In this document: in pieces, positions 1-64,000 of the stretch
Layout: each line of letters begins with the position of its first letter
Numbering within the stretch: position 1 is the first letter of the stretch
Assembly: GCA_021414025.1 (NCBI GenBank)
Contig: JAIOPG010000004.1
Location: 1-64,000 of the forward strand
Source: Planctomycetota bacterium
GTDB taxonomy: Bacteria > Planctomycetota > Phycisphaerae > Phycisphaerales > SM1A02
Reading direction: 5' to 3'
Length of the DNA: 64,000 nt
Position numbers and translations under genes: made by a program
Notes under the pieces: generated by a model
What the model saw: only the letters and a program-made list of their open reading frames with translations
Database searches by the model: none
Told to the model about the DNA's origin: nothing

Positions 1-689
1 GCTTTCGCCGCAGCGTAGTCGGCCCAGGATTTCTGGTACACCGTCGCGCGCGTGAAGGCGTCGCGCAGCACGTAGTCCACGCCCTGGCGCGGGGAGGGAC
101 AGCGTTCGGGGCCGGTGGGCGCTTGTCCACGCTTCTGCGTGACGTTCTCACCGAGCGCGAACTTGATGCCGGGCATCGCGCCGGCGAAGAGAATCTCTTC
201 GGGCCGCTTCTTGCCCCAGCGCAGTTTGATCACGGCATTCTTACCGCCGATCGAATTGGCGCTGCCGTGCAGGATATTGGCCGTGGTCGTGCCGCCGGCC
301 AGATCGCGATAGATGTTGATGTCGTTGGGATTGATGACGTCTTCCATGCCCGTCATCGAACTCACCGAGGTGCCGCCTTCGTTGATGTCGTCGTTCGCGA
401 TGTGCGAATGCGCGTCGATGATGCCGGGAGACACGAACTTGCCGGTGCCGTCGATGATCTCGGCGCCGGCGGGAATGGTGACGGTGGCGCCGATGGCGGT
501 GATCTTGCCGTTCTGGAGCACGATGGTTCCTGCGGGGATCGTGCCTTTGGTGACGGTGATCAACGTGGCGTTGCGAATGGCCACGATGCCGCTGGGCGCC
601 TGGCCGTCGAGTCGCACGCTCGACGCCGGCAGAGCCAACGCGGTGAGTAACGCGAACCCGGCGATCGCCGAGCGCAGTGTCTGGAACAT
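1..689 (-). CDS. Amidohydrolase family protein, C-terminus outside the window
   Basis: The gene reads leftwards and runs off the window, so only the first 229 codons are visible. Residues 1 to about 29 form a Sec-type signal peptide, suggesting a periplasmic or exported enzyme. A beta-sandwich segment typical of imidazolonepropionase-like amidohydrolases follows, then the metal-binding DAHSH motif at residues 92-96 and a GGTTT segment near residue 133. Amidohydrolases of this type hydrolyse C-N bonds in cyclic amides or dipeptides; the substrate cannot be told from this part. It diverges from the Cys-rich protein gene at 807, leaving a promoter-sized gap of about 117 bases. Family assignment is firm; function is open. 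Confidence 0.85.
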   Translation of the reverse strand, partial: MFQTLRSAIAGFALLTALALPASSVRLDGQAPSGIVAIRNATLITVTKGTIPAGTIVLQNGKITAIGATVTIPAGAEIIDGTGKFVSPGIIDAHSHIANDDINEGGTSVSSMTGMEDVINPNDINIYRDLAGGTTTANILHGSANSIGGKNAVIKLRWGKKRPEEILFAGAMPGIKFALGENVTQKRGQAPTGPERCPSPRQGVDYVLRDAFTRATVYQKSWADYAAAK

Positions 690-806
690 CCTGTGCCTCC
701 GAAGGGCAGAAGGATACGGCATTTTCGCGATTGCACAAGCATCGCCGTCAGTACTAACCTTTTCGTGGGCACCCCGGGTTCGTCTATCTGATTGCAGGAG
801 GTTTGT

Positions 807-1499
807 ATGCGTAAGGTGTGGACGCTGATTTCGTCGCGGCGCGGCCGCGGCATTGTTGCGGTGTGTGTGTTGGGATTGCTTGGCGTTGGCGCGGTGAACC
901 TCGATCACCGAACGTCGACCCAGCGGGCCGGCGCGTGGGCCCGCTCGCATGTCGGCTCGCTCCCGACGACGCTGGAGGGACTGGCGGCATTCCCGGCTGA
1001 GTACCGTCAGCAGATCTTCGCGGAACTGCCGATCACCGAGCAGAGTCGCCTTTGGCACGTGCAGCTGCAAAGCGTGTTGCAGACCGAGACGCTGACCGAA
1101 CCGCAGCGCGCCTATGTCGTCAAGCTGATGGCCCTGGCGACGCCGGATTCGTTCCGCAAGGAGATGCCGAAGCCGGAAGTGTGCGATGACATCGCGCGCC
1201 TCTTCACCAACGACGCGCAGCGCGCGCGCGTGACGCGTATCGCCGCCGGTGTCGAGCCAACGCGGTCGTTTGCGGCCACGTGGGTCAAGGTCAGCGAGAA
1301 GGCCCGCGCGGCCGTCTCACTGGGCGCGGCGCAGTTTGACTGCAACTGCCGCGGATTGGGACTCTGCGAATGTGGGCTCATGTCGCCGTGTCTCGAAGGC
1401 GACTGCAACGCGGCCTCGACCTGCGGGTGTTTGTGGGCCGGTGACTGCGACAAGTTGTGTCGGTCGATCATTCTCGACATGAACCGCACGACCAAATAA
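807..1499 (+). CDS. Cys-rich exported protein resembling fulvocin C-related bacteriocin family
   Basis: The 230-residue product has a perfect AGGAGG ribosome site at 796-801, which fixes the ATG at 807 over an upstream TTG. Residues 8-28 are a membrane or signal segment. The middle has the pattern P-x-E-Y-R-x-x-I-F-x-x-L-P followed by Q-S-R-L-W and L-T-E-P-Q-R, which I recall from proteins annotated as bacteriocin fulvocin C-related. The last 55 residues carry ten cysteines in about 45 positions, suggesting a disulfide- or metal-stabilised C-terminal peptide that could be released. No protease or immunity gene sits next to it; the next gene is a sensor kinase 33 bases downstream. Family call is from memory of the pattern; antimicrobial function is inference. 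Confidence 0.6.
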   Translation: MRKVWTLISSRRGRGIVAVCVLGLLGVGAVNLDHRTSTQRAGAWARSHVGSLPTTLEGLAAFPAEYRQQIFAELPITEQSRLWHVQLQSVLQTETLTEPQRAYVVKLMALATPDSFRKEMPKPEVCDDIARLFTNDAQRARVTRIAAGVEPTRSFAATWVKVSEKARAAVSLGAAQFDCNCRGLGLCECGLMSPCLEGDCNAASTCGCLWAGDCDKLCRSIILDMNRTTK

Positions 1500-1532
1500 C
1501 ACCTGGGCGGTGTCACACAGTAGTATTCGTTC

Positions 1533-3686
1533 GTGACCCGACCAGCTCATGTAGATCGCGATTGGGACCGAGCCGACGCATGGCTCGGTCTCACCGCCGT
1601 GCTGCTGATCATGCTGCTCTCGATCGCCTCGTCGGTGATCGGCGGCCCGGTCAGTTTCTACGTCAAGATCATCGCGACCGTGGCCTTTCTGGCGCACCCG
1701 TACGCGTTGCTGCGGGTGATTCGGCATTTTCGCGACATCCCCCGCAGTTGGGAGTGGCTGCTGGTGGTGGGCACGGCCGGAATTGTCATCTACGTCGCGA
1801 CCACGCCCAGCCCGAAGTCGTTCAGTATTCGCGTCGCCACCGGTCTGTATGTCGCGCTGGCGCAGGTGTTGGCCGCGCTCGCCCTTGCCGCTACCGCCCG
1901 TCAACACCGAGGGCTGAGCGCCTGGCGACTCAACGTCGCGGCCGTGGGCGCCGCGTTGCTGGCCCTCACGTTTGCGTTGCAGGTGCTTGCCTCCAACGAC
2001 GCCTCGTACGGCATTTTCGCGCGTTTTCTGTGGCTCGTGCGCGATCTCGCGATCGTGATGCTCGTCACGTATTACCTCGGCCTCGTGCCGCCGCGTTTCG
2101 TGCGGCGCATGTTGCAGCGCGGGGAGGAGTATCGCTTTCTTCGACAGACGGCTGAACGTGCCCCTAGCGATCGCGGAACGCTTGTCGCGGCCGATCTGGC
2201 GGAAGCCGCCAGCCGCAGCACCGCCACCGCCGCGACCATGGTGCTGATCGGCAGGGGGCCGCTCGCGGTGGTTGGCGCATCGCGCCCGTCGCTCATTGGC
2301 ATCAACGTCACGTCGCTCACCGGCGCGCTCGGGCGGGTGCTCGCTGATCGAACGGTGCTCAACGGCGACGCGGCCGACCTCGAACCCGAACTGCGTAACG
2401 TCGGGATCAAGGCGGAGCGATTTCTGGCGGTGCCGATTCTCGGCGAATCCGTTGTCTGGGGCACGTTGCTGATTCTGCAGCGACGTCGCTCGCTCTTTCT
2501 CAACGACGACGTCGCGATGCTGCAGCGCCTGTGCCGGCACGCTGCCGAAATTCTCGATCATGCGCAGCGACTGGCCGACGAGCGCGCCCGCGAGCAGCGC
2601 GAAGCCGAGGCGCGACTCGATCTGATTCTCGAAAGCCTCAAAGACTACGCCGTCGTCACGGTCGACGGGCAGGGCGTGGTGACCAGCTGGAATGTCGGCG
2701 CCGCGCAGGTGTTTGCCTACGAGCCCGCCGAAGCGATCGGCCGTCCCATCAACTTCCTCTTCGATGACATGGCGCCATGGCTGATCGATGAACTGGAGCG
2801 CGCCGGTCGCGGCGAGCCCATGATCAGCGAGACGACCGGCCGTCGTCGGGACGACACGCGTTTCACGGCCAGTCTCGTCATTCGTCCCTTGCAGGATCGC
2901 GGCCGCGCTTCGGGAGGCTTCGTCATCGTCATGCGCGATGTGAGCCAGCAGCGCACGCTCGAAGATCGACTGCGGCAGGCGCAGAAGCTCGAAGCCATCG
3001 GCCGTCTCGCCGGTGGTGTGGCCCACGACTTCAACAACATGCTGACGGTCATCATCGGCTATGCGGCCAGCCTCGACGAAGTGGTGGCGCCCGAACATCG
3101 CGCGGCCGTGGGCGAGATCTGGCGCGCAGGTGATCGAGCGGCGGCCCTGACGCGACAATTGCTGGCGTTCAGTCGTCAGCAGGTGCTGCGTCCGCGCGTG
3201 GTGCATCTGCCCGACGCGATTGGATCGATCATGCCGATGCTGTCGCGGTTGCTCGGCGAGCACATCGAGATCATCGAAGCGATCGAACCGCCCGTGCCGG
3301 CCGTGATGGCCGACCCGTCACTGCTCGAGCAGATCGTGATGAATCTCGCGGTCAACGCGCGCGATGCGATGACGAACGGCGGGCGCCTGACCATTCGCGT
3401 GAAGGCGGTGAAGCTCAGCGGGGCCGATGCCGAGACCCTGACCGGTCGCGAGGGCGTGCACGCGCTGCTCGAGGTGAGTGATACGGGGAGCGGGATGGAC
3501 ACCGCCACGCAGGCGCGCATGTTCGAGCCGTTCTTCACGACGAAAGATGTCGGTCGCGGCACCGGGCTGGGATTGTCGATGGTGTACGGCGCCGTCCATC
3601 AGATGAACGGCGCCATTGCGGTGGAGAGCCGGCCCGGCGAGGGCTCGACGTTTCGGGTCTACATCCCGATGCACGACGCGGATTGA
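1533..3686 (+). CDS. Membrane hybrid-less sensor histidine kinase (7TM-GAF-PAS-HisKA-HATPase)
   Basis: A 717-residue sensor kinase with a GTG start. Residues about 15-195 contain several hydrophobic helices. A GAF-like region follows (about 215-350) and then a PAS domain (about 365-480, with GVVTSWNVGA). The phospho-acceptor motif GGVAHDFNNML has the His at residue 498. The ATPase domain shows NLAVNARDAM, DTGSGMD, FEPFFTTK and GTGLGLSMVYG boxes. The layout matches DNA-repair-unrelated PAS-type two-component kinases that phosphorylate a separate response regulator; no receiver domain or regulator gene is visible here, so it is an orphan in this window. It converges on argF, with 13 bases between stops. 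Confidence 0.93.
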   Translation: MTRPAHVDRDWDRADAWLGLTAVLLIMLLSIASSVIGGPVSFYVKIIATVAFLAHPYALLRVIRHFRDIPRSWEWLLVVGTAGIVIYVATTPSPKSFSIRVATGLYVALAQVLAALALAATARQHRGLSAWRLNVAAVGAALLALTFALQVLASNDASYGIFARFLWLVRDLAIVMLVTYYLGLVPPRFVRRMLQRGEEYRFLRQTAERAPSDRGTLVAADLAEAASRSTATAATMVLIGRGPLAVVGASRPSLIGINVTSLTGALGRVLADRTVLNGDAADLEPELRNVGIKAERFLAVPILGESVVWGTLLILQRRRSLFLNDDVAMLQRLCRHAAEILDHAQRLADERAREQREAEARLDLILESLKDYAVVTVDGQGVVTSWNVGAAQVFAYEPAEAIGRPINFLFDDMAPWLIDELERAGRGEPMISETTGRRRDDTRFTASLVIRPLQDRGRASGGFVIVMRDVSQQRTLEDRLRQAQKLEAIGRLAGGVAHDFNNMLTVIIGYAASLDEVVAPEHRAAVGEIWRAGDRAAALTRQLLAFSRQQVLRPRVVHLPDAIGSIMPMLSRLLGEHIEIIEAIEPPVPAVMADPSLLEQIVMNLAVNARDAMTNGGRLTIRVKAVKLSGADAETLTGREGVHALLEVSDTGSGMDTATQARMFEPFFTTKDVGRGTGLGLSMVYGAVHQMNGAIAVESRPGEGSTFRVYIPMHDAD

Positions 3687-3699
3687 GCCGCGCCGACGC

Positions 3700-4647
3700 C
3701 TACGCGAACAGCTTGGCCAGCAGCGCCTTCTGCGCGTGCAGGCGATTTTCTGACTGATCGAAGACCACCGACTGCGCGCAGTCCATCACGCCGTCGGTCA
3801 CTTCGTGTCCGCGATGCGCGGGCAGACAGTGCATGAAGAGCGCATCGGGACCGGCGGCATCCATCAGCGTCTCGTTCACCTGGAACGCCGCGAAGATGGT
3901 CTCGCGCGCATCCGCCTGCGACTCTTGTCCCATCGACGCCCACACGTCGGTGTAGATCGCGTCGGCGCCCGTGACGCCGGCCATCGGATCGTTTGTCGTG
4001 GTCACCGTGCCGCCCCAACGAGCGACGCGCGCGCAGTCGGCCATCGCTGACGCCGGCATCTCGTAGCCCTTAGGCGACGCCACGCGAATATGCATGCCGA
4101 GCATGACGGCCGCGTGTGCGAGCGACACCGCCACGTTGTTGCCGTCACCGACAAACGTGATCGTGCGTCCACGCAGATCGCCCAGATGCTCGCGCAGTGT
4201 GAGCATGTCGGCGATTGCCTGACACGGATGCTCTTCGTCGGTCAGCGCGTTGACGACGCGCAGCTTCGGGGCCGCGCCGGCAAACTCCACCAGTCGCGCC
4301 TGCGCAAACGTGCGGACCACGACGCCCGCCACCCAGCGCTCGAGGTTCTTCGCCACGTCGGTTACCGACTCGCGGCTGCCGAGGGCCACCTCGGCCGCCG
4401 GATCGATCACGTCGCCGCCGAGCTCACGCACGGCAATCGTGAACGTGCTCTTCGTGCGGAGCGACGGCTTGTCGAAGAGCAGCGCCACGTGCTTGCCCGC
4501 GAGCGGCGTCAGCGAGCGACGCCCCAGCAGGCGTTCGGCCTTGAGCTGTGCAGCAAGCGCGAGCGTGTCGTCGAGTTCCTCGTGCGAGAGATCGAGTACC
4601 GACAGAAAGTCCTTCGTGCGAAGGCCGACAGCCACTTGTGTGCTCAC
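3700..4647 (-). CDS. argF: Ornithine carbamoyltransferase
   Basis: Makes citrulline from ornithine and carbamoyl phosphate, step six of arginine synthesis, in the cytosol. The 315-residue product is of normal length. It has the carbamoyl-phosphate loop KPSLRTKSTF, the HPCQAIAD motif and the ornithine-site HCLPAHRGHEV motif. This HCLP form, together with argJ next door, favours the ornithine rather than the N-acetylornithine enzyme. The GTG start at 4647 overlaps the argJ stop in a GTGA, implying translational coupling. It is the last gene of the leftward argC operon. No carbamoyl-phosphate synthetase genes are in the window. Confidence 0.95.
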   Translation of the reverse strand: MSTQVAVGLRTKDFLSVLDLSHEELDDTLALAAQLKAERLLGRRSLTPLAGKHVALLFDKPSLRTKSTFTIAVRELGGDVIDPAAEVALGSRESVTDVAKNLERWVAGVVVRTFAQARLVEFAGAAPKLRVVNALTDEEHPCQAIADMLTLREHLGDLRGRTITFVGDGNNVAVSLAHAAVMLGMHIRVASPKGYEMPASAMADCARVARWGGTVTTTNDPMAGVTGADAIYTDVWASMGQESQADARETIFAAFQVNETLMDAAGPDALFMHCLPAHRGHEVTDGVMDCAQSVVFDQSENRLHAQKALLAKLFA

Positions 4648-5846
4648 GTGCGGTACTCCGCGTTGATCTTCACGTATTCCGCGCTGAAGTCGCAGGTCCA
4701 CATCGTGGCCGCGTGCGCGCCCAATCCGAGATCCACCGTGATGGCGATCTCTTTCTGCAGCAGTTCGTCCGCCGCCTTCGGCGCAAGGTCGTCGTGCGGC
4801 ACACCGGTGACGAAGAGCTGCACCGGACCGATCGACACCGACGTCGTGTTGATGTCGAACGCCGCGCCCGAACGACCGGCCGCCGCGACGAGCCGGCCCC
4901 AGTTGGGATCGCCGCCGTGAATGGCCGTCTTCACCAATGGGGAGTTGCAGATCGTGCGCGCCGCCAGCCACGCGTCGTTGTGCGACGCCGCGCCGGTGAC
5001 GTTGACGGTGACGAGCTTGGTCGCGCCTTCGCCGCCGCGCACGATCTCGCGCGCGAGAAATCCGCACACATCCGTGAGCGCGCCAATGAAGTCGTCGTCA
5101 TCCGCGCTCGTGATTTCGATGCCGCTGTCGCCCGACGCCATGATGAACACGCAGTCGTTGGTCGAGCATTCGCCGTCGACGGTGATCGCATTGAACGTGG
5201 CGTCGGTCACCTTGACGAGCGCGGCATGCAGCACGGCGGGCGAGATCTTCACGTCGGTGGTGATGAAGCCGAGCATGGTGGCCATGCGCGGTTCGATCAT
5301 GCCCGAGCCCTTGCACATGCCGCCGACGGTGAAGCCCTTCGTGCTGACCGCACACGACTTCGGAAACGGATCCGTCGTCATGATCGCGTGCGTGGCGCTT
5401 TCGGCGCCGTCGATGGAGAGGCCCGCGGCCGCCTGCGCGATGCCGGTGCGCACTTTGTCCATCGGCAGGTTCACGCCGATCACGCCGGTGGACGTGACGA
5501 GCACTTCCGCGGGTGTGCACCCGAGCGTGGCCGCCGTCAGCGTGGTCATCTCGATGGCGTCATGCATGCCTTGCGTGCCGGTGCACGCGTTGGCGCAGCC
5601 CGCATTCACCACAACGGCGCGCGCGCGGCCGCCCGTGGTCTTCAGGTGGTCGATCGACACGAGCACCGGCGCGGCCTGCGCCTTGTTCGTGGTGAACACG
5701 CCAGCCGCCGGCACGGCGGATGCCGCTTCGACGATGGCGACGTCTGGGTTGCCGTTCTTCTTGATACCGGCCCGCACGCCGCGCGCGCGAAAGCCGCGCG
5801 GAGACGTGACGCCGCCAGTGGGATCAAACGTGCGCGTAGTTGCCAT
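4644..5846 (-). CDS. argJ: Bifunctional glutamate N-acetyltransferase/ornithine acetyltransferase
   Basis: Transfers the acetyl group from N-acetylornithine to glutamate, recycling acetyl in the cyclic arginine pathway; some members also use acetyl-CoA. The 400-residue protein has the family hallmarks NAGCANACTG near residue 81, TSTGVIG, and the self-cleavage site KGSGMIEPRMATML, whose Thr becomes the N-terminal nucleophile of the beta chain. It ends with the conserved Asn/Thr-rich tail before YRT. It overlaps argF by four bases and lies three bases from the upstream acetyltransferase gene. An ArgA-like gene in the same operon means one of the two may mainly prime the cycle. Confidence 0.95.
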   Translation of the reverse strand: MATTRTFDPTGGVTSPRGFRARGVRAGIKKNGNPDVAIVEAASAVPAAGVFTTNKAQAAPVLVSIDHLKTTGGRARAVVVNAGCANACTGTQGMHDAIEMTTLTAATLGCTPAEVLVTSTGVIGVNLPMDKVRTGIAQAAAGLSIDGAESATHAIMTTDPFPKSCAVSTKGFTVGGMCKGSGMIEPRMATMLGFITTDVKISPAVLHAALVKVTDATFNAITVDGECSTNDCVFIMASGDSGIEITSADDDDFIGALTDVCGFLAREIVRGGEGATKLVTVNVTGAASHNDAWLAARTICNSPLVKTAIHGGDPNWGRLVAAAGRSGAAFDINTTSVSIGPVQLFVTGVPHDDLAPKAADELLQKEIAITVDLGLGAHAATMWTCDFSAEYVKINAEYRT

Positions 5847-5849
5847 GAC

Positions 5850-6365
5850 CTAGGCGACCTTCGCGTAGCGCGGCACGTCGATCAACGGCAGCATCATCGC
5901 GTGCTGTTCGCACTTTCTGAACAGCGGGCAGTTGAGGCAATCGGTCGAGATCTTCTCGGGCAGCCACGTGTGCGGCACGATCGAGAAGTTCTGGCGCACG
6001 AAGAACCGCGCGTCATGCGTGAACGCGCACAGGGTCTCGAAGCCGCGCGACTTGGCCGTGCTCTGAATTTCACTGACCATGCGCGACGCCAGGCCGACGC
6101 CGCGCACATCGCGGCTCACGACGAGCGAACGCACCTCAGCCACGCGCGCCGAGAGCGGCGCCAGTTCGGCGCAGGCCACGATGTCGTGGCTGTGCGACGC
6201 GCCTTCGGCCGACGGCAGGCATGCCACCAGAAAGCGGTCGGCGTGACGACGCAGCTCGTTGATCTCACGCGGCAACAGATGTCCTTCGGACAAATGTGCG
6301 TTGATCAGGGCAAACATCGCTTCTGCGTCGTGCTCGGTGGCCGTGCGAATCACCAAATCGGTCAT
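5850..6365 (-). CDS. argA: Short-form N-acetylglutamate synthase (GNAT)
   Basis: A 171-residue GNAT enzyme without the amino-acid-kinase domain of classical ArgA. It begins with IRTATEHDAEAMFALI and has the acetyl-CoA loop V-S-R-D-V-R-G-V-G-L-A. It ends in a DCLNCPLFRKCEQHAM segment, the Cys-containing tail typical of the short ArgA family that makes N-acetylglutamate from glutamate and acetyl-CoA. Its place between argD and argJ supports this role. The ATG lies two bases after the argD stop. Because it lacks the kinase-like regulatory domain, direct arginine inhibition of the classical kind is not expected. The symbol is assigned by function and context. Confidence 0.85.
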   Translation of the reverse strand: MTDLVIRTATEHDAEAMFALINAHLSEGHLLPREINELRRHADRFLVACLPSAEGASHSHDIVACAELAPLSARVAEVRSLVVSRDVRGVGLASRMVSEIQSTAKSRGFETLCAFTHDARFFVRQNFSIVPHTWLPEKISTDCLNCPLFRKCEQHAMMLPLIDVPRYAKVA

Positions 6366-6367
6366 GG

Positions 6368-7567
6368 CTACTGCTTCTCCTGTAGAACGTCACCCAGAAT
6401 GCTCAGGGCTTCATCGATATGCGCTTCGGTAATCACGAACGGCGGCAGCAGACGAATCACTGACGTCGACGTGCGGTTCACGAGCAGTCCGCGCTCGAGA
6501 GCCGCGGGCACCACCCATCCCGCGTCTTCGCCGATGTCGATGCCGCGAATCACGCCGGCGCCGCGCAGCGCGACGATGCGCGGTGTGCGCGCCTGAAGGG
6601 CCGCGAGCGCTGTGTCGAAGTGCGCCGACACGCGACGGACGTTGTCGAGCACGCCGCCGCTGCCGGGTGTGCCGAGTTCGTCGAGAAAGAGCAGCGCCGC
6701 GCGGCACGCGAGCAGGTTGCCGCCATAGGTGCTGCCGTGATCGCCTGGTGCGGCGGCGGCCGCGACCTTGTTCGAGAACATCGCCGCGCCGATCGGCACA
6801 CCGGCGCCCATCGCCTTGGCCAGCGCCATGAGGTCGGGCTTGAGGCCGAGCGTGGCGCTATACGTGAACGTGCCCGTGCGACCCGAGCCGCACTGAATTT
6901 CGTCGGCGATGAGCAGCGCGCCCGTGCGCGCGCACGCCGCGTTGATCGCAGCCGCCATCGCGGCCGAGATCGGGCGCACGCCGCCTTCACCCTGAATCGG
7001 CTCCACGATCACTGCGGCCGTCGTGTCATCCACGGCGGCGGCCAGCGCGGCCGGATCCTGCGCGTCGACAAACACGACGTTGGGGATGAGCGGCGCGAAC
7101 GGCGCGCGATAGTGGTCATCCCACGTCACCGAGAGCGCACCCATCGTGCGGCCATGAAACGAGTGCGTGAACGCGACGTACTTCGTGCGCGAGCCCTGCC
7201 AGAACCGGCGCGAGAACTTCAAGCACGCTTCGATCGCCTCGGCGCCGCTGTTGCAGAAGAACGCGCGATCGAGACCCGTGAGCGTCGAGAGGCGCGTGGC
7301 CAATTCGCCCTGCAGCGGGTGATAGAACAGGTTCGACGTGTGCAGCAGCGTCTTCGCCTGATCGGCAATGGCCGCCGCGAGCTTCGCGTGGCCGTGACCG
7401 AGCGAGCAGACGCCGACACCCGAGATGAAGTCGAGATACGAGCGGCCGTTCGAATCGATCAGGCGCACACCTTCGCCGCGCTCGAACACGACGTTCGCGC
7501 GCTTGTAGACCTGGAGGATGTGTTCCGCTTCGAGGCCTTGTACCTCACTCGCCGTATGTGTCGTCAT
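6368..7567 (-). CDS. argD: Acetylornithine aminotransferase
   Basis: Class III PLP aminotransferase of 399 residues that converts N-acetylglutamate semialdehyde to N-acetylornithine using glutamate. Visible hallmarks are YLDFISGVGVCSLGHGH, the FFCNSGAEAIEACLK cofactor segment, VEPIQGEGG, IADEIQCGSGRTG, and the catalytic Lys in LALAKAMGAGVPIG. The ATG overlaps the stop of argB as ATGA. Members of this family can also act on succinyl-ornithine or lysine intermediates, but the operon makes arginine synthesis the obvious role. Confidence 0.95.
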   Translation of the reverse strand: MTTHTASEVQGLEAEHILQVYKRANVVFERGEGVRLIDSNGRSYLDFISGVGVCSLGHGHAKLAAAIADQAKTLLHTSNLFYHPLQGELATRLSTLTGLDRAFFCNSGAEAIEACLKFSRRFWQGSRTKYVAFTHSFHGRTMGALSVTWDDHYRAPFAPLIPNVVFVDAQDPAALAAAVDDTTAAVIVEPIQGEGGVRPISAAMAAAINAACARTGALLIADEIQCGSGRTGTFTYSATLGLKPDLMALAKAMGAGVPIGAAMFSNKVAAAAAPGDHGSTYGGNLLACRAALLFLDELGTPGSGGVLDNVRRVSAHFDTALAALQARTPRIVALRGAGVIRGIDIGEDAGWVVPAALERGLLVNRTSTSVIRLLPPFVITEAHIDEALSILGDVLQEKQ

Positions 7568-8346
7568 CGCAGTGTCGTTCCTGTCGTCAAATCTCTACCG
7601 TCCACAATCTTCACAACGCCCACGCCGGCATCGAGCGCCGTGCGGCAGGCGTTGAGCTTGGCCACCATGCCCGCGTTGGCCGTGCCGCTCGCGATCATCG
7701 CGGCCATGCCCGCCGCGTCGAGCGTGGCGATCGTTGCGCCGGTCGCGTCGAATACGCCGGCCGTCGTGCCGGCGATGAGCAGTTCGCTCGCACCCACCGC
7801 TGCTGCAATGCGGCACGCGATCACGTCGGCGTTCACGTTGAGCACCTGGCCCGCGTGATCCACGCCGAGACAGGCCACCACGGGCACAAACCCGCCGGCG
7901 ATCAACGTGCGAAAGAGCGCCGGATCCGCCTCGGTCGGATCACCGACCAGGCCGAGATCCACCACGCTTCCCGAGGTGGATGTCATCGGCGCCACGCGAC
8001 TCGCGCGACCACATCCGGCATCCACGCCCGTGAGCCCCACGGCCTTCACGCCGGCGCCCACGAGCGACGCGACGAGGTCCGTGTTGGTCGTACCCGCAAT
8101 CACTGCGACCACCGCATCGAGCGTGTCGGCATCCGTGATGCGCACGCCGTCCACTTTCTTCGGAGTGATACCGCGACGTCCGAGCTCGGCATCAATCGCC
8201 TTGCCGCCGCCGTGCACGATGATGAGTCCGATTTGCCCGGCGGCCGTGGCCGCTGCCGTCTCACGAACAATCGTGGCTACCGTCTGCGTGCGGGTCGCGG
8301 CGGCTTCGATCAATTCGCCGCCGAGTTTGATGACGCGCACGTTCAC
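7564..8346 (-). CDS. argB: Acetylglutamate kinase
   Basis: Phosphorylates N-acetylglutamate with ATP, the second step of arginine synthesis. The 260-residue chain starts MNVRVIKLGGELIEA and has the phosphate-binding IIVHGGGKAIDAEL and the substrate-site GLTGVDAG (family norm GLSGxDG). It lacks the N-terminal helix of arginine-inhibited kinases and has the length of the E. coli type, so I infer that it is arginine-insensitive. The GTG start overlaps the argC stop in a GTGA and its own stop overlaps the argD start. Confidence 0.93.
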   Translation of the reverse strand: MNVRVIKLGGELIEAAATRTQTVATIVRETAAATAAGQIGLIIVHGGGKAIDAELGRRGITPKKVDGVRITDADTLDAVVAVIAGTTNTDLVASLVGAGVKAVGLTGVDAGCGRASRVAPMTSTSGSVVDLGLVGDPTEADPALFRTLIAGGFVPVVACLGVDHAGQVLNVNADVIACRIAAAVGASELLIAGTTAGVFDATGATIATLDAAGMAAMIASGTANAGMVAKLNACRTALDAGVGVVKIVDGRDLTTGTTLR

Positions 8347-9383
8347 AGCAGCGCCGTCCGCTCGTCGAGGTCGTGAATCAGGTTGAAGTTCTGAATCGCC
8401 TGACCCGCCGCGCCCTTCACGAGGTTGTCGATCACGGCAATCAGCACGAGACGCCGGCTCGCCGCATCGAACTTCCAGCCGATATCGCAGAAGTTCGTGT
8501 ACGCCACGTGCTTGATCTCAGGCAGCGCATCGCCCGTGAGACGCACGAACGGCGCGTTTGCGTAGCTCGCCTGCATCGCGTCGGCAATCTGCTCGGCGGT
8601 GACGCCGGGCTTGGTGCGCACGTAGATCGTCTCGAGAATGCCGCGATCGAGCGGCACGAGGTGCGGCACAAACGTCACTTCATCGTTCAACGCGCCCGAT
8701 GACAGGCCCGCCGCGAGCGCCAGTTCCTGCTGCATCTCGGCCACATGACGATGGCCCAGCACGCCGTAGGCGGCGACCGATCCGTGATTCTCCGAAAAGT
8801 GCGTGCGGTCGTTGGCCGTGCGGCCCGCGCCCGAAATGCCCGACTTCGCGTCGACGATGATGCCGGCCGCGATGTCGATGAGGCCGGCCTTGGTGAGCGG
8901 CAACAACGAGAGCAGCGCCGCGGTCGGATAGCAACCTGGGCACGCGATGAGCTTCGCGTTCACGATCGCGGCCGCGTCATGCTCGACGAGTCCGTAGGCC
9001 GTGCCCTCGGGCAACGTTGCCGTGGCCGGATACCAGCGCGCGCGGTCGCCGTTGTCACGAATGCGGAACGCGCCAGAGAGATCAATGACGCGCACGCCGG
9101 CCGCGATGAGCGGCGGCGCCACTTCGGCCGCGGCCTTTTCGGGCAGCGCCAGAAACGTGACGTCGGTGTTGGTCGAAAGCTTCGCGATGTCGAGCGGCTC
9201 GAGCTGGCCATTCCAGACCCGCGCAAGGCGGGGCAGGGGCCGAGCGGCCGAATCGGCGCTCGACGACATGCCGGCCACCAGATCCACGTTTGGATGGCGC
9301 GACAGCAGCGAGACGAGCTCCTGCCCGGCATACCCGGTGGCTCCAGCCACCCCGACACGAATCTTCGACGGATACTTATGCAT
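8343..9383 (-). CDS. argC: N-acetyl-gamma-glutamyl-phosphate reductase
   Basis: NADPH-dependent reductase for the third arginine step. From the ATG at 9383 it is 346 residues, beginning MHKYPSKIRVGVAGATGYAG with the Rossmann GxxGxxG. The catalytic Cys lies in LIACPGCYPTAALL. A longer reading frame starting at 9410 would include promoter bases and is unlikely. A sigma70-like promoter (TTGACG at 9418-9423, TATATT at 9395-9400, 17-base spacer, reverse strand) would start transcription about five bases before this ATG, so the mRNA is nearly leaderless. It is the first gene of the leftward argCBDAJF operon. Confidence 0.94.
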   Translation of the reverse strand: MHKYPSKIRVGVAGATGYAGQELVSLLSRHPNVDLVAGMSSSADSAARPLPRLARVWNGQLEPLDIAKLSTNTDVTFLALPEKAAAEVAPPLIAAGVRVIDLSGAFRIRDNGDRARWYPATATLPEGTAYGLVEHDAAAIVNAKLIACPGCYPTAALLSLLPLTKAGLIDIAAGIIVDAKSGISGAGRTANDRTHFSENHGSVAAYGVLGHRHVAEMQQELALAAGLSSGALNDEVTFVPHLVPLDRGILETIYVRTKPGVTAEQIADAMQASYANAPFVRLTGDALPEIKHVAYTNFCDIGWKFDAASRRLVLIAVIDNLVKGAAGQAIQNFNLIHDLDERTALL

Positions 9384-9494
9384 CGCTAGGATTAAATATA
9401 CAGACTCCATACACAGTCGTCAACGAATTCGTACGTGTTTTCGGTACTCGGCGTATACAGTCCATGTATAATCATGCGTATTCGGTGAATACTT
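9384..9494. promoter_or_regulatory. Divergent argC/argR control region with candidate ArgR operators
   Basis: On the reverse strand TTGACG (9418-9423) and TATATT (9395-9400), 17 bases apart, form a strong promoter for argC. On the forward strand TATAAT (9467-9472) is a -10 box for argR. Two perfect inverted repeats lie here: TATACA-5-TGTATA at 9454-9470, overlapping the argR -10, and GTATTC-3-GAATAC at 9478-9492, overlapping the expected argR start point and ribosome site. A degenerate copy, TATACAGACTCCATACA, lies at 9397-9413 between the argC -10 and -35. Their placement suits repression of both operons by ArgR with arginine. Sequence symmetry is seen; ArgR binding is inferred. Confidence 0.75.
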
Positions 9495-9947
9495 ATGAAG
9501 TCCTGGCGGCAATCTCAGATTCTCGAGCTCATAGATAAGGATGCGGTGGCCTCGCAAGAGGCACTCCGCGAGCACCTGCACGGCCGGGGCATCGACGTCA
9601 CCCAGGCCACGCTCTCGCGCGACCTCAAAGAAATGGGGCTCGTGAAGCGCGCCGGTGACGGCGCCTACGTGCGTCCCGGCGCCGAACGCAGCGGCGCGGT
9701 GATGGGCGAGCAGATGCGCAAGGCCGTCACCTCGCTCGTGCGTTCGTTTGAGCGGGTCGACGCGATGATCGTCGTGCGCACAGACCCGGGCCAAGCCAAC
9801 GGGCTGGCCGTGCTGATCGATCGCACGCGGCTCGCCGAAGTGGCCGGCACAATCGCCGGCGATGACACGATTCTCTTGATTTGCCGCGGGGTCGACAACG
9901 CACTGGTCATGGAACAGAAGTTGAACGCGATGGTGAAAGGACTCTGA
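9495..9947 (+). CDS. argR: Arginine repressor
   Basis: A 150-residue ArgR. The N-terminal winged helix-turn-helix (MKSWRQSQILELI to about residue 65) contains the recognition segment ATLSRDLKEMGLVK with the conserved Ser-Arg. The C-terminal oligomerisation and arginine-binding domain shows the G-L-A-V-L-I-D segment and GTIAGDDTILLI, including the Asp pair that binds arginine. It diverges from argC, and its own promoter overlaps palindromes at 9454-9492, so autoregulation is likely. Its stop overlaps the argG start by one base (TGATG). Confidence 0.94.
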   Translation: MKSWRQSQILELIDKDAVASQEALREHLHGRGIDVTQATLSRDLKEMGLVKRAGDGAYVRPGAERSGAVMGEQMRKAVTSLVRSFERVDAMIVVRTDPGQANGLAVLIDRTRLAEVAGTIAGDDTILLICRGVDNALVMEQKLNAMVKGL

Positions 9948-10720
9948 TGGATCGCATTGTGCTCGCCTACTCCGGCGGCCCCTCATCGTCGGTGGCCATT
10001 CCGTGGCTGCGTGAACAGCAGCAGGCGGAAGTGGTGACCGTGTCTGTGGATCTGGGACAGCACGAGTCGCTGGATGGCATTCGCGCGCGCGCGCTCGCGA
10101 GTGGCGCCGTGCGCGCGCATGTGCTCGATCGGCGCGACGAGTTTGCGCGCGAGTATCTGTTGCCGGCGATCGAGTCGGGCGCGCTGGATAGCGATGCGCC
10201 TGCGATTGTGGCGGCACTCAGTCGTCCGCTGATCGCGAAGGCGCTCGTGGAGTTGGCGCACATCGAAGGCGCGACTGCCGTGGCGCATGCGGCCACGGGT
10301 CCGCAGGATCGTGAGCGTCTGGCGGCGGCTGTCGCGGCACTCGATCCCACGCTGCGCGTGATCGACGCGACCGTCGACTGGACGTTTGATGCGCAGGGCA
10401 TGGCCGAGTACGCGCGCGAGCGCGGCATTCCGTTTGCCGCGCCGTCGTCGACGCCCGATCCGCTCGCCGCGATCAAGGCCGATGCGGCCACGCATCCCAT
10501 CTTTGTGCATCTGGATTTTCGCGGCGGTGTGCCGGTGAAGATCAATGGCATCGAGATGGATCTGGTTGAGCTCATGGCGAGCCTCGAGACGATTGCGGAT
10601 GCGCAGGCAACATCCGGCGCGGCCGTGCTGCGAGCGGCGTACAACGCGAAGCAGAGCGGTGTGCCGGCGGATGTGAAAATCTTCAACGGTGTGTGTGAGG
10701 TCGTGACGCGTGGCAACTAA
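9947..10720 (+). CDS. argG: Divergent, shortened argininosuccinate synthase-like protein
   Basis: Placed between argR and argH, this 257-residue protein aligns with argininosuccinate synthase, which is normally about 400 residues. The ATP loop reads AYSGGPSSSVAI instead of the usual SGGLDTS. It keeps DLGQ, SRPLIAKALVELA and a VAHAATGPQDRER segment in place of GCTGKGNDQVR. It then lacks the NLWGRSIEGG region and about 110 C-terminal residues that help form the tetramer and citrulline site. The frame is open throughout and it overlaps argH by 11 bases, so this is not a simple frameshift. It probably performs the argG step in a minimal form, but a different ATP-pyrophosphatase reaction is possible. 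Confidence 0.75.
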   Translation: MDRIVLAYSGGPSSSVAIPWLREQQQAEVVTVSVDLGQHESLDGIRARALASGAVRAHVLDRRDEFAREYLLPAIESGALDSDAPAIVAALSRPLIAKALVELAHIEGATAVAHAATGPQDRERLAAAVAALDPTLRVIDATVDWTFDAQGMAEYARERGIPFAAPSSTPDPLAAIKADAATHPIFVHLDFRGGVPVKINGIEMDLVELMASLETIADAQATSGAAVLRAAYNAKQSGVPADVKIFNGVCEVVTRGN

Positions 10721-12098
10721 CAACTTGTGGTCGGGACGTTTTGATTCGGCGCCGGACGCCGACGTGTTTGCGTACGGCAAGTCGCTGCCGGTCGACAAGC
10801 GACTTGTTGAAGATGACATCACCGGCAGCGCGGCGTGGGCGCAGGCGCTCGGCAAAGCGGGCGTGCTCACCGAGGCCGACGTGACGTCGATGTTGCGCGG
10901 CCTCGAAGAGATTCGCGCCGCCGTGCGTGCTGACGCGTCGATCTTCGATCGCGCGGATGACGAAGACGTGCACTCGTTTGTCGAGCGCGAGCTGATCGCG
11001 CGCATCGGCGACACCGGCAAGCGGTTGCACACGGGACGCTCGCGCAACGAGCAGGTGTCCGTGGATTTTCGTCTCTACCTCCGGCGTCGTATTCCGGAGA
11101 TTCAGCGCACGCTCGCCGGGCTCGTGGCCGCGCTCGCGGGACAAGCCGACGCGGCAGGGCAGGCCGTGATGCCGTCGTATACGCATCTGCGCCGCGCGCA
11201 GCCGGTGCTCGTGGCGCACGTGTGGTTGTCGCACGCGCAGGTGTTTCGCCGCGATTTCGAGCGCTTCGACACCGCGCGGCACGAAGCCGATCTGATGCCC
11301 CTCGGCTCGGGCGCCATCGCCGGCACGGCTTACAACATCGACACGAAGTTTCTGGCCGACACGCTCGGCTTTACGCGCGTCACCGCGAACAGCATCGACA
11401 CGTCGGGTGATCGTGACTTCGTTGCCGCGTTTCTCTTTGCCTGCTCGATGACGATGGTGCACCTCTCGCGCCTGGCCGAAGACGTGATTCTCTGGACGAG
11501 CGAAGAGTTCGGCTTCTTCGAGTTGCACGACTCGGTGGCGACCGGATCGAGTTTGATGCCGCAGAAGAAGAATCCCGATCCGCTCGAGCTCGTGCGCGGC
11601 AAGTCGGGCAAAGTCGGCGGCCTTCTTTCGGGCTGGCTGATGACCATGAAGGGCCTGCCGCTCGGATACAACAAGGATCTGCAAGAAGACAAAGGCATCG
11701 CGTTCGAGGCCGAAGACACCGTGATCGGCTGCACACGCACCACCGCCACGGTCGTGCGCACCCTCACGCTGCGCCCCGACGTCACCCGCACCGCCGCTTC
11801 GGGCCTGTTGCTGGCGACCGAGGTGGCCGACTACCTCGTGCACAAGGGCATCCCGTTCCGCACGGCACATGAGGTGTCGGGCAAGATCGCGCGCGACCTC
11901 TACGAGGCGGGGCGTGATTACTCGTCGATGACATTGGCCGACTGGCAGCGATACAGTGGAGACTTCGATCAGACGATCTTTGCGGCTGTCACGCCCGAGG
12001 CTGCGGTTGCGGCCAGGTTGACGCCGCAGTCCACGGGACCGCACGCGGTGCGCGCGGCCCTCGGCGACATTCACACCTGGCTTGGGGATAAACGATGA
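10710..12098 (+). CDS. argH: Argininosuccinate lyase
   Basis: Splits argininosuccinate into arginine and fumarate. The GTG start at 10710 gives 462 residues beginning MATNNLWSGRF. Conserved blocks are HTGRSRNEQV, the T-H-L-R-R-A-Q-P segment with the catalytic His, and the GSSLMPQKKNP signature loop of the fumarase/aspartase superfamily. Length is normal. It overlaps argG by 11 bases and the next gene by four, so argR-argG-argH and the membrane gene form one transcription unit. Confidence 0.96.
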   Translation: MATNNLWSGRFDSAPDADVFAYGKSLPVDKRLVEDDITGSAAWAQALGKAGVLTEADVTSMLRGLEEIRAAVRADASIFDRADDEDVHSFVERELIARIGDTGKRLHTGRSRNEQVSVDFRLYLRRRIPEIQRTLAGLVAALAGQADAAGQAVMPSYTHLRRAQPVLVAHVWLSHAQVFRRDFERFDTARHEADLMPLGSGAIAGTAYNIDTKFLADTLGFTRVTANSIDTSGDRDFVAAFLFACSMTMVHLSRLAEDVILWTSEEFGFFELHDSVATGSSLMPQKKNPDPLELVRGKSGKVGGLLSGWLMTMKGLPLGYNKDLQEDKGIAFEAEDTVIGCTRTTATVVRTLTLRPDVTRTAASGLLLATEVADYLVHKGIPFRTAHEVSGKIARDLYEAGRDYSSMTLADWQRYSGDFDQTIFAAVTPEAAVAARLTPQSTGPHAVRAALGDIHTWLGDKR

Positions 12099-12607
12099 CG
12101 ATGTTTCTGGTTCTGCGCGTGCTGCACATTCTGCTCGCGGCTGTCTGGGTCGGCGCGACGGTGTCGACGACGTTCTTCTTTGTGCCCGCGATCAAAGAGG
12201 CGCAAGCCGCCGGTGGTCAGGTCATGGGCAACGTCATGAAGCGCGGCTACTCGATGGTGATGACGAGCATCGCCGGCCTCGTGATGTTGACGGGCTTGTA
12301 TCTCTACCACCACTACACGCAGGGCTTTGATCCGATCATCAGCGGCTCGATGGGCGGACGCGTCTTCGGCACGGGCGGTCTCGCCGGCATCCTCGCCACG
12401 GTCATCGCCAGCGGCATCGGCCGCAAAGCGCGCAAGGCCGTCGCCCTCATGCAGCAAGCCGGCCCCATGCCCGCCGGCGCCGAAAAGTCCGCGCTCATGC
12501 AGCAAGCCGCCGCGCTCCAGGGCAGCATGGCCACCGCGAACAAGATCACGCTCGTGCTCATGGTTATTGCCGTCGTGACGATGAGTGTGGGGCATTACGT
12601 AGGGTAG
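12095..12607 (+). CDS. Small integral membrane protein, four helices
   Basis: A 170-residue protein whose ATG overlaps the argH stop (ATGA). It has hydrophobic segments at about 5-25, 50-70, 90-108 and 148-168. An early ILLAAVWVGATV motif recalls DUF2269-type or CopD-like membrane proteins. It has no recognisable catalytic residues. Translational coupling to argH may be just positional, but a role in transport or redox is possible. I cannot assign a function. Confidence 0.75.
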   Translation: MTMFLVLRVLHILLAAVWVGATVSTTFFFVPAIKEAQAAGGQVMGNVMKRGYSMVMTSIAGLVMLTGLYLYHHYTQGFDPIISGSMGGRVFGTGGLAGILATVIASGIGRKARKAVALMQQAGPMPAGAEKSALMQQAAALQGSMATANKITLVLMVIAVVTMSVGHYVG

Positions 12608-12876
12608 GGTGGGACCAAGCTCGGTACGTAGGACCAAGCTTTAGCTTGGTCAACGTTGTGCTCTAGCTCGTCCCCGTCGTCCAAGGTCCAAGGTTCGCAG
12701 TTCCTGGTCCGCCGTCGACCTACGTCAAGGGTCCCGAGTCTGTCCCAGACTCTGAACCTCGGACGTCCTTAGGACCAAGGACCCAAGACGACGAGTGACC
12801 AAGGACCGCGAACGTCGGACTTTGGACCTCCCAAGACGACGAGTGACAAAGGACCGCGAACGTTGGACTTTGGACG
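12608..12876. repeat. Repeat-rich spacer with a 46-bp tandem direct repeat and two hairpins
   Basis: This spacer holds no gene. Two 46-base copies (12782-12827 and 12830-12875) differ at two positions. Perfect hairpins lie at 12632-12651 (GACCAAGCT, 2-base loop) and 12736-12752 (GAGTCTG, 3-base loop). Many short variants of GGACCAAGG and its complement fill the rest. Neither hairpin has a T-run, so they are not standard terminators. It separates the arginine locus from the planctomycete-like genes. Confidence 0.85.
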
Positions 12877-13482
12877 TCACGAAACTCTATTCGCGATCCT
12901 CCTGTCTGGAATCAACCAGATGATCGCCACCGTCCCGAACGCGACGTAGGCCAGACGCGGATCGACGTAGGCGAGGGCGCTGCCGGTCACGTAGATCGCG
13001 ATCGAGATGAGGCCCTTGGTGTCGCTGCCGAGCAGGTCGCGCAGCTTCGATTGCTTGCCGCTGCTGTGGCGCAACTGCTCCGCGATGATGCAGCGCACCA
13101 GAATCGTGTAGCCGATCGCCGCCATCAAGAGCGAGAAACCGTACAACATCGCGGGTGTCGCGGACGTGTGCTCGACGCCGTGCGCAGCGGCTTCACCGAC
13201 CCAGGCGGTGGTGAACGGCACTACGGACAGCCAGAAGAGCAGATGCAGGTTGGCCCACATGATGGCGCCATCCACGCGCTCGACCACGTGCATCAGATGG
13301 TGATGGTTGTTCCAGTAGATGCCGAGGTAGACGTAGCTCAGCACATACGCGAGAAACTTCGGCACGAGCGGCCGCAGATCCGCGAGGTGCGTGCCCTCGG
13401 GCGGGCGCAGCTCGAGCACCATAATCGTGATGATGATGGCGATCACGCCATCGCTGAAGGCTTCGAGTCGGTTCTTGCCCAT
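12877..13482 (-). CDS. TMEM175-family potassium channel-like protein (DUF1211)
   Basis: A 201-residue six-helix membrane protein. It opens with RLEAFSDGVIAIIITIMVLE, the FSD motif of TMEM175/DUF1211 channels, in which the first helix lines the pore. Bacterial members form tetrameric potassium-permeable channels. A His-rich NNHHHLMHVV lies in the third segment. It follows the monooxygenase gene with only two bases between, so the two are probably co-transcribed. Confidence 0.9.
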   Translation of the reverse strand: MGKNRLEAFSDGVIAIIITIMVLELRPPEGTHLADLRPLVPKFLAYVLSYVYLGIYWNNHHHLMHVVERVDGAIMWANLHLLFWLSVVPFTTAWVGEAAAHGVEHTSATPAMLYGFSLLMAAIGYTILVRCIIAEQLRHSSGKQSKLRDLLGSDTKGLISIAIYVTGSALAYVDPRLAYVAFGTVAIIWLIPDRRIANRVS

Positions 13483-13484
13483 GG

Positions 13485-15017
13485 TCAGGTCCTCGAGCCA
13501 AGCCTATCGCCATGATCGGCGAAATATCGCAGCAGCGAGTTCGGGTCGCCGCCCGCATCCGCCAGCGCGATGTAGCCGTCGGGCCGAATGAGATAGAGTG
13601 CGCCGCGCACCAGGCCGGACTGTTTTGCGCCGGGGCTCCATGTGAAAAAATGGATTGGAATTCGCAGCCTGGCGCAGGTTTCAGGCAACTCGCGCCGCGG
13701 CTCGCCGTAGACGTGCACCTGCCATTTCAGCGAAGTGAGCGGAGTGAAGTTGTCGCCATCATCCAGCGAAACCCACGGCAGTCGATCTCCGCCATGCACG
13801 CCGCCGGCCGCGCCCGTGCTGAGCGGACTGGTTCTGTACTTGATGCCGATCTGCGACAGTGTTCGAAAAAACAGGCGGCGCACAGGCGGCAAGCGCAGAA
13901 GCCTTGGCATGACGCGCGGAACGACTTGCAGGCGGATGAACTGGGAAATTGATCCGGGACGGGCGACCAGCGTGAAGATACGGTCGGTCGATGCCACGAG
14001 CCGCCGTGCGAAGCCGATCCGCTCGCTCTCATAGGTGTCCAGCAGGGCATCCGCGGCGCCATCATTGAGCACGGCGGCCAATTTCCACGACAGGTTGATC
14101 GCGTCGCCGATGCCGGTGTTCATGCCCTGGGCGCCGACCGGGCTGTGAATGTGCGCCGCGTCGCCCAGCAGGAACGCGCGGCCCTTGCGAAAGTGGTCAG
14201 CGACGCGGTGATGAACATGGTAGGTGGAAAACCAGTTCATCTTGTTGACCGTGATCCGCATGTGCTCGATCGCAGTGCCGCGGATGTCGTCGAAGGTCAG
14301 CTCGCGGGGTTCGCTGCCCGGCTTTTGCCGCACCGCGCCGATCAGCCGCACGCGCTTGTCGTCCTTGAATGGAAAGATGGCCACGAAGTCGCCGTCGTCG
14401 ACATCGACATGAATTTCATGGTCGATCGACGGGCCGCTCGCCTCCACGTCGGCGACATAGAAGAGGCCGTCGAAAGTTCCACCGGGGAAACCCACGTCGA
14501 GCCCGGTCCGAACCGCCGATCGCGCGCCGTCGCAGCCGGCAAGGTATGCAACCTGGCAAATCTCTTCGGAGTTGTCGGGCCGCTTGAGCGTCGCCCGAAT
14601 GCCGCCGGGTTGCTCCTCGAAGCCGAGCAGCTCCGTTCGTCGCTCCACCTTCGTTCCCATCGCGGCCAATTTTTCGATCAGGAACGCCTCGTGCTGGTCC
14701 TGCGGGAAATCCAGCATGAAAGGGAAGGGGCTCAACCCTGCGCCGATGTTTCCAAACCGCAGGCGCATCGCCTTGCGGCCGCGACCCCAGAGGTTGATGC
14801 CGGCGACCTTCACGCCCCGCGCAATCGCTTCGTCGGCGATTCCCATTTGGCGGTAGAACTCCAGCGTTCGGGCATGCACGCCCATGGCGCGAGAGGTCGT
14901 GCCCGCTTCGGCGGTCTTGTCGATGATCCGGAAGCGCACCCCAAGTTTCTTCAGCCACAGGGCCAGCACCAGCCCGGTCGGTCCTGCGCCGACAATCAAC
15001 ACCTGCGGTTGGCTCAT
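13485..15017 (-). CDS. FAD-dependent aromatic-ring monooxygenase (PheA/TfdB type)
   Basis: A 510-residue flavoprotein. The Rossmann motif VGAGPTG is at residues 7-13. The second FAD motif GRAFLLGDAAHIHSPVGAQG is near residue 280, followed by GMNTGIGDAINLSWKL. A C-terminal thioredoxin-like extension (about 400-510) is typical of the phenol hydroxylase/TfdB class, which hydroxylates aromatic substrates with NAD(P)H and oxygen. No other aromatic degradation genes are adjacent, so the substrate is unknown; antibiotic-inactivating relatives exist. Confidence 0.9.
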   Translation of the reverse strand: MSQPQVLIVGAGPTGLVLALWLKKLGVRFRIIDKTAEAGTTSRAMGVHARTLEFYRQMGIADEAIARGVKVAGINLWGRGRKAMRLRFGNIGAGLSPFPFMLDFPQDQHEAFLIEKLAAMGTKVERRTELLGFEEQPGGIRATLKRPDNSEEICQVAYLAGCDGARSAVRTGLDVGFPGGTFDGLFYVADVEASGPSIDHEIHVDVDDGDFVAIFPFKDDKRVRLIGAVRQKPGSEPRELTFDDIRGTAIEHMRITVNKMNWFSTYHVHHRVADHFRKGRAFLLGDAAHIHSPVGAQGMNTGIGDAINLSWKLAAVLNDGAADALLDTYESERIGFARRLVASTDRIFTLVARPGSISQFIRLQVVPRVMPRLLRLPPVRRLFFRTLSQIGIKYRTSPLSTGAAGGVHGGDRLPWVSLDDGDNFTPLTSLKWQVHVYGEPRRELPETCARLRIPIHFFTWSPGAKQSGLVRGALYLIRPDGYIALADAGGDPNSLLRYFADHGDRLGSRT

Positions 15018-15050
15018 CGACGGGACCTCATGGGATGCTGCTGACAGAAC

Positions 15051-15476
15051 TCAGGTCGACCTGCTCGTGCTCTTGCGAGCAATGATCATGCGGGCCGCGG
15101 CGAATCCCAGCAGCATGCCGGCCAGGGATGCCAAGGCGATGATCAGATGGTCGGAATCGGAGACGGGCGCGTCGGAAAATTTACCGCCGAATAAAACCCA
15201 GGTCAGGTGGCCGCCAATGAGCAGGCCGATCGCCCCGAGCGCCCAGTAGAGCGGCGAGCTGTGAAACATCCGTGCAAAGAGCCAGCCGAATAAGGCGGCG
15301 CCCAGGATCCCCGCGAGGTAGCAGCCGACCCAGTAGCCCGCGCCGTCGAAGTGCTTCTCGCCGAAATGTCCCCCGATGCCGGCCAGGCAGACCACGGTGG
15401 GGCCGGCCAGAAAATAGACTCCGACGCCAATGTGCGCAGGCGCATGGTCCGGTCCGGGTATTTGAACGTTGCTCAT
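15051..15476 (-). CDS. Small membrane protein of unknown function
   Basis: A 141-residue protein with four predicted helices (about 20-40, 48-68, 75-95, 110-132) and short polar ends. I do not recognise a family. It lies between the monooxygenase gene and an amidotransferase-like gene, all leftward. Confidence 0.65.
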   Translation of the reverse strand: MSNVQIPGPDHAPAHIGVGVYFLAGPTVVCLAGIGGHFGEKHFDGAGYWVGCYLAGILGAALFGWLFARMFHSSPLYWALGAIGLLIGGHLTWVLFGGKFSDAPVSDSDHLIIALASLAGMLLGFAAARMIIARKSTSRST

Positions 15477-15500
15477 GGAGTCGCGGCCTTCCGGGAAATG

Positions 15501-16214
15501 CTACCTCGATCGAACCGCATTGGCGGCGCAGGCCACGACGAAGGCATCGACCAGCGGCGCGGCGTTGCCCATGAGGGCGGCGCGTTCGGGTTGGAAAAGC
15601 GTGGCGACGAAGAAGGGATGGCCATCCAGTTCGACCGCGCGCACCTCGCCGGTCTCGTCGTCGGCGGAAGCGCGAAGGGGACCGGCGAGCAGCGCGGCGC
15701 GGAACGCGGGGTTCAAGCCGTACCGACAGCGGTATCCCTCCGTGATTTCGCCCGTGCCGTAGGCGGCCGCGATGCGGGAGCCTGGGAAGAGCCGGACAAA
15801 ACCCGTGGCTTCCACCAGCGAGCAGGCGAGCGGCGAGATCACCGCGCGGGTGGCGCCCGGTGACGTCTCGGCGTGATCCGCGTCGGCCCAGCCCAGGACA
15901 TTGCGCGCGTACTCGACAATGGCGTGCTGGAATCCGCCGCAGGTGCCGAGAAAGGGCACCGCATTCTCGCGGGCGTGGCGAATCGCCATCAATGCACCAT
16001 CCATGCTGCGGTAGGGGCTCGCGGGCACGCACCACAATCCGTCGAAATGCGAAACTCTCGCGGCGGAGCGGATCTCCTCCGTCGGCACCCATTCGATTTC
16101 AAGATCGATGCGCCGAGCGTCCGCCGCCCGTATCAGCGCTGGCGGAATCGCCTGATGCGCCGGCACCGAAGCGTCGAAGTCGCCAATCAACCCGATTGCG
16201 ATGTTTTTGTGCAT
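15501..16214 (-). CDS. CTP-synthase C-terminal-region-related amidotransferase-like protein
   Basis: A 237-residue class I glutamine-amidotransferase fold. The nucleophile elbow FLGTCGGFQHAIVEYARN keeps the Cys. The region that should hold the catalytic His-x-Glu reads ATLFQPE, with Gln where His is normal; as I recall, this loss is shared by the family named CTP synthase C-terminal region-related (seleno)protein. Hydrolysis of glutamine by a standard triad is therefore doubtful, and the function is unknown. It overlaps the hydrolase gene by 28 bases. Confidence 0.8.
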   Translation of the reverse strand: MHKNIAIGLIGDFDASVPAHQAIPPALIRAADARRIDLEIEWVPTEEIRSAARVSHFDGLWCVPASPYRSMDGALMAIRHARENAVPFLGTCGGFQHAIVEYARNVLGWADADHAETSPGATRAVISPLACSLVEATGFVRLFPGSRIAAAYGTGEITEGYRCRYGLNPAFRAALLAGPLRASADDETGEVRAVELDGHPFFVATLFQPERAALMGNAAPLVDAFVVACAANAVRSR

Positions 16215-17071
16215 TGCTTCTTGAAGAACTTCATCGACTCTTCGATCAGGTTCTGCATGCCGATGTCATGCTCCTTGTCGGGAAAGGTCTTCAGTTCGAA
16301 TTCCTTCTTCAGTCCTGTCAGTCTGTCCCGCAGCAGGTAGGCCTGGCTGACGGGGGCGTTCTCGTCCTTCTCGCCGTGCAGAATCAGCACGGGGCAATGC
16401 AGGTTCTCCATCATCGCCGCCGAAGAGCGCTCCTTCACCGCAGCCTCGCCCATGCCGGTTTCCTGCTCCATGTTCTCGCGGATGCCGGCGAGCTTGACCT
16501 CGTCGTAGGCCTTCTTGAAATCGTAGATGCCGGCCGCGAACACTGCGGCGCGCAGCTCGTCAGCCTTGAGCCGGACGGCCATCAGCGACGCCGCCATGGC
16601 GCCGCGCGAGTATCCGAAGATTCCCATGCGCGAGCCGTCCACATAGGGCTCGCCGCGGAACTTCTGAAACCCCGCCTCCAGCGCAGCGATGGTCTTGGGC
16701 CCGACGAAGTCTGCCTTGCCGGTGGATTTGCCGAAGCCGCGCTGAGTGATGGCGACGCAGGCGAATCCCTCCTTGGCGAAGCGCAGGCAGAGCGGGATGT
16801 AGTCCTGCGCGGTCTTGGAGAATCCCGGGATGAGCAGCAGCCCCGGATGTTTCCCCTCGGCCGTCGGCCGGAAGGCAATGGCTTCGACGTTTTCCCCGTC
16901 AAAGGTGAAGTCGTACTTGGTCGCCAGGACCCGGCCCTGGTCGAGGGTGATGCGGCCGTCTTTCTCCAGCGCCTCGGCAACTTTGGCCAAGCTGAGCGGC
17001 GCCTGGGCCTGCGCACTGCCAGTGCAAAGCCACAATATCGCGCATGTTGCAGCGACAAGCCTGTTCATCAT
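16187..17071 (-). CDS. Exported alpha/beta hydrolase (dienelactone hydrolase-like)
   Basis: About 294 residues from the ATG at 17071, chosen because it begins a clear signal peptide (MMNRLVAATCAILWL, cleavage after AQA). The core shows LLLIPGFSKTAQD (oxyanion region), the nucleophile elbow GYSRGA, an acid segment GEKDENAP and the catalytic His in KEHDIG. These fit a secreted or periplasmic serine esterase or peptidase. The substrate cannot be deduced. Confidence 0.85.
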   Translation of the reverse strand: MMNRLVAATCAILWLCTGSAQAQAPLSLAKVAEALEKDGRITLDQGRVLATKYDFTFDGENVEAIAFRPTAEGKHPGLLLIPGFSKTAQDYIPLCLRFAKEGFACVAITQRGFGKSTGKADFVGPKTIAALEAGFQKFRGEPYVDGSRMGIFGYSRGAMAASLMAVRLKADELRAAVFAAGIYDFKKAYDEVKLAGIRENMEQETGMGEAAVKERSSAAMMENLHCPVLILHGEKDENAPVSQAYLLRDRLTGLKKEFELKTFPDKEHDIGMQNLIEESMKFFKKQCTKTSQSG

Positions 17072-17128
17072 CGGAATATCCAGTTGAGGGGTTGCTTCAT
17101 GTTCAAACCGATCCATTAATGACAAAGG

Positions 17129-17569
17129 TCACTGCGACTTGTACACGTCGGGGTTGCGGATCTCCATCAGGTTCATCGGGTTCGCCAGCTGCTTGAAACC
17201 AAACTGTTCGTACAGGCTATGAGCATCACGCGTACCCAACAGGAATTTGCGCAGCCCCTGGAGGTTTTCGTGGCCTTGCACGACTTCCATCAGCCACTTG
17301 GATAATCCCTTGCCGCGGTGCTCCTCAAGGATGTAGACGTCCGCGAGGTAGGCGAAGGTCGCCTTGTCGGTGATGACGCGGCAGAAGCCGACCTGCTCGC
17401 CCTTGTGGTAGACGCCGAAGCACATCGAGTTCTCGATGCCGCGCTTCACTGTGGTGATTGGAATGCCCGGCGACCAGTAGCTGCGCGTGAGGTAGGCGTG
17501 GATGGCCTTCGGATCCAGAAGCGTCTTGTCGGTGGAGATGGAGTATTCGTCGCGAAGAGTGTTTGTCAT
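17129..17569 (-). CDS. GNAT family N-acetyltransferase
   Basis: A 146-residue acetyltransferase; the ATG at 17569 overlaps the upstream stop as ATGA. The acetyl-CoA segment is YILEEHRGKGLSKWLME, and the end DAHSLYEQFGFKQLANP is typical of the family. Similar small GNATs acetylate amino acids or xenobiotics. It is coupled to the membrane protein gene upstream. Confidence 0.9.
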   Translation of the reverse strand: MTNTLRDEYSISTDKTLLDPKAIHAYLTRSYWSPGIPITTVKRGIENSMCFGVYHKGEQVGFCRVITDKATFAYLADVYILEEHRGKGLSKWLMEVVQGHENLQGLRKFLLGTRDAHSLYEQFGFKQLANPMNLMEIRNPDVYKSQ

Positions 17570-18021
17570 GGCGATACGAAGAGAGCGCGGATATGGAGGA
17601 TGTACGCCGAGATGGCGAAAAGCGTAATCAGCAGGACAAAGAACCCCATGCTGCGCGACCGTGAAAAGCCCAGCAGTCCGATGGCGATCACAAGGCTGAT
17701 GGCGCCGATGAGAACCGACCACACCACGCCCTCTCCGGTGTCGAGAAGGGTCTGAATGGTTGTCGCCTTCGCCGTCTTGTACTTGTCCATGTGGCTGACG
17801 GGAAGCCAGATGGCGTCAAGCGCCGTGGCGAAGATGAATGAAATCGCCGCCACCGCCATGGCGCCGAACGCCAGCGTGTGGACTCGGTCGCGATTGGTGT
17901 CGGTGCGCAGCGCGATCACGCCGGTCACGGCGAATCCGCCGAAGATGCTGGACACGGTGAGGAATTGCTCGAGAATTTGCCGCTTGTAGGAAAGGATGTC
18001 CAGCAGTGCTTGCGCGTCCAT
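17566..18021 (-). CDS. Membrane protein, four helices, unknown
   Basis: From the ATG at 18021 it is 151 residues. After an amphipathic start (MDAQALLDILSYKRQILEQF), four hydrophobic helices follow. Longer readings upstream have no membrane or signal features and run into the neighbouring spacer. No known family recognised; it overlaps the GNAT gene by four bases. Confidence 0.65.
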   Translation of the reverse strand: MDAQALLDILSYKRQILEQFLTVSSIFGGFAVTGVIALRTDTNRDRVHTLAFGAMAVAAISFIFATALDAIWLPVSHMDKYKTAKATTIQTLLDTGEGVVWSVLIGAISLVIAIGLLGFSRSRSMGFFVLLITLFAISAYILHIRALFVSP

Positions 18022-18117
18022 TGCGATCTCGACTCCTCGGTGTTGGGGGCCATCGGCCCGGGCAAATGGTAACGCACGGGATATCGGCGGCCCCGCGGAA
18101 GTCAATCGCTCCTCCTT

Positions 18118-18684
18118 TTAGAGTGAGCGGACAAACACCCGGTTCTCGTAGTCCTCGCCGTCGTAGGTGTAGATGCTCATCCCGACATCCTGGTAGCCCT
18201 CGCGCTTGTAAAAGGCGATGGCGCGATCGTTGCTCACCCAGGTGGTGAGCCAGAGCGACTTTGCCCCGTGCGTCCTTGCCCAGGTTTCGGAGCGGCCCAG
18301 GAGCGCCTTGCCAACGCCCTTGCCGTGGAATTGCTTTTGGACGTAGAGGCGAAGCAACTCGACCGTGATGCCCGGCGGCGCCAGCTTCTGCGGCGCGTCG
18401 CGGTCGAGCTCGGCGAATCCGATCAAGTGCCCCGCGGATTCGGCGACGATGAATGCGGTGGTCGGCAGGGCCAGGCGCTCGGCGATCACCACGGTGGAAA
18501 AATGCTCAACCACTTCCTGCGCCAGGGCCGGCCGTACGCCGTCGGGTGCGTAGGTATCGAGAAAGACCTGCGTCCCCAGCACGCCGATGCTCAGCGCGTC
18601 GGTCCCGGTGGCGATTCGATATTCAATTGCGGCGGCTTGGGGGCTCATCGAGGTCGCGATCTTACGGCGCAGCCGGTTCGTCAC
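18118..18684 (-). CDS. GNAT family N-acetyltransferase
   Basis: The GTG at 18684 overlaps the stop of the gene before it (GTGA), which supports this start; an ATG at 18648 is the alternative. The product has QKQFHGKGVGKALLGR as the acetyl-CoA loop and the closing pattern NDRAIAFYKREGYQDVG. Likely acetylates a small amine or a protein N-terminus; substrate unknown. It forms a pair with the next GNAT. Confidence 0.88.
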   Translation of the reverse strand: MTNRLRRKIATSMSPQAAAIEYRIATGTDALSIGVLGTQVFLDTYAPDGVRPALAQEVVEHFSTVVIAERLALPTTAFIVAESAGHLIGFAELDRDAPQKLAPPGITVELLRLYVQKQFHGKGVGKALLGRSETWARTHGAKSLWLTTWVSNDRAIAFYKREGYQDVGMSIYTYDGEDYENRVFVRSL

Positions 18685-19169
18685 GGCTCGCGTTGATCAA
18701 GATCTTTCCCGAGACAAATGCTTGTATCCGGCGAGAGGCAATATTCCCCGTAGAGCGGAATCGGGTTGAAGCCGCAACCGCGATAGAGCGCGAGGGCGGC
18801 TGCTTGGCGCACGCCAGTCTCCAGAACGAGCCGCCGCACGCCCAGCGCTCGCGCTTCAGCTTCAAGGGCGGCGATGAGGCGCCGACCCAGACCCGTCCCG
18901 CGCACTTGGGGGGCGATGTACATCCGCTTGAATTCCCCAGTCTCCGCATCGATGAGCCGAAGCCCGCCGCAGCCGACTGGAGTTCCATCTTTGTAGACAA
19001 TGAGAAACGCGCCGCGTGTGCCGGTTAATTCCGCAGGATCCACCTGGAAATGCGTTGCGCCCGGTTCGGGATAGGTGCCGCTCAACTCGACGTTCAAGCA
19101 CTGAATCAGGGCACGACTTTCCTCGGAAGCAAAGTCAGCGCGGATGATGGTGATCGAATCGGCGGTCAT
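18681..19169 (-). CDS. GNAT family N-acetyltransferase
   Basis: A 162-residue acetyltransferase from the ATG at 19169 (MTADSITIIRADF). It has the strand EFKRMYIAPQVRGTGLGRRL with the R/Q-x-x-G-x-G/A loop, then GVRRLVLETG and ALALYRGCGFNPI. This resembles the PhnO/YhhY-like small-molecule acetyltransferases. It is coupled to the downstream GNAT by a four-base overlap; two tandem GNATs of different sequence suggest separate acquisition rather than recent duplication. Confidence 0.88.
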   Translation of the reverse strand: MTADSITIIRADFASEESRALIQCLNVELSGTYPEPGATHFQVDPAELTGTRGAFLIVYKDGTPVGCGGLRLIDAETGEFKRMYIAPQVRGTGLGRRLIAALEAEARALGVRRLVLETGVRQAAALALYRGCGFNPIPLYGEYCLSPDTSICLGKDLDQREP

Positions 19170-19226
19170 GTGTGGTCGGCTCGCATCCTTTGGATTATGG
19201 ATGCAGTGCAAGAGTATTCGCGACGC

Positions 19227-20360
19227 TCACTTTCCATTCTTCAAGTCCAGCTCAAGCCACTTGATTGCCTCGCGCACCTTGCGGTCTTCCTTCAGGTCGT
19301 CGAAGGAGTCGCCCCCGATCACGGTCTCCTCCGGAAGCACCAGCAGTTCGCACGCGTTTCCGTTTCGGTCGGCCATGTAGCCGACCGCCAGCGAGAGCGT
19401 CACATCGGGGCCGAATGAGATCGGGTTGGTCACGGTCGTGTAGCCCTTGGCGGTGGGCTCTCCCAGCAGAAGCGTGCGCGGCCGGCCCTTGAAGGCGAGC
19501 GCCGTCGCCTGACCGGAGCTTCGTGTCATCGGACCAAGGAGAACAACCACCGGCGCCGTTGCGTCAGGCCGCCGGAGCGACAAATCCATCGCCACGAATC
19601 GGCGATCTTCGCCGCTGTCCCGCCAATACAAACCGTCGCTCTTGAGCACCCATTGCTGCACCGCGCGGCCATCCGCATCGATTGTTCCGCCGACCACGCC
19701 CTCGCCGAGCAGCGAGCCAAGCCCCAGCAGCATCGGATACAAGTTGCCGCCACCGTTCAGCCGCAGATCCACGATCCAGCCCGCCGGCTTTTGATCCGCG
19801 ATCTCGGTGATGCGCCTGCTCAGGTCATGGGCGAAGTGCTCGATCTGTTCGGGTGTGTACGCCGCCATCGTGGGAACCAGCACATATCCGAAGCGGCCGT
19901 CGAGCAGGCACGCGGCGACCTTTCCCGATTGAGCCTGCTCTCGCTCAAGCAGCGGCAGCAACTTTTGCCGCGCATCTTCGTCGAGCCCCTCGTAATGCAA
20001 GTGCGAACGGCCCTGGATCTGCAGGACCGAATGAACATCGTTCATCTGGGCGAACAGCCCAACGATGGCCGCCGCCTTCTCATCGTCCGTGGCGGCACGG
20101 GCAACGCGAGCGCGGATGTCGGGTTCCACCTTCGGCCAATCCACATGGTGGCGATGAACGGAATGACTACGGAGCGTCGCCAGCAATTCATCGGTGGGAA
20201 AGGCGGCGCTGGACGATTGCGGCGCGGGAGCGGGTTCGGCGGTTGTGGTTTCAGGCGCAGCCGAATGCGCACTTGTGTCCGCAGGCTGATGGCAGCCGCA
20301 AGTCAAGCATGCCGCGAAGACCACGGCAATCGCATGGGTCCAGAGCGTCGAATTGATCAT
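19227..20360 (-). CDS. S41-like (C-terminal processing) peptidase, probable lipoprotein
   Basis: From the ATG at 20360 the product is 377 residues. The start MINSTLWTHAIAVVFAACLT is a signal peptide with a possible lipobox Cys. A Pro/Thr/Ala-rich linker follows. The S41 core appears as GWIVDLRLNGGGN, VVVLLGPMTRSSGQATALAF with the nucleophilic Ser near residue 278, and LLGEPTAKGYT. No PDZ domain is evident, so it may be a truncated tail-specific protease type acting on peptides at the cell envelope. Confidence 0.85.
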   Translation of the reverse strand: MINSTLWTHAIAVVFAACLTCGCHQPADTSAHSAAPETTTAEPAPAPQSSSAAFPTDELLATLRSHSVHRHHVDWPKVEPDIRARVARAATDDEKAAAIVGLFAQMNDVHSVLQIQGRSHLHYEGLDEDARQKLLPLLEREQAQSGKVAACLLDGRFGYVLVPTMAAYTPEQIEHFAHDLSRRITEIADQKPAGWIVDLRLNGGGNLYPMLLGLGSLLGEGVVGGTIDADGRAVQQWVLKSDGLYWRDSGEDRRFVAMDLSLRRPDATAPVVVLLGPMTRSSGQATALAFKGRPRTLLLGEPTAKGYTTVTNPISFGPDVTLSLAVGYMADRNGNACELLVLPEETVIGGDSFDDLKEDRKVREAIKWLELDLKNGK

Positions 20361-20424
20361 GCAGGCATTTGATTCATGAAAGTGGTGCGATCGCTCCCAT
20401 CCAACCCATGGCACACCACTGCAC

Positions 20425-21114
20425 TCACAGGGTTCTTCCAAAGATCGCCCCGACGCCGGCAGTGACCCCCATGGCCAGCGCCCCCCAAAAGGTCACGCGG
20501 ATAACGGATTTCAATACGGGCGAGCCGCCCGCGCGCGCGGCCAGCGAGCCAAGCAGCGCGAGAAAAAGCAGAGTGCTTCCCGAGACCGACCAGACCAGCG
20601 TGTGCAACGGCACGACGAGAACGACCACCAGCGGCAGGGCGGCTCCGAATGCAAATGTGACGGCCGAGGCGAGCGCCGCCTGAATGGGCCGCGCACTGAG
20701 CGCGTCGGTGATACCCAACTCGTCGCGGGCGTGCGCGCTCAGCGCATCCTTCTCCATGAACTGGGCGGCGACCTTGTCGGCGAGCTCGGCATCGAGCCCG
20801 CGGGCAACATAGATGGCAGCGAGCTCCGCGTGCTCGCTGGCGGGGTTCGCGGCCAGCTCCTTCCGCTCGCGATCAAGGTCGGAGCGTTCCGTGTCGGCCT
20901 GGGAGCTGACGGAAACATATTCGCCCGCCGCCATCGACATCGCGCCCGCGACCAGGCCCGCGATGCCGGCGATCAAAATGGTGCTACGTGAGGAGTCCGC
21001 CGCCGCCACTCCCACAATCAAGCTGGCGGTCGAAAGGATTCCGTCATCAGCGCCGAGCACCGCGGCGCGAAGCCATCCAATGCGGTGCGTTCGGTGCTGT
21101 TCGAGGTGTCTCAT
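20425..21114 (-). CDS. VIT1/CCC1 family iron or manganese transporter
   Basis: A 229-residue membrane protein starting MRHLEQHRTHRIGWLRAAVL. The motif GADDGILSTASLIVGVAAA and the second helix with SMAAGEYVSVSSQADTE are diagnostic of the VIT1/CCC1 family, which exports Fe(II) or Mn(II). The Glu-rich loop (about 75-130) is the metal-binding region. Five helices are predicted. Confidence 0.93.
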   Translation of the reverse strand: MRHLEQHRTHRIGWLRAAVLGADDGILSTASLIVGVAAADSSRSTILIAGIAGLVAGAMSMAAGEYVSVSSQADTERSDLDRERKELAANPASEHAELAAIYVARGLDAELADKVAAQFMEKDALSAHARDELGITDALSARPIQAALASAVTFAFGAALPLVVVLVVPLHTLVWSVSGSTLLFLALLGSLAARAGGSPVLKSVIRVTFWGALAMGVTAGVGAIFGRTL

Positions 21115-21224
21115 GTGCGGTCCTTAACTCTATGCGAAGAGCCGCTGCTCGAAGTTGTCAACAATCAATGGCGTGCTTGATGTCCGGCCGCGTTTCATGC
21201 CTGGGTTCGTCGCTTGCTTCGCCA

Positions 21225-21908
21225 TCAGTTCGCCGCCAGACTATTCCCGCACTCGCTGCAATTGGGCGACGAGCCGATCGGGTACTTGCAGCGGGGACTG
21301 AGGCCGCGTCGCAGTCGCCTATTCCGTGTCAAGCGCGAGAAGGCAATGCTGACGATTGGCAAAATGGGCACGGCGAAAATCGCGGTGTCGGCAAGAAATC
21401 CCGGCCACACCGGCCACCAAGGGATGGCGCGAGTTGGATTGACATGCCCGTATGGAATGGCGACGCTGAACCCGCCCTTGATCGTCGAGACTTGCGGAAG
21501 ACCCGACAGAAGATTGGGCACCGACTCCTCGGCTTCCAGGGCGAGCCAGGGCCAGCCGCAGAGGGAAATCGTTGTTTCGGGGATTTTGCTTGACATGGCA
21601 ATGTCTTTGGGGTCCGTGCTGGTCGGATCAAACGGCGATCGATAGCGACGCTGCATGTAGCCGCGGTTCTCCGGATACTGGATCGCCATGGCTGCACCCT
21701 GAAAGACAGGATGTCGGTCGATGAACCTTATGTCCCATTCATCGCAGATTTGAGAAGTCGTTCGTGTGGCCACATAAAGGATGCCATTGCCGATCTTTGG
21801 CGAGTACCCCGCCTTCGCCGTGAACGCGAAATACCAGCCGACCGCAACCGTGCAAAGCGCGCCCCAGACAAGGGATGCCAGCATTGAAATTGCGAATCGG
21901 CTCTTCAT
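21225..21908 (-). CDS. Membrane protein with C-terminal zinc-ribbon-like tail
   Basis: A 227-residue protein with helices near residues 8-28 and 168-190 and an extracytoplasmic domain between them. The tail RCKYPIGSSPNCSECG is a C-x(n)-C-x2-C ribbon of the kind often found in planctomycete membrane proteins (norm CxxCGYDLRG...CPECG); the first Cys pair is incomplete. Function unknown. It is three bases downstream of the DUF1697 gene. Confidence 0.7.
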   Translation of the reverse strand: MKSRFAISMLASLVWGALCTVAVGWYFAFTAKAGYSPKIGNGILYVATRTTSQICDEWDIRFIDRHPVFQGAAMAIQYPENRGYMQRRYRSPFDPTSTDPKDIAMSSKIPETTISLCGWPWLALEAEESVPNLLSGLPQVSTIKGGFSVAIPYGHVNPTRAIPWWPVWPGFLADTAIFAVPILPIVSIAFSRLTRNRRLRRGLSPRCKYPIGSSPNCSECGNSLAAN

Positions 21909-21911
21909 GGA

Positions 21912-22481
21912 TCACTTTCTGGGCGGCATGATGCGAGGCTTGTCGCCGCATTGCATCATCGCATGAAGCTTCTCGACCGTGGCCCAGTTGCGCGTGGTGC
22001 CCGTCTGGGAAAGGTCCTTTAGCAGCGCGACGCCGACTTTGCTCTCCAGCAACCCGTTGGCGCACCAGGCATACGCGGCGTGCTTGCCGACTTGAACCAC
22101 GTCGCTGCCCCGCTCGGTTGTGGCGAATCTCTTGAGCGACGCCAGCACCTTGTCGTCGTTGGTGATGGCCACCAGCAGACGCGACGGATCCTTGGCGATG
22201 GCTCCGAGCTTGTTGCCAGTGACGATGGCGGCCACATCCTTGTCGGTCTTCACGATCACCAGCGCGTCCACGCCAAGCTTCTTGGCGACGGCGGCCTGGA
22301 TGCGTTGAGCGTGCTTGGCTGACGGACCAGCCGGCCCATCGAACACCACATTGCCGCTGTTGAGCAGAGTGCGCGCGCCGCTGTAGCCGAGCGATTCCAG
22401 CAGCTCGCGCAGATCCACCATGGCCACGCGCTTGGCCTTTCCGACATTGATACCGCGAAACAACGCGACGAATCGTGCCAT
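21912..22481 (-). CDS. DUF1697 family protein
   Basis: The 189-residue product starts MARFVALFRGINVGKAKRV, with the A-L-x-R-G-I-N-V-G motif and the LNSGNVVF strand that define DUF1697. Structures show a ferredoxin-like fold; biochemical role is unknown. It abuts the VOC gene directly and ends three bases before the membrane protein gene, so the three form an operon. Confidence 0.93.
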   Translation of the reverse strand: MARFVALFRGINVGKAKRVAMVDLRELLESLGYSGARTLLNSGNVVFDGPAGPSAKHAQRIQAAVAKKLGVDALVIVKTDKDVAAIVTGNKLGAIAKDPSRLLVAITNDDKVLASLKRFATTERGSDVVQVGKHAAYAWCANGLLESKVGVALLKDLSQTGTTRNWATVEKLHAMMQCGDKPRIMPPRK

Positions 22482-22847
22482 TCAACGAACCTCCGACGCC
22501 TTGAAGTGCGGATTCTCGATGATGCCCAGCCGATTGCCGAAGGGATCCTTGACGGCCGCGACCTTGATGCCTCCGCCGACATCGAGCACCGGCTCCAGAT
22601 CCGTCGCACCGAGCGAGAGAAGTCGCGTGAGCTCAGCTTCTGCGCTTTGCACTCCCCACAAAGGCCTGGGGCCGCTGGTGCCCGGCGTGCCGTCGGGAAT
22701 CAGACCCAGTTCAAAACCGCCGACGGAAAATCCGACATAGAAGGGCTCGTCAAAGTATGGCTTGGCTCCGAGCACCTTCTCGTACCAGAGTTTGGCCTTC
22801 GTGATGTCATTGACCGGATAGATGGCGGTTCGCAGACCTAGAAGCAT
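22482..22847 (-). CDS. VOC/glyoxalase superfamily protein
   Basis: A 121-residue single-domain member starting MLLGLRTAIYPVNDITKAKLWYEKVLG, with GFSVGGFELGL and the closing KDPFGNRLGIIENPHF. The fold supports metal-dependent dioxygenase, isomerase, lyase or drug-binding roles. The ligand residues are not enough to pick one. It is immediately upstream of the DUF1697 gene. Confidence 0.9.
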   Translation of the reverse strand: MLLGLRTAIYPVNDITKAKLWYEKVLGAKPYFDEPFYVGFSVGGFELGLIPDGTPGTSGPRPLWGVQSAEAELTRLLSLGATDLEPVLDVGGGIKVAAVKDPFGNRLGIIENPHFKASEVR

Positions 22848-22866
22848 GGGATTGGTTCGCCTAAAT

Positions 22867-23295
22867 CTACGGGCGCTTGTAGGTCACGAGGTAAAGCTTC
22901 GTGTCCTTGAGGCTCTTGAACTCCGTCGGCCGCATTGCGCCGGACAGGTCGTAGCAGACGCGAAGCGTGCCGCCGTTGAATTCGAAGATCGCAGGAAAAG
23001 TTTTGCCGACATTCGGCCCCTCCGTGCCGGTGACGCTCATGCTCCAGGGATTAGTTGAGAGATCGATCGTGTAGGTGCCCTTGTCCGGCTTTCCGCCCGC
23101 GAGCACGTCGTAATTGCCCTTTTCCAACTTCAAGCTGATTGTCTTAAGCACCGCCTCGGGCAAGGGCTGTCCGGCCAACTCAGCCGTGACGGGTTTCCAA
23201 TTTCCCTGAATGTGGTAAAGCACTTCATGGTCACCGCCCGAGCACGCACTCAATGAAGCGACAACAGCGATGCAAATGGGGAAGAGATATTTCAT
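22867..23295 (-). CDS. TIGR03067-like lipoprotein
   Basis: A 142-residue lipoprotein with signal and lipobox LSAC at about residues 15-18. A lipocalin-like domain begins IQGNWKPVTAELAGQPLP and ends in a KLYLVTYKRP strand. The G-x-W-x-x-V start and strand order match the TIGR03067 domain, expanded in planctomycetes. Function is unknown. Confidence 0.75.
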   Translation of the reverse strand: MKYLFPICIAVVASLSACSGGDHEVLYHIQGNWKPVTAELAGQPLPEAVLKTISLKLEKGNYDVLAGGKPDKGTYTIDLSTNPWSMSVTGTEGPNVGKTFPAIFEFNGGTLRVCYDLSGAMRPTEFKSLKDTKLYLVTYKRP

Positions 23296-23352
23296 GATGG
23301 CCGGAGTTTATCGTCGCCCGACACGCGGTCGTTCGATGCAACGAGCAGACAA

Positions 23353-24180
23353 CTACATTTCGACTGCAACGGACGCGCCCCGATTCTTCAAATACCGATT
23401 GAAGCGCGGAACCGCATAGGCGAGTCCGGCCGCGACCAGGCCGCCGGCAAGCAATGAAAGCGGTTTGGCCCCGAGATTCTCGAACCACTGCGTGTAGAGA
23501 TGAATGGCTCCGAAACAGATGGCCGCATTGACGACAAACAGGCGGCCGACCTTGGCGCCCCAGACCAGGGTGATCAGCAATCCGGCCATCCAGGCGACCG
23601 AAAATCCCCAGGCCGGAATTTTCCCGACCGGCGATTCGCTGCCCCAGAGCGAGCCCACCCAGAACCCGATGTTGATCAGGATCAGGCACGTGCGGGAGAA
23701 AATGATTGCGAGTCGCTCGTAGTCGACGGGCAGCTTTTTGGACACCAGCAGGCTTGCGATGGCCAGCAGGGCAAAAATCAGCACGGTCATGGCGGGTTCT
23801 GTGATCACGATCGTGTAGCTGGCATGCTTGTACAGGATGGTTCCGCTCAGAAAACTCAGGATCACGAAGCAGCTGATTCCCGCCAGGAATCCGCTTCGCA
23901 ACAGGACGCCCGCGCCAAGAATCAACACAAAGAGCAGGACATGGAACGCCTGCCGTCCCATCGCCACATAAGCGGAATGGATCATGTCCCAGATGGCATC
24001 AAAGAAATTCGGGAACAGGCCGATCGCACCCAGAGCGATCGCGATCAATCCCAGCACCGTCACCGCGCCCCACGCATGTTTCCAGCCATCCTGGCGGGCG
24101 AGCATCAGGAATCGGTCGTGCTCCTCGCGGGTGATTTTTCCTTCCTTCAGCAGCTTGCTGATGTTGAGCTTGACTTTCAT
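23353..24180 (-). CDS. Multi-helix membrane protein (DUF2157-like)
   Basis: From ATG 24180 the product is 275 residues: a soluble start MKVKLNISKLLKEGKITREEHDRFL resembling the short N-terminal helix-turn-helix of DUF2157 proteins, then about eight hydrophobic helices. A TAGAAT box ends seven bases before the ATG and no ribosome site is present, suggesting a leaderless message. Function unknown. Confidence 0.7.
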   Translation of the reverse strand: MKVKLNISKLLKEGKITREEHDRFLMLARQDGWKHAWGAVTVLGLIAIALGAIGLFPNFFDAIWDMIHSAYVAMGRQAFHVLLFVLILGAGVLLRSGFLAGISCFVILSFLSGTILYKHASYTIVITEPAMTVLIFALLAIASLLVSKKLPVDYERLAIIFSRTCLILINIGFWVGSLWGSESPVGKIPAWGFSVAWMAGLLITLVWGAKVGRLFVVNAAICFGAIHLYTQWFENLGAKPLSLLAGGLVAAGLAYAVPRFNRYLKNRGASVAVEM

Positions 24181-24283
24181 TTCGCAGATTCTATCTGTGC
24201 CAACAATCTCAACCGAGCGGTCCGAGATCAGCAATGACGCGCAAGCAGTGCGCGGGAATTGACCGCATCGTCACTCTGGCCGA

Positions 24284-24865
24284 TCACCAGACACCCGGAA
24301 CAAGCCGCTTCGTCTTTGCCATGTACGCCGCGTACGGCTCGCCAAACTCGTCGAGCATCATCCGTTCCTCTTCGCGGAGTCGAAACGCAAAAAGAATCCC
24401 AAAGGTGACCAGGTAAGAAGGACCGGCAATCCAATTCGGCAGGACCAGCGCCTGGCCGATCGAATAAAGAAAGATCGCCGTGTACATCGGGTGGCGGATG
24501 CGCCGATAGACGCCCTGGGTGATAAGTTGATGGTGCTCGCGAACCTGGAGCGTGACCGACCAGTTCGTTCCCAGATCAGCATGCGACCGATGGAACAGCC
24601 AGAGGCCAATTGCGAAACACACGACTCCACCGACGAACGGCCCCGGTGAAAGGGGGTACTCGGCGAACGCAAACGCGGGCGATGCCACCCATATCAGCGG
24701 AACGAAAAAGCCAAGCCACGCGAGAGTGAGCAAGATCACTTCCTGTGTGCCCTTGCGATGTGTCACGACCTTCACGCCGCGGCTGCGCTGGCCATGCGGA
24801 GCCCGAATGACCACAAGCACGATGCTGGCGGCAAGAACCGCCGCCTTGGCAAACCAGGGATTCAT
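24284..24865 (-). CDS. Isoprenylcysteine carboxyl methyltransferase-like/phospholipid methyltransferase family protein
   Basis: A 193-residue membrane enzyme with about five helices. The C-terminal half holds the cofactor motifs GVYRRIRHPMYTAIFL and REEERMMLDEFGEPYAAYM, standard for bacterial ICMT/PEMT-like proteins that use S-adenosylmethionine. The methyl acceptor is unknown; lipids or isoprenoid compounds are likely. Confidence 0.9.
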   Translation of the reverse strand: MNPWFAKAAVLAASIVLVVIRAPHGQRSRGVKVVTHRKGTQEVILLTLAWLGFFVPLIWVASPAFAFAEYPLSPGPFVGGVVCFAIGLWLFHRSHADLGTNWSVTLQVREHHQLITQGVYRRIRHPMYTAIFLYSIGQALVLPNWIAGPSYLVTFGILFAFRLREEERMMLDEFGEPYAAYMAKTKRLVPGVW

Positions 24866-24884
24866 GGCGAGTGCGTGCCGCGCG

Positions 24885-25316
24885 CTACGCCGTCTGCATC
24901 AGCGACTTGCCATTCGCCTTCAGCTTCACCTCGACGTTGCCGCGGGTCGCCTTGGAGTAGGGGCAGATTTCGTGCGCCTTGGCGACCAGCGCCTCGGTCT
25001 TCGCCTGATCGACGCCGTTCAACTCGGCGTTCAGCGTCACGTCAATGAAAAATCCGCTGTCTTCCTTGTTGAGATTCACGGTCGCGGTCACCTTGATGTC
25101 GTGGGGTTGAAGTGGAACCTTCGCCAGGCCCGCCGCCGCACCGATCGCGCCGCCAAAGCACGCCGAGTATCCGGCCGCGAACAACTGCTCCGGGTTGGTG
25201 CCGGGTCCGTTGGATCCGGGCGGGGAAAGCGTGAGGTTGATCTTGCCGTCGGGACTGGTGGCTTTGCCGGCGCGACCTGCGGTGGCGCTGGCGGTTTCTG
25301 TTGCGAGTATGGCCAT
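24885..25316 (-). CDS. Organic hydroperoxide resistance protein (Ohr/OsmC family)
   Basis: From the ATG at 25316 (MAILATETASATAGRAGKAT) it is 143 residues. Two redox-active cysteines are seen in FAAGYSACFGGAIG and HEICPYSKATRGN, at the positions of Ohr peroxidases. These reduce fatty acid and alkyl hydroperoxides using lipoyl-type thiols. No OhrR regulator is adjacent. Confidence 0.93.
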   Translation of the reverse strand: MAILATETASATAGRAGKATSPDGKINLTLSPPGSNGPGTNPEQLFAAGYSACFGGAIGAAAGLAKVPLQPHDIKVTATVNLNKEDSGFFIDVTLNAELNGVDQAKTEALVAKAHEICPYSKATRGNVEVKLKANGKSLMQTA

Positions 25317-25422
25317 TGGTGTGTCTCCTTGAGAGTGCATGAAAACTGCAATCGATGGCCTGAATCTACCCCAGCCGGCGGTGCGGGTCGAGTCCGGAGC
25401 GTGGAAGTCAGTCGTGCTTGGA

Positions 25423-26106
25423 TTATTCGGCAAAGGCCGCGGCGAACTTGTCGCAGGCGCGGCCGCGCATCAGCTGCACAGCGTCGCCCACGGCGATCTC
25501 GCCGCCTTCGATCACGAAGCAATTGAGCGCGAGCTTGCCCTCGAACCTCTTGTAGATGCCGCGCGTGATTTCCTTGTCTTGCACGAGCGTGTCGGGGTTG
25601 AACGAAGTCATGACGCATCGCAGGCGCAGATCCTGGACCCCGATGACGACCTTGCCGATGCGCAGGCAACCCCCGGGCCACTCGCGCTCGGCCAGCCCCT
25701 CGACGCCGCCGATCACAAGGTTGGGCCGCAAGCGGCGATGGTCGTGGCCGAAGGCCGCGATGGAGCCGTCGGTGGCCACCAGCAGCGGCAGCACGTCGAA
25801 GCGATCGCTTCCTTCGTAGTGCACCAACTTCGCGTCTGGCCCGACAATCTCCACGACATCGGCGGCGACCTCCGGACTGTTCCACGGCCGACCGTCCACG
25901 AGCGGCGCGCCATCCGGATCCAGCGTTCCCTTGTGCCCGAGGAAACGCGGATGCGTGCGCGAGGTGATCACCCTCGACCGGGCGTCCTCCGCGTGCACGA
26001 CTCGGTCACCTTCGATGCCGAGTGGCCCGATGGCCGCCCGTTGCAATTTTTCGCCGGCCATGGTCTTGACCGGATATCTCCAGATTTCTGTGACTTTCAT
26101 CGTCAT
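25423..26106 (-). CDS. MOSC domain protein (mARC-like)
   Basis: A 227-residue protein from ATG 26106. An N-terminal beta-barrel (VTEIWRYPVKTMAGEKLQ...GIEGDR) is followed by a MOSC core ending in DLRLRCVMTSFNP, where Cys can bind sulfurated molybdenum cofactor. Relatives such as mARC and YcbX reduce N-hydroxylated compounds. No electron-transfer domain is fused. No molybdenum-cofactor biosynthesis genes are nearby, though a xanthine dehydrogenase gene begins at the window end. Confidence 0.9.
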   Translation of the reverse strand: MTMKVTEIWRYPVKTMAGEKLQRAAIGPLGIEGDRVVHAEDARSRVITSRTHPRFLGHKGTLDPDGAPLVDGRPWNSPEVAADVVEIVGPDAKLVHYEGSDRFDVLPLLVATDGSIAAFGHDHRRLRPNLVIGGVEGLAEREWPGGCLRIGKVVIGVQDLRLRCVMTSFNPDTLVQDKEITRGIYKRFEGKLALNCFVIEGGEIAVGDAVQLMRGRACDKFAAAFAE

Positions 26107-26122
26107 GGTGTCGCGCCGACAC

Positions 26123-26908
26123 TCATGGGCACGGGCCGAAGTCGAGCAGCGCCAACCCGATGTCGCCGCCATCCACCTCACCCGAGCCATCGAGATCGGA
26201 GGGGCACCCGGGACAAGGTCCGAAGTCGAGCAGCATCAGGCCGATGTCGCCCGAATCCACCTCACCCGAGCCATCCAAGTCGGCCGGGCATGACGCCGTG
26301 GCAACCATTTCGAAGTTGTCGAAGGTCTGTTGGGAAAAATCGTAGAGCCCGACGCGTCCGCGCGGGAATGCGTTCGTCGTGAACGTCGTCATCGGCGTGG
26401 CGGAACCGTCGAGATAAACGGAGTAGATGTCGCCGACCACGGTCACGCGCAGATGGACATCGGTAACTCCAGGATTGAACGGCGCATTCACCGAGTTGAT
26501 AATCGGACCGGCGCTACCATTATGGACGATGTGCCAGTAGAGCGACCGACCGCCGCCACTGTTGCCGAAGCCCCAGCCGTTGCCACCGGTCACAAGCAGG
26601 ACTCCATTTTGCCCACCTTCGTCGCATCGAAGCCAGACGCCGCCATCCGCGACATCATTGATGTCCACCTCTAGGTCGATGTCGGTCACCACATAGGGCA
26701 GCGATGAGATGTCGCCGGCGAACTGATTTTGCGCGTTGTACACACCGCCGCCCGCTGACCAGTTGCCGGTCTCGTTCCCCCAGAGCGGCGATGCACCGGA
26801 ATTGAAATTGTCGGCGAAGACGATCTGGGCGCTGGCGGTCGCCGCGCAGGCGATGGAGATCGCGGCGATGGCGACATTCCGCGAGGCATTCTTGGTTGTC
26901 GATGTCAT
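26123..26908 (-). CDS. Secreted protein with two dockerin-like calcium repeats
   Basis: A 261-residue secreted protein; signal peptide MTSTTKNASRNVAIAAISIA with cleavage near ATASAQ. The body (about 30-205) resembles a jelly-roll (DUF1080/laminin-G-like) domain. It ends in two copies of CPxDLDGSGEVDxGDIGLxLLDFG, acidic repeats like dockerin type I motifs common in planctomycetes. They may bind calcium and anchor the protein at the surface. Confidence 0.85.
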   Translation of the reverse strand: MTSTTKNASRNVAIAAISIACAATASAQIVFADNFNSGASPLWGNETGNWSAGGGVYNAQNQFAGDISSLPYVVTDIDLEVDINDVADGGVWLRCDEGGQNGVLLVTGGNGWGFGNSGGGRSLYWHIVHNGSAGPIINSVNAPFNPGVTDVHLRVTVVGDIYSVYLDGSATPMTTFTTNAFPRGRVGLYDFSQQTFDNFEMVATASCPADLDGSGEVDSGDIGLMLLDFGPCPGCPSDLDGSGEVDGGDIGLALLDFGPCP

Positions 26909-26977
26909 GGCTGTTTCTTTCTCGTTCGAGTTGTGCATTTCATGTCACGTCGAAAAATGTACCCCAAACTGAGGGGT

Positions 26978-27334
26978 CTAATCGAGCTCGGCGAGCCGGG
27001 CACGGACCAGATCCTTCACCAGCTTTCGATCGAATTTCCAGTCGACCGGTACCTGAAAGCAGTTCGCCATGACGACAAATTTCCCCAGCCGCGCCTTGAA
27101 GTCCTTCAGGACATGAGGGCTCCACGGCGCAAAGGTCAGGTGGTTCTTGTAGGCGCACACGCCGACGATGTACTCGCCGTTCCGGTGGATCATCGGCACG
27201 TTCCAGGCGATCTTGGACTCCAGCTTGGGAAATTCGCCAAGGATGAAATCAATCACGGACTTGAGGGTCTTGGCTTTCGTCGGGTCCACCGAGGCCAAAT
27301 ACTCTTCGACGGTTTTGAATTTTGGGGAACTCAT
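26978..27334 (-). CDS. DUF1801 (YdhG-like) protein
   Basis: A 118-residue protein from ATG 27334 (MSSPKFKTVEEYLASVD). The DUF1801 pattern appears as ESKIAWNVPMIHRNGEYIVGV and FAPWSPHVLKDF. Some members bind iron or act as frataxin-like chaperones; role here unknown. It lies 25 bases downstream of the YdeI-like gene. Confidence 0.88.
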   Translation of the reverse strand: MSSPKFKTVEEYLASVDPTKAKTLKSVIDFILGEFPKLESKIAWNVPMIHRNGEYIVGVCAYKNHLTFAPWSPHVLKDFKARLGKFVVMANCFQVPVDWKFDRKLVKDLVRARLAELD

Positions 27335-27359
27335 GGCTTCGGTCAGAGTTTGAAAGACA

Positions 27360-27794
27360 TCAGGGGCGTCGCTTTCCGGCCGCAAGCATGCCGCAGGCCT
27401 TCTCGATCCGGCGTCGGTGTTTCTCCGGTTCCTTGTCCGAGTCCATCCAAGCGATGAAGTCCCGCCGCTCATTCGGCGTGAGATCGCTCCAATGGGCTTT
27501 CGCCTTGGGGGCGGCCGCGAGGGCGGTGAAAAGATCAAAGGACACGATGGAATAGCAGCAGGGGCGGCGCTTTCCGGCAGCAAGCATCGAGCAGGCCTTC
27601 TCGATCCGGCGCGTGCGAGTCTCGGATTGCTTGGCCGACTCCATCCAGGTCACAAAATCCCGCCGCGCAATCGGTGTGAGGTCCTTCCACTGGGCCTTCG
27701 CCTTCGGGGCAGCCGCGAGTGCCGTGCGAAATGCCGTCGGCACTTTTGGCTCCGGCTCAACCGACGACGGTGGCAGTGTGGATCGCTTGTTCAT
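27360..27794 (-). CDS. YdeI/OmpD-associated family protein with internal tandem duplication
   Basis: A 144-residue protein from the ATG at 27794. Two near-copies of one segment occur in tandem: TALAAAPKAKAQWKDLTP..RRDFVTWMES...RRIEKACSMLAAGKRRP and TALAAAPKAKAHWSDLTP..RRDFIAWMDS...RRIEKACGMLAAGKRRP. The motif is the helical C-terminal part of YdeI/OmpD-associated proteins. A linker CCYSIVSFDLF joins them. The duplication is recent-looking. Function is unknown; E. coli YdeI affects resistance to cationic peptides. Confidence 0.85.
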   Translation of the reverse strand: MNKRSTLPPSSVEPEPKVPTAFRTALAAAPKAKAQWKDLTPIARRDFVTWMESAKQSETRTRRIEKACSMLAAGKRRPCCYSIVSFDLFTALAAAPKAKAHWSDLTPNERRDFIAWMDSDKEPEKHRRRIEKACGMLAAGKRRP

Positions 27795-27830
27795 GCCATT
27801 TCGCGTTTGGAAAATAGTACACAGCGGCAA

Positions 27831-28475
27831 TCATCCGGCGGCCTTGTCATTCCTCTTCACGTGCAAGGCGCCGTCTTGCGACAGAAGGCTCGGGATGGCC
27901 GCCTCCAAGGATTGCCAGATGGCGTGCGCCTTGGGTTGCGGACTGACCTTGATGCACACAATGGAACTCCCATCGGTTACGGCGACTGTGTCGATCACAA
28001 TGCGCAGGTCGATCGGCTTGAAGGTGGCAAAGGCGTCAATGAGGTGCATCTGCGCCTCGAAATGATTCGGCGCGGTGCGCACCACCTCGACTCGCGCCGG
28101 GGTGCCGCTGATGTCCTTGTTCTTGCCGGCGGCAAACGAAGCCATCAGCCCGTTGTAATACTTCTCCAGGAGCTCGTCGATTCGCGCTGCGTCTGGCGCG
28201 GACTCGTTGATCCGCATCACGAAGGCGTACGACCAGAAATTCTCGGAGCTCGGATCACGCCACCCAGGCGCGAAGAGCAGCGACTCACTACCGGTCGGCA
28301 GATCCGGCGCAAACCCGGGCGGCAGCGGGAAAGTCTCGGCCTGCCAACCTTCGAGCGAGACTGCGTTGGCAGTGGACTCCCGCGCCGACTCACCGTCGGG
28401 ACTCTTGTCCTGACGGGCGGCACACGCGGAAAGCGCGGCGATGAGGGTCAAGGCGATGCAGGTTTGGAGTCGCAT
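27831..28475 (-). CDS. Lipoprotein of unknown function
   Basis: A 214-residue product from the ATG at 28475, with signal and lipobox LSAC (MRLQTCIALTLIAALSAC). The mature part has ESFWSYAF-like strands and no motif I recognise. It overlaps the DUF2721 gene by 28 bases. Confidence 0.7.
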   Translation of the reverse strand: MRLQTCIALTLIAALSACAARQDKSPDGESARESTANAVSLEGWQAETFPLPPGFAPDLPTGSESLLFAPGWRDPSSENFWSYAFVMRINESAPDAARIDELLEKYYNGLMASFAAGKNKDISGTPARVEVVRTAPNHFEAQMHLIDAFATFKPIDLRIVIDTVAVTDGSSIVCIKVSPQPKAHAIWQSLEAAIPSLLSQDGALHVKRNDKAAG

Positions 28476-28948
28476 GGTTTGGTCGTGTCCGTCTTCAACT
28501 TGATGCGCACATTCCGGGTGGCGAAGTGCACTTCGCGAAGAAAATACGTCAGGCCGACGACCAGCGCGACGGTCGAGCCTGTGAATACGACTCCTTCGAG
28601 CCACTTCAGCGGCAGGCTGAAGAAGACTTCCACGAAAATCAGAACGACCACCATGCAGACGAGAAGGGCCGCAAGCGTGCAGGCCGTGATCGCCACGCTC
28701 GCCAGGTGGCGACGCCGCTCCAGGATGCGAAGCTCGTCGGCGCAGTCGCGCGGCGAAAGGGCGAGGCTCTCGCGCGGCGATTCCGTCAGGTAGCGGCCCC
28801 GGTCGATGATGCGACTGAGCCTTCCGGTCAGCACATTGAGAATGCCTGCGATGCCCGTGAGCAGGAACACGGGCGCCAGTGCGAGCTGAATGGCCTGGGC
28901 GCCGTCCTTTGAAACCCCGATCTCAGCCAGAAGAATGGAAAACTGCAT
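28448..28948 (-). CDS. DUF2721 family membrane protein
   Basis: A 166-residue protein from the ATG at 28948. It begins MQFSILLAEIGVSKDGAQAI and has FLLTGIAGILNVLTGRLSRIIDR, a DUF2721 hallmark: an N-terminal helix, a basic linker and two further helices. Function unknown. Confidence 0.88.
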   Translation of the reverse strand: MQFSILLAEIGVSKDGAQAIQLALAPVFLLTGIAGILNVLTGRLSRIIDRGRYLTESPRESLALSPRDCADELRILERRRHLASVAITACTLAALLVCMVVVLIFVEVFFSLPLKWLEGVVFTGSTVALVVGLTYFLREVHFATRNVRIKLKTDTTKPCDSKPASP

Positions 28949-28964
28949 GCTTACCTTTCGGGCA

Positions 28965-29576
28965 TTAATCCGTTGGCGGGCCACAAATTCCGGTCGTGAC
29001 GGCGCCGGCACGCTCGTAGTTCATGACAATCACGCCATTCGAACCAACGATGCTTTCCGTCACCTTGAACGCCGCCGGAATCGTGCCTTTGGCAAAGAGC
29101 CGCTTCCCATCGCCCAGCGTGATCGGATAGATCATCAGCCAGAACGCGTCGACCAGATCATGCTTGATGAGCGTCTGAACAAAGTTGCCGCTTCCCCACA
29201 CATGCAGATCGGGTCCTTGCTGCTGCTTGAGCTTGGCGACTTTCTCCTTGATGTCTCTATTCAAAAACACGGAGGGCTTCCATTCGTGGGAAGTCAAGGT
29301 GTTCGAGGCGACGTACTTGGTTGCCTTGATGATTTCCGGCCAGTATTCAGCATGATGCGGCCAGTAGGCCGCCCACGCCTCGAAGGTCTTGCGCCCCAGC
29401 AACACGTCGAACGGCATCGTCATCTTCTTTCGCAGGGCCGCTTCAATGACCTCGTCGGAATAGGGCGCCGCCCATCCGCCAAGGGAGAAGCCGTCGCTGG
29501 TGTCCTCGTCAGGTCCGCCTGCGGCCTGAATGACGCCATCAAGGGTGATGTGTTCGAACACAGTGAGTTTTCTCAT
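28965..29576 (-). CDS. Dihydrofolate reductase/RibD C-terminal-like protein
   Basis: A 203-residue protein starting MRKLTVFEHITLDGVIQAA. The NADPH-binding core shows DVLLGRKTFEAWAAYWP, and HVWGSGNFVQTLIKHDLVDAFWLMIYPITLGDGKRLF. These are the marks of the DHFR-like family related to RibD reductase and YyaP/YwjB. It is not a housekeeping folate enzyme; the substrate is unknown. It lies 19 bases downstream of the DJ-1-like gene. Confidence 0.9.
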   Translation of the reverse strand: MRKLTVFEHITLDGVIQAAGGPDEDTSDGFSLGGWAAPYSDEVIEAALRKKMTMPFDVLLGRKTFEAWAAYWPHHAEYWPEIIKATKYVASNTLTSHEWKPSVFLNRDIKEKVAKLKQQQGPDLHVWGSGNFVQTLIKHDLVDAFWLMIYPITLGDGKRLFAKGTIPAAFKVTESIVGSNGVIVMNYERAGAVTTGICGPPTD

Positions 29577-29595
29577 GACCGCGTTTCTCCGGGGG

Positions 29596-30222
29596 CTAGG
29601 CGTCCTTGGTGTAGGCCGGCGCCGATGGGTGCGTGTTGTGGATCGTCCCGTACCGCTTGGTGGACGGGTAGTACTCGGATTCAAACTGGACTTTTGCGGC
29701 AGCTTCTTCACCCGCGACCGCAGCAATGAATGCCAGGGTAAGGTCGATGCCCGCGGAGACGCCCGCCGCTGTCCAAACGTTTCCATCTCGGACGAAGCGC
29801 TCCTCGACGACCGTCACGTTCCCAAGCGCCCGCAGTCGATCAAGAGAACCCCAATGCGTTGTCGCCTTCTTGCCGGCGAGGAGACCCGCGGCATGCAGGA
29901 CGAAGGAGCCGGTGCAGACCGAGAGCACCGCTTTGCAAGCCTTGCCGCGCGTGGCCACAAAGTCAAGGAGCGTGGCGTTGGTGACCTCGGTCCGTGTTCC
30001 CTGGCCGCCCGGCACAAGCAGGTAGTCAAGCGGTGGGCACTCATCGAACGACACGTGCGGATTGATGGAAAGTCCCTTGGCGCATGTGATCGGCGCCGCG
30101 TGCTCCGCTACCACGAGGCACTTCGGTCCCTCTGCGACCTGGTGCCACATCGCGAGCATCTCCCAGGGCCCAACAAAGTCGAGTTCCTCGGCCTGGGGAA
30201 AGATGATTATTCCGAAGGTCAT
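29596..30222 (-). CDS. DJ-1/PfpI family protein (isonitrile hydratase-like)
   Basis: A 208-residue single-domain DJ-1 protein. It starts MTFGIIIFPQAEELDFVGPWEML and carries the nucleophile elbow SVCTGSFVLHAAGLLAGKKATTHW with the reactive Cys and His, the pattern of isonitrile hydratase InhA and of AraC-type regulator N-domains. No DNA-binding domain follows, so it is an enzyme or chaperone type. Confidence 0.9.
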   Translation of the reverse strand: MTFGIIIFPQAEELDFVGPWEMLAMWHQVAEGPKCLVVAEHAAPITCAKGLSINPHVSFDECPPLDYLLVPGGQGTRTEVTNATLLDFVATRGKACKAVLSVCTGSFVLHAAGLLAGKKATTHWGSLDRLRALGNVTVVEERFVRDGNVWTAAGVSAGIDLTLAFIAAVAGEEAAAKVQFESEYYPSTKRYGTIHNTHPSAPAYTKDA

Positions 30223-30232
30223 GATGTTGACG

Positions 30233-30793
30233 CTACGCCTTCGGCCACATCATTGAGAAGATGAGCCCAGTGGCCAGGGCGTAGAGCAGCGAGTCCACGG
30301 CGCTCTTGAAGGTCGTCGACCACTTGCGGTCGTACCAGATCGACATCGGGAATGCGCCCATCGCGTAGGTCAGGAACGAGATGACGGCGACATGGTGGAA
30401 GACCGCGTGCGTGTTGCCGCCGGGAGGCACGATCGTTCCGACGACCAGCGCCATGCACGCCGAGACCACTACGGTGAAGAGCAGCCACAGTCCCATGATC
30501 TTGCCGATCTTCCACGGTCCGTTGGGAACAACGGTCATCCACATCACCGGGCCCGCGTCGCGCTTGCCGTCGTATTCCGGCGATTTCATGTAGTCGCCCG
30601 TGCCGGGATGCGGCACCGTGTAGTCGTTGGGCGGAATGTTGAACGGGCGCAGCGCCTTCATCACGCCGTCCTCGTCGGGAAGCCTGACGTAGTCGCCCTT
30701 GTGCCAGGGCAACATGTGAATGACCATGGTGAGCACGAAGACGGCGACGGCGGAGAGGGCGATCGGCAGCAGCAACGACATGAATGGAGTCAT
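30233..30793 (-). CDS. Membrane protein of unknown function
   Basis: A 186-residue protein with a helix at 7-27, a soluble Pro-rich loop (about 30-95) and three more helices (about 98-118, 130-148, 165-183). I recognise no family with certainty. It sits 10 bases upstream of the DJ-1 gene. Confidence 0.7.
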   Translation of the reverse strand: MTPFMSLLLPIALSAVAVFVLTMVIHMLPWHKGDYVRLPDEDGVMKALRPFNIPPNDYTVPHPGTGDYMKSPEYDGKRDAGPVMWMTVVPNGPWKIGKIMGLWLLFTVVVSACMALVVGTIVPPGGNTHAVFHHVAVISFLTYAMGAFPMSIWYDRKWSTTFKSAVDSLLYALATGLIFSMMWPKA

Positions 30794-30817
30794 GGGTGCC
30801 TCGATTCTAATGGCTTG

Positions 30818-31570
30818 CTACGGCTTGGTCGCGGCCACCACGCGAAGCGCGAAGGCGTACCAGAAGCGAACGCCAAGCGGTCGGCTTTCGGAGATCTCCA
30901 ACCCGCAGGCCTCCAGCTCGCTGGCATACGCGCGCGAGCGCATTCGGATGTCGGCGATCATCAGCTTGCCGCCCGGCTTGAGCACCCGGGCCGCTTCGCG
31001 CAGTGCCTGTGCGCGACCATCGGAGCCGGGCACGTTGTGAATCGCCAGCGAGCTGACCACCACGTCGAACGAGCCGTCGTCGAAGGGCAGCGTGCGCATG
31101 TCGGCGGTGCGAAGCTCGACCCGATCGGACACGCCTTCGAGAACCGCGTTGCGGCGGGTGACCTGATCGGCATTGCCCGATTGATCCATCTTGCTCCAGA
31201 TGTCCACGCCGACGGCCTGTCCACGGGGCAGGCGCTGGGCCGCCATCAGCAGCACTGCGCCGCGGCCGCAGCCGATGTCGAGCAACCGTTCGTCACCATT
31301 GAGCTCGAGCCGATCGAGCAACTCAGCCCAGACGGCAAATTTGCCCGCGCGGGTGAAGTAGATGTAGATGCCCGCGAAGAGAAGCAGCAAGAGTCCCTCC
31401 AGGCCCATCGCGACGGTCTTGAACCGGGAGTGCTGCGTCGCCGCGTCATCATCGCCCCACAGCCCCCACACCGATAGAGCGAGCAGGCAGGTGCCGAAAA
31501 GGATCAATAGGAGCGGAGCGATTGGTGCGTCAATGCCGTAGGCGCCGCGACGAGCTGGGGTGGAACTCAT
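30818..31570 (-). CDS. Membrane-anchored SAM-dependent methyltransferase
   Basis: A 250-residue protein from the ATG at 31570. Two helices (about 15-38 and 53-72) precede a class I methyltransferase core: LLDIGCGRGAVLL (SAM loop), GVDIWSK, ADMRTLPFDDGSFDVVVSSLAIHNV and LKPGGKLMIAD. The order matches the UbiE-like Methyltransf_11 group; the substrate is probably a membrane lipid or quinone-like compound. Confidence 0.88.
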   Translation of the reverse strand: MSSTPARRGAYGIDAPIAPLLLILFGTCLLALSVWGLWGDDDAATQHSRFKTVAMGLEGLLLLLFAGIYIYFTRAGKFAVWAELLDRLELNGDERLLDIGCGRGAVLLMAAQRLPRGQAVGVDIWSKMDQSGNADQVTRRNAVLEGVSDRVELRTADMRTLPFDDGSFDVVVSSLAIHNVPGSDGRAQALREAARVLKPGGKLMIADIRMRSRAYASELEACGLEISESRPLGVRFWYAFALRVVAATKP

Positions 31571-31599
31571 GGTTTCAGTACCTCGATGTCCGCAGAAAA

Positions 31600-31878
31600 C
31601 TAAGCCATGCCATTCTTTCGCGTCGGTTTGAGAGAGTAGTCGGGACGCAATTTCTGATAGAGAAACTCTGGCGCGAAATCGGCGCCGTTGGGCCAAACAA
31701 TAGTCCCGAGTTCGTTGTTCAGCACGAACTCCACGAATCGAGCCTTGTCTTTCAATGGCTCGAACACTTCGCCCCACAGTTCGCTTTCAAGTTCGACCTC
31801 GCCTTCCACGCCATTGGCGAACTTCAGCCAAATGCGGTAGTCGCGCCGGTATTGGGCTTCTCGCAATTGTGGCAGCAT
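31600..31878 (-). CDS. DUF2442 protein
   Basis: A 92-residue protein with YRIWLKFANGVEGEVELE and the signature GTIVWPNGADFAPEFLY. DUF2442 genes often occur next to DUF4160 or other small partners in toxin-antitoxin-like modules. Here the neighbour is DUF2283, four bases upstream. Confidence 0.92.
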   Translation of the reverse strand: MLPQLREAQYRRDYRIWLKFANGVEGEVELESELWGEVFEPLKDKARFVEFVLNNELGTIVWPNGADFAPEFLYQKLRPDYSLKPTRKNGMA

Positions 31879-31882
31879 GGAA

Positions 31883-32080
31883 TTAAGCGGCCTCTGTCTC
31901 GTATGAAAAATCCAGCTTGCCGCTTCCTTGTTTCACATGCTCGATGGTCAGAGCGATGACCTTGCCCTGTGCGTCCAGCTCCAACATCACATTCTCATTG
32001 AGTTCCTTGGTCTGCGATGGCTTCTCATCCTTCAGTTGGATGTAGAGGGTGTCTGTGTCTTCGAAATGGATGATCTTCAT
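31883..32080 (-). CDS. DUF2283 protein
   Basis: A 65-residue protein from the ATG at 32080, with AAAGGA eight bases before the start. FEDTDTLYIQLKD and ENVMLELDAQGKVIALTIEH define DUF2283. Such proteins are often found beside DUF4258 or DUF2442 and may be antitoxins. It diverges from a DUF433 gene. Confidence 0.92.
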   Translation of the reverse strand: MKIIHFEDTDTLYIQLKDEKPSQTKELNENVMLELDAQGKVIALTIEHVKQGSGKLDFSYETEAA

Positions 32081-32139
32081 AAAATGTGTCCTTTGATTCG
32101 CATTTCGAACAGATTCTATCGTTCTCTTGTTCTTCAAAT

Positions 32140-32175
32140 TTGGACTGCACCAAAACTTCTGTTAATTTTGCATCG
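32140..32175 (+). promoter_or_regulatory. Promoter for a leaderless DUF433 message
   Basis: TTGGAC at 32140-32145 and TAATTT at 32163-32168 are 17 bases apart. The expected start point, seven bases after the -10 box, coincides with the G of the GTG at 32175. There is no ribosome site. Confidence 0.7.
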
Positions 32176-32375
32176 TGAGCGATGTCATCCAAGTTGACTC
32201 CAATGTTCTTGGCGGAACCCCGGTTTTTCAGGGGACTCGTGTTCCTATTCAAAACCTCTTCGACTACATCGAAGGGAACGAGACCATCGACGAGTTCCTG
32301 ACCGATTTTCCAACGGTCACCAAAGATCAGGTGATGCAACTTCTCGAGCAGCATAAAACCATCACTGAAATCTGA
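32175..32375 (+). CDS. DUF433 family antitoxin-like protein
   Basis: A 66-residue protein with a GTG start. VDSNVLGGTPVFQGTRVPIQNLFDYIE and TDFPTVTKDQVMQLLE are the DUF433 hallmarks; the family has a VapB-like helix-turn-helix and usually pairs with a PIN-like DUF5615 toxin. No toxin follows: the next gene is convergent at 32388. The antitoxin may be orphaned or may pair with the divergent DUF2283/DUF2442 genes. Confidence 0.93.
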   Translation: MSDVIQVDSNVLGGTPVFQGTRVPIQNLFDYIEGNETIDEFLTDFPTVTKDQVMQLLEQHKTITEI

Positions 32376-32387
32376 AATGGCGCGGCC

Positions 32388-32876
32388 TTAGTTGTCCTCA
32401 AGAAGCTTTTTCTTTTGGGCTTCGAACTCAGCTTCGGTCAACACGCCTCGCTTGCGAAGATCGTCAAGTTTTATAAGTTCGGCGTAGACATCTTTGCTCT
32501 GGTTGGGGGGTACCGCGGCTGGCGGAGTCTCAATTCGCACATTCGGCACTGGTAACAACGCCGCCTTTTGTGCCTCGGGAGAGTCTTTGTCAACCAGGCG
32601 GAACTGATACTGAACAGTTGCAAAGTGTCCCGGCCAGGATGGAGACGTTTTCAACGTAATTGGAATGGCAACCTTGCCACGTTGTTGAGCAAACTGGGTT
32701 GCTTCCCCCAATACATCGGATGTCATTGATTCCGCGTTGCCAAAGACCCCGGCTTGGTCGACGCGGCTCAAGTAGTACGTGTTTGGCGCCACTTCCACAA
32801 TTTTAGGATTCGCGCATGCGACTAGGAATAGCGATGAAAGTAAGAAAGGGATGGTGCAACAATTTGACATAAGCAT
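32388..32876 (-). CDS. Lipoprotein with C-terminal SHOCT domain
   Basis: A 162-residue product from ATG 32876. The start MLMSNCCTIPFLLSSLFLVA and the Cys in VACANP give a lipoprotein signal. The middle is beta-rich. The last 35 residues (AELIKLDDLRKRGVLTEAEF...KKKLLED) form a SHOCT helix pair, usually an oligomerisation module. Function unknown. Confidence 0.8.
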   Translation of the reverse strand: MLMSNCCTIPFLLSSLFLVACANPKIVEVAPNTYYLSRVDQAGVFGNAESMTSDVLGEATQFAQQRGKVAIPITLKTSPSWPGHFATVQYQFRLVDKDSPEAQKAALLPVPNVRIETPPAAVPPNQSKDVYAELIKLDDLRKRGVLTEAEFEAQKKKLLEDN

Positions 32877-32967
32877 GGCTGCGGAGTTTAGGTTCCCTGT
32901 CAGTGTAACTCGCCCCGATTTCGTTCCGCTGTTGTATGAACTTCTTTTGCGAGTCGCAAGCCGGGCG

Positions 32968-33447
32968 TCACCGAAACGGAATCGTCGCGGCGCCCGGATC
33001 TTTCCCGACGCGGCCGATCGCGATGTCCGCCTTGAAATAATTCTCGCCGAGCATGGGGCTGCCCGCGGCGCGGCGCAGCATGGCCAGGTGGCCGACATGC
33101 GTCAGCGCGTCGGCGATCGGTCCCTGGAACAGTCGCTCCATCGGGCACGCGAGCGGCGCGTCCGACGCAAGCACGCCGTCGAGCCGGGCCAGCATGGCGA
33201 AGAAGCGGTCCGTCTCCTGCGGCCATGACAGCGGCGCCGCCGTCTGCCACTTGGGCGATCCCGTCGCGAGATTGGCCGCCCAATCGAGCAGGTCGCCCAT
33301 GTGCGCGAGGACCGCGCCGGCGGTGCGGGTGGAGTCCGTGGCGCGGAAGTCGGAGAACCCGGGCGGGGCATTTTCGCAGACGCGACCAGCGCGGTAAGCC
33401 AGCGTGGCGAGCGTGTGGCGGAGGAATGTTTGAGTGGGGTCGGTCAC
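32968..33447 (-). CDS. DinB-like four-helix protein
   Basis: A 159-residue protein. AGAVLAHMGDLLDWAANLATG and the ADALTHVGHLAMLRRAAG segment provide the three His positions of DinB-like metal-binding four-helix bundles, related to mycothiol or bacillithiol transferases. It is three bases downstream of a Cys/His-rich protein gene. Confidence 0.75.
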   Translation of the reverse strand: MTDPTQTFLRHTLATLAYRAGRVCENAPPGFSDFRATDSTRTAGAVLAHMGDLLDWAANLATGSPKWQTAAPLSWPQETDRFFAMLARLDGVLASDAPLACPMERLFQGPIADALTHVGHLAMLRRAAGSPMLGENYFKADIAIGRVGKDPGAATIPFR

Positions 33448-33450
33448 GGA

Positions 33451-33990
33451 TCAACGAGATGTCATGTACTGCAAGCGGAAATCAAGTGGTATTTCCGCGT
33501 CGCAGTGATTCCAGAATTCCACTGGATCTGTGCCAGGAAGATATTTGGTTACAAAGTCGCAGACTTCTTGTTTCATCGTGGAAAGGATGTCGTTCGGTAG
33601 CAGGGCAAAGTGTTCCTTTGCGATTCCTTTGCCTCGGCTATTACCCGTGGCGATTATTTGAAAGATGGCGCCGGGATGGATGTGATACCGGCAGGCTCCG
33701 GGACAATCGCCGCACCACTTTGGATATCGCGTGAGTTCGCTGAATGCGGCGTACTGGTCCCGAAAGTGCGTGAAGCAAACTTGATCCGCCAGGGTTGTCA
33801 GGAACAGGCTGGCTGCAAAAAGAAGGCGGCGTTCCTCGGGCCAAGCATGCACGATTGGATTGTCATGGCCAATCATGCGTGGCTGAATCATGGCCACGCC
33901 TTTGGAGTGTTCGTGCATCGGCGGCAAGGCGGCGTACGCCTTCGCCAAGTCAGCGCGAAACTCGTGGTTGTAGTACTCCGAGAACTGCAT
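33451..33990 (-). CDS. Hypothetical protein, Cys/His-rich centre
   Basis: A 179-residue protein from ATG 33990 (MQFSEYYNHEFRADLAKAYA). A cluster CGDCPGACRYHIHPG could bind metal. No family recognised. No signal or membrane segment. It is coupled by spacing to the DinB-like gene and to the DUF6404 gene. Confidence 0.65.
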   Translation of the reverse strand: MQFSEYYNHEFRADLAKAYAALPPMHEHSKGVAMIQPRMIGHDNPIVHAWPEERRLLFAASLFLTTLADQVCFTHFRDQYAAFSELTRYPKWCGDCPGACRYHIHPGAIFQIIATGNSRGKGIAKEHFALLPNDILSTMKQEVCDFVTKYLPGTDPVEFWNHCDAEIPLDFRLQYMTSR

Positions 33991-34000
33991 GTTTGAAATC

Positions 34001-34396
34001 TTATCTGCTGTTGGGTAATGATTCGGAAGGACCATCGGCGGGATTGAAATCCTGCCATGACGGCAAACCATGCTTGAGCTTGCCGTATGAGTAAATACTG
34101 GCCATGCAGAGACCAAACAGGACGCCCGCGGCTACTGCTGCGATTCCAAGGATGTCAAGTTGCATCCATCGGTGATACCACCAACTCATTTCCAACCCAA
34201 ACAACACGCCCCAACCAACTCCGAAGAACACACCCATGAGAATCGCGTTTCCCAAAAATGTTCCCAAGTGTGGAGGCGGCGCGTCGAAGCCAAGACGCCA
34301 TAGGAGCCGTGTCAGCGGCGGAGCGTAATTGCTGCGCCGCATGCCAGTTGCGGCGAGAAGCCGGAGTGCTGCATCGCGTTTTGCATTCGTATTCAT
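34001..34396 (-). CDS. DUF6404 family membrane protein
   Basis: A 131-residue protein. The start KRDAALRLLAATGMRRSNYAPPL.RLLWRLGFDAPPPH is the pattern I associate with DUF6404. Two helices follow at about 45-65 and 80-100. Function unknown. Confidence 0.78.
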   Translation of the reverse strand: MNTNAKRDAALRLLAATGMRRSNYAPPLTRLLWRLGFDAPPPHLGTFLGNAILMGVFFGVGWGVLFGLEMSWWYHRWMQLDILGIAAVAAGVLFGLCMASIYSYGKLKHGLPSWQDFNPADGPSESLPNSR

Positions 34397-34438
34397 GGCT
34401 TACCCATAACAGTCTAACTCAGTGATCACGCGGAAATG

Positions 34439-34939
34439 TCAGGAGCCCGTCGTCTGTTGACGTTCCCAGGTCAACACATCACCTTCCGGCAGGTCCTTGA
34501 CTCCAAGCTGCCGCAGCAGGTAGCGCAGCTGCGCACGGTGATGCATGCTGTGCGTGATGATGTGAGCGATCGCACCGCCATAGGTCTTCTCGGTGGGCGG
34601 TTGGTCCAGTGTGTCCAGCCAGCGTTCGTCCCAGGCGCCGCGAGTGGAAACGCCTCTGGCGACTTTCGCGAGCCGATCCGCGGCAAGATCGAGTCGCTTG
34701 CTGAAATGCGACATCGATTGTTCGTGGTTCGGCACGGCCGGACTCGGCACTTCCACGCCCGCCATCAGGGCGGACCACGCCTCCATGTTGAAGATAATGT
34801 GCTGCAAAGTCGCGCGGATGGACCGGTGCCCGATATCAAATTGACGGTCGAGTTGCTCATCTGACAATTCGCCGCAGCGCTCGATCAACTGGCGCGTCGT
34901 CCATGCGTCGTGTCCGAGCAGACGGTCCAGAAGATCCAT
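34439..34939 (-). CDS. DinB superfamily protein
   Basis: A 166-residue protein from the ATG at 34939 (MDLLDRLLGHDAWTTRQLI). The metal-site histidines lie in LGHDAW, TLQHIIFNMEAW and the H-S-M-H-H-R-A-Q-L motif, classic for DinB/YfiT-like metalloproteins. Their reactions usually involve thiol transfer or damage response. It closes the leftward accessory run. Confidence 0.9.
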   Translation of the reverse strand: MDLLDRLLGHDAWTTRQLIERCGELSDEQLDRQFDIGHRSIRATLQHIIFNMEAWSALMAGVEVPSPAVPNHEQSMSHFSKRLDLAADRLAKVARGVSTRGAWDERWLDTLDQPPTEKTYGGAIAHIITHSMHHRAQLRYLLRQLGVKDLPEGDVLTWERQQTTGS

Positions 34940-35010
34940 GTCGTGCATCCTACGAGTGGTCGAACCCCGGGTCGTGGGGCAGTCTAGAACGCTCCGCAAG
35001 CAATGATGGG

Positions 35011-35814
35011 TTAAGTTGCGTCGACGTGCTTGATGGTTTTCAACTTATCGGGGTCTAAAACAAGGTAGTCGGATTGTTCATAGTTAAGCAGCGGCCTGCC
35101 AAGGAGGCTGACGGCAGCGGATGCTTTGTCCGGCCAAAAGACTGCATATGGTCGTGTGCTGGAGAATTTGTAGACCTTCATCACTTGAGGCGGGCCACCA
35201 ATGCGGTCGTAATTGTTTTGTCGGAGCATGTCACGAAGCACCTCGAACGGTTCCATATCAAAACCGCCAGTTTGAAGCTTGCGTTTTTTTCGCAGGAGCG
35301 AGATGAGTTGTATTTTGTACTCGGGTCCGTAGTCCCCTGTGAACGCAAAGAGTTTCTGGTCGTTTAGTCCTTTCCACCGGGAAGCCGGGCGAAACGTGAA
35401 TCGCTTTAATCGTGGATCGAAATGAAGGAGCCAGATTTTGAAGGTGCTGTGCTTCCAAGACCACCCACCAAACAGAAAACTGGTCTCTGGTTCATTAGGT
35501 GCGCCTGCGGGAAGACTATGAATCGCTCCGACCATATTGTTAAGGACTCGCAGCATGTGGCCCTTCAGTTCGTCCAAATCCATGCCACGACTCAGTAGTT
35601 TCTGGTGCTGAGAAACAGCAGCTATCGCTTGAAGCAAGACGGGGTATGCATACAGAGTGTCGCCAGCAAATGACATGGCCGAGTCACCCCGAGGCATTGC
35701 AAGTAGCTTGGGACAGCAATCCCATCTGCACCCGAAACTCAATCGGCTATCCGTCGCAAAGACTAATTCTTCGATGGATTTGAATTTTCGGAGCCAGGCG
35801 ATGGATATGGTCAT
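35011..35814 (-). CDS. Proteasome-beta/HslV-like Ntn hydrolase
   Basis: A 267-residue protein starting MTISIAW. After loss of Met the N-terminus is Thr. The spacing to ATDSRLSFG (Asp22) and PKLLAMP (Lys36) and the following SAMSFAGDTLYAYPVL copy the Thr1, Asp17, Lys33 and GFAGxTAD layout of proteasome beta and HslV peptidases. The C-terminal 100 residues are not like HslV. No HslU, ATPase ring or propeptide is present. It is AT-richer than its neighbours and stands alone. Fold call is moderate; activity is inferred. Confidence 0.65.
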   Translation of the reverse strand: MTISIAWLRKFKSIEELVFATDSRLSFGCRWDCCPKLLAMPRGDSAMSFAGDTLYAYPVLLQAIAAVSQHQKLLSRGMDLDELKGHMLRVLNNMVGAIHSLPAGAPNEPETSFLFGGWSWKHSTFKIWLLHFDPRLKRFTFRPASRWKGLNDQKLFAFTGDYGPEYKIQLISLLRKKRKLQTGGFDMEPFEVLRDMLRQNNYDRIGGPPQVMKVYKFSSTRPYAVFWPDKASAAVSLLGRPLLNYEQSDYLVLDPDKLKTIKHVDAT

Positions 35815-35994
35815 AATCTACCAGGCCTGACAATAATTAAACCGATCAATAGCGAAGGGGCGTTTAGTCTCATCATCATTTTAATTTAATTGTTTGAGTC
35901 ACAATTGAGTGAATAACCGAGCGTCTATTAGTTGGTAATCGTCTTCAGAGGAACGCCGTGATGCATTGAAATATCGATAAGTGACCGACGTGCA

Positions 35995-36723
35995 CTATAG
36001 CACCGACGATCGGTCGTTAGGCATCGGGGGCGGGTGTTGCGCGAACTTTATGGGATTGGGGTTCCGTTGTCCGACAGGAGGTGGCTGCGGTATAGTCGTA
36101 GAGGTTAATTGAATCTCAAACTTTGGCGAAACTCGCAGGCATTGCACTTCCTTGCCGTACAATTCCATGAGCGTCCGAATTTGATGCTGGACCGCAACGC
36201 CTGGACAGAGAATGATCTCGGTACCGTCCACGAGTGTGATGCCGACAGAGACATTTTCTGAAGGGCATGTAGTAAAGAGTGGAAGAACAAATATTTGAAT
36301 GGGAAGAACGAAGCAGGCTGCGTCGTCACGAGTTAAGACTATAGATTCGGTGTCGGGCCGTAGCGGGATAGGAAAAAGTCTTACGATCATCGCGGGTGGT
36401 GGCGCGTTTGGTGCGGGTGTACCCATTGAGTGCCCAAAGCCTCGCTCGAATGCAGGTACCCACTCATGTCCGCGCACACGGATCCAAGCCTTGGCTATCT
36501 TTCCTGCTCGTTGGCTTAGACAACTGACAGTAAGTTCAAGGCATGCACAGCCGATTACTCGAAGTACTTCAATGCCGCATGTCACCTGCAACTGTCCGAC
36601 AAGTTTTAATGAATCGTCGCGACGTACCATCGTACGCCTGACTAGACCTATCACTAGGGCGGTTAAGAGACCAACGACCACAGTGATGATTCCACCCCAG
36701 AAAAGTTTTTCAATGTCGGTCAC
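35995..36723 (-). CDS. Membrane-anchored protein, unknown
   Basis: A 242-residue product with a GTG start and a GGAG site eight bases upstream. One helix at residues 9-28 is followed by a beta-rich cytoplasmic or external domain and a Pro/Asn-rich tail. No family recognised. It follows the two-helix protein gene at 36742 by 18 bases and shares its lower GC. Confidence 0.6.
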   Translation of the reverse strand: MTDIEKLFWGGIITVVVGLLTALVIGLVRRTMVRRDDSLKLVGQLQVTCGIEVLRVIGCACLELTVSCLSQRAGKIAKAWIRVRGHEWVPAFERGFGHSMGTPAPNAPPPAMIVRLFPIPLRPDTESIVLTRDDAACFVLPIQIFVLPLFTTCPSENVSVGITLVDGTEIILCPGVAVQHQIRTLMELYGKEVQCLRVSPKFEIQLTSTTIPQPPPVGQRNPNPIKFAQHPPPMPNDRSSVL

Positions 36724-36741
36724 AAATATATCTCCGTAATT

Positions 36742-37401
36742 CTAAGAAATATAGAATACTTTGTCCCACAATGTCTTAAGAAATATTCCAACAATTGCAC
36801 ACAATATGCTTACAAATATCTTTTCTGAGTTGCGGGACCAAAAATTAGTGGTTTGATACCGATGCGCCAAATTGACTTCGCTTCCGACACCATGCGAAGT
36901 CAGATCGCTGGATACTGCGAAGCCAAATGCGAAAGAAAATGCGACACCAAAACCAAACAAAAGGATCGACCTATGCGGCTCCTGTGTCATTGCTGACGCA
37001 ACAAAAATAATCGCACATATAAAAACGGCCGCTAACGAATACAACTGTTTTGGTGCAAAAACCCTAGCAAACCATACACGCCGCCGCTCTAAAATTTCCT
37101 TAAGCTTGAAAACCAGAATTTCATTCTCGGCTCTATTCCAGGCGACGAAGATAAGCCCTGCAAAGATTGTTCTGCGTTGGATCCTAATAGATACATTTCC
37201 GCCACCAAGTTCGAATATTCTCGGTGCGGTACCTCGGATCTTTATAAACTCTTCAAGAGTAGAAAATTCATATTCATCATCAGAAAATATTGGCTCAAAG
37301 CCAGCATCGCGAATGCACTGAATGATATTCTCAATATCATCTAAGTACAGTCGAACTGTTGGGAGTGTTGTAGCGATGAATTTTTTGTCTTTATGTTTCA
37401 T
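36742..37401 (-). CDS. Membrane protein of low-GC island
   Basis: From the ATG at 37401 it is 219 residues. A soluble region (about 1-95, with TLPTVRLYLDDIENIIQCI) precedes helices near 120-140, 148-168 and 195-215. Similar hypothetical proteins with this start occur sporadically in bacteria, often with accessory genes. Its GC is near 42 percent, well below flanks, suggesting transfer. Confidence 0.6.
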   Translation of the reverse strand: MKHKDKKFIATTLPTVRLYLDDIENIIQCIRDAGFEPIFSDDEYEFSTLEEFIKIRGTAPRIFELGGGNVSIRIQRRTIFAGLIFVAWNRAENEILVFKLKEILERRRVWFARVFAPKQLYSLAAVFICAIIFVASAMTQEPHRSILLFGFGVAFSFAFGFAVSSDLTSHGVGSEVNLAHRYQTTNFWSRNSEKIFVSILCAIVGIFLKTLWDKVFYIS

Positions 37402-37578
37402 TCGGCACAATTCTTAGCTCACACCAGCACTGCTCGAATCTGCCAACTAGCTCTTCGAGTAGATTAGGCATAGTGTCAGTGTAACTCGATGTAGTGTCCA
37501 TCGTCGATTCGATGGCCGGTTCGTAGCCAATGTGTTACTCCCAATCGTTGCTGCGCATTCCTAACTCGGAAATCCCCC

Positions 37579-38673
37579 ATGCCCACCACCTCCCCGACAT
37601 CCACATCTTCCGCCCCCAAAATCAAAACCACAACCACCGCCGCATATGCCGCGCACTCCGCGACCGCGCCGCTCGCGCCATTCTCCATCGAGCGCCGCAA
37701 CGCCACGCCGCACGATGTCGAGATCAAGATTCTCTACTGCGGCGTCTGTCACTCCGACCTGCACCAGGCCCGCAACGACTGGGGCTGGTCGCAATATCCG
37801 CTGGTGCCCGGCCACGAAGTGCTCGGCCGCGTCACCGTCGTCGGCTCAAGCGTGACCAAGTGGAAGACCGGGGACCTGGTCGGCGTCGGCTGCTTCGTCG
37901 ACACCTGCCGCAAGTGCGAGGCCTGCAGGCGCGATCTCGGCCAGTACTGCAGCGGCGGCATGACGCAGACCTACAACTCGCCCGACGCCAAGTACGGCGG
38001 CATCACCTACGGCGGCTACTCGCAGCGCATCACCGTGGACGAGAACTATGTCCTGCGCATGCCCACCAACCTGGACATCAAGGCCCTGGCACCGCTGCTC
38101 TGCGCCGGCATCACCACCTACTCGCCGCTGAAGCACTGGAAGGTGAAGAAGGGCGACAAAGTCGGCGTGATCGGACTCGGCGGCCTGGGCCACATGGGCG
38201 TGAAGTTCGCCGCGGCCATGGGCGCGCACACGGTCATGATCACCACCTCGCCAAGCAAGGGCAAGGACGCCAAGAAGCTCGGCGCGCACGAGGTGCTGCT
38301 CTCGACGGACGAGGCGGCTATGACCAAAGCGGCCAACACCTTTGATTTCCTGCTCAACACCATTCCCGTCGGCCACAACACCACGCCCTATGTCAACCTG
38401 CTCAAGCTCGACGCCACCATGTGCATCGTGGGCGCGGTGGAGCCGCTGAAGGAAGTGGCGGGCGTGGGCCTGATCATGGGCCGCAAGAGCATCGCAGGCA
38501 GCCTGATCGGCGGCATCGGCGAGACGCAGGAGATGCTGGACTTCTGCGGCAAGCACAACATCGTCTGCGATGTCGAGGTGATCAAGATGCAGGACATCAA
38601 CGCGGCCTACGAGCGCATGCTCAAGAACGATGTGAAGTACCGCTTCGTGATCGACATGGCTTCGCTGGCGTAA
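37579..38673 (+). CDS. Zinc-dependent NAD(P) alcohol dehydrogenase
   Basis: A 364-residue medium-chain dehydrogenase. CGVCHSD and GHE give the catalytic zinc ligands; CRKCEACRRDLGQYC holds the structural zinc cysteines. VIGLGGLGHMGVKFAAAMGA is the cofactor Rossmann motif. It resembles the YahK/AdhC group, which reduces broad aldehydes with NADPH. The first about 25 residues are Thr/Ser-rich and unlike the family. The next gene begins two bases after its stop. Confidence 0.93.
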   Translation: MPTTSPTSTSSAPKIKTTTTAAYAAHSATAPLAPFSIERRNATPHDVEIKILYCGVCHSDLHQARNDWGWSQYPLVPGHEVLGRVTVVGSSVTKWKTGDLVGVGCFVDTCRKCEACRRDLGQYCSGGMTQTYNSPDAKYGGITYGGYSQRITVDENYVLRMPTNLDIKALAPLLCAGITTYSPLKHWKVKKGDKVGVIGLGGLGHMGVKFAAAMGAHTVMITTSPSKGKDAKKLGAHEVLLSTDEAAMTKAANTFDFLLNTIPVGHNTTPYVNLLKLDATMCIVGAVEPLKEVAGVGLIMGRKSIAGSLIGGIGETQEMLDFCGKHNIVCDVEVIKMQDINAAYERMLKNDVKYRFVIDMASLA

Positions 38674-38675
38674 GC

Positions 38676-40328
38676 ATGAGCCACAGCAAGGCTCAAACCG
38701 TTTCCGTTGCAGCTCGGTGGCCTTTCGCTTTCTGGCCACGCATTGTGTTTGCTGTGTTCTCGCTCACGTCGGTTGCGACAGCCTTCGCGTGTTCGCAGGT
38801 GAAACCCGCCGAATTTCTCGGCGCAGATGACGCGCACTTGCCGCATCTGCCCGCTGCGGACAAAGCGTTCGCCTTTGAAGGCGAGGGCGGTATTCAACCG
38901 GCGCCCGGGATTTTGCTCAAGCACACCGATTGGAATTTTCAGAGGTTCATTGGCCAGATGTACAAGGGACGGTCCATCTTTCACATCTCTTACTTGTCGC
39001 GAGATATGGAAGGGGAGCATGTCGAACACACGGCCACGATGGTGTCCGATGGCAAGGGACTGTGGGAGCGCAACAGCGAGTCGCCCCAAACGGTTTCGTT
39101 GTTTCACGGAGACAGCAACGGAATATTCGAGCTTGGACTCAGGTACTGGCCCATGCTGCTTCAATGTGGCGACAACTCGCAAAACATGGCAAGAGATGGC
39201 GGCATGCGTTGGGGAATAGGCGGAGACCCACCTCCCACGTTGCGGACTGAGCCGATCGAGGGCGGAAGGGCAATCATCGGCGAGTGGTATTGGAAAGGTC
39301 GCCTGGCATGCCAGTACAAATGGTCCTTTCGTGAAACACCCACCCAACTCATATTCACCGGGTTGGAGGAGTTGCAATACAGGATGCCGCCGGACAGGCC
39401 CTCCTGGCTCTGGTCGGTGAGGAAAATGGTTGTCTCCGGCGAACAGGAAGCCGGGGGTCTGGTCTTTCCAAGGAAGTTTGTTTGCGACAGCGATCGCGTG
39501 GATTTCAAATCAATGCAATACAACGAACCTCAGTTTCTGATTCGGGAACCCAGCGTCGAGACACGGTTGACGGGCATTCGGGAAATCGCTGCCGATGAGT
39601 TTGAGCGAACGCAGTCCGACTTTTGTGCATTGAAGCCCGGCGAAGAATTCATGGACGGTCATTTGGGGTTCAAATTTAATTATGGCGACTCGAAATTCAG
39701 CGTTGATCACCAGTGGTATAAGGCAACAGAACCGCTCATCGCAGTCCCGGATGACGAAGAATTTGTGGAAATGCTGAGCGCCTCAAAACTTCTCTTAAGG
39801 TCGAAGGACGCTAATCTGGCTTCGAGGCAACCGAAGCCCCAGGCTCCGAAGCCGAAACCGGGTTCGGTTGGCGACGCTCTAGGCATCTTTGGCGACGGGT
39901 TGTTGAGCCATCGCGCTCTCGTCGCCGCAACAGGCATCGTTGTGTGCATCGGCATGATTATGTTGGCTGCGGCCATGTCGGCTCGTTCGCGCGGTAAGCG
40001 AACATGGCTTAGGGTGCTGGCGATTGCCGCATTCGCAATCGCATCGGTGGTGGGCTGGAATGCCCTGGTCACGCCGGAGCCTCCGCCGGATTTCACCCTC
40101 AGAAAAATCGAATTCCCGCAAACGGATTCTCAACGGCGCATCGTGCTTCTGGCGACATGCTTCGATGGGGAACCGCCTGCGCGTGTGGAGTTTTATGCGG
40201 GCGAGGAAATGGGGTCGCAGGGGAAGTATGCGCATAAAGGTGATTGGGAACCCGTCGGTGTGCCGGCGTCGCAGGCTGTGCACTGGTTGCGCGAGTTCAA
40301 TCTTGATCAGGCCGAGCGTTTGAAGTAG
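38676..40328 (+). CDS. Exported membrane protein, unknown
   Basis: A 550-residue product; ATG at 38676 is two bases after the dehydrogenase stop. Residues 18-40 form a signal or anchor segment. A long extracytoplasmic domain (to about 405) has many aromatic residues (NWKGRLACQYKWSF type). Two helices lie near 412-435 and 443-460, followed by a short tail domain. No known family. Co-transcription with the dehydrogenase is likely. Confidence 0.65.
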   Translation: MSHSKAQTVSVAARWPFAFWPRIVFAVFSLTSVATAFACSQVKPAEFLGADDAHLPHLPAADKAFAFEGEGGIQPAPGILLKHTDWNFQRFIGQMYKGRSIFHISYLSRDMEGEHVEHTATMVSDGKGLWERNSESPQTVSLFHGDSNGIFELGLRYWPMLLQCGDNSQNMARDGGMRWGIGGDPPPTLRTEPIEGGRAIIGEWYWKGRLACQYKWSFRETPTQLIFTGLEELQYRMPPDRPSWLWSVRKMVVSGEQEAGGLVFPRKFVCDSDRVDFKSMQYNEPQFLIREPSVETRLTGIREIAADEFERTQSDFCALKPGEEFMDGHLGFKFNYGDSKFSVDHQWYKATEPLIAVPDDEEFVEMLSASKLLLRSKDANLASRQPKPQAPKPKPGSVGDALGIFGDGLLSHRALVAATGIVVCIGMIMLAAAMSARSRGKRTWLRVLAIAAFAIASVVGWNALVTPEPPPDFTLRKIEFPQTDSQRRIVLLATCFDGEPPARVEFYAGEEMGSQGKYAHKGDWEPVGVPASQAVHWLREFNLDQAERLK

Positions 40329-40342
40329 CGCGGGAATGATTC

Positions 40343-40540
40343 CTATTTCTTCTTGCCCGCAAGTTCCGGCCGCTTCTCGATCGCGAAGAAGGCGAACCGT
40401 TTGCAGCTTTTGCATCGACCCAGCGTGTACTTGCCCACAGACGCGGCGCCAAGTCGAACTCCATACTTGCCCAGCGGATCCGTGAATCCGCATCGAACGC
40501 ATCGAATCTGCCAACCGGGTGCCAGTTTTTCGGGATCCAT
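40343..40540 (-). CDS. Small zinc-ribbon protein
   Basis: A 65-residue protein from ATG 40540. It contains IRCVRCGF and LGRCKSCKRF, two CxxC pairs 26 residues apart, a small ribbon. Such proteins bind zinc and may bind nucleic acids or act as anchors. It lies 10 bases downstream of a membrane protein gene. Confidence 0.7.
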   Translation of the reverse strand: MDPEKLAPGWQIRCVRCGFTDPLGKYGVRLGAASVGKYTLGRCKSCKRFAFFAIEKRPELAGKKK

Positions 40541-40550
40541 GGTCTTCAAC

Positions 40551-40919
40551 TCAAGTTTGCTGCAGCGTCGGAGTTCGCGATCGGGATCCGCTCTTCCAAC
40601 TGAAGAGAAACAGAACGCCAATCAGAATCATCGGCCCGGCGATGACTAGGCTCCAGTCAAACCGCTTGGTCCAGGCGCAATAGAACCCCGCCAGGACGAA
40701 GAACAAGATCGCGCCCACGAGCTCCCGTCGCCATGAGATCGCCAGCAAGGTCGCCGCGATCAGGGCCGGAATCAGTTGCATGCCTAGGTCGGTGAAGGCT
40801 TTCCAGAAGTCGTGCCCTTGGTTGAAGGCGTCCATGGCGAAGAGGCACAGGAACAGGACATACAAAATTCCCAGGACCCTCGGTGCCCAGAAGAGAACTC
40901 GTTTCGTGTTTGGATTCAT
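40551..40919 (-). CDS. Four-helix membrane protein
   Basis: A 122-residue protein starting MNPNTKRVLFWAPRVLGILYVLF. It has four hydrophobic helices with a basic tail. The W-A-P-R-V-L-G-I start and D-x-F segment are common to a widespread family of unknown function (DUF7670-like, from memory). Confidence 0.7.
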   Translation of the reverse strand: MNPNTKRVLFWAPRVLGILYVLFLCLFAMDAFNQGHDFWKAFTDLGMQLIPALIAATLLAISWRRELVGAILFFVLAGFYCAWTKRFDWSLVIAGPMILIGVLFLFSWKSGSRSRTPTLQQT

Positions 40920-41005
40920 GGATTCGCTCCTTGTGGCGGTGCCTCCGCAATTCTAACCATGGACTTCCCAAAAATAAAACGCGCGCGACTTCTATACTGG
41001 CCCGC

Positions 41006-41296
41006 GTGGTCAACCCCCCGACACCGCGCGAACTCTCCGGCGACCAATTGTCTGCAATCAAGGACGACCTTTTTCACGGGAAAAAGATCGCCGCCATCAA
41101 GAAGCACCGCGAGGCCACGGGCTCAAATCTGAAGGATGCGAAGATGTTCGTCGACCAGCTCGAGAGCGAGCTCCGCGCAGCGAGCCCCGAACTGTTTGTG
41201 GTCCAGCCCGCCAGCGCGGGATGTGGAGCCTTCATCATTTCGATCTTCGTGATCGCCGCGGTCGTGATGGTCGTTCTCTGGTTGCTCAAGAAGTAG
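41006..41296 (+). CDS. L7/L12-like C-terminal domain protein with membrane tail
   Basis: From the GTG at 41006 it is 96 residues. The segment KIAAIKKHREATGSNLKDAK resembles the ribosomal L7/L12 C-terminal fold, in which this helix contacts elongation factors. It ends with a helix (about 71-93) and KK, giving a tail anchor. TATACT at 40993-40998 ends seven bases before the GTG, so the mRNA is probably leaderless. Function unknown; not the real rplL. Confidence 0.7.
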   Translation: MVNPPTPRELSGDQLSAIKDDLFHGKKIAAIKKHREATGSNLKDAKMFVDQLESELRAASPELFVVQPASAGCGAFIISIFVIAAVVMVVLWLLKK

Positions 41297-41412
41297 CGGG
41301 CAATTCGCGGGCAATTTCAGACTCCGCGGCATTTTCCCGCGGAACCGCCGTTGGATAGACTCCGACGAGATCGTCCCACTTCGCACTTTGTCCCCCGAAA
41401 GCGAGCAAGCCC

Positions 41413-42987
41413 ATGTTGAAACTCGACCAGCGCACCGCCACCCTCTTCCTCTCGATGGCCCTCCTTGCGACCGCTTCCTGCGTCGTCGCCCAATCCACGG
41501 CTCCCGACGCGGCGACGAAATCCACGGACAAGGGTGCGGCCGCCAAGAAGTCCTCCGACGACACCAACACCACCGTCAAGGTCTTCACCGAGAAGAGCAA
41601 TGAACCGAAGCCCGGCGACGATCCGCAGCAGAAATTGCTGAAGGAGCTCCGCACCGAGGCGGAGATCCGCGACCAGCAGCTGCTGGCCCAACTGGCCGCG
41701 CTGAAAGCCGAGAACGACCAGTTGAAACTTGCCAACGACGTGAACCAGCAGAAGCAGGTCAAGGCCCTGCAGCAACTGCAGGCCGAGAAGGCGCAGCTGG
41801 AGGCGGCCCTGGCCCTGCTCAACGCCAAGGAGAACACCGCGGCGGCTCCGGAAAAGGCCCAGCTTGAAGCCCTGCAGCGCAGCCAGAAATTGCGCGAGGC
41901 GCAGCTCAACAATGAGCTCGCCGGACTCTCCTCCGAGCAGGAGCGCCTCAAGCAGGTCCGCGAGGTGGACACTGCCAAGCTGCAGGCCGAGCTCGCTTCC
42001 GGCAAGGCCGAACTCGAGCGTGCCAAGTTGACCGAGGACCTGCTCGACATGAAGAGCAAGTCCAAGATCGCCGGCTTGAAGCGCGAGCAGGAGGTGCTCG
42101 CCGCGGAAAATCTGCTCGCCGCCGAAAAGCGCAAGGCCGAGCAATCCAAGATCCAGGACGACCAGGTCCGCGCCGCCGCCCTCGCCCAAACCACCACCGC
42201 GAAGCTGCTCAATCGCGACTCCGAGGACAAGTGGCGCGACGGCGTGAACGCCCCGGTGGAGTACACCGACGAGCCCTTCAAGGATGGCGTGCTCACCGTC
42301 AGCGACCGCAAGATCGAGCTCGACGGCCCCATCGTCTCGGGCACCGCCGACCATGTCTGCGACCGCATCGATTTCTTCAACAACCAGGACCGCACCAAGC
42401 CGATCTTCGTGGTCATCAACAATTCGCCGGGCGGCAGCGTGATGGAGGGCTACCGCATTCTCAAGGCGATCCAGACCAGCGACGCGCCGGTGCATGTGGT
42501 CGTGAAAAGTTTTGCGGCGTCCATGGCGGCCACCATCGCCACGCTGGCGCCGCACAGCTACGCCTATCCCAACGCGATCATCCTGCATCACCAGATGTCC
42601 AGCACCGCATCCGGCAACATGACCAACATCGAGCAGGAAGTGGCCACCATGAAGGAGTGGGAGCGGCGCCTCGCCGACCCGATCGCCAAGAAGATGGGCA
42701 TCACCCTCGAGGAGTTCAAGGCCAAGATGTACGCCGCCAAGAAGAGCGGCGACTGGGATGAGTTCGCCGATCGTGCCCTCGAGCTGAAGTGGATCGACCA
42801 CATCGTCAACGAGATCCGCGAGGAGGGCATCCGCAAGAAGCCCGCCGAGCGCCAGATGCCCTCGTGGTTCTACCTGATGAAGAAGGACGCACAGGGCAAG
42901 CCCTACGTCGAGCTGCCGCCGCTGGCCCCGTACGACTGCTACTTCATGATTAATCCGCGCAACTTCTACCGCGTCGAGGGCCGCTGA
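41413..42987 (+). CDS. Exported ClpP-like serine protease with long coiled coil
   Basis: A 524-residue protein with an N-terminal signal (MLKLDQRTATLFLSMALLAT, possible lipobox at ATASC). Residues about 70-275 are almost all heptad-rich Glu/Lys/Ala/Leu coiled coil. The C-terminal domain is ClpP/SppA-like: INNSPGGSVMEGYRIL, nucleophile Ser370 in KSFAASMAATIA, His392 in ILHHQMSS, and Asp447 in SGDWDEFADRALELKWID, with ClpP-like spacing. An exported or membrane-tethered ClpP fold with a coiled-coil arm is unusual; it may assemble without ClpX and act on envelope proteins. Confidence 0.88.
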   Translation: MLKLDQRTATLFLSMALLATASCVVAQSTAPDAATKSTDKGAAAKKSSDDTNTTVKVFTEKSNEPKPGDDPQQKLLKELRTEAEIRDQQLLAQLAALKAENDQLKLANDVNQQKQVKALQQLQAEKAQLEAALALLNAKENTAAAPEKAQLEALQRSQKLREAQLNNELAGLSSEQERLKQVREVDTAKLQAELASGKAELERAKLTEDLLDMKSKSKIAGLKREQEVLAAENLLAAEKRKAEQSKIQDDQVRAAALAQTTTAKLLNRDSEDKWRDGVNAPVEYTDEPFKDGVLTVSDRKIELDGPIVSGTADHVCDRIDFFNNQDRTKPIFVVINNSPGGSVMEGYRILKAIQTSDAPVHVVVKSFAASMAATIATLAPHSYAYPNAIILHHQMSSTASGNMTNIEQEVATMKEWERRLADPIAKKMGITLEEFKAKMYAAKKSGDWDEFADRALELKWIDHIVNEIREEGIRKKPAERQMPSWFYLMKKDAQGKPYVELPPLAPYDCYFMINPRNFYRVEGR

Positions 42988-43021
42988 ATTTGGGAGATCG
43001 TTTGCAAAGAGCGAGAGCGAC

Positions 43022-44224
43022 TTGCAGCCCACTCTGACATCTGAAGCGGCGCCCGCGGCCGGGCACCGCGCCCACATCCTGCCCCTGGACGGACTTCGCG
43101 GCATCGCGATCCTGATGGTGATGTTCTTCCACCAGGCGGACTTGCTCACGAAATCAACGCAGGAGCATGGCGGCCCGCTGCTCGACCTGGTCTACGCGCG
43201 GATTTGCCGCGCCGGGTGGGTGGGCGTCGACCTCTTCTTCGTGCTTTCGGGCTTTCTCATCACCGGCATCCTGCTCGACACCAAGTCCCGCGCCCGCTAC
43301 TTCCGCAACTTCTACATCCGTCGCACGCTGCGTATTTTCCCGCTCTACTACGCGGTGCTCTTGGCGCTGGTCGTGATCCTTCCCATGCTGCCGCACTCCG
43401 GCAGCGGCCCGCTCGCCCACGCCATCACTGAATACGCGGAGGTCCGTCCTCATCAATGGTGGTTCTGGACCTACATGAGCAACTTCTATTTCGCTCTGCA
43501 CGGCTGGATGGGGCACGCCATTCCCGATGTGCTCTGGTCGCTGGCCATCGAGGAGCAGTTCTATCTGGTGTGGCCACTGCTGGTGCTCTGGATCGCGCGT
43601 GAGCATCTCGCCAAGGCCTGCCTCGCGATCATCGCGGGGTCGCTCATCTTTCGATGCGTGCTGGTCGGCTATGGCGTGGACCCGATCGCGATCTATGTGC
43701 TGACGCCCTCGCGGCTCGACGCGCTGGCCACCGGCGGATTGCTGGCAGCGGTCATCCGAAGCGAAGGGGGGTTCGCGACGATCTTCAAACCCGCGAGTTG
43801 GGTTCTCGCCATAGCGGGCGTTGCTCTCGTTGGCCTCTTCATCTACCGCGGCCATCTGAGCGAGTACGACGTGCTCATGCAGACCGGCGGCCTGACAGTG
43901 ATCGCGCTTTTCTTCGGGGCACTCCTCGTGCGGGCCGTCGGCGCGGGTGCCGGTTCAAGGACCAATCGCTTCTTCACTTGCCACATTCTTCGAATGTTCG
44001 GCAAGTACGCCTATGCCCTTTACCTCTTCCACTTGAGCGTGCAGTCGGTGATCAAGGTCTTCTTTCGGCCGGACCGGCTGCCTCAGATCGCCGGGAGCGA
44101 AATGCTTGGCCAAGTCGCCTTTCAGCTCCTGACCACGGCCGCGACGTTGGCCCTCGCCATTGCCAGTTGGCACCTCTTTGAGAAGCACTTCCTCAAGCTC
44201 AAGTACCGCTTGGCACCGGAGTAG
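43022..44224 (+). CDS. Acyltransferase family 3 membrane protein
   Basis: A 400-residue protein with ten predicted helices. It starts with a TTG after a GAGAGCGA purine stretch. LPLDGLRGIAILMVMFFH and GVDLFFVLSGFLITGILL are the family signatures, with the His needed for O-acyl transfer in MFFH. RTLRIFPLYYAVL follows. Such enzymes O-acetylate exopolysaccharide or lipid sugars. It is 34 bases downstream of the ClpP-like gene. Confidence 0.92.
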   Translation: MQPTLTSEAAPAAGHRAHILPLDGLRGIAILMVMFFHQADLLTKSTQEHGGPLLDLVYARICRAGWVGVDLFFVLSGFLITGILLDTKSRARYFRNFYIRRTLRIFPLYYAVLLALVVILPMLPHSGSGPLAHAITEYAEVRPHQWWFWTYMSNFYFALHGWMGHAIPDVLWSLAIEEQFYLVWPLLVLWIAREHLAKACLAIIAGSLIFRCVLVGYGVDPIAIYVLTPSRLDALATGGLLAAVIRSEGGFATIFKPASWVLAIAGVALVGLFIYRGHLSEYDVLMQTGGLTVIALFFGALLVRAVGAGAGSRTNRFFTCHILRMFGKYAYALYLFHLSVQSVIKVFFRPDRLPQIAGSEMLGQVAFQLLTTAATLALAIASWHLFEKHFLKLKYRLAPE

Positions 44225-44367
44225 AGGCCTTCTTTTCTTCCAATAACCGTGTTTTGACCATTCCACGACTTGAATGCCAATCAACCCCTGATTTTGGCAA
44301 TTTGAAGAATTTCAGTCAAAAAATCCTTGCTATAAATCGATTTCGGTACATTATGACACCCTAAGTA

Positions 44368-44392
44368 GTTCCCTTTCACCCTTTTAGGATTC
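44368..44392 (+). promoter_or_regulatory. Conserved leader element of a surface-protein gene
   Basis: GTTCCCTTTCACCC at 44368-44381 is followed by TTTTAGGATTC. Near-identical elements precede three other surface-protein genes. A possible -10 box CATTAT lies at 44349-44354, with TTGCTA 16 bases further up, so the element would be at the start of the mRNA. Confidence 0.6.
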
Positions 44393-44420
44393 GAAAGTCC
44401 TACTCATCTCAAAAGGAATC

Positions 44421-45005
44421 ATGGCCATGAAGAATTTCCTGACACTCGGATCTGTGGCGGCAATTGCCTTGGCTGCGTCAGCGGCTCAAGGAGCGATCAT
44501 CAGCTACGCAGCTTCCTTGAGTGGTCCTGCCGAGTCTCCGCCAAACGGTTCCCCGGGAACTGGTTTCGCGACCTTCGACTACGACACCACGGCCCACACA
44601 TTGCACATGATTGTGGACTTTGGTGGACTTGTCGGCACCACGACCGCATCCCACATCCACGCCGCAACGGCAGTTGCCGGTGCTGGAACGGCTGGCGTGG
44701 CCACGACAACTCCGACCTTCGCTGGTTTCCCGCTCGGGGTTACCGCGGGTCACTATGACGTCACCCTCTCCATGTTGTCAGCGGCGAGTTACAACCCGTC
44801 CTATGTCACCGCTCACGGCGGTACGCCAGCGTCGGCTGAAGTCGACCTCATGGCAGCGATTGCTTCAGGCAAGGCCTACCTGAACATTCACACGACGGCA
44901 TTCCCGGGTGGTGAAATCCGTGGATTCCTCTTCCTGGTTCCCGCCCCCGGCGTGGCTGCTGTTGCTGGCCTTTGCGGCCTGATGACCGGACGCCGTCGCC
45001 GCTGA
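44421..45005 (+). CDS. Secreted CHRD-domain protein with P-x-P-G/RRRR sorting tail
   Basis: A 194-residue secreted protein. Signal MAMKNFLTLGSVAAIALAAS ends near AQGA. The body is a CHRD domain (SASLSGPAESPP-like start, ASHIHAAT, and YLNIHTTAFPGGEIRGFL). The end VPAPGVAAVAGLCGLMTGRRRR is a PEP-CTERM-like sorting signal in the variant used by Phycisphaerae. An exosortase-like enzyme would cut it; none is in the window. Confidence 0.88.
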   Translation: MAMKNFLTLGSVAAIALAASAAQGAIISYAASLSGPAESPPNGSPGTGFATFDYDTTAHTLHMIVDFGGLVGTTTASHIHAATAVAGAGTAGVATTTPTFAGFPLGVTAGHYDVTLSMLSAASYNPSYVTAHGGTPASAEVDLMAAIASGKAYLNIHTTAFPGGEIRGFLFLVPAPGVAAVAGLCGLMTGRRRR

Positions 45006-45030
45006 TTCTCTCGGTTTGAATTGCAATTCA

Positions 45031-45062
45031 AAACACACGGGCTCACCCCCGTGTGTTTTTTT
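45031..45062 (+). terminator. Rho-independent terminator after CHRD gene
   Basis: AAACACACGGG pairs with CCCGTGTGTTT across a six-base loop (CTCACC), followed by a run of T to 45062. It lies 26 bases after the CHRD stop. Confidence 0.9.
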
Positions 45063-45110
45063 GCGCCCAGGGAGGGGGGCTCTGTTGGGCCGCGATACGC
45101 TGCGCGATTC

Positions 45111-46358
45111 ATGCAACGGGACTTACTGGCACCGCCAAAGATCAAACCTCGCAAGTACGGGTGGATCGTCTTGGGCTATTCGGCCCTAGCCGTGATCGTC
45201 AATGGCATCCGGGCGTGGTACGACAACATTTCGGTCGGTGAGTTGTTGAATTCCTCAACGCGGATCGCGATCGTTGGCGTGGCAGCGGTGCTGGTGTACC
45301 GGCGCTTGCATCGCGCATTCCTGACGACGAAAATCGATCACCGGCAAACCATCTCTCTGACAATGCTGTGCTTGGCAATCGTGGCTTGCTGGGGAGCGCT
45401 CGAATTCGCATTGAACTGGGGTGACCGGATCGGCAGTGTGATGCCGTGGTGGATGCTGCCGATGATGATCGCGGGGATGTACTTCAACCGGCGCATCGGC
45501 AACTCGCTGCACTGCCCCAAGTGCGAATACGAGTGCCGGTACGACGACCCATCGCAGGTGCCGTGGGAGTGCCCCGAGTGCGGCACGATCTGGCGGGGCC
45601 GCCTACTCAGGGGGCGGCGCAACCGATCCCCGAAACGGATTGCCGCGGTCCTCGTCATCACCCTTGCGTTCTATTTCGCGCTGAGCCCGGTCTTCTACAT
45701 GGGGTACCTCGCGCCGCGCTTGCCGACTTCGTTGCTCTGCGGCATGCTCTACGCCGCGCCGACCAGCTCCTACACCGCATGGGACGAGCTCGCGACGCGG
45801 CCGCTGGGCGATTGGGGCACGCGGACCATGGCCGAGCGTGTGCTTTGTTTGCGCACCGGGCGGCATGACTCCGGCCAGGGGACTGAATGGCTCGAGAAGT
45901 TGGAAGCCGCGGGCAGCCTTCCCGCCGATCTGCTCGAGCGCTACTACCACGAGGGGTTCGAGGCGGATCTGATCGTTCCTGATCGCGTGAAAGTGGGGCA
46001 GGAGTTCACGGTCAACTTGCGAGTGACCCGCTGCTCACGAGGCGGCAGGAACAACCTGGGTTTGTTTTTTGCGGGCTACACCGTGGGCGAATCCAGCCAG
46101 CCGGTGGGTCGGCGCAATGAAACGCAGTGGGCATTTGAACTGCGCCCGGACTATTTCTCTCGACATCGAGATGTCCTTCCGCAGACGCTTGTGGTCGAGC
46201 AGCCCGGAGAAGTTCCCGTGCGCGTCGAGTATTGGCTTGTGTGCCTACCGTCGTTCTGGCCACAGCTTCATTGGCAGGAAAATGGGACACCCACAATGCC
46301 CAAGGATGCACTCTGGTTCGAGCGTGTGGTCCTGGAAAAGAAAATCAGTGTGAATTGA
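45111..46358 (+). CDS. Membrane protein with zinc ribbon
   Basis: A 415-residue protein from ATG 45111 (MQRDLLAPPKIKPRKYGWIV). Helices lie near 18-38, 44-60, 78-100, 104-118 and 180-200. A ribbon CPKCEYECRYD...WECPECG follows the first helices, as in many planctomycete membrane proteins. The C-terminal half is soluble. Function unknown. Confidence 0.7.
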   Translation: MQRDLLAPPKIKPRKYGWIVLGYSALAVIVNGIRAWYDNISVGELLNSSTRIAIVGVAAVLVYRRLHRAFLTTKIDHRQTISLTMLCLAIVACWGALEFALNWGDRIGSVMPWWMLPMMIAGMYFNRRIGNSLHCPKCEYECRYDDPSQVPWECPECGTIWRGRLLRGRRNRSPKRIAAVLVITLAFYFALSPVFYMGYLAPRLPTSLLCGMLYAAPTSSYTAWDELATRPLGDWGTRTMAERVLCLRTGRHDSGQGTEWLEKLEAAGSLPADLLERYYHEGFEADLIVPDRVKVGQEFTVNLRVTRCSRGGRNNLGLFFAGYTVGESSQPVGRRNETQWAFELRPDYFSRHRDVLPQTLVVEQPGEVPVRVEYWLVCLPSFWPQLHWQENGTPTMPKDALWFERVVLEKKISVN

Positions 46359-46413
46359 GGATGCCGGCGGGTGGAAACGCGTCCTCAAGCGCGTCGCACG
46401 ATGCGTGACCGGC

Positions 46414-46448
46414 TCGACAGTTAGGCGCGATTCGGTACTCTTCCCCCG
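46414..46448 (+). promoter_or_regulatory. Promoter for a leaderless glycosyltransferase message
   Basis: TCGACA (46414-46419) and TACTCT (46436-46441) are 16 bases apart. The expected start point falls on the GTG at 46448. No ribosome site is visible before this GTG. Confidence 0.6.
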
Positions 46449-47965
46449 TGGCCACGCTCCTTCAGGATGGAATTGCCGGGGCCATGCCGCAGAAACACAG
46501 CTCGTCGACTCGCTATTCCAGGATGGTCGCGGGCTATCTGCTGATCTACATCATCGCGTGGACCACGGCGACATCCCTTTTCGATCCGGCGGTTCCCTAT
46601 GACGCCATCGAGGCCCTGAGCTGGGGAAGCAACGCCGAATTCGGCTCGCCGAAAAATCCCTACATGGTGGGAGCAGTCATGGCCGTGGGCAAAATCCTCG
46701 CACCGATCATCCCTCTGAACGTCTATTGGTACCTCTCCCACTTCGTCGGCGTCTCGATGGGCATGCTTGGAGTGTGGCTGCTCAGCCGGCGTCTCTTTGG
46801 CGACAACGAAATCGCCCTGCTTGCGTTCATGAGCCTGAATCTCAGCTCGGCCGTCAACTTCGACACCATTCCCTACAACGACAACTATCTGCTGATCACG
46901 CTCTGGCCCTACATCTTCCTGTTCTTCGTCAAGGCCATTTTCGACCGACCTGGTTACTGGTTTGCGCTTGCCATCGCCGCCGGCCTGGCAGCGATGTCCA
47001 AGTATTCGTCGTTCGTCTTTCTGCCCTTCATGTTCCTCTACACGCTGTGGTCGCCGGTGGCGCGACGGGCCTATCGGGCACCCTGGATTTACCTGGCGAT
47101 CCTTCTCTATCTGCTTATCTTGGCGCCGAACGCCCTCTGGCTTTCGCAGCACGACTACGCAGCGTTCCATTGGGTTCATTCGGAAATCGACCGAGGGCTC
47201 AACCGCGATGCGGTGATGGCCATGCTCGCCGTGTTCTATCCCGCGCTCGTGTTGCTCGCCCTGCTCCTGACCCGCGGAGGGGCGTTCCGATGGCCGAACA
47301 CGCAGGAGCGACTGGCGGTGCCGTTGGTGTTCCTGCCACCCGTCGTGTTGATCGTTGTCTACTTCACGCTGCACAGCGGGGCCCGTCCCACCGAATGGCT
47401 GCAGCCCTTCGCCATGCTGACGCCGGTCGTTCTTTTCTCGTGCCTCGACCTGGACAAGGTCAAGACTTTGCGGCACGTCTCGATTTTCTTCGCGGGGATC
47501 GCCTTCGTCTTTTGCGTGGTCTACACCCTGATCCTGCAGCAGGACATCCGCGGCGCGGGGACCAAGTTCAAGTACATCAAGAACCTTGGCGCCGAGGTCA
47601 ACGCCATTTGGCGGGCCAAGTACCACACGCCCTTGAAATATGTCGGCGGGAGCCATTTCTCACAGTGGATGACCTTCTACGCGCCCGATCATCCACGGAC
47701 CACCACGCCTTGGTCCAACGAGCAAAAGCCCAATGTCTACAACGCCCAACTCTCAGTCGACGATGTGCTTGCCCATGGAGCCCTGTTTGTCAGCGATCCG
47801 GGCGGCGCCTGCGATCAAAACAATTTTGAGGGCGCCATGGCCAATCTTCCCGGCGTCGTCATCGTCGACAAGCAGACGTTTTCCTTCCGTGACGAGAAGG
47901 GCGAGCTCGTCACGCTCTGTCTCGGGTTCGCCGCCCCGCGCGCCGTGAGTTCGCCAACACAATAA
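46448..47965 (+). CDS. GT39-like membrane glycosyltransferase
   Basis: A 505-residue protein with about ten helices, GTG start at 46448 (an ATG at 46484 is the alternative). After the first helix, DPAVPYDAIEALSWG resembles the acidic loop of ArnT/PMT-type (GT-C fold) enzymes that use polyprenyl-phosphate sugars. NFDTIPYNDNYLLITLWPY and a C-terminal soluble domain follow. Likely decorates an envelope lipid or protein. The assignment to the ArnT-like superfamily is by topology and loop pattern. Confidence 0.8.
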   Translation: MATLLQDGIAGAMPQKHSSSTRYSRMVAGYLLIYIIAWTTATSLFDPAVPYDAIEALSWGSNAEFGSPKNPYMVGAVMAVGKILAPIIPLNVYWYLSHFVGVSMGMLGVWLLSRRLFGDNEIALLAFMSLNLSSAVNFDTIPYNDNYLLITLWPYIFLFFVKAIFDRPGYWFALAIAAGLAAMSKYSSFVFLPFMFLYTLWSPVARRAYRAPWIYLAILLYLLILAPNALWLSQHDYAAFHWVHSEIDRGLNRDAVMAMLAVFYPALVLLALLLTRGGAFRWPNTQERLAVPLVFLPPVVLIVVYFTLHSGARPTEWLQPFAMLTPVVLFSCLDLDKVKTLRHVSIFFAGIAFVFCVVYTLILQQDIRGAGTKFKYIKNLGAEVNAIWRAKYHTPLKYVGGSHFSQWMTFYAPDHPRTTTPWSNEQKPNVYNAQLSVDDVLAHGALFVSDPGGACDQNNFEGAMANLPGVVIVDKQTFSFRDEKGELVTLCLGFAAPRAVSSPTQ

Positions 47966-47978
47966 TTCCAAAAGAAAA

Positions 47979-48008
47979 CCCGCCGAGGCGCATTCGCGCC
48001 TCGGCGGG
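47979..48008 (-). terminator. Terminator between convergent genes
   Basis: CCCGCCGAGGCGC pairs fully with GCGCCTCGGCGGG over a four-base loop. Reading leftwards the stem is followed by TTTTCTTTT, so it terminates the gene at 48025-48708 and may also stop the rightward glycosyltransferase gene. Confidence 0.9.
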
Positions 48009-48024
48009 GGTGATGTCGAATCAA

Positions 48025-48708
48025 TCAGTTCCGACGACGGCGGCTCGAAACCAGTCCGGCCAAGCCGACGAGGGCTGCCGCGCCAGGGGCGGGAACCTCG
48101 ATGATGAGATCCTGGAAGGATTCACTTCCAAGTCCCACAAGGTTGGTCGCCATCGGACCACCGAGATTGGCCGCTGCCGCAAACAGGAAAGCCACATCGG
48201 CCGCGGTGGCCGGGTTGAGAACCTGGGTGACCTGGAAGAGATCGGCGCTCAGGTCGAGGCTGGCGGGGTTGCCGGTGTAATCATTGTAAATTTCCCAAAC
48301 GCCCAGCTGGAACGCTGCAGCGAAATCGCTGTCCGCGACAAACTGCTGTCCGGCTGCCGCATACCACATGCGGGCGATCGCATCGGCCTTCACGATTCCC
48401 ATGCCAAATCCGGGAATGGGAAGTGCGTCAACTGAAAGCACCTGGTAGGTCTGGGCTGAGCCGCCGATCTGAATGTTCTGGGTGATTTCAGTGCAGAAGG
48501 ACTTGTAGACTCCATTGGGCGGGCCACCAATGCTGTTGGTCAACGCAAGATCGATCTGACCCGTGTACTCGGTGGCAGGGTTGCCGGCGAGAAGGGTGTT
48601 GATCATCTGGTAGTTGCTGACGCTTGTGCACGCAACATCAACAGTGGCGGCATGGGCGAAACCAGCGACGGCGCAGGCCGAAACAACAGCAAAAACATAA
48701 TTTTTCAT
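48025..48708 (-). CDS. Secreted protein with P-x-P-G/RRRR sorting tail
   Basis: A 227-residue secreted protein from ATG 48708. Signal MKNYVFAVVSACAVAGFAHA. The body has FCTEITQNIQIGGSAQTYQV and GMGIVKADAIARMWYAAA with AAFQLGVWEIYNDY, a thioester-like or PEP-CTERM-associated domain pattern. The end VPAPGAAALVGLAGLVSSRRRR is the sorting signal. AGGATT precedes the start. Confidence 0.85.
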   Translation of the reverse strand: MKNYVFAVVSACAVAGFAHAATVDVACTSVSNYQMINTLLAGNPATEYTGQIDLALTNSIGGPPNGVYKSFCTEITQNIQIGGSAQTYQVLSVDALPIPGFGMGIVKADAIARMWYAAAGQQFVADSDFAAAFQLGVWEIYNDYTGNPASLDLSADLFQVTQVLNPATAADVAFLFAAAANLGGPMATNLVGLGSESFQDLIIEVPAPGAAALVGLAGLVSSRRRRN

Positions 48709-48711
48709 TGT

Positions 48712-48737
48712 GAATCCTAAAAAAAGGGAAAGGGAAC
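48712..48737 (-). promoter_or_regulatory. Conserved leader element of a surface-protein gene
   Basis: Reverse strand GTTCCCTTTCCC (48726-48737) is followed by TTTTTTTAGGATTC just before the ATG. A second GTTCCCC copy lies at 48761-48767. AGGATT doubles as the ribosome site. Confidence 0.6.
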
Positions 48738-48938
48738 AAAAGGGAGTGAAAGTGAAGTGAGGGGAACAGTCTAAGGCATACTGCGCCAAAAAGAGCGTAA
48801 AGCAAGGCAAAATGCCTTAGAAACTGCACTTATCTCTTATGAGACCAGTACGAATTTCGCGGGGTTATCCGGGATTTCATGCGGGTTTTTGCATCGCCTT
48901 GACTTCCAAAGCTGACTTGCGAAGGCGTTGAAAAACAA

Positions 48939-48967
48939 AACACCCTGGATCAAGGATCCAGGGTGTT
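48939..48967 (-). terminator. Terminator of the surface-protein gene at 48995
   Basis: AACACCCTGGATC and GATCCAGGGTGTT form a 13-bp stem with a three-base loop. Reading leftwards it is followed by TTGTTTTTC. Confidence 0.9.
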
Positions 48968-48994
48968 GAAGTGACAAGTTATGTGACTGACGAA

Positions 48995-49753
48995 TTAGAT
49001 TCGTCGGCGACGTCGGCCCGCGATCGAGCCGGCAACCGCAAGCAACGCGGTGGCTCCAGGAGCCGGGATGACGTTGCCCACGCCAATGTTGTCGATCGCC
49101 CAGCTGGGCGCACCGGCACTGGTGTTGGAGTCAAACGACGCACGGAAGCGAATGCGAAGGGTGTCGCCGGCATCGAACGTTCCGAGATTGGCCACGCTGT
49201 TCATGAACGAGCTGGTCAGAAACGCCGTGGATTCGCCGGAGAAAACCGCCGAACCATCGGCCAATTCGCTACCCGCGCCCCAGCCCGTCAGCACGCCGTT
49301 GTACCCATTGGCACCGAAAGCACTGCCGTCAACCTTGGTGAACGCCCCGCCATTGCGGCTGACGAACACCGCACCACCGTCCCACCGACCGCCCGAATCA
49401 ACCTCGAAGCTGAAGCGATGGTCGAAGCTCAGGGTGACGCTTCCGTTCGCAAGAACGGTCATCGCCGAGCTCGTCAAATCCGTGGTGCATGAGTGACCGA
49501 TGTTGGCGGCCTGTCCAATGGTCGCCCAACCACCCGTTCCATCCGCACCACCGGAGGCGCTGTACGTCCAGGGACCTTCAAATTCAGCCGTGTTAAAGGC
49601 TGAGGTAAAACTTCCGTCGTTTGCATTGAAGTCGATGTTCACATCGCTGAACGCAGGTGAAGCAATGCCCGCAACCGCAAGTGTCAAAACGCTGGCTGAG
49701 AACTTCGCCAAGGCTGAATTCTTGATCTTTGAATTGGTGATTGAAGTTTTCAT
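48995..49753 (-). CDS. Secreted jelly-roll-like protein with sorting tail, paralog of 50813-51544
   Basis: A 252-residue secreted protein from the ATG at 49753. Signal ends near ASPAFS. The body has DVNIDFNANDGSFTSAFNTA, GWATIGQAANIGHSCTTDLTSS and FDHRFSFE, a laminin-G-like beta-sandwich. The tail IPAPGATALLAVAGSIAGRRRRR is the sorting signal. It is clearly paralogous to the protein encoded at 50813-51544. Its upstream region (49754-50000) lacks the GTTCCC element of its neighbours. Confidence 0.85.
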   Translation of the reverse strand: MKTSITNSKIKNSALAKFSASVLTLAVAGIASPAFSDVNIDFNANDGSFTSAFNTAEFEGPWTYSASGGADGTGGWATIGQAANIGHSCTTDLTSSAMTVLANGSVTLSFDHRFSFEVDSGGRWDGGAVFVSRNGGAFTKVDGSAFGANGYNGVLTGWGAGSELADGSAVFSGESTAFLTSSFMNSVANLGTFDAGDTLRIRFRASFDSNTSAGAPSWAIDNIGVGNVIPAPGATALLAVAGSIAGRRRRRI

Positions 49754-50000
49754 AACCCATCTCAACTTTCTGGGCCGAAGCCCGAGTGAATTGCAGTAAC
49801 AATCCAGACTCGAAAACTGTCGAATATGAAAGTTTCGAAGGCAAGGAAATGGATGAGTTTTGGGTCAGAATGCCTGTTTGGTGGTCAAAAACGGCACTCG
49901 CAATCTGGCCATCAACAATGTAGGTCCAATAATGTACGCCCTCGTAGTCACCTGCAAATTGATGGCAACCCCTCAAAGTCGTCCCGAGGAATGAAACAAA

Positions 50001-50029
50001 AACGCCTTGGATCTGGGATCCAAGGCGTT
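50001..50029 (-). terminator. Terminator of the surface-protein gene at 50052
   Basis: AACGCCTTGGATC pairs with GATCCAAGGCGTT over a three-base loop, 13 bp. Reading leftwards it runs into TTTGTTTC. Confidence 0.88.
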
Positions 50030-50051
50030 CTTTAAAGCATTGTGGATTGAA

Positions 50052-50561
50052 TCAGACGCGACGGCGGCTGCCAACCAAGCCGGCAAGGCTCAGCAGGGCA
50101 AACGCACCTGGAGTCGGAACAGGAACCACCCCAAGGAGCCCGCCATCATCCAATGGAGAGTAGGTGTTGGCACCATCGCCATTCTTGTGGCCATAGAGAG
50201 AGTGCGAGGAGGGATTGTTGGCCCACATGTTGATCTCGTTGCCCGAATTGTCCATGAACTCCAAGCCACCCGAGGTGGTCATATAGGTCGAGGAATTCAG
50301 GTCGAAGATGCCGTCCCAGACGAAGGAGGAATTGCTGCCCGATCCGGCGATCAGGGTGTAGGTTCCGTCCATGCCGGACGTGCCCGTCACGGTCACAAAT
50401 CCCGTCACCGCATTGATGCCGGTGATATCGATTTGGCCGGTTGCGAAGATGCCTGGATTGGCAGCTCCACCCGAGTAGGTGAAGTTGACCAAGGTGGCCT
50501 GGGCAACGGCGGTCACGGCTGACACAGCCAAAATCGAAGCGAATAGCGAGCGGTTTTTCAT
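50052..50561 (-). CDS. Secreted protein with P-x-P-G/RRR sorting tail
   Basis: A 169-residue secreted protein from the ATG at 50561 (MKNRSLFASILAVSAVTAVA). The body is beta-rich, with GQIDITGINAVTGFVTVTGT. The end VPTPGAFALLSLAGLVGSRRRV fits the sorting signal with a shorter basic run. The group is not a recognised enzyme. It lies between the two paralogous jelly-roll genes. Confidence 0.82.
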   Translation of the reverse strand: MKNRSLFASILAVSAVTAVAQATLVNFTYSGGAANPGIFATGQIDITGINAVTGFVTVTGTSGMDGTYTLIAGSGSNSSFVWDGIFDLNSSTYMTTSGGLEFMDNSGNEINMWANNPSSHSLYGHKNGDGANTYSPLDDGGLLGVVPVPTPGAFALLSLAGLVGSRRRV

Positions 50562-50582
50562 GGGATTTCCAATGCTGAAGAA

Positions 50583-50596
50583 GGGTGAAAGGGAAC
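50583..50596 (-). promoter_or_regulatory. Conserved leader element of a surface-protein gene
   Basis: Reverse strand GTTCCCTTTCACCC, identical over 14 bases to the element at 44368. It lies 22 bases before the ATG at 50561. Confidence 0.6.
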
Positions 50597-50753
50597 TATC
50601 TCGGCATTGTGCGTTAAAAGGGCGCACAATTCAAAATGAAGATGTCACAAGTGCAGTATTTAGCAAGGGATATTTGCAATATTTCCAATTTTGTGATGGA
50701 TTTTTCCAACGCATAATTCCAAACAAAACCCAAACAACAAAGTCTCAAAAAGA

Positions 50754-50787
50754 CAACCGCCTTGGATCGGGAGACCCAAGGCGGTTG
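50754..50787 (-). terminator. Terminator of the surface-protein gene at 50813
   Basis: CAACCGCCTTGG pairs with CCAAGGCGGTTG around a ten-base loop. Reading leftwards it is followed by TCTTTTTGAG. The loop contains GGATC-like bases as in the neighbouring terminators. Confidence 0.85.
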
Positions 50788-50812
50788 ATCAGTGCAATGA
50801 AATCTTCAAACT

Positions 50813-51544
50813 TCAGTTGCGTCGACGACGAAGGCCGACCATCGAACCCGCAATCGCCAGCACCGCGGTGGCGCCGGGGAACGGCACCGGAACGACATTG
50901 CTGATATCGAGGCCATCGATCGACCAGCTGGGAAGACCAGCGCGGGTGTTCGAATCAAAGGCGGCTCGGAAGCGGATGGAGATCGTGTCGCCAGCGCTGA
51001 ACGAACCCAGGTTCGCCAGGCTGTTCATGAATGAACTGGATTCTGCGGCAGATTCACCGGAGAAAACCGCCGCTGCACCAGCCAGTTCGCTTCCATAGCC
51101 CCAGCCCGTCAAGGCGCCGTTGTAGCCGTTGGAAACAAATGCGCTGTTGTCCAGCATGGTGTATGCACCACCGTTGTGGCTGACAAACACCGCTCCGCCA
51201 TCCCAGCCATTTTCAAAGCTGTAGTGGTGGTCGAAGCTGAGTTGGACTGCACCCGTGGTGCTCACCGTGAACACTGAACTGGTGAGATCAGTGGTGCAGG
51301 AGTGGCTCACATCGTCGGATTGACCGACGGTGTACCAACCACCTGTACCAGCAGCGCCACCGGTTGGGCTCCAAACCCAGGGACCCTCGAAGGCCGCGGT
51401 GTTGAAGGACGATGAGAAGCCACCATCATTGCTGTTGAAATTGATGCTCACATCACCGAGGACGGGAGAAGCAACACCAGCAACCGCCAGGGCAAAGATG
51501 CCCGCGGCAAGGGAGATACGGCTTGTATTGACGCGTAAGGACAT
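50813..51544 (-). CDS. Secreted jelly-roll-like protein with sorting tail
   Basis: A 243-residue secreted protein from ATG 51544 (MSLRVNTSRISLAAGIFALA). Its body (DVSINFNSNDGGFSSSFNTA, SHSCTTDLTSS, FDHHYSFENGWDGGAVFVS) matches the protein encoded at 48995-49753 over the full length. The end VPFPGATAVLAIAGSMVGLRRRR is the sorting signal. Probably a surface or matrix protein from a tandem duplication. Confidence 0.85.
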   Translation of the reverse strand: MSLRVNTSRISLAAGIFALAVAGVASPVLGDVSINFNSNDGGFSSSFNTAAFEGPWVWSPTGGAAGTGGWYTVGQSDDVSHSCTTDLTSSVFTVSTTGAVQLSFDHHYSFENGWDGGAVFVSHNGGAYTMLDNSAFVSNGYNGALTGWGYGSELAGAAAVFSGESAAESSSFMNSLANLGSFSAGDTISIRFRAAFDSNTRAGLPSWSIDGLDISNVVPVPFPGATAVLAIAGSMVGLRRRRN

Positions 51545-52053
51545 AGGGATCCAAACTCTCTGAGCCAATGGCTCGTTAAGGAAGTGAATGAGATTCTTGT
51601 GCAAAGGGAAAGGGAACAGTAAAGGGAACAGGCCCGGTGACAATGCGCTGAAAAAGCCTCCCGTCAAGGAAAACAGCCGCAATATTCGGCAAAAGTGCAT
51701 ATGAAGGATAACTAATCGTTTATTTAGACCAGGAGCCTTTTTGTGCAAAAAATGTCTCGTTTTTGGTTATGGGTCGACCTTCAGTTCCCCGGAATTAACT
51801 CCAGGGCCGCCTCAAGTGAGATTCGAGCAATCGGGAGGGTGGGTATGCCCGAAATTCTTGCGCGAAACTGAAATTTGATGATCTTGCGGATCTCAAATCC
51901 CATGAAATTGTCATCGTGGAATTGCCTTGCGGCAACATCAAACCTTTGTCAAAACTCATTCAAAAGTGCCGTGTTTTCCTTTGGTTCTGTTGAGTCCATG
52001 ATGCCGCAATGGGACGGGGAAGTTGGTTACGATCCTTGAAGCAACCCCCACCC
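51545..52053. other. Long intergenic region with leader elements
   Basis: No gene is seen. On the reverse strand GTTCCCTTTCCCTTT (51603-51617) and GTTCCCTTT (51621-51629) are the leader elements of the gene at 50813-51544, with TTGACG and ATTGTC 17 bases apart further upstream (about 51642-51670). The rest (about 51680-52050) is AT-richer and probably holds the promoter of the ATP-citrate-lyase-like genes. Confidence 0.6.
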
Positions 52054-53637
52054 ATGGCGCGAATTCACGAATATCAAGGCAAAGCAATCCTCTCCAAACA
52101 GGGGTTCCAGATTCCCCGCGGCACCGCCGCCACGACCGCGGAACATGCTGAACAAATTGCCAAGGATTTGATTGGAAAAACCGGGGGTGACGTGGTCGTC
52201 AAGATTCAGGCCTGGACCACGGGGCGCGCCGGCATTGGCGGCGTGGCATTCGCCAAAAGCAGCGAGGAGGCCGGGACTCATGCGGTCCGAATGTTGTCCA
52301 TGAAGGTTGGGCAATTCCCGGTTGAGGCGGTGCTGGTCGAGGAAAAGTTGGACATCGAAAGGGAGTTTTTCCTGTCGCTGGCCATCGATGACGCCTCCCG
52401 AGCGCCGGTGATCATTTTCGCGGCCGGGGGCGGCAGCGGAATCGAGGAACGGGCCGCGTCGACGCGGCGGATTCCCTGCGATGTGAAACGTGGACCCCTT
52501 GAAGCGGCGACCCGTGAAGCCGCGGGTTCGTGTGGTCTTTCTCCTGCCCATGCGACCCGGCTTGCCGAAATGATTCATGCCCTGTTCATCGCCGCTCAAA
52601 GCGTCGAGGCCCGGTCGCTTGAGATCAATCCGTTGGTGCTGACCCGGGATGGCCGATTCGTCGCCGCCGACTGCCGAATGACGATCGATGATTACGCGGT
52701 GGTGCGTCACCCCGAACTGGGAATTGAGATCGCGAGGGAGTTCGATCATCCGCCCACGGCGCTTGAACGAGTGGCCTACGCCGCCGAACAGAATGATCAT
52801 CGCGGAACGTTCTATTTCGCCCAGCTCGCCACTGCGGCTTCCAAGGATTCCAAGGGGCTTGTGGGATTTCACGGCGCCGGCGGCGGCGGATCGATGATGT
52901 CGATGGACGCCATCGTGAACGCGGGATTCACCATTGCCAATTTCACCGACACCAGCGGCAACCCCTCCGCGACCAAGGTGTACCGGGCGAGCCGGATCAT
53001 TCTGGCCCAGCCCGACATCGTGGGCTATTTCGGCTCCGGCTCCGGAGTGGCGAGCCAGGAACAATTTTGGTCGGCCTACGGATTGGCCAAGGCTTTCTGG
53101 GAGCTCGATCTGAACATTCCCGCAGTGATCCGGCTGGGAGGCAACACGGAGGATCGCGCCGTGGACATTCTGCGGCGAATGTCCGGGCTGCTTCGTGCGC
53201 CGGTCGAGGGCTATCGCAAGACCGACGCACCGGCCATGATTGCCGAGCGATTCGCGAAGCTCGTCGCGGATTCAGGCGGTGTGAAGTGGAAGCCGCGTGC
53301 CCCTCGCGTTCCGAAATTCGTGGAGGATCCGTCGGCCATGCAACTTCCGGTGAAAAGTGGCCGCGTGTGGATTGACGCCACTCGTTGGGCGCAGATTCGC
53401 CGCGCCGTGGAAACGCACTCGGGTGGCTTGATCGTGGATCGCGGCGGCGCACCGTCGGCCTCGCTGCCCCTTGAGGAGTTTGCCAGCAAGGATTCCGAGT
53501 TGCTCGCCTGCGACGTGGAGTGCCGGCTCGCGGGAGTTGAAGGCTTTCATCTTGAGCTGGACATTCCCGGGCTTGAAGAACTGGTGGGATGCAAGTCGAC
53601 GGCGGGCTCGCCGGTCGCCGTGGGGGGAGTCCGCTGA
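52054..53637 (+). CDS. aclB: ATP-citrate-lyase-like beta subunit (SucC-like ATP-grasp) with C-terminal extension
   Basis: A 527-residue protein from the ATG at 52054. It starts MARIHEYQGKAILSKQGFQI, the succinyl-CoA-ligase beta ATP-grasp signature, and shows EARSLEINPLVLTRDG and GVDIAG-type C-lobe segments. SucC-like subunits are about 390 residues; the last 125 (from about 400) are an added domain I do not recognise. With the downstream gene it would bind ATP, citrate and CoA to form citryl-CoA. It overlaps aclA by one base (TGATG). Confidence 0.82.
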   Translation: MARIHEYQGKAILSKQGFQIPRGTAATTAEHAEQIAKDLIGKTGGDVVVKIQAWTTGRAGIGGVAFAKSSEEAGTHAVRMLSMKVGQFPVEAVLVEEKLDIEREFFLSLAIDDASRAPVIIFAAGGGSGIEERAASTRRIPCDVKRGPLEAATREAAGSCGLSPAHATRLAEMIHALFIAAQSVEARSLEINPLVLTRDGRFVAADCRMTIDDYAVVRHPELGIEIAREFDHPPTALERVAYAAEQNDHRGTFYFAQLATAASKDSKGLVGFHGAGGGGSMMSMDAIVNAGFTIANFTDTSGNPSATKVYRASRIILAQPDIVGYFGSGSGVASQEQFWSAYGLAKAFWELDLNIPAVIRLGGNTEDRAVDILRRMSGLLRAPVEGYRKTDAPAMIAERFAKLVADSGGVKWKPRAPRVPKFVEDPSAMQLPVKSGRVWIDATRWAQIRRAVETHSGGLIVDRGGAPSASLPLEEFASKDSELLACDVECRLAGVEGFHLELDIPGLEELVGCKSTAGSPVAVGGVR

Positions 53638-55349
53638 TGGCGATCCTGATCGACGAAACCAAGCGGGTCCTGGTGCAGGGCATCACCGGTCGCGAGGGTC
53701 AGGCTCGCACTCGCCTTATGCGCGAGTATGGAACCCAGGTCGTCGCGGGCGTGACGCCGGGCAAGGGCGGGCAAACGGTGCTGGGCGTTCCGGTTTTCAA
53801 CACGCCACAGGAGGCGGTGAAAGCCCTTGGCACAATTGACATCTCCGTTTTGTTCGTGCCCGCGGTCGGCGTGAAGGACGCGGCGCTGTCGGCGATCGAC
53901 GCGGGCATCAAGCTCACTGTGCTGGTGCCGGATCGCGTGCCCGTGTGGGACGCCATGGAGATCGCGGCGGCCGCCAAGGCGAATGGCGCGCTCTTCCTCG
54001 GACCCAACACGCTTGGCGCGCTGAGTCCTGGGCGGGGCGTGGTCGGCATGATCGGCGGCCGCGCCGAAAGCGCGCGGCAATGGTTCAAACCCGGCGTTCC
54101 CGCCGGCGTCGGAGTGATCAGTCGCTCCGGCGGCATGGCTTCAAGCACGGGCTACTACCTGGGGCAGGCGGGTGTGAGGCTCTCGACCATCGCGCACATC
54201 GGCGGCGACGCGGTGCTGGGAATTCGCATTCCTGACGCGGCGCTGATGTTCGAGGCCGATCCGCTTACCGAAGCCATCGTGGTCTTCGGCGAAATCGGCT
54301 CCTCGCAGGAAGAGGAATTGGCCCAGTTGATTCGCGACCGCAAGGTCACCAAGCCGGTGGTCGCCTACATCGGCGGCAAGGCGGCGCGCGAAGGCACGCG
54401 ATTCAGTCATGCGGGGGCGATCATCGAGAATGGCCGAGGAACGCACGCCGGCAAGGTGAAGGCGCTGCGCGAGGCGGGGGCCACTGTGGTCGACGCCTTC
54501 GGCGAGCTGCCCGGCGCCGTGGTGGAAATTCTTCAGCGGATGAAAGGGCGGAGCCTGATGAGCGAAACCGACAAAAACGCGGTGTGGAACACGGCGGTGA
54601 CGCGGATCGAGCCCAACAAGGTCGCGGTGCGCGGCTACGACATCGCCGACCTCATGGGGCGGGCCTCCTTTGGTGCCGCGGTGCACTTGATTCTGACCGG
54701 GGAGCTTCCCAAGCCTGTCATCGCGAAGCTGATGGACGCAGTGCTGGTTGCCTCGATCGATCACGGTGCCACGCCACCGAGCGCGCTGGCAGCGCGGACC
54801 GTGGCCTCAACGGGAGCCTCGCTGAGCGCCGCAGTTGCAGCCGGCATCATGTCGATCAACCGGCACCATGGCGGCGCCATCGAGGATTGCGCCCGACAGT
54901 TGAAGGTGATCGCCGACCGCGCCAAAAGCGAGTCAATTTCGATGGACGAAGCGGCGACGCGCACGCTGGCCACGATGAAGGAGGCGGGAGACCGGATGCC
55001 GGGGTTCGGCCATCGCTACCACACCAAGGATCCGCGCACGGCAAGGCTTTTCGAGCTGGCCCGCGAGGCAGGCGTGGATGGAGCGCACATGCAGGCGGCG
55101 CGGGCGGTCGAGAAATCCTTCGCCGACGCCAAGAAGCCGCTGCCGATCAACGTGGATGGGGCCATCGGGGCCATTCTCGCCGATCTTGGCATGGATCCCG
55201 CGGCGTTCAACGGCATTTTCATGATCGCGCGGACGCCGGGGCTGGTGGCGCATGTCATCGAAGAGCAGACCCGCGAGAAGCCGATGCGCCGGATCGACCC
55301 GGTCAACCACGGCTACGACGGGCCCGCCCCGAGAAACCTTCCCGCGTAA
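53637..55349 (+). CDS. aclA: ATP-citrate-lyase-like alpha subunit (SucD plus citryl-CoA lyase fusion)
   Basis: A 570-residue fusion. Residues 1 to about 300 are SucD-like: LVQGITGREGQ, GVISRSGGM and the phospho-His258 in RFSHAGAI. Residues about 308-570 are a citryl-CoA-lyase/citrate-synthase fold with DHGATPPSALAARTVASTGA, INRHHGGAIEDC and PGFGHRYHTKDPR. This is the AclA architecture of the reverse TCA cycle enzyme, which splits citrate to acetyl-CoA and oxaloacetate at the cost of ATP. A synthetic direction, or another tricarboxylate, cannot be excluded. Confidence 0.85.
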   Translation: MAILIDETKRVLVQGITGREGQARTRLMREYGTQVVAGVTPGKGGQTVLGVPVFNTPQEAVKALGTIDISVLFVPAVGVKDAALSAIDAGIKLTVLVPDRVPVWDAMEIAAAAKANGALFLGPNTLGALSPGRGVVGMIGGRAESARQWFKPGVPAGVGVISRSGGMASSTGYYLGQAGVRLSTIAHIGGDAVLGIRIPDAALMFEADPLTEAIVVFGEIGSSQEEELAQLIRDRKVTKPVVAYIGGKAAREGTRFSHAGAIIENGRGTHAGKVKALREAGATVVDAFGELPGAVVEILQRMKGRSLMSETDKNAVWNTAVTRIEPNKVAVRGYDIADLMGRASFGAAVHLILTGELPKPVIAKLMDAVLVASIDHGATPPSALAARTVASTGASLSAAVAAGIMSINRHHGGAIEDCARQLKVIADRAKSESISMDEAATRTLATMKEAGDRMPGFGHRYHTKDPRTARLFELAREAGVDGAHMQAARAVEKSFADAKKPLPINVDGAIGAILADLGMDPAAFNGIFMIARTPGLVAHVIEEQTREKPMRRIDPVNHGYDGPAPRNLPA

Positions 55350-55361
55350 ATTAGAATCGAC

Positions 55362-55970
55362 ATGACCACCATGACCACAACACAACGGACCACCCACGGC
55401 GTCGCCGAGATCGCCCAGCTCTTTCCCAGCTTGATGAAGATCAGCGACAAGGCGCTGCGCGAGAAGGTGGCCGCCGTGTGGAACGAGGCCATCGCCACGG
55501 GGTGCGGCGGCAAGGGCTGGACCTTCGACGAGCTCCGCGCCGTCAAGTTCACGCTGCTCGCCGGCGACATCGACATGACCTTCGTCGAGCACCTGAACTC
55601 CTGCGCGCTGCAGTGCATCGCCATCGCGGATGTGCTTGAAGGCTCCTTCCGCTGCGGCATTCCGATCCAGCGGGACTTCCTCATCGCCGGCGCGCTGCTG
55701 GCCGACTGCGGCAAGCCGCTGGAGTTCGACAAGGACGCCTCGGGCAAGGTGGTGCAGGGAGTTTTCGGACAGCAGGTGCGGCATCCCTTCACCGGGGTCG
55801 CGCTGGCGTACAAGCACGGACTGCCCGGCGAGGTGATGCACATCATCGCCACGCACAGCCACGAAGGCGACAAGATGGAGCGCTCGATCGAGTCGATCAT
55901 TTTCCATCACGCCGATTTCGTGGACTTTGACATCGCCAAGTTCCTGGGCAAGCGCGCGATACAGAAATAA
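55362..55970 (+). CDS. HD-domain-like protein with altered HD dyad
   Basis: A 202-residue protein, 12 bases after aclA. The HD pattern is VEHLNSCALQCIAIADVL, LLADCGKPLEFD, RHPFTG and HHADFVDFD. The His of the HD dyad is Ala114 (AD instead of HD) while Asp115, the other His and the last Asp remain. HD proteins are metal phosphohydrolases; this change suggests altered or lost catalysis. TAGAAT lies four bases before the ATG. Confidence 0.7.
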   Translation: MTTMTTTQRTTHGVAEIAQLFPSLMKISDKALREKVAAVWNEAIATGCGGKGWTFDELRAVKFTLLAGDIDMTFVEHLNSCALQCIAIADVLEGSFRCGIPIQRDFLIAGALLADCGKPLEFDKDASGKVVQGVFGQQVRHPFTGVALAYKHGLPGEVMHIIATHSHEGDKMERSIESIIFHHADFVDFDIAKFLGKRAIQK

Positions 55971-56006
55971 AATGTGGGCCGCTCGCACATTTGAGTAACG
56001 GAGTTC

Positions 56007-57686
56007 ATGCAGCCGTCGACCCCAAAGTTGTCCGAATCCCCAGAGTTCAAGAGCTGGGCTGCAAACGCGGCAAAACGCATTGTCCAATGCCTAATTGAGG
56101 AGTATTGCGAAGATAGTTTCGACCTCGGATTGCATGAACATCCGCGGTTTGATTTGCATCAAACTCCAAAGCGACCGGCGCGAGCCCGATTCGTTGTTCG
56201 ACTTTTGGCGGCACACTCAGAGGCCTGGCAAGAATGCACGCGTATGGCCGAGTGGTGCAACAATTACGCGAGTTCAAGCAGGTTTGAGCGCAGGGATTTG
56301 CAAGATGCAGTCCGTGATATTGTCGTGCCTCTATCAGAGTTGTCAGAATTACTGCAGCATTGCTCAAAAGGAGTAAATGGCCAAACACCAGTGCGGCCGC
56401 CATCTAGTGTGCTGGAGACTTGTGCACGACGCGTTGAAGAAGTCCTGCATGAAGAAGTGCCAATCGTTCTGGCAGCCATGAGCCTCGCCGAAGAAAACTA
56501 TTTTCCCGTTCGTCAAAGGCAAAATTCAGTTCCTACACTCGTTCTGCCGAGCGAGGACAGGGACATCGTGCTGGTGAGGCATGAGAATATTGCGTTGCTG
56601 AGTGAGAATCCAAGGTCAGGGTTGCGAGTCCGTTCGGCTGTGGAGGAAACGGAGACTCATGGAACGCCGTTGCACGAAGTAACGCTAACGGTGCAGGTAT
56701 GGGGTGCACCAAACTATGCGCAAACGATCGGGACAGATGCCTGCAACATAGTCGAGGGCGCACTATCGGCATATGTTGCCGCCTACTTGCTCGAACCCGA
56801 ATGCTTTGGCTCGGTGCGCGATACGCTCGCCCCGGTGCATCAGGACTCGAATGCCAAGTCCCCTGCAGGGGGGAAGTCGGCGTCTAGTCCGAGCCTAAGC
56901 TCAATGAACTGGAAAATTCACTTCAACAATTCGCGTAACAAAGCCTGGCGGACCAGTACGCCTCGTTTTGACGCCAGCACAGTGAAGGCGACCATCGAAG
57001 CCGGCTTACAGGGAATTGGGTCACGCGACGATCCGCCGAGAATTACCAGAGCTCTTCGACTACATGCTCTGGCAACTAGAAGCAAAGATTCTCAAGAGGC
57101 GATGCTGGCGTTCAATGTGGCGGCTCTTGAAGCACTGTTCGCCGACAGCGAGAGGAAAATTGGCAAGCAATTGCGCCAACGCATCGGCGCACTAATTGCG
57201 ACGCATGTCTCTGAAGTGCAGGAGGACTCAAATGCGGAAGCCGTCCCTAGCAATCCGCAAGATGAAAAAACTGTGCGCACTAATTATCGCAAGGTGCGCG
57301 ACACGGTTTATTGCTTGTACGGGCAAAGATCGTGCTTGGCGCACGGAGGTCACATTGATCAATACAAGTTGAAACAGTCTGCATCGATTGCCAATTTCCT
57401 GTCCGGCTATGCCATTCTCGCATGGGGCTATTGGCTGCGGCGGCAACAGCGGCAGTGTGAGGTGAAGCCTGAGGTAATTGCAATGAAGGATTCCGAAGGC
57501 CAAATTCTTAAGGCTCTGGACACAAGGGCAAACGCTTTGAAGGGTTCGGACAGCATTAAGAGTTCTGATCTGGACTTTGTTGACACGGCGGGTCCGATTC
57601 AACCTCTTCCGTTTGGCTGGCCGGGGGTTCTCTGGGCAAGGGAGTTTCAAGACGGTTTGAATGATATTTTGCGACGTCTCTCCTGA
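56007..57686 (+). CDS. HEPN-domain protein (ApeA-like)
   Basis: A 559-residue protein, AT-richer than both neighbours. The C-terminal part (about 365-480) has DSQEAMLAFNVAALEALFA, then RTNYRKVRDTVYCLYGQRSCLAHGG. The R441-x4-H446 matches the catalytic motif of HEPN RNases of the ApeA-like group, used in abortive infection. The long N-terminal part is unassigned. It interrupts the citrate gene cluster, so it may be an inserted defence gene. Confidence 0.7.
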   Translation: MQPSTPKLSESPEFKSWAANAAKRIVQCLIEEYCEDSFDLGLHEHPRFDLHQTPKRPARARFVVRLLAAHSEAWQECTRMAEWCNNYASSSRFERRDLQDAVRDIVVPLSELSELLQHCSKGVNGQTPVRPPSSVLETCARRVEEVLHEEVPIVLAAMSLAEENYFPVRQRQNSVPTLVLPSEDRDIVLVRHENIALLSENPRSGLRVRSAVEETETHGTPLHEVTLTVQVWGAPNYAQTIGTDACNIVEGALSAYVAAYLLEPECFGSVRDTLAPVHQDSNAKSPAGGKSASSPSLSSMNWKIHFNNSRNKAWRTSTPRFDASTVKATIEAGLQGIGSRDDPPRITRALRLHALATRSKDSQEAMLAFNVAALEALFADSERKIGKQLRQRIGALIATHVSEVQEDSNAEAVPSNPQDEKTVRTNYRKVRDTVYCLYGQRSCLAHGGHIDQYKLKQSASIANFLSGYAILAWGYWLRRQQRQCEVKPEVIAMKDSEGQILKALDTRANALKGSDSIKSSDLDFVDTAGPIQPLPFGWPGVLWAREFQDGLNDILRRLS

Positions 57687-57829
57687 AGACAGACTTCATG
57701 ATGTTCTTGGGCAAAGGTCTGGGCAGAAAATGCAATCTGTGAGCACAAGCGACAGTAAGGCTCTGTGATAATCAGAGTAATGCGCCAGTGATGTAATGCG
57801 GCGAAACATCGTGTGCTAAGGTAGACCGC

Positions 57830-59818
57830 ATGGGTCTCACGCTCGTCGAGAAGATCGCCGCACGCCATGCCGACGGGCTCGCCGCGGGAGCTCTTGTTCG
57901 AGCGGGCGATTTCATTTCCATCCGGCCGCGCCACGTCATGACCCATGACAACACCGGCGCGGTGATTCCAAAGTTCAAGCAGATCGGCGCCACCACGATC
58001 GCGGATTCCGCACAGCCGGTGTTCACCATCGATCACGACATCCAGAACGTCACGCCGGAAAATCTGGGCAAGTACGCCAAGATCCAGGCCTTTGCCCGCG
58101 AGCACGGCATCGATTTCTACCCGCCGGGCACGGGCATTTCGCACCAAGTGATGGTGGAGCAGGGCTATGTTGCACCAGGCGCGCTGGTGGTGGGCAGCGA
58201 TTCGCACTCCAATCTTTACGGCGCGGTGGCGGCGCTGGGAACGCCCGTGGTGCGCACCGACGCCGCGAGCATCTGGGCCACCGGAGTCACCTGGTGGCAG
58301 GTTCCCGCGGTGGCCAAGGTGGTGCTCAAGGGAAAACTCTCGGCGGGGGTGACCGGCAAGGACGTCATCATCGCTCTGTGCGGCCTCTTCAACAAAGACG
58401 AGGTGCTCAACCACGCCGTGGAATTTTTGGGAGATGGCGTGGCGCGGCTCTCGATGGATGCGCGCATGACCATCGCCAACATGACCACCGAGTGGGGCGC
58501 GCTGGCGGGGCTCTTTCCCTTTGATCAGGTGACCGTGAACTATCTGCGTTCGCGCGTGGGTGAGTTCACCAACCTTCGTCGCCCGGGAACGCGCGGCCCG
58601 AAGAGTCGATCGGGCTACAGCAATGCCGACATCGATGCGTGGTGGAAGGATCGGGCCAATCTCAGCGCCGACGCCGACGCGCACTACGCCATCGAGCTGG
58701 AGCTCGACCTGGCCACGGTGGTGCCGCATGTCTCCGGACCCAACGAAGTGAAGACCATGGTGTCGCTGCCGGAAATGCAGCGGAAGCACGTGCCGATTCA
58801 GAAGGCCTATCTGTTGTCGTGCGTCAATGCGCGGGTGGAAGACTTGCACGACGCCGCGACCGTGGTGCGCGCCAAGGGCGGGCGCGTGGCCGCAGGGGTC
58901 GAATTTTATCTGGCCGCTGCCAGCGCTGAAGTGCAGGGCAAGAGCGAAGCCGCGGGCGATTGGAAAGCACTTTTGGACGCAGGCGCCATTGCCTTGCCGC
59001 CAGGCTGCGGAACCTGCATCGGACTGGGCCGCGGACTTGTTGGCAAGGGGGAGACGGCGATCAGCGCCACCAACCGAAACTTCAAGGGGCGCATGGGCGA
59101 CCCCGACGCGCAGGTCTACCTGGGTTCGCCCGCCGTGGTGGCGGCGAGCGCCATGGCGGGATTCATCTGCGCTCCCCAGAATTTCGCGGACCGCGCCGCA
59201 GGAACCTCGGTGCGCCGCGCCGCGGGCCGGCCGCCCGAAGCGCGGACGGTGGAGATCATCGCCGGCTTTCCGCCGAGTGTGCGCGGCCGCGTCCTCTTCG
59301 TCGACAAGGACAACTTGAACACCGACGGCATCTACGCCGGCAAGCACACCTACCGCGACGACCTCACCCACGAGCAGATGGCCGCGGTGACCTTCGAGAA
59401 TTTTGACCCGAACTTCAACACGCTCTATCGCGCTGGCGACATCGTGGTGGGAGGGCTGAACTTCGGGACCGGATCGAGCCGCGAGCAGGCGGCCACCGCC
59501 CTCAAGTTCAAGGGCATTCCCTGCGTCATCGCCAGCAGTTTCTCCGAAACCTACAAGCGCAACGCCTTCAACAACGGCTTCGTGGTTTTCGAGTGCCCTG
59601 AGCTGGTGGCGCATCTTCGCGCCACGCTGACCAACCGCGCGCCCACCACGGCGGCGGCCGAGATGACCATCGACTACGGCAAGTCCAAGCTGACTCTGGA
59701 CGGGAAAACCTTCGCCTTTCCGCCGCTGAGCCCGGCGGCGCAGGAATTGATCGTCGCGGGGGGCGCCGAGAATCTGGTGGCAGCTCGGCTGAAGGCGAAG
59801 CCGCAAAAGACCGCGTAA
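57830..59818 (+). CDS. Homoaconitase-like aconitase family protein (LYS4/LysF type)
   Basis: A 662-residue fused large-plus-small-domain dehydratase. [4Fe-4S] cysteines lie at 331 (LLSCVNAR), 393 and 396 (PGCGTCIGLG). As I recall, strings such as VRTDAASIWATGVTWWQVP, TIANMTTEWGALAGLFP, SATNRNFKGRMG and GLNFGTGSSREQAATAL are closer to fungal LYS4/LysF than to AcnA, AcnB or LeuCD. It would hydrate and isomerise a tricarboxylate (homocitrate or citrate). TAAGGT, with an extended TG, ends seven bases before the ATG. Confidence 0.85.
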   Translation: MGLTLVEKIAARHADGLAAGALVRAGDFISIRPRHVMTHDNTGAVIPKFKQIGATTIADSAQPVFTIDHDIQNVTPENLGKYAKIQAFAREHGIDFYPPGTGISHQVMVEQGYVAPGALVVGSDSHSNLYGAVAALGTPVVRTDAASIWATGVTWWQVPAVAKVVLKGKLSAGVTGKDVIIALCGLFNKDEVLNHAVEFLGDGVARLSMDARMTIANMTTEWGALAGLFPFDQVTVNYLRSRVGEFTNLRRPGTRGPKSRSGYSNADIDAWWKDRANLSADADAHYAIELELDLATVVPHVSGPNEVKTMVSLPEMQRKHVPIQKAYLLSCVNARVEDLHDAATVVRAKGGRVAAGVEFYLAAASAEVQGKSEAAGDWKALLDAGAIALPPGCGTCIGLGRGLVGKGETAISATNRNFKGRMGDPDAQVYLGSPAVVAASAMAGFICAPQNFADRAAGTSVRRAAGRPPEARTVEIIAGFPPSVRGRVLFVDKDNLNTDGIYAGKHTYRDDLTHEQMAAVTFENFDPNFNTLYRAGDIVVGGLNFGTGSSREQAATALKFKGIPCVIASSFSETYKRNAFNNGFVVFECPELVAHLRATLTNRAPTTAAAEMTIDYGKSKLTLDGKTFAFPPLSPAAQELIVAGGAENLVAARLKAKPQKTA

Positions 59819-59912
59819 ATCCGTGGGGCCATGCGCTCCGCATCGATGCATCGTCGGGCCTGTATTCTTCCCGCTCTTCAAGTCCGAATCCCTATCCAAG
59901 GAAGAAAGCTCA

Positions 59913-61067
59913 ATGTCCAAATACAAGATTGCGTGGATGCCCGGCGACGGAGTTGGCAACGATGTCATGGAGGGGGCCCGGCTGGTGCTGGACCGGATGA
60001 AGTTTGACGCCGAGTACATCCACTGCGACATCGGCTGGGAATTCTGGTGCAAGGAGGGCAACGCGCTGCCTGACCGGACCGTGAAGGCGCTCGCCGACAC
60101 CACCTGCGGTCTCTTTGGCGCCATCACCAGCAAGCCGCAGGACGAGGCCAAGGAGGAGTTGATCCCCGAGCTCAAGGGCAAGGGGTTGGTTTATTTCTCG
60201 CCGATTGTCAAGCTGCGCCAGATGTTCAACCTGCACACCAACATGCGGCCTTGCAAGAGCTACCCCGGCAATCCGCTGAACTACCGCGGCACCAAGATCG
60301 CCAACCCGGGTGGCGGCGATGTCGCGATCGACCAGGTGGTCTTCCGCGAGAACACCGAGGGCATGTATGGCGGCGTGGAGTTCTTCCCGCTGCCCGAGCC
60401 GGTCTACACCGCGCTCTGCGCCAACCCCAAGATGAAGCCTTGGAAGGACAAGGGGCTGGAGAATGTCGCCCTCTCCACCCGCATCGTGAGCAAGCAGGGC
60501 TGCACCAGCATCTGCAAGCAGGCCTTCGAGTTTGCCAAGAAGACGGGCCGCAAGCGCGTCACGCTGATCGAGAAGCCCAACGTGCTGCGCGAGACCGGCG
60601 GACTGATGACCCGCTGCTTCCGCGAAGTGGCCAAGGGCTACGCGGGCATCTGGGCCGACGAGGCGAACATCGACGCCATCTGCATGTGGATGTTCAAGAA
60701 TCCGCAGGACTACTCGGTGCTGGTGGCGGAGAACATGTTCGGCGACATCGTGAGCGATCTCTGCGCCGGCCTGATCGGCGGCCTGGGCTTCGCGCCCAGC
60801 GCCAACTTGGGCGACAAGTATGCGGTGTTCGAGCCGACGCACGGGTCGGCTCCGAAATACGCGGGCCAATACAAGGTGAATCCCATCGCCATGCTCCTGA
60901 CCACCAAGATGATGCTGGACTGGCTCAAGGAGACCGAGAAGGCGACGCGCCTGGAGGCGGCCATCGCGAAGGTGATCGCCGAGGGGCGCGTGCGCACCTA
61001 CGACATGGGCGGCAAGGATTCCACGCTCGACATGGCCAAGGCGGTCGCCGAGAAGGCGACGGCCTGA
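59913..61067 (+). CDS. NADP-type isocitrate/isopropylmalate dehydrogenase family enzyme
   Basis: A 384-residue dehydrogenase from ATG 59913, with AAGGAAG upstream. Signatures: RENTEGMYGGVEF, ENMFGDIVSDLCAGLIGGLG and EPTHGSAPKYAGQYKVNP. The Lys-Tyr...Val in the last motif is the NADP-type set of E. coli isocitrate dehydrogenase. In the substrate loop, SPIVKLRQMF has Ser96 and Arg102, but Ile98 where isocitrate enzymes have Asn. Probably oxidises isocitrate or homoisocitrate. Confidence 0.85.
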   Translation: MSKYKIAWMPGDGVGNDVMEGARLVLDRMKFDAEYIHCDIGWEFWCKEGNALPDRTVKALADTTCGLFGAITSKPQDEAKEELIPELKGKGLVYFSPIVKLRQMFNLHTNMRPCKSYPGNPLNYRGTKIANPGGGDVAIDQVVFRENTEGMYGGVEFFPLPEPVYTALCANPKMKPWKDKGLENVALSTRIVSKQGCTSICKQAFEFAKKTGRKRVTLIEKPNVLRETGGLMTRCFREVAKGYAGIWADEANIDAICMWMFKNPQDYSVLVAENMFGDIVSDLCAGLIGGLGFAPSANLGDKYAVFEPTHGSAPKYAGQYKVNPIAMLLTTKMMLDWLKETEKATRLEAAIAKVIAEGRVRTYDMGGKDSTLDMAKAVAEKATA

Positions 61068-61129
61068 GCCCCGTCCTCGATCGCGCCGAACTGAATCCAC
61101 TTCACCTCTCGCCACACCACGGAGTCCAC

Positions 61130-62578
61130 ATGGCACACGCAACCACCGAGTCCAAGCGTCTTCTCTCGCACACCATCGCCGAGTGGGCCTGCTCGCTCAA
61201 GTACGAACACCTCTCCCCGGAGGCGATTCAGGCGGCGAAGCTGTTCTGGTTCGACTCCATCGGCTGCGCGCTGGGCGGCAGCCGCCAGGACGACGCGAAG
61301 ATCCTGCTCAAGCACTACCGCACCATGGGTGGCGGCAAGGGCGGCGCCACAGCGTTCGTCAGCGGCTTCAAGACCAATCCCGTCGACGCGGCATTTTTGA
61401 ACGGGCACATGATCCGCGCCATGGATTACAACGACATCTACTGGAAGGCCGACCCCTGCCATCCAAGCGACCTCATCGCGGCGCCGCTGGCACTGTGCGA
61501 GAGCGAGGGACTGGGCGGCCGGGAGCTGATCCTTGCCACCATCATCGCCTATGAGATCGAGATGCGATTGTGCGAAGTGGGCCGCCCCGGCGTGCGCGAG
61601 TACGGCTGGCACCACGCCACGCTGAGCGCGTTCGCGGCGCCGATCGCGGCGGGCCGGGTGCTGAATCTCACTCCGGCGCAGATGGTGTCCGCCATGGGCA
61701 TCAGCGCGTCGCGAACGTTCTGCCCTGGCGCCGTGACGGCGGGCAAGTTGACCAACATGAAAAACACGGTGGATCCCTGGGCGGGACGCATGGGCGCCGA
61801 AAGTGCGCTGCTGGCCCGCGGCGGATTCTCCGGCCCCGAGCACATTATCGATGGCAAGGAGGGCCTCTTCGCGGTGTTCAACCACGTTCAATACAAGGGG
61901 AATCCCGCCACCTTCGACGGCGCGGCCTTGGTCGCGGACCTTCCGACTTCAACCAAGTGTCACTACCGCATCCTGGACTGCGGCATGAAGAGCTTTCCCA
62001 TCGAGGCACTGAGCCACGCGCCGCTCACCGCCATGATGAAGACGATCAAGGAGCACGGTCTCCGCGCCGCCGACGTGAAGGAGATCAAGGTGGAGGTGAT
62101 CGCCCGTGCCGCCGACATCCTGGGCGATCCGCACAAGTACCGGCCCGATTCGAAGGAGACCGCCGACCACTCGTTGCCCTACTGCATGGCGGTGGGCCTG
62201 GTGGATGGCATGGTGACCCCGCTGCAATTCCGCGAGGAGCGCGTCATGGACAAGGCGCTGCAGCCGATCATGGACAAGGTGAAGGTGGTGGCCAACCAGG
62301 AGTTCGAGGCGCTCTTTCCCAAGTTCCAGCCCAGCCGCGTGACCATCACCACCAACGGCGGCGCGTCGCACTCCACGCGAGTTGACGTGCCCAAGGGCGA
62401 CCCGCGCGACCCGATGACCGAGGAGGAGATCGGCGTGAAGTTCACCGCGCTGGGCGGCGAGGTCATCGGCGAGGATCAATGCAAGAAACTGCGGAAGTGC
62501 ATCATGGGCCTAGACTCCGCCAAGTCGCTCGGCGCCTTGTTCGAGCTGACCACGGCGCGCGAAGCGCAGCACGCGTAG
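61130..62578 (+). CDS. MmgE/PrpD family dehydratase
   Basis: A 482-residue protein; GGAG lies before the ATG at 61130. It starts IAEWACSLKYEHLSPEAIQAAK and has FDSIGCALGG, ARAMDYND, FNPHAT-like HHATLSAFAAPI, and MKSFPIEALSHAPL with the active-site region of 2-methylcitrate dehydratase. Relatives include PrpD and cis-aconitate decarboxylase. In this cluster it probably handles a citrate-like acid. Confidence 0.9.
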   Translation: MAHATTESKRLLSHTIAEWACSLKYEHLSPEAIQAAKLFWFDSIGCALGGSRQDDAKILLKHYRTMGGGKGGATAFVSGFKTNPVDAAFLNGHMIRAMDYNDIYWKADPCHPSDLIAAPLALCESEGLGGRELILATIIAYEIEMRLCEVGRPGVREYGWHHATLSAFAAPIAAGRVLNLTPAQMVSAMGISASRTFCPGAVTAGKLTNMKNTVDPWAGRMGAESALLARGGFSGPEHIIDGKEGLFAVFNHVQYKGNPATFDGAALVADLPTSTKCHYRILDCGMKSFPIEALSHAPLTAMMKTIKEHGLRAADVKEIKVEVIARAADILGDPHKYRPDSKETADHSLPYCMAVGLVDGMVTPLQFREERVMDKALQPIMDKVKVVANQEFEALFPKFQPSRVTITTNGGASHSTRVDVPKGDPRDPMTEEEIGVKFTALGGEVIGEDQCKKLRKCIMGLDSAKSLGALFELTTAREAQHA

Positions 62579-62645
62579 TGCCACGGGACCCCCGCACTCG
62601 CCCTCACCCCGAGGCGAGGCGATTCAATCCGAGGAAAGCTCCGCT

Positions 62646-62909
62646 TCAGTTTTTGGCGGGAGCGCGATGGCCGCTCTTCGACTTGGCGTGCTTGCCGTGC
62701 TTGGCCTTGCCCTTGTGCTTGCCCTTGTGCTTGGCCTTGGCGTGCTTGCCCTTGGCATGATGACCCTTGGCATGATGGCCTGCCGACTTGGCGGCATGGT
62801 GCGTCGGCGAGGGATTCACGACTGAAATGTCTCCGGTGTCCGCGGTGGCTGAGGCGCCCAGGGCGAGCACGGCGATCAGGGGGAGAACGAGATAACGGTT
62901 GATTCGCAT
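62646..62909 (-). CDS. Secreted His/Lys-rich low-complexity protein
   Basis: An 87-residue product from ATG 62909. Signal MRINRYLVLPLIAVLALGAS with cleavage near ATAD. From residue 38 on it is almost only His, Lys, Ala and Gly (repeats like KAKHKGKHKGKAKHGK). Such chains bind metals, polyanions or DNA. No family recognised. Confidence 0.65.
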   Translation of the reverse strand: MRINRYLVLPLIAVLALGASATADTGDISVVNPSPTHHAAKSAGHHAKGHHAKGKHAKAKHKGKHKGKAKHGKHAKSKSGHRAPAKN

Positions 62910-63106
62910 GGTCCAATTCCTTGATAAGGCTCCCGCTGCAAGGCTTTGATCCTGCGCACGAGAGTGAAAACATATCGGATTGATGAATGCGCCGGGATCA
63001 CTTTCTATTGCATCCATCATCGCAAATCATGCGATGACGGGGAGGATGTAGGCTCTGGTCGCGTCGAGTGCGGCAAGCCGAGTTCGGTCCATCCAGCGGA
63101 GTGTCC

Positions 63107-63802
63107 ATGTCCAGAGGAATCCTTTCGATCTATTGGGGCGATGAGTCGAAGCTGCCCGTCGAGCGATTGAAGACTTCGGTTCGCAAATTCCACCCTGAGC
63201 TTCCCCACGAAATTATCAAGATCGACGCCCCGGCCGGGGACGACTCCAGCCTGGTTCGCAAGGCCGCCATGTTCGACCTGTCGCCCTTCGACGAGACTTT
63301 GTATCTGGACATCGACACGGTGGTCCAGGGCAACCTGAATTTCGGCTTTGAAAAAGCCGCGATCTTCGGCATGGCCATCGCGCTGAACGAGTGCCCCTGG
63401 GCGCGGCGCTACCACCGAATCTTCGAGGGTGACCAGATTGAATACAACACCGGCGTGATCTTCTTCACGAAGAAGGCCGCCCCGGTCTTTTCCAAGTGGC
63501 GTGAGCTGGCGCCGGTGACTGACTCCTCGCTCATGGTGGTGCGCGACGGGAAGCCGCACATGATGAAGGCCAACGACCAGGGATCGTTCGCGCTGGCCAT
63601 CGAGCAGACCGGGTTCAATCCCTTCGTGCTGCCGATGAACTGGAACTTCCGGCCGATGTGGCACAAGAGCTTTTTCGGTCCGATCAAGATCTGGCACGAC
63701 GCCTCGCCGGTGCCGCCGATCATCGAGCGGATCAACAGCGACAACTCGATGAAGGGCGCGGTCATCCAGTACTTCCAGGCCGGCACGCCTCCGCGAGCGT
63801 GA
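63107..63802 (+). CDS. Nucleotide-sugar glycosyltransferase-like protein
   Basis: A 231-residue protein from the ATG at 63107 (MSRGILSIYWGDESKLPVE). The metal-binding DxD is LYLDIDTVVQG. YNTGVIFF and NDQGSFALAI follow, as in GT8-like transferases. It may transfer a sugar to a glycan. The acceptor is unknown. Confidence 0.75.
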   Translation: MSRGILSIYWGDESKLPVERLKTSVRKFHPELPHEIIKIDAPAGDDSSLVRKAAMFDLSPFDETLYLDIDTVVQGNLNFGFEKAAIFGMAIALNECPWARRYHRIFEGDQIEYNTGVIFFTKKAAPVFSKWRELAPVTDSSLMVVRDGKPHMMKANDQGSFALAIEQTGFNPFVLPMNWNFRPMWHKSFFGPIKIWHDASPVPPIIERINSDNSMKGAVIQYFQAGTPPRA

Positions 63803-63830
63803 CATGCGGCGCGCGCCGCTGCTAAAATCC

Positions 63831-64000
63831 ATGCTGATGCGTGACTTCGCCCTGATCTACCTCAACGGAGTGCGACGGGAGATCCGCGGGCGGGAGGCGC
63901 TGATGATGCTCGCCGAATGGCTCCGCAAGGAGGCGGGCATGACGGGAACCAAGATCGTCTGCGCGGAAGGAGACTGCGGCTCCTGCACGGTGCTGCGCGC
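63831..64000 (+). CDS. xdhA: Xanthine dehydrogenase small subunit, N-terminus only
   Basis: The first 56 codons are visible. YLNGVRREIRGREALMML and KIVCAEGDCGSCTVLR show the N-terminal [2Fe-2S] ferredoxin domain of the XdhA type (C-x4-C-x2-C). The gene continues beyond the window. TAAAAT ends two bases before the ATG at 63831, so the ATG at 63837 (MRDFAL) could be used on a leaderless mRNA. XdhA partners oxidise hypoxanthine or xanthine. Confidence 0.85.
   Translation, partial: MLMRDFALIYLNGVRREIRGREALMMLAEWLRKEAGMTGTKIVCAEGDCGSCTVLR

Follow-up and report, generated by a model that had tools for sequence, protein, structure and literature searches.

The window analysed here, a 64,000-nucleotide stretch of DNA from a Planctomycetota bacterium, carries at 52,054–62,578 a cluster whose genes all run rightwards from an ATG start at 52,054 to a final stop at 62,578. 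It comprises a conserved set of six genes, encoding a SucC-like ligase, a SucD–citryl-CoA-lyase fusion, an HD-fold protein, a LYS4-type homoaconitase, an NADP-type dehydrogenase, and an MmgE/PrpD-family protein, and one inserted orphan:

52,054–53,637, + strand: SucC-like ATP-grasp ligase subunit with about 150 extra residues at the C terminus (PF08442, ATP-grasp_2, 125.3 bits)
53,637–55,349, + strand: SucD-like ligase subunit with a fused citryl-CoA-lyase (CCL) domain (CoA_binding, Ligase_CoA, and Citrate_synt)
55,362–55,970, + strand: HD-fold protein, Ala-Asp replacing the His-Asp doublet (alignments; conserved cluster member)
56,007–57,686, + strand: orphan open reading frame, 559 residues (GC 0.54 versus 0.64–0.66 alongside)
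57,830–59,818, + strand: predicted single-chain LYS4-type homoaconitase (TIGR00139 score, tree)
59,913–61,067, + strand: NADP-type beta-decarboxylating dehydrogenase, proposed homoisocitrate/2-oxoadipate enzyme (PF00180, Iso_dh, 274.6 bits; HGSAPKY signature)
60,198–60,221, + strand: substrate loop S-P-I-V-K-L-R-Q of the dehydrogenase (alignment with IDH and HICDH structures)
61,130–62,578, + strand: MmgE/PrpD-family protein, proposed homocitrate/homoaconitate step (PF03972 220.6 bits, PF19305 142.9 bits)

An earlier note on this DNA had described a citrate-cleaving cluster; its gene order, strand, and end points are confirmed, and Pfam and NCBIfam support each gene identity, including the PrpD-family gene that closes the group. 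The HD-fold protein and the orphan open reading frame were absent from that note. We read the orphan as an insertion outside the conserved cluster, because its GC content departs from that of its surroundings and no counterpart lies at the loci of relatives; it also lacks any Pfam or NCBIfam match. In the HD-fold protein, the His-Asp doublet of HD metal phosphohydrolases reads Ala-Asp, as it does in 59 of 63 HD relatives (Ile-Asp in one, unread in three), and its HDIG score of 27.4 bits lies just under the cut-off of 27.6. The AF2 model has a pLDDT of 90, with YhaM as best Foldseek match (E 1.0e-3). An oxygenase of the PhnZ/MIOX type seems less likely, given the missing doublet His and the lack of a significant match among PDB sequences.

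The note had named a lack of conserved gene order in relatives as the finding that would speak against it. The order is kept, recurring in Verrucomicrobiota, Planctomycetota, and Acidobacteriota. Among 198 genomes sampled from the class, 13 encode a LYS4-like aconitase (threshold 1e-100) and 14 the HD gene, with both found together in 12 (Fisher p = 2e-16, uncorrected for kinship); this co-occurrence and the recurrence of the gene order across phyla are more than chance. Contamination or a chance assembly is not favoured either, since the same set is found in other phycisphaeral genomes. The association is not without exceptions: genome G096 has the aconitase with neither an HD nor a lyase match, and in G107, G113, G172, and G189 PrpD does not adjoin the aconitase. 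A tryptophanase-family gene, which the reading proposed below does not account for, lies within eight loci.

One signal comes from the aconitase, which the earlier note had already likened to homoaconitase. It passes the TIGR00139 homoaconitase profile with 728.3 bits against a cut-off of 529.9, as do all eight other LYS4-like proteins scanned (719.8–896.3 bits), while the AcnA of the same genome gives no TIGR00139 match at 1e-100. By this score, the protein is probably a LYS4-type homoaconitase. Fungal homoaconitases, according to PMC3556520, interconvert only homoaconitate and homoisocitrate and hence require a second dehydratase, which gives the neighbouring PrpD protein a possible role. 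That protein scores far below the equivalog cut-offs for PrpD, the 2-methylcitrate dehydratase (56.1/458, 72.8/575, and 89.2/950).

The first two genes would supply the cleaving enzyme. As in ATP-citrate lyase and the pair of citryl-CoA synthetase and citryl-CoA lyase, a SucCD-like ligase is joined to a citryl-CoA-lyase domain, and the motifs SHAG, HHGG, GFGH, and NVDG, which hold what we take to be the catalytic phospho-His and His/His/Asp residues, are retained in 20 of 20 fusions, with adjacent letters varying. The fusion passes the citryl-CoA lyase model NF004869 (263 bits, cut-off 212). Its nearest PDB sequences are SucD 2yv2 (9.7e-75) and the CCL 6hxp (2.6e-55), and the SucC-like subunit (AF2 model, mean pLDDT 82.4) is closer to Thermus SucC 3ufx_B (6.2e-46) than to the ATP-citrate lyase subunit 6hxj_A (2.2e-26). 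The ATP-citrate-lyase-type architecture proposed earlier thus holds at the level of domains, but not as canonical AclAB: SucC, SucD, and CCL chains outscore AclA/AclB among PDB sequences, so that the parts are nearer to succinyl-CoA synthetase and stand-alone citryl-CoA lyase. In some relatives, SucD and CCL are separate genes. At six loci of the cluster family, the ligase-lyase is replaced by a citrate-lyase-like CitDE and CitF, which differ from citrate lyase CitDEF in the fusion of CitD to CitE and, at locus L091, in scores below the equivalog cut-offs (CitE 266.4 versus 443.4, CitF 489 versus 501.45). The 13 cluster genomes encode either CCL (six) or a full CitF (five), never both, and neither was found in two. 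The two kinds of lyase are unrelated, and both are suited to cleavage.

The changed substrate loop of the dehydrogenase, pointed out previously, is real and family-wide, with SPIV in 51 of 51 rows. The loop Asn of isocitrate dehydrogenase, which has a role in that enzyme's substrate loop, aligns with Ile, and Arg85 of Thermus HICDH, which sets specificity, aligns with Val, so that the protein has neither the Ser/Asn loop of isocitrate dehydrogenase nor the HICDH residue. Equivalog scores fall below the cut-offs for both activities: AksF2 324.7/540, AksF 282.1/500, and iso_homocit_dh 147.3/680 for HICDH; 268.9/510, 226.3/432.4, and others for isocitrate dehydrogenase. The HGSAPKY signature is presumably that of an NADP-type enzyme. 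Across 66 dehydrogenases, the coenzyme signature is KY (NADP type) in 59, unread in six, and DL (NAD type) in one, that of genome G131.

What links the cluster to lysine? In G131, a same-strand run reads LysW–LysX–ArgC-like–ArgB-like–M20–CCL–HD–aconitase–dehydrogenase–PrpD, with stop/start overlaps at five or six of nine junctions and no SucCD beside the CCL. LysW exceeds its profile cut-off in three of 13 cluster genomes and was not found by it in the other ten or in the genome of the window. Since PMC10433800 describes ArgW/LysW pathways as able to serve arginine too, even G131 is no proof of lysine, and a LysX motif as a sign of lysine over arginine was not decisive. A second link is piperidine-6-carboxylate (P6C) dehydrogenase, an enzyme of lysine catabolism present in 12 of 13 cluster genomes, all except G131, versus 56 of 185 others (p = 1.3e-5, uncorrected for phylogeny); 56 of the 68 genomes with this enzyme lack the cluster. 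The window's own genome encodes it (731.1 bits, cut-off 730) along with a saccharopine-dehydrogenase-family protein. The latter family occurs in four of 13 cluster genomes versus 26 of 185 others (1e-20), so that a dehydrogenase for lysine entry is not clearly enriched. Of 93 loci whose flanks were examined, with genes called by a codon model, five have a P6C-dehydrogenase-like gene there and seven one of the saccharopine-dehydrogenase family. No lysine riboswitch matched Rfam at the gathering score in the window or in loci L101, L097, L062, and L040.

We tentatively propose, giving it slightly less than an even chance, that the cluster is the first half of the alpha-aminoadipate pathway run in reverse for lysine degradation, with substrate, direction, and each catalytic step deduced from the gene content. 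Enzymes encoded outside the cluster (a lysine/saccharopine dehydrogenase family member and P6C dehydrogenase) would convert lysine to 2-aminoadipate, and a putative aminotransferase would yield 2-oxoadipate. The NADP-type dehydrogenase would then carboxylate 2-oxoadipate with CO2 and NADPH to homoisocitrate, the LYS4-type enzyme would dehydrate this to homoaconitate, and PrpD would hydrate homoaconitate to homocitrate, which the SucCD-like/citryl-CoA-lyase enzyme, or a CitDEF-type lyase in other lineages, could cleave to 2-oxoglutarate and acetyl-CoA (or acetate). In sum, lysine would become 2-oxoglutarate, these steps needing no O2 and losing no carbon. The scheme gives the HD protein no step. 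Against this reading counts HglS, a known 2-oxoadipate route, which is also present in the window's genome. So do the sub-threshold HICDH scores of the dehydrogenase and its Val at the Arg85 position, the lack of clear enrichment of a lysine-entry dehydrogenase, the many genomes with P6C dehydrogenase but no cluster, the succinate dehydrogenase genes adjoining the cluster at four loci, and the relatives in which PrpD lies elsewhere. As an alternative to the cluster, HglS overlaps with it only there, but the two show no significant tendency to exclude each other (genomes of the same order with P6C dehydrogenase 1/7 versus 12/19, p = 0.07; all genomes with P6C dehydrogenase p = 0.44; whole class p = 1.0).

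The earlier note had left a reverse or bypassed TCA branch and a homocitrate-type cycle side by side; of these, we favour the homo-series over citrate because of the homoaconitase score, the G131 run with LysW, and the P6C dehydrogenase association. Ordinary citrate chemistry, in which 2-oxoglutarate would be converted reductively to citrate along a parallel branch and the citrate cleaved to oxaloacetate and acetyl-CoA, is unlikely, if the best placed of the alternatives. It would account for the origin of both lyase types in citrate lyase families, the NADP signature, and the TCA-like context at four loci (L035, L040, L045, and L108, the aconitases of L035 and L108 being identical) where SdhC-A-B follows the cluster. 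It is weakened by the Ile at the loop Asn position, the sub-threshold CitE and CitF of L091, and the presence, elsewhere in the window's genome, of two full citrate synthases, AcnA, and three further Iso_dh proteins. As these enzymes and a second MmgE/PrpD are retained, the cluster is accessory. An autotrophic reductive TCA cycle was rejected, given the retained oxidative enzymes and the absence of 2-oxoglutarate ferredoxin oxidoreductase within the cluster.

Forward homocitrate chemistry, in which the lyase acts as a synthase and the cluster makes 2-oxoadipate and 2-aminoadipate for lysine or another product, is a little less likely again. This is how the G131 run reads, where LysW-type genes lead into a CCL and an NAD-type dehydrogenase; outside G131, however, the prevailing lyase is ATP-dependent or of the CitDEF type and the prevailing dehydrogenase of the NADP type, LysW is mostly not found, P6C dehydrogenase points to degradation, and the arginine option weakens the case for lysine as product. 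Unlikely, too, is the shortening of a different 2-oxoacid whose side chain is less polar, for instance 2-oxobutyrate by way of 3-methylmalate and citramalate, or a leucine-type acid: the loop Ile-Val pair does align with what we take to be the hydrophobic pocket of IPMDH, but the P6C dehydrogenase and LysW links and the homoaconitase score speak against it. A 2-methylcitrate cycle variant, suggested by the adjacent aconitase and PrpD-family member, is very improbable, as PrpB is absent from the cluster, the genome holds its second MmgE/PrpD and a citrate-synthase-family gene adjoining a putative PrpB elsewhere, and 2-methylisocitrate, a tertiary alcohol, is not oxidised by this type of dehydrogenase.

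Finally, we would like to place the proposed lysine degradation route beside known systems. With the fungal alpha-aminoadipate pathway (homocitrate synthase, aconitase plus LYS4, and homoisocitrate dehydrogenase), the cluster shares a single-chain LYS4-type homoaconitase, the use of two dehydratases for one isomerization, and a homoisocitrate/isocitrate-family dehydrogenase; it differs in being bacterial, in having no homocitrate synthase but a ligase-lyase plus a PrpD-family protein, in its NADP-type dehydrogenase, and probably in direction. The LysW-dependent lysine pathway is approached in G131, where LysW, LysX, and a further three of its genes stand in the same run as the orthologues, whereas most cluster genomes yield no LysW and the LYS4-type protein contrasts with LysTU, that pathway's two-subunit homoaconitase. 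HglS likewise leads 2-oxoadipate towards 2-oxoglutarate, via D-2-hydroxyglutarate, but as a single enzyme that uses O2 and releases CO2, whereas the proposed route would consume CO2 and release acetyl-CoA. Searches of open-access PMC turned up no paper in which lysine is degraded by way of homocitrate cleavage, nor the phrase 'homocitrate lyase'. The wider proposal, which we hold more cautiously and place clearly below even, is of a third bacterial 2-oxoadipate route, O2-independent, CO2-fixing, and carbon-conserving, running via homocitrate with a new ATP-dependent or CitDEF-type homocitrate lyase and exchanged between phyla; in one lineage, the same enzymes would have been reversed into lysine biosynthesis with a homocitrate synthase of the citryl-CoA-lyase family. 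If this holds, soil and freshwater bacteria would channel lysine into 2-oxoglutarate without needing oxygen or losing carbon, and the homocitrate-cleaving enzyme would be new. Annotations of these genes as ATP-citrate lyase, aconitase, and isocitrate dehydrogenase, which wrongly suggest carbon fixation by the reductive TCA cycle, would then need correcting. The cluster also provides bacterial relatives of fungal LYS4, which bears on the origin of the fungal pathway.

The cluster in the window comprises seven genes, all running rightward from 52,054 to 62,578, the span and strand that an earlier note had given for it, and it includes an HD-fold protein gene absent from that note's list. In order, the genes are:

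52,054 (start), + strand, first gene: SucC-like ligase subunit
second gene, + strand: SucD-citryl-CoA-lyase (CCL) fusion
third gene, + strand: HD-fold protein
56007-57686, + strand, between HD and aconitase: orphan ORF, 559 aa, no family match
fifth gene, + strand: LYS4-type aconitase
sixth gene, + strand: NADP-type isocitrate/isopropylmalate-dehydrogenase-family protein
seventh gene, + strand, ends 62,578: MmgE/PrpD protein

Alignments place Ala-Asp in the HD protein. The orphan ORF is treated as a putative insertion because its GC content is lower (0.54 versus 0.64-0.66 for its neighbours), it has no Pfam or NCBIfam match, and no counterpart was found in the relatives' loci. Upstream, at 48025-51748, lie four leftward ORFs interpreted as encoding secreted proteins that end in an arginine-rich sorting tail, which on inspection resembles PEP-CTERM; the one scanned had no Pfam match.

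A synteny check across relatives, made on the best 80 loci of an aconitase scan across genomes, found the cluster genes grouped together in Phycisphaerales and other Planctomycetota, in Chthoniobacterales/Spartobacteria and in further groups. Within the class, 13/198 sampled genomes have the aconitase at 1e-100 and 14/198 the HD protein, with both in 12 (p = 2e-16). Codon-model gene calling on 93 loci (the best 80 and 13 further), whose counts are neither complete nor independent because many loci end at contig ends, L102 and L103 come from one genome and the aconitases are identical within the pairs L035/L108 and L073/L104, found the aconitase in 92, the dehydrogenase in 62, HD in 60 (plus 3 with fragments), PrpD in 30 (plus 3 with fragments), the SucC-like subunit in 26, the SucD-CCL fusion in 19, CCL alone in 14, SucD alone in 8, and CitDE and CitF in 6 each. 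The member least tightly bound to the cluster is PrpD, whose match lies at least 20 kb away or on another contig in G107, G113, G172 and G189.

Several neighbours recur. In 12 verrucomicrobial loci, L016 among them, a short ORF before HD encodes a conserved protein of ~95-130 aa; all 12 come from the first gene call, whereas codon-model calling gave 6. A tryptophanase/tyrosine-phenol-lyase-family gene precedes the aconitase in eight loci (L048, L052, L058, L062, L063, L073, L104, L105), of which L073 and L104 resemble near-copies; that of L062 scores 666 bits against NF009709 (cut-off 285). In L035, L040, L045 and L108, PrpD is immediately followed by genes that we read as succinate dehydrogenase C-A-B.

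The window proteins are most like verrucomicrobial ones, with identities to L016 of 82, 92, 89, 89, 89 and 91%, whereas the AcnA proteins of the two genomes share ~57-58%. In the aconitase tree, the window falls in a 33-row clade (SH-aLRT 100) with 26 verrucomicrobial, one Acidobacteria-labelled and five planctomycete rows. Since the cluster proteins are far closer across phyla than AcnA and the clade mixes phyla, we read the spread as probable horizontal transfer.

We rejected a normal TCA or methylcitrate set, because the window's own genome has besides the cluster two full citrate synthases (one adjoining a gene named PrpB by reading), AcnA, three further Iso_dh proteins and a second MmgE/PrpD. 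A second or non-cluster MmgE/PrpD occurs in 18 of 19 genomes searched (exception G065), and an additional aconitase-family protein (PF00330) in 17 of 18 (exception the genome of L082).

The lyase itself is exchangeable. CitDE and CitF stand alongside other cluster genes in L091, L094, L096, L097, L098 and L099, and no gene-called locus has both lyase kinds; L091 CitE and CitF fall under the citrate-lyase equivalog cut-offs. Of the 13 genomes of the class with the LYS4-like aconitase (cluster genomes), six have a CCL-type match, five a full CitF and none both; in two (G096 and G197) neither was found, the G197 contig stopping ~1 kb past HD. In G197 a transposase-like ORF, named by reading, sits next to HD where the contig stops (L108:13108-13635). 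That two unrelated citrate-type lyases serve the same kind of cluster argues that a citrate-like acid would be cleaved. As for the ATP-citrate-lyase-type enzyme proposed earlier, the subunit make-up stands, and the phospho-His and His/His/Asp-set motifs are kept in 20/20 SucD-CCL fusions. Its parts resemble SucC, SucD and stand-alone CCL more closely than they do AclAB.

Two further features proposed in that note, a homoaconitase-like aconitase and a changed dehydrogenase substrate loop, were borne out. The window aconitase scores 728 bits against the homoaconitase model (cut-off 530), and eight further LYS4-like members 719.8-896.3. Three LYS4-like aconitases (L087, L080, L089), with no ligase-lyase genes in the flanks covered, score above the window protein at 854-896 bits for the fungal-type enzyme and may be related to the source of the latter. 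The dehydrogenase loop reads S-P-I-V in 51/51 aligned rows and in 63/66 gene-called dehydrogenases including the window's; of the three exceptions, two are short fragments. Compared with structures, it is without the isocitrate dehydrogenase Asn and Arg85 of Thermus homoisocitrate dehydrogenase, which speaks against isocitrate as substrate; homoisocitrate or a less polar acid would both be compatible. We consider the homocitrate series the probable chemistry. In fungi, as described in excerpts of PMC3556520, homoaconitases interconvert only homoaconitate and homoisocitrate, another enzyme handling homocitrate and homoaconitate; two dehydratases would thus be needed, and PrpD may be the partner for the latter step.

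A catabolic route would run from 2-oxoadipate through homoisocitrate, homoaconitate and homocitrate to 2-oxoglutarate and acetyl-CoA for lysine degradation; as a whole, we place it just short of an even chance. The L016 piperidine-6-carboxylate (P6C) dehydrogenase scores 785 bits against NF050084 (cut-off 730), and a similar protein occurs in 12/13 cluster genomes versus 56/185 others (p = 1.3e-5, ignoring kinship); that of the window's genome scores 731.1. The gene flanks L016, L023, L092, L099 and L107; of these, L016 and L107 were put to the model, L107 falling 0.2 bits below cut-off. The saccharopine-dehydrogenase family takes in lysine 6-dehydrogenase. Its genes occur at seven loci, directly 3' of HD in L048, L052, L062 and L068, and the two proteins tested have both Pfam domains; with matches in 4/13 cluster genomes versus 26/185 others, they are not clearly enriched. 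Within ~1.3 kb of a P6C dehydrogenase they occur in 8 of the 30 genomes having them, none a cluster genome. HglS, which excerpts of PMC7286885 describe as converting 2-oxoadipate to 2-hydroxyglutarate with O2, is found among cluster genomes in the window's own only; its inverse relation to the cluster is no more than suggestive (p = 0.07 within the order, 0.44 across all P6C-positive genomes).

Of the 66 dehydrogenases, 59 have the Lys-Tyr pair of NADP enzymes and 6 were not readable; genome G131 alone has Asp-Leu there. G131 also has LysW-type genes, a CCL that no SucCD adjoins, and no match to P6C dehydrogenase. On these grounds the LysW locus of G131 looks biosynthetic and the other loci catabolic. 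The run in G131 opens with LysW (59.7 bits, cut-off 53.2), LysX (316.5, cut-off 275.6), ArgC-like, ArgB-like and M20 (these three named by reading) and continues through CCL, HD, aconitase and dehydrogenase to PrpD; stop and start overlap at 5 or 6 of its 9 junctions. Its aconitase forms a long branch nested among ligase-type clusters, so its exact place is unsure. G131 is a single case and makes no rule, since none of the five further LysW regions retrieved, L115-L119, contains a match to cluster genes and ArgW/LysW pathways can, according to excerpts of PMC10433800, make arginine. The LysW-type regions L119 (G188), L115 (G113) and L116 (G189), with cluster genes not nearby, perhaps serve arginine.
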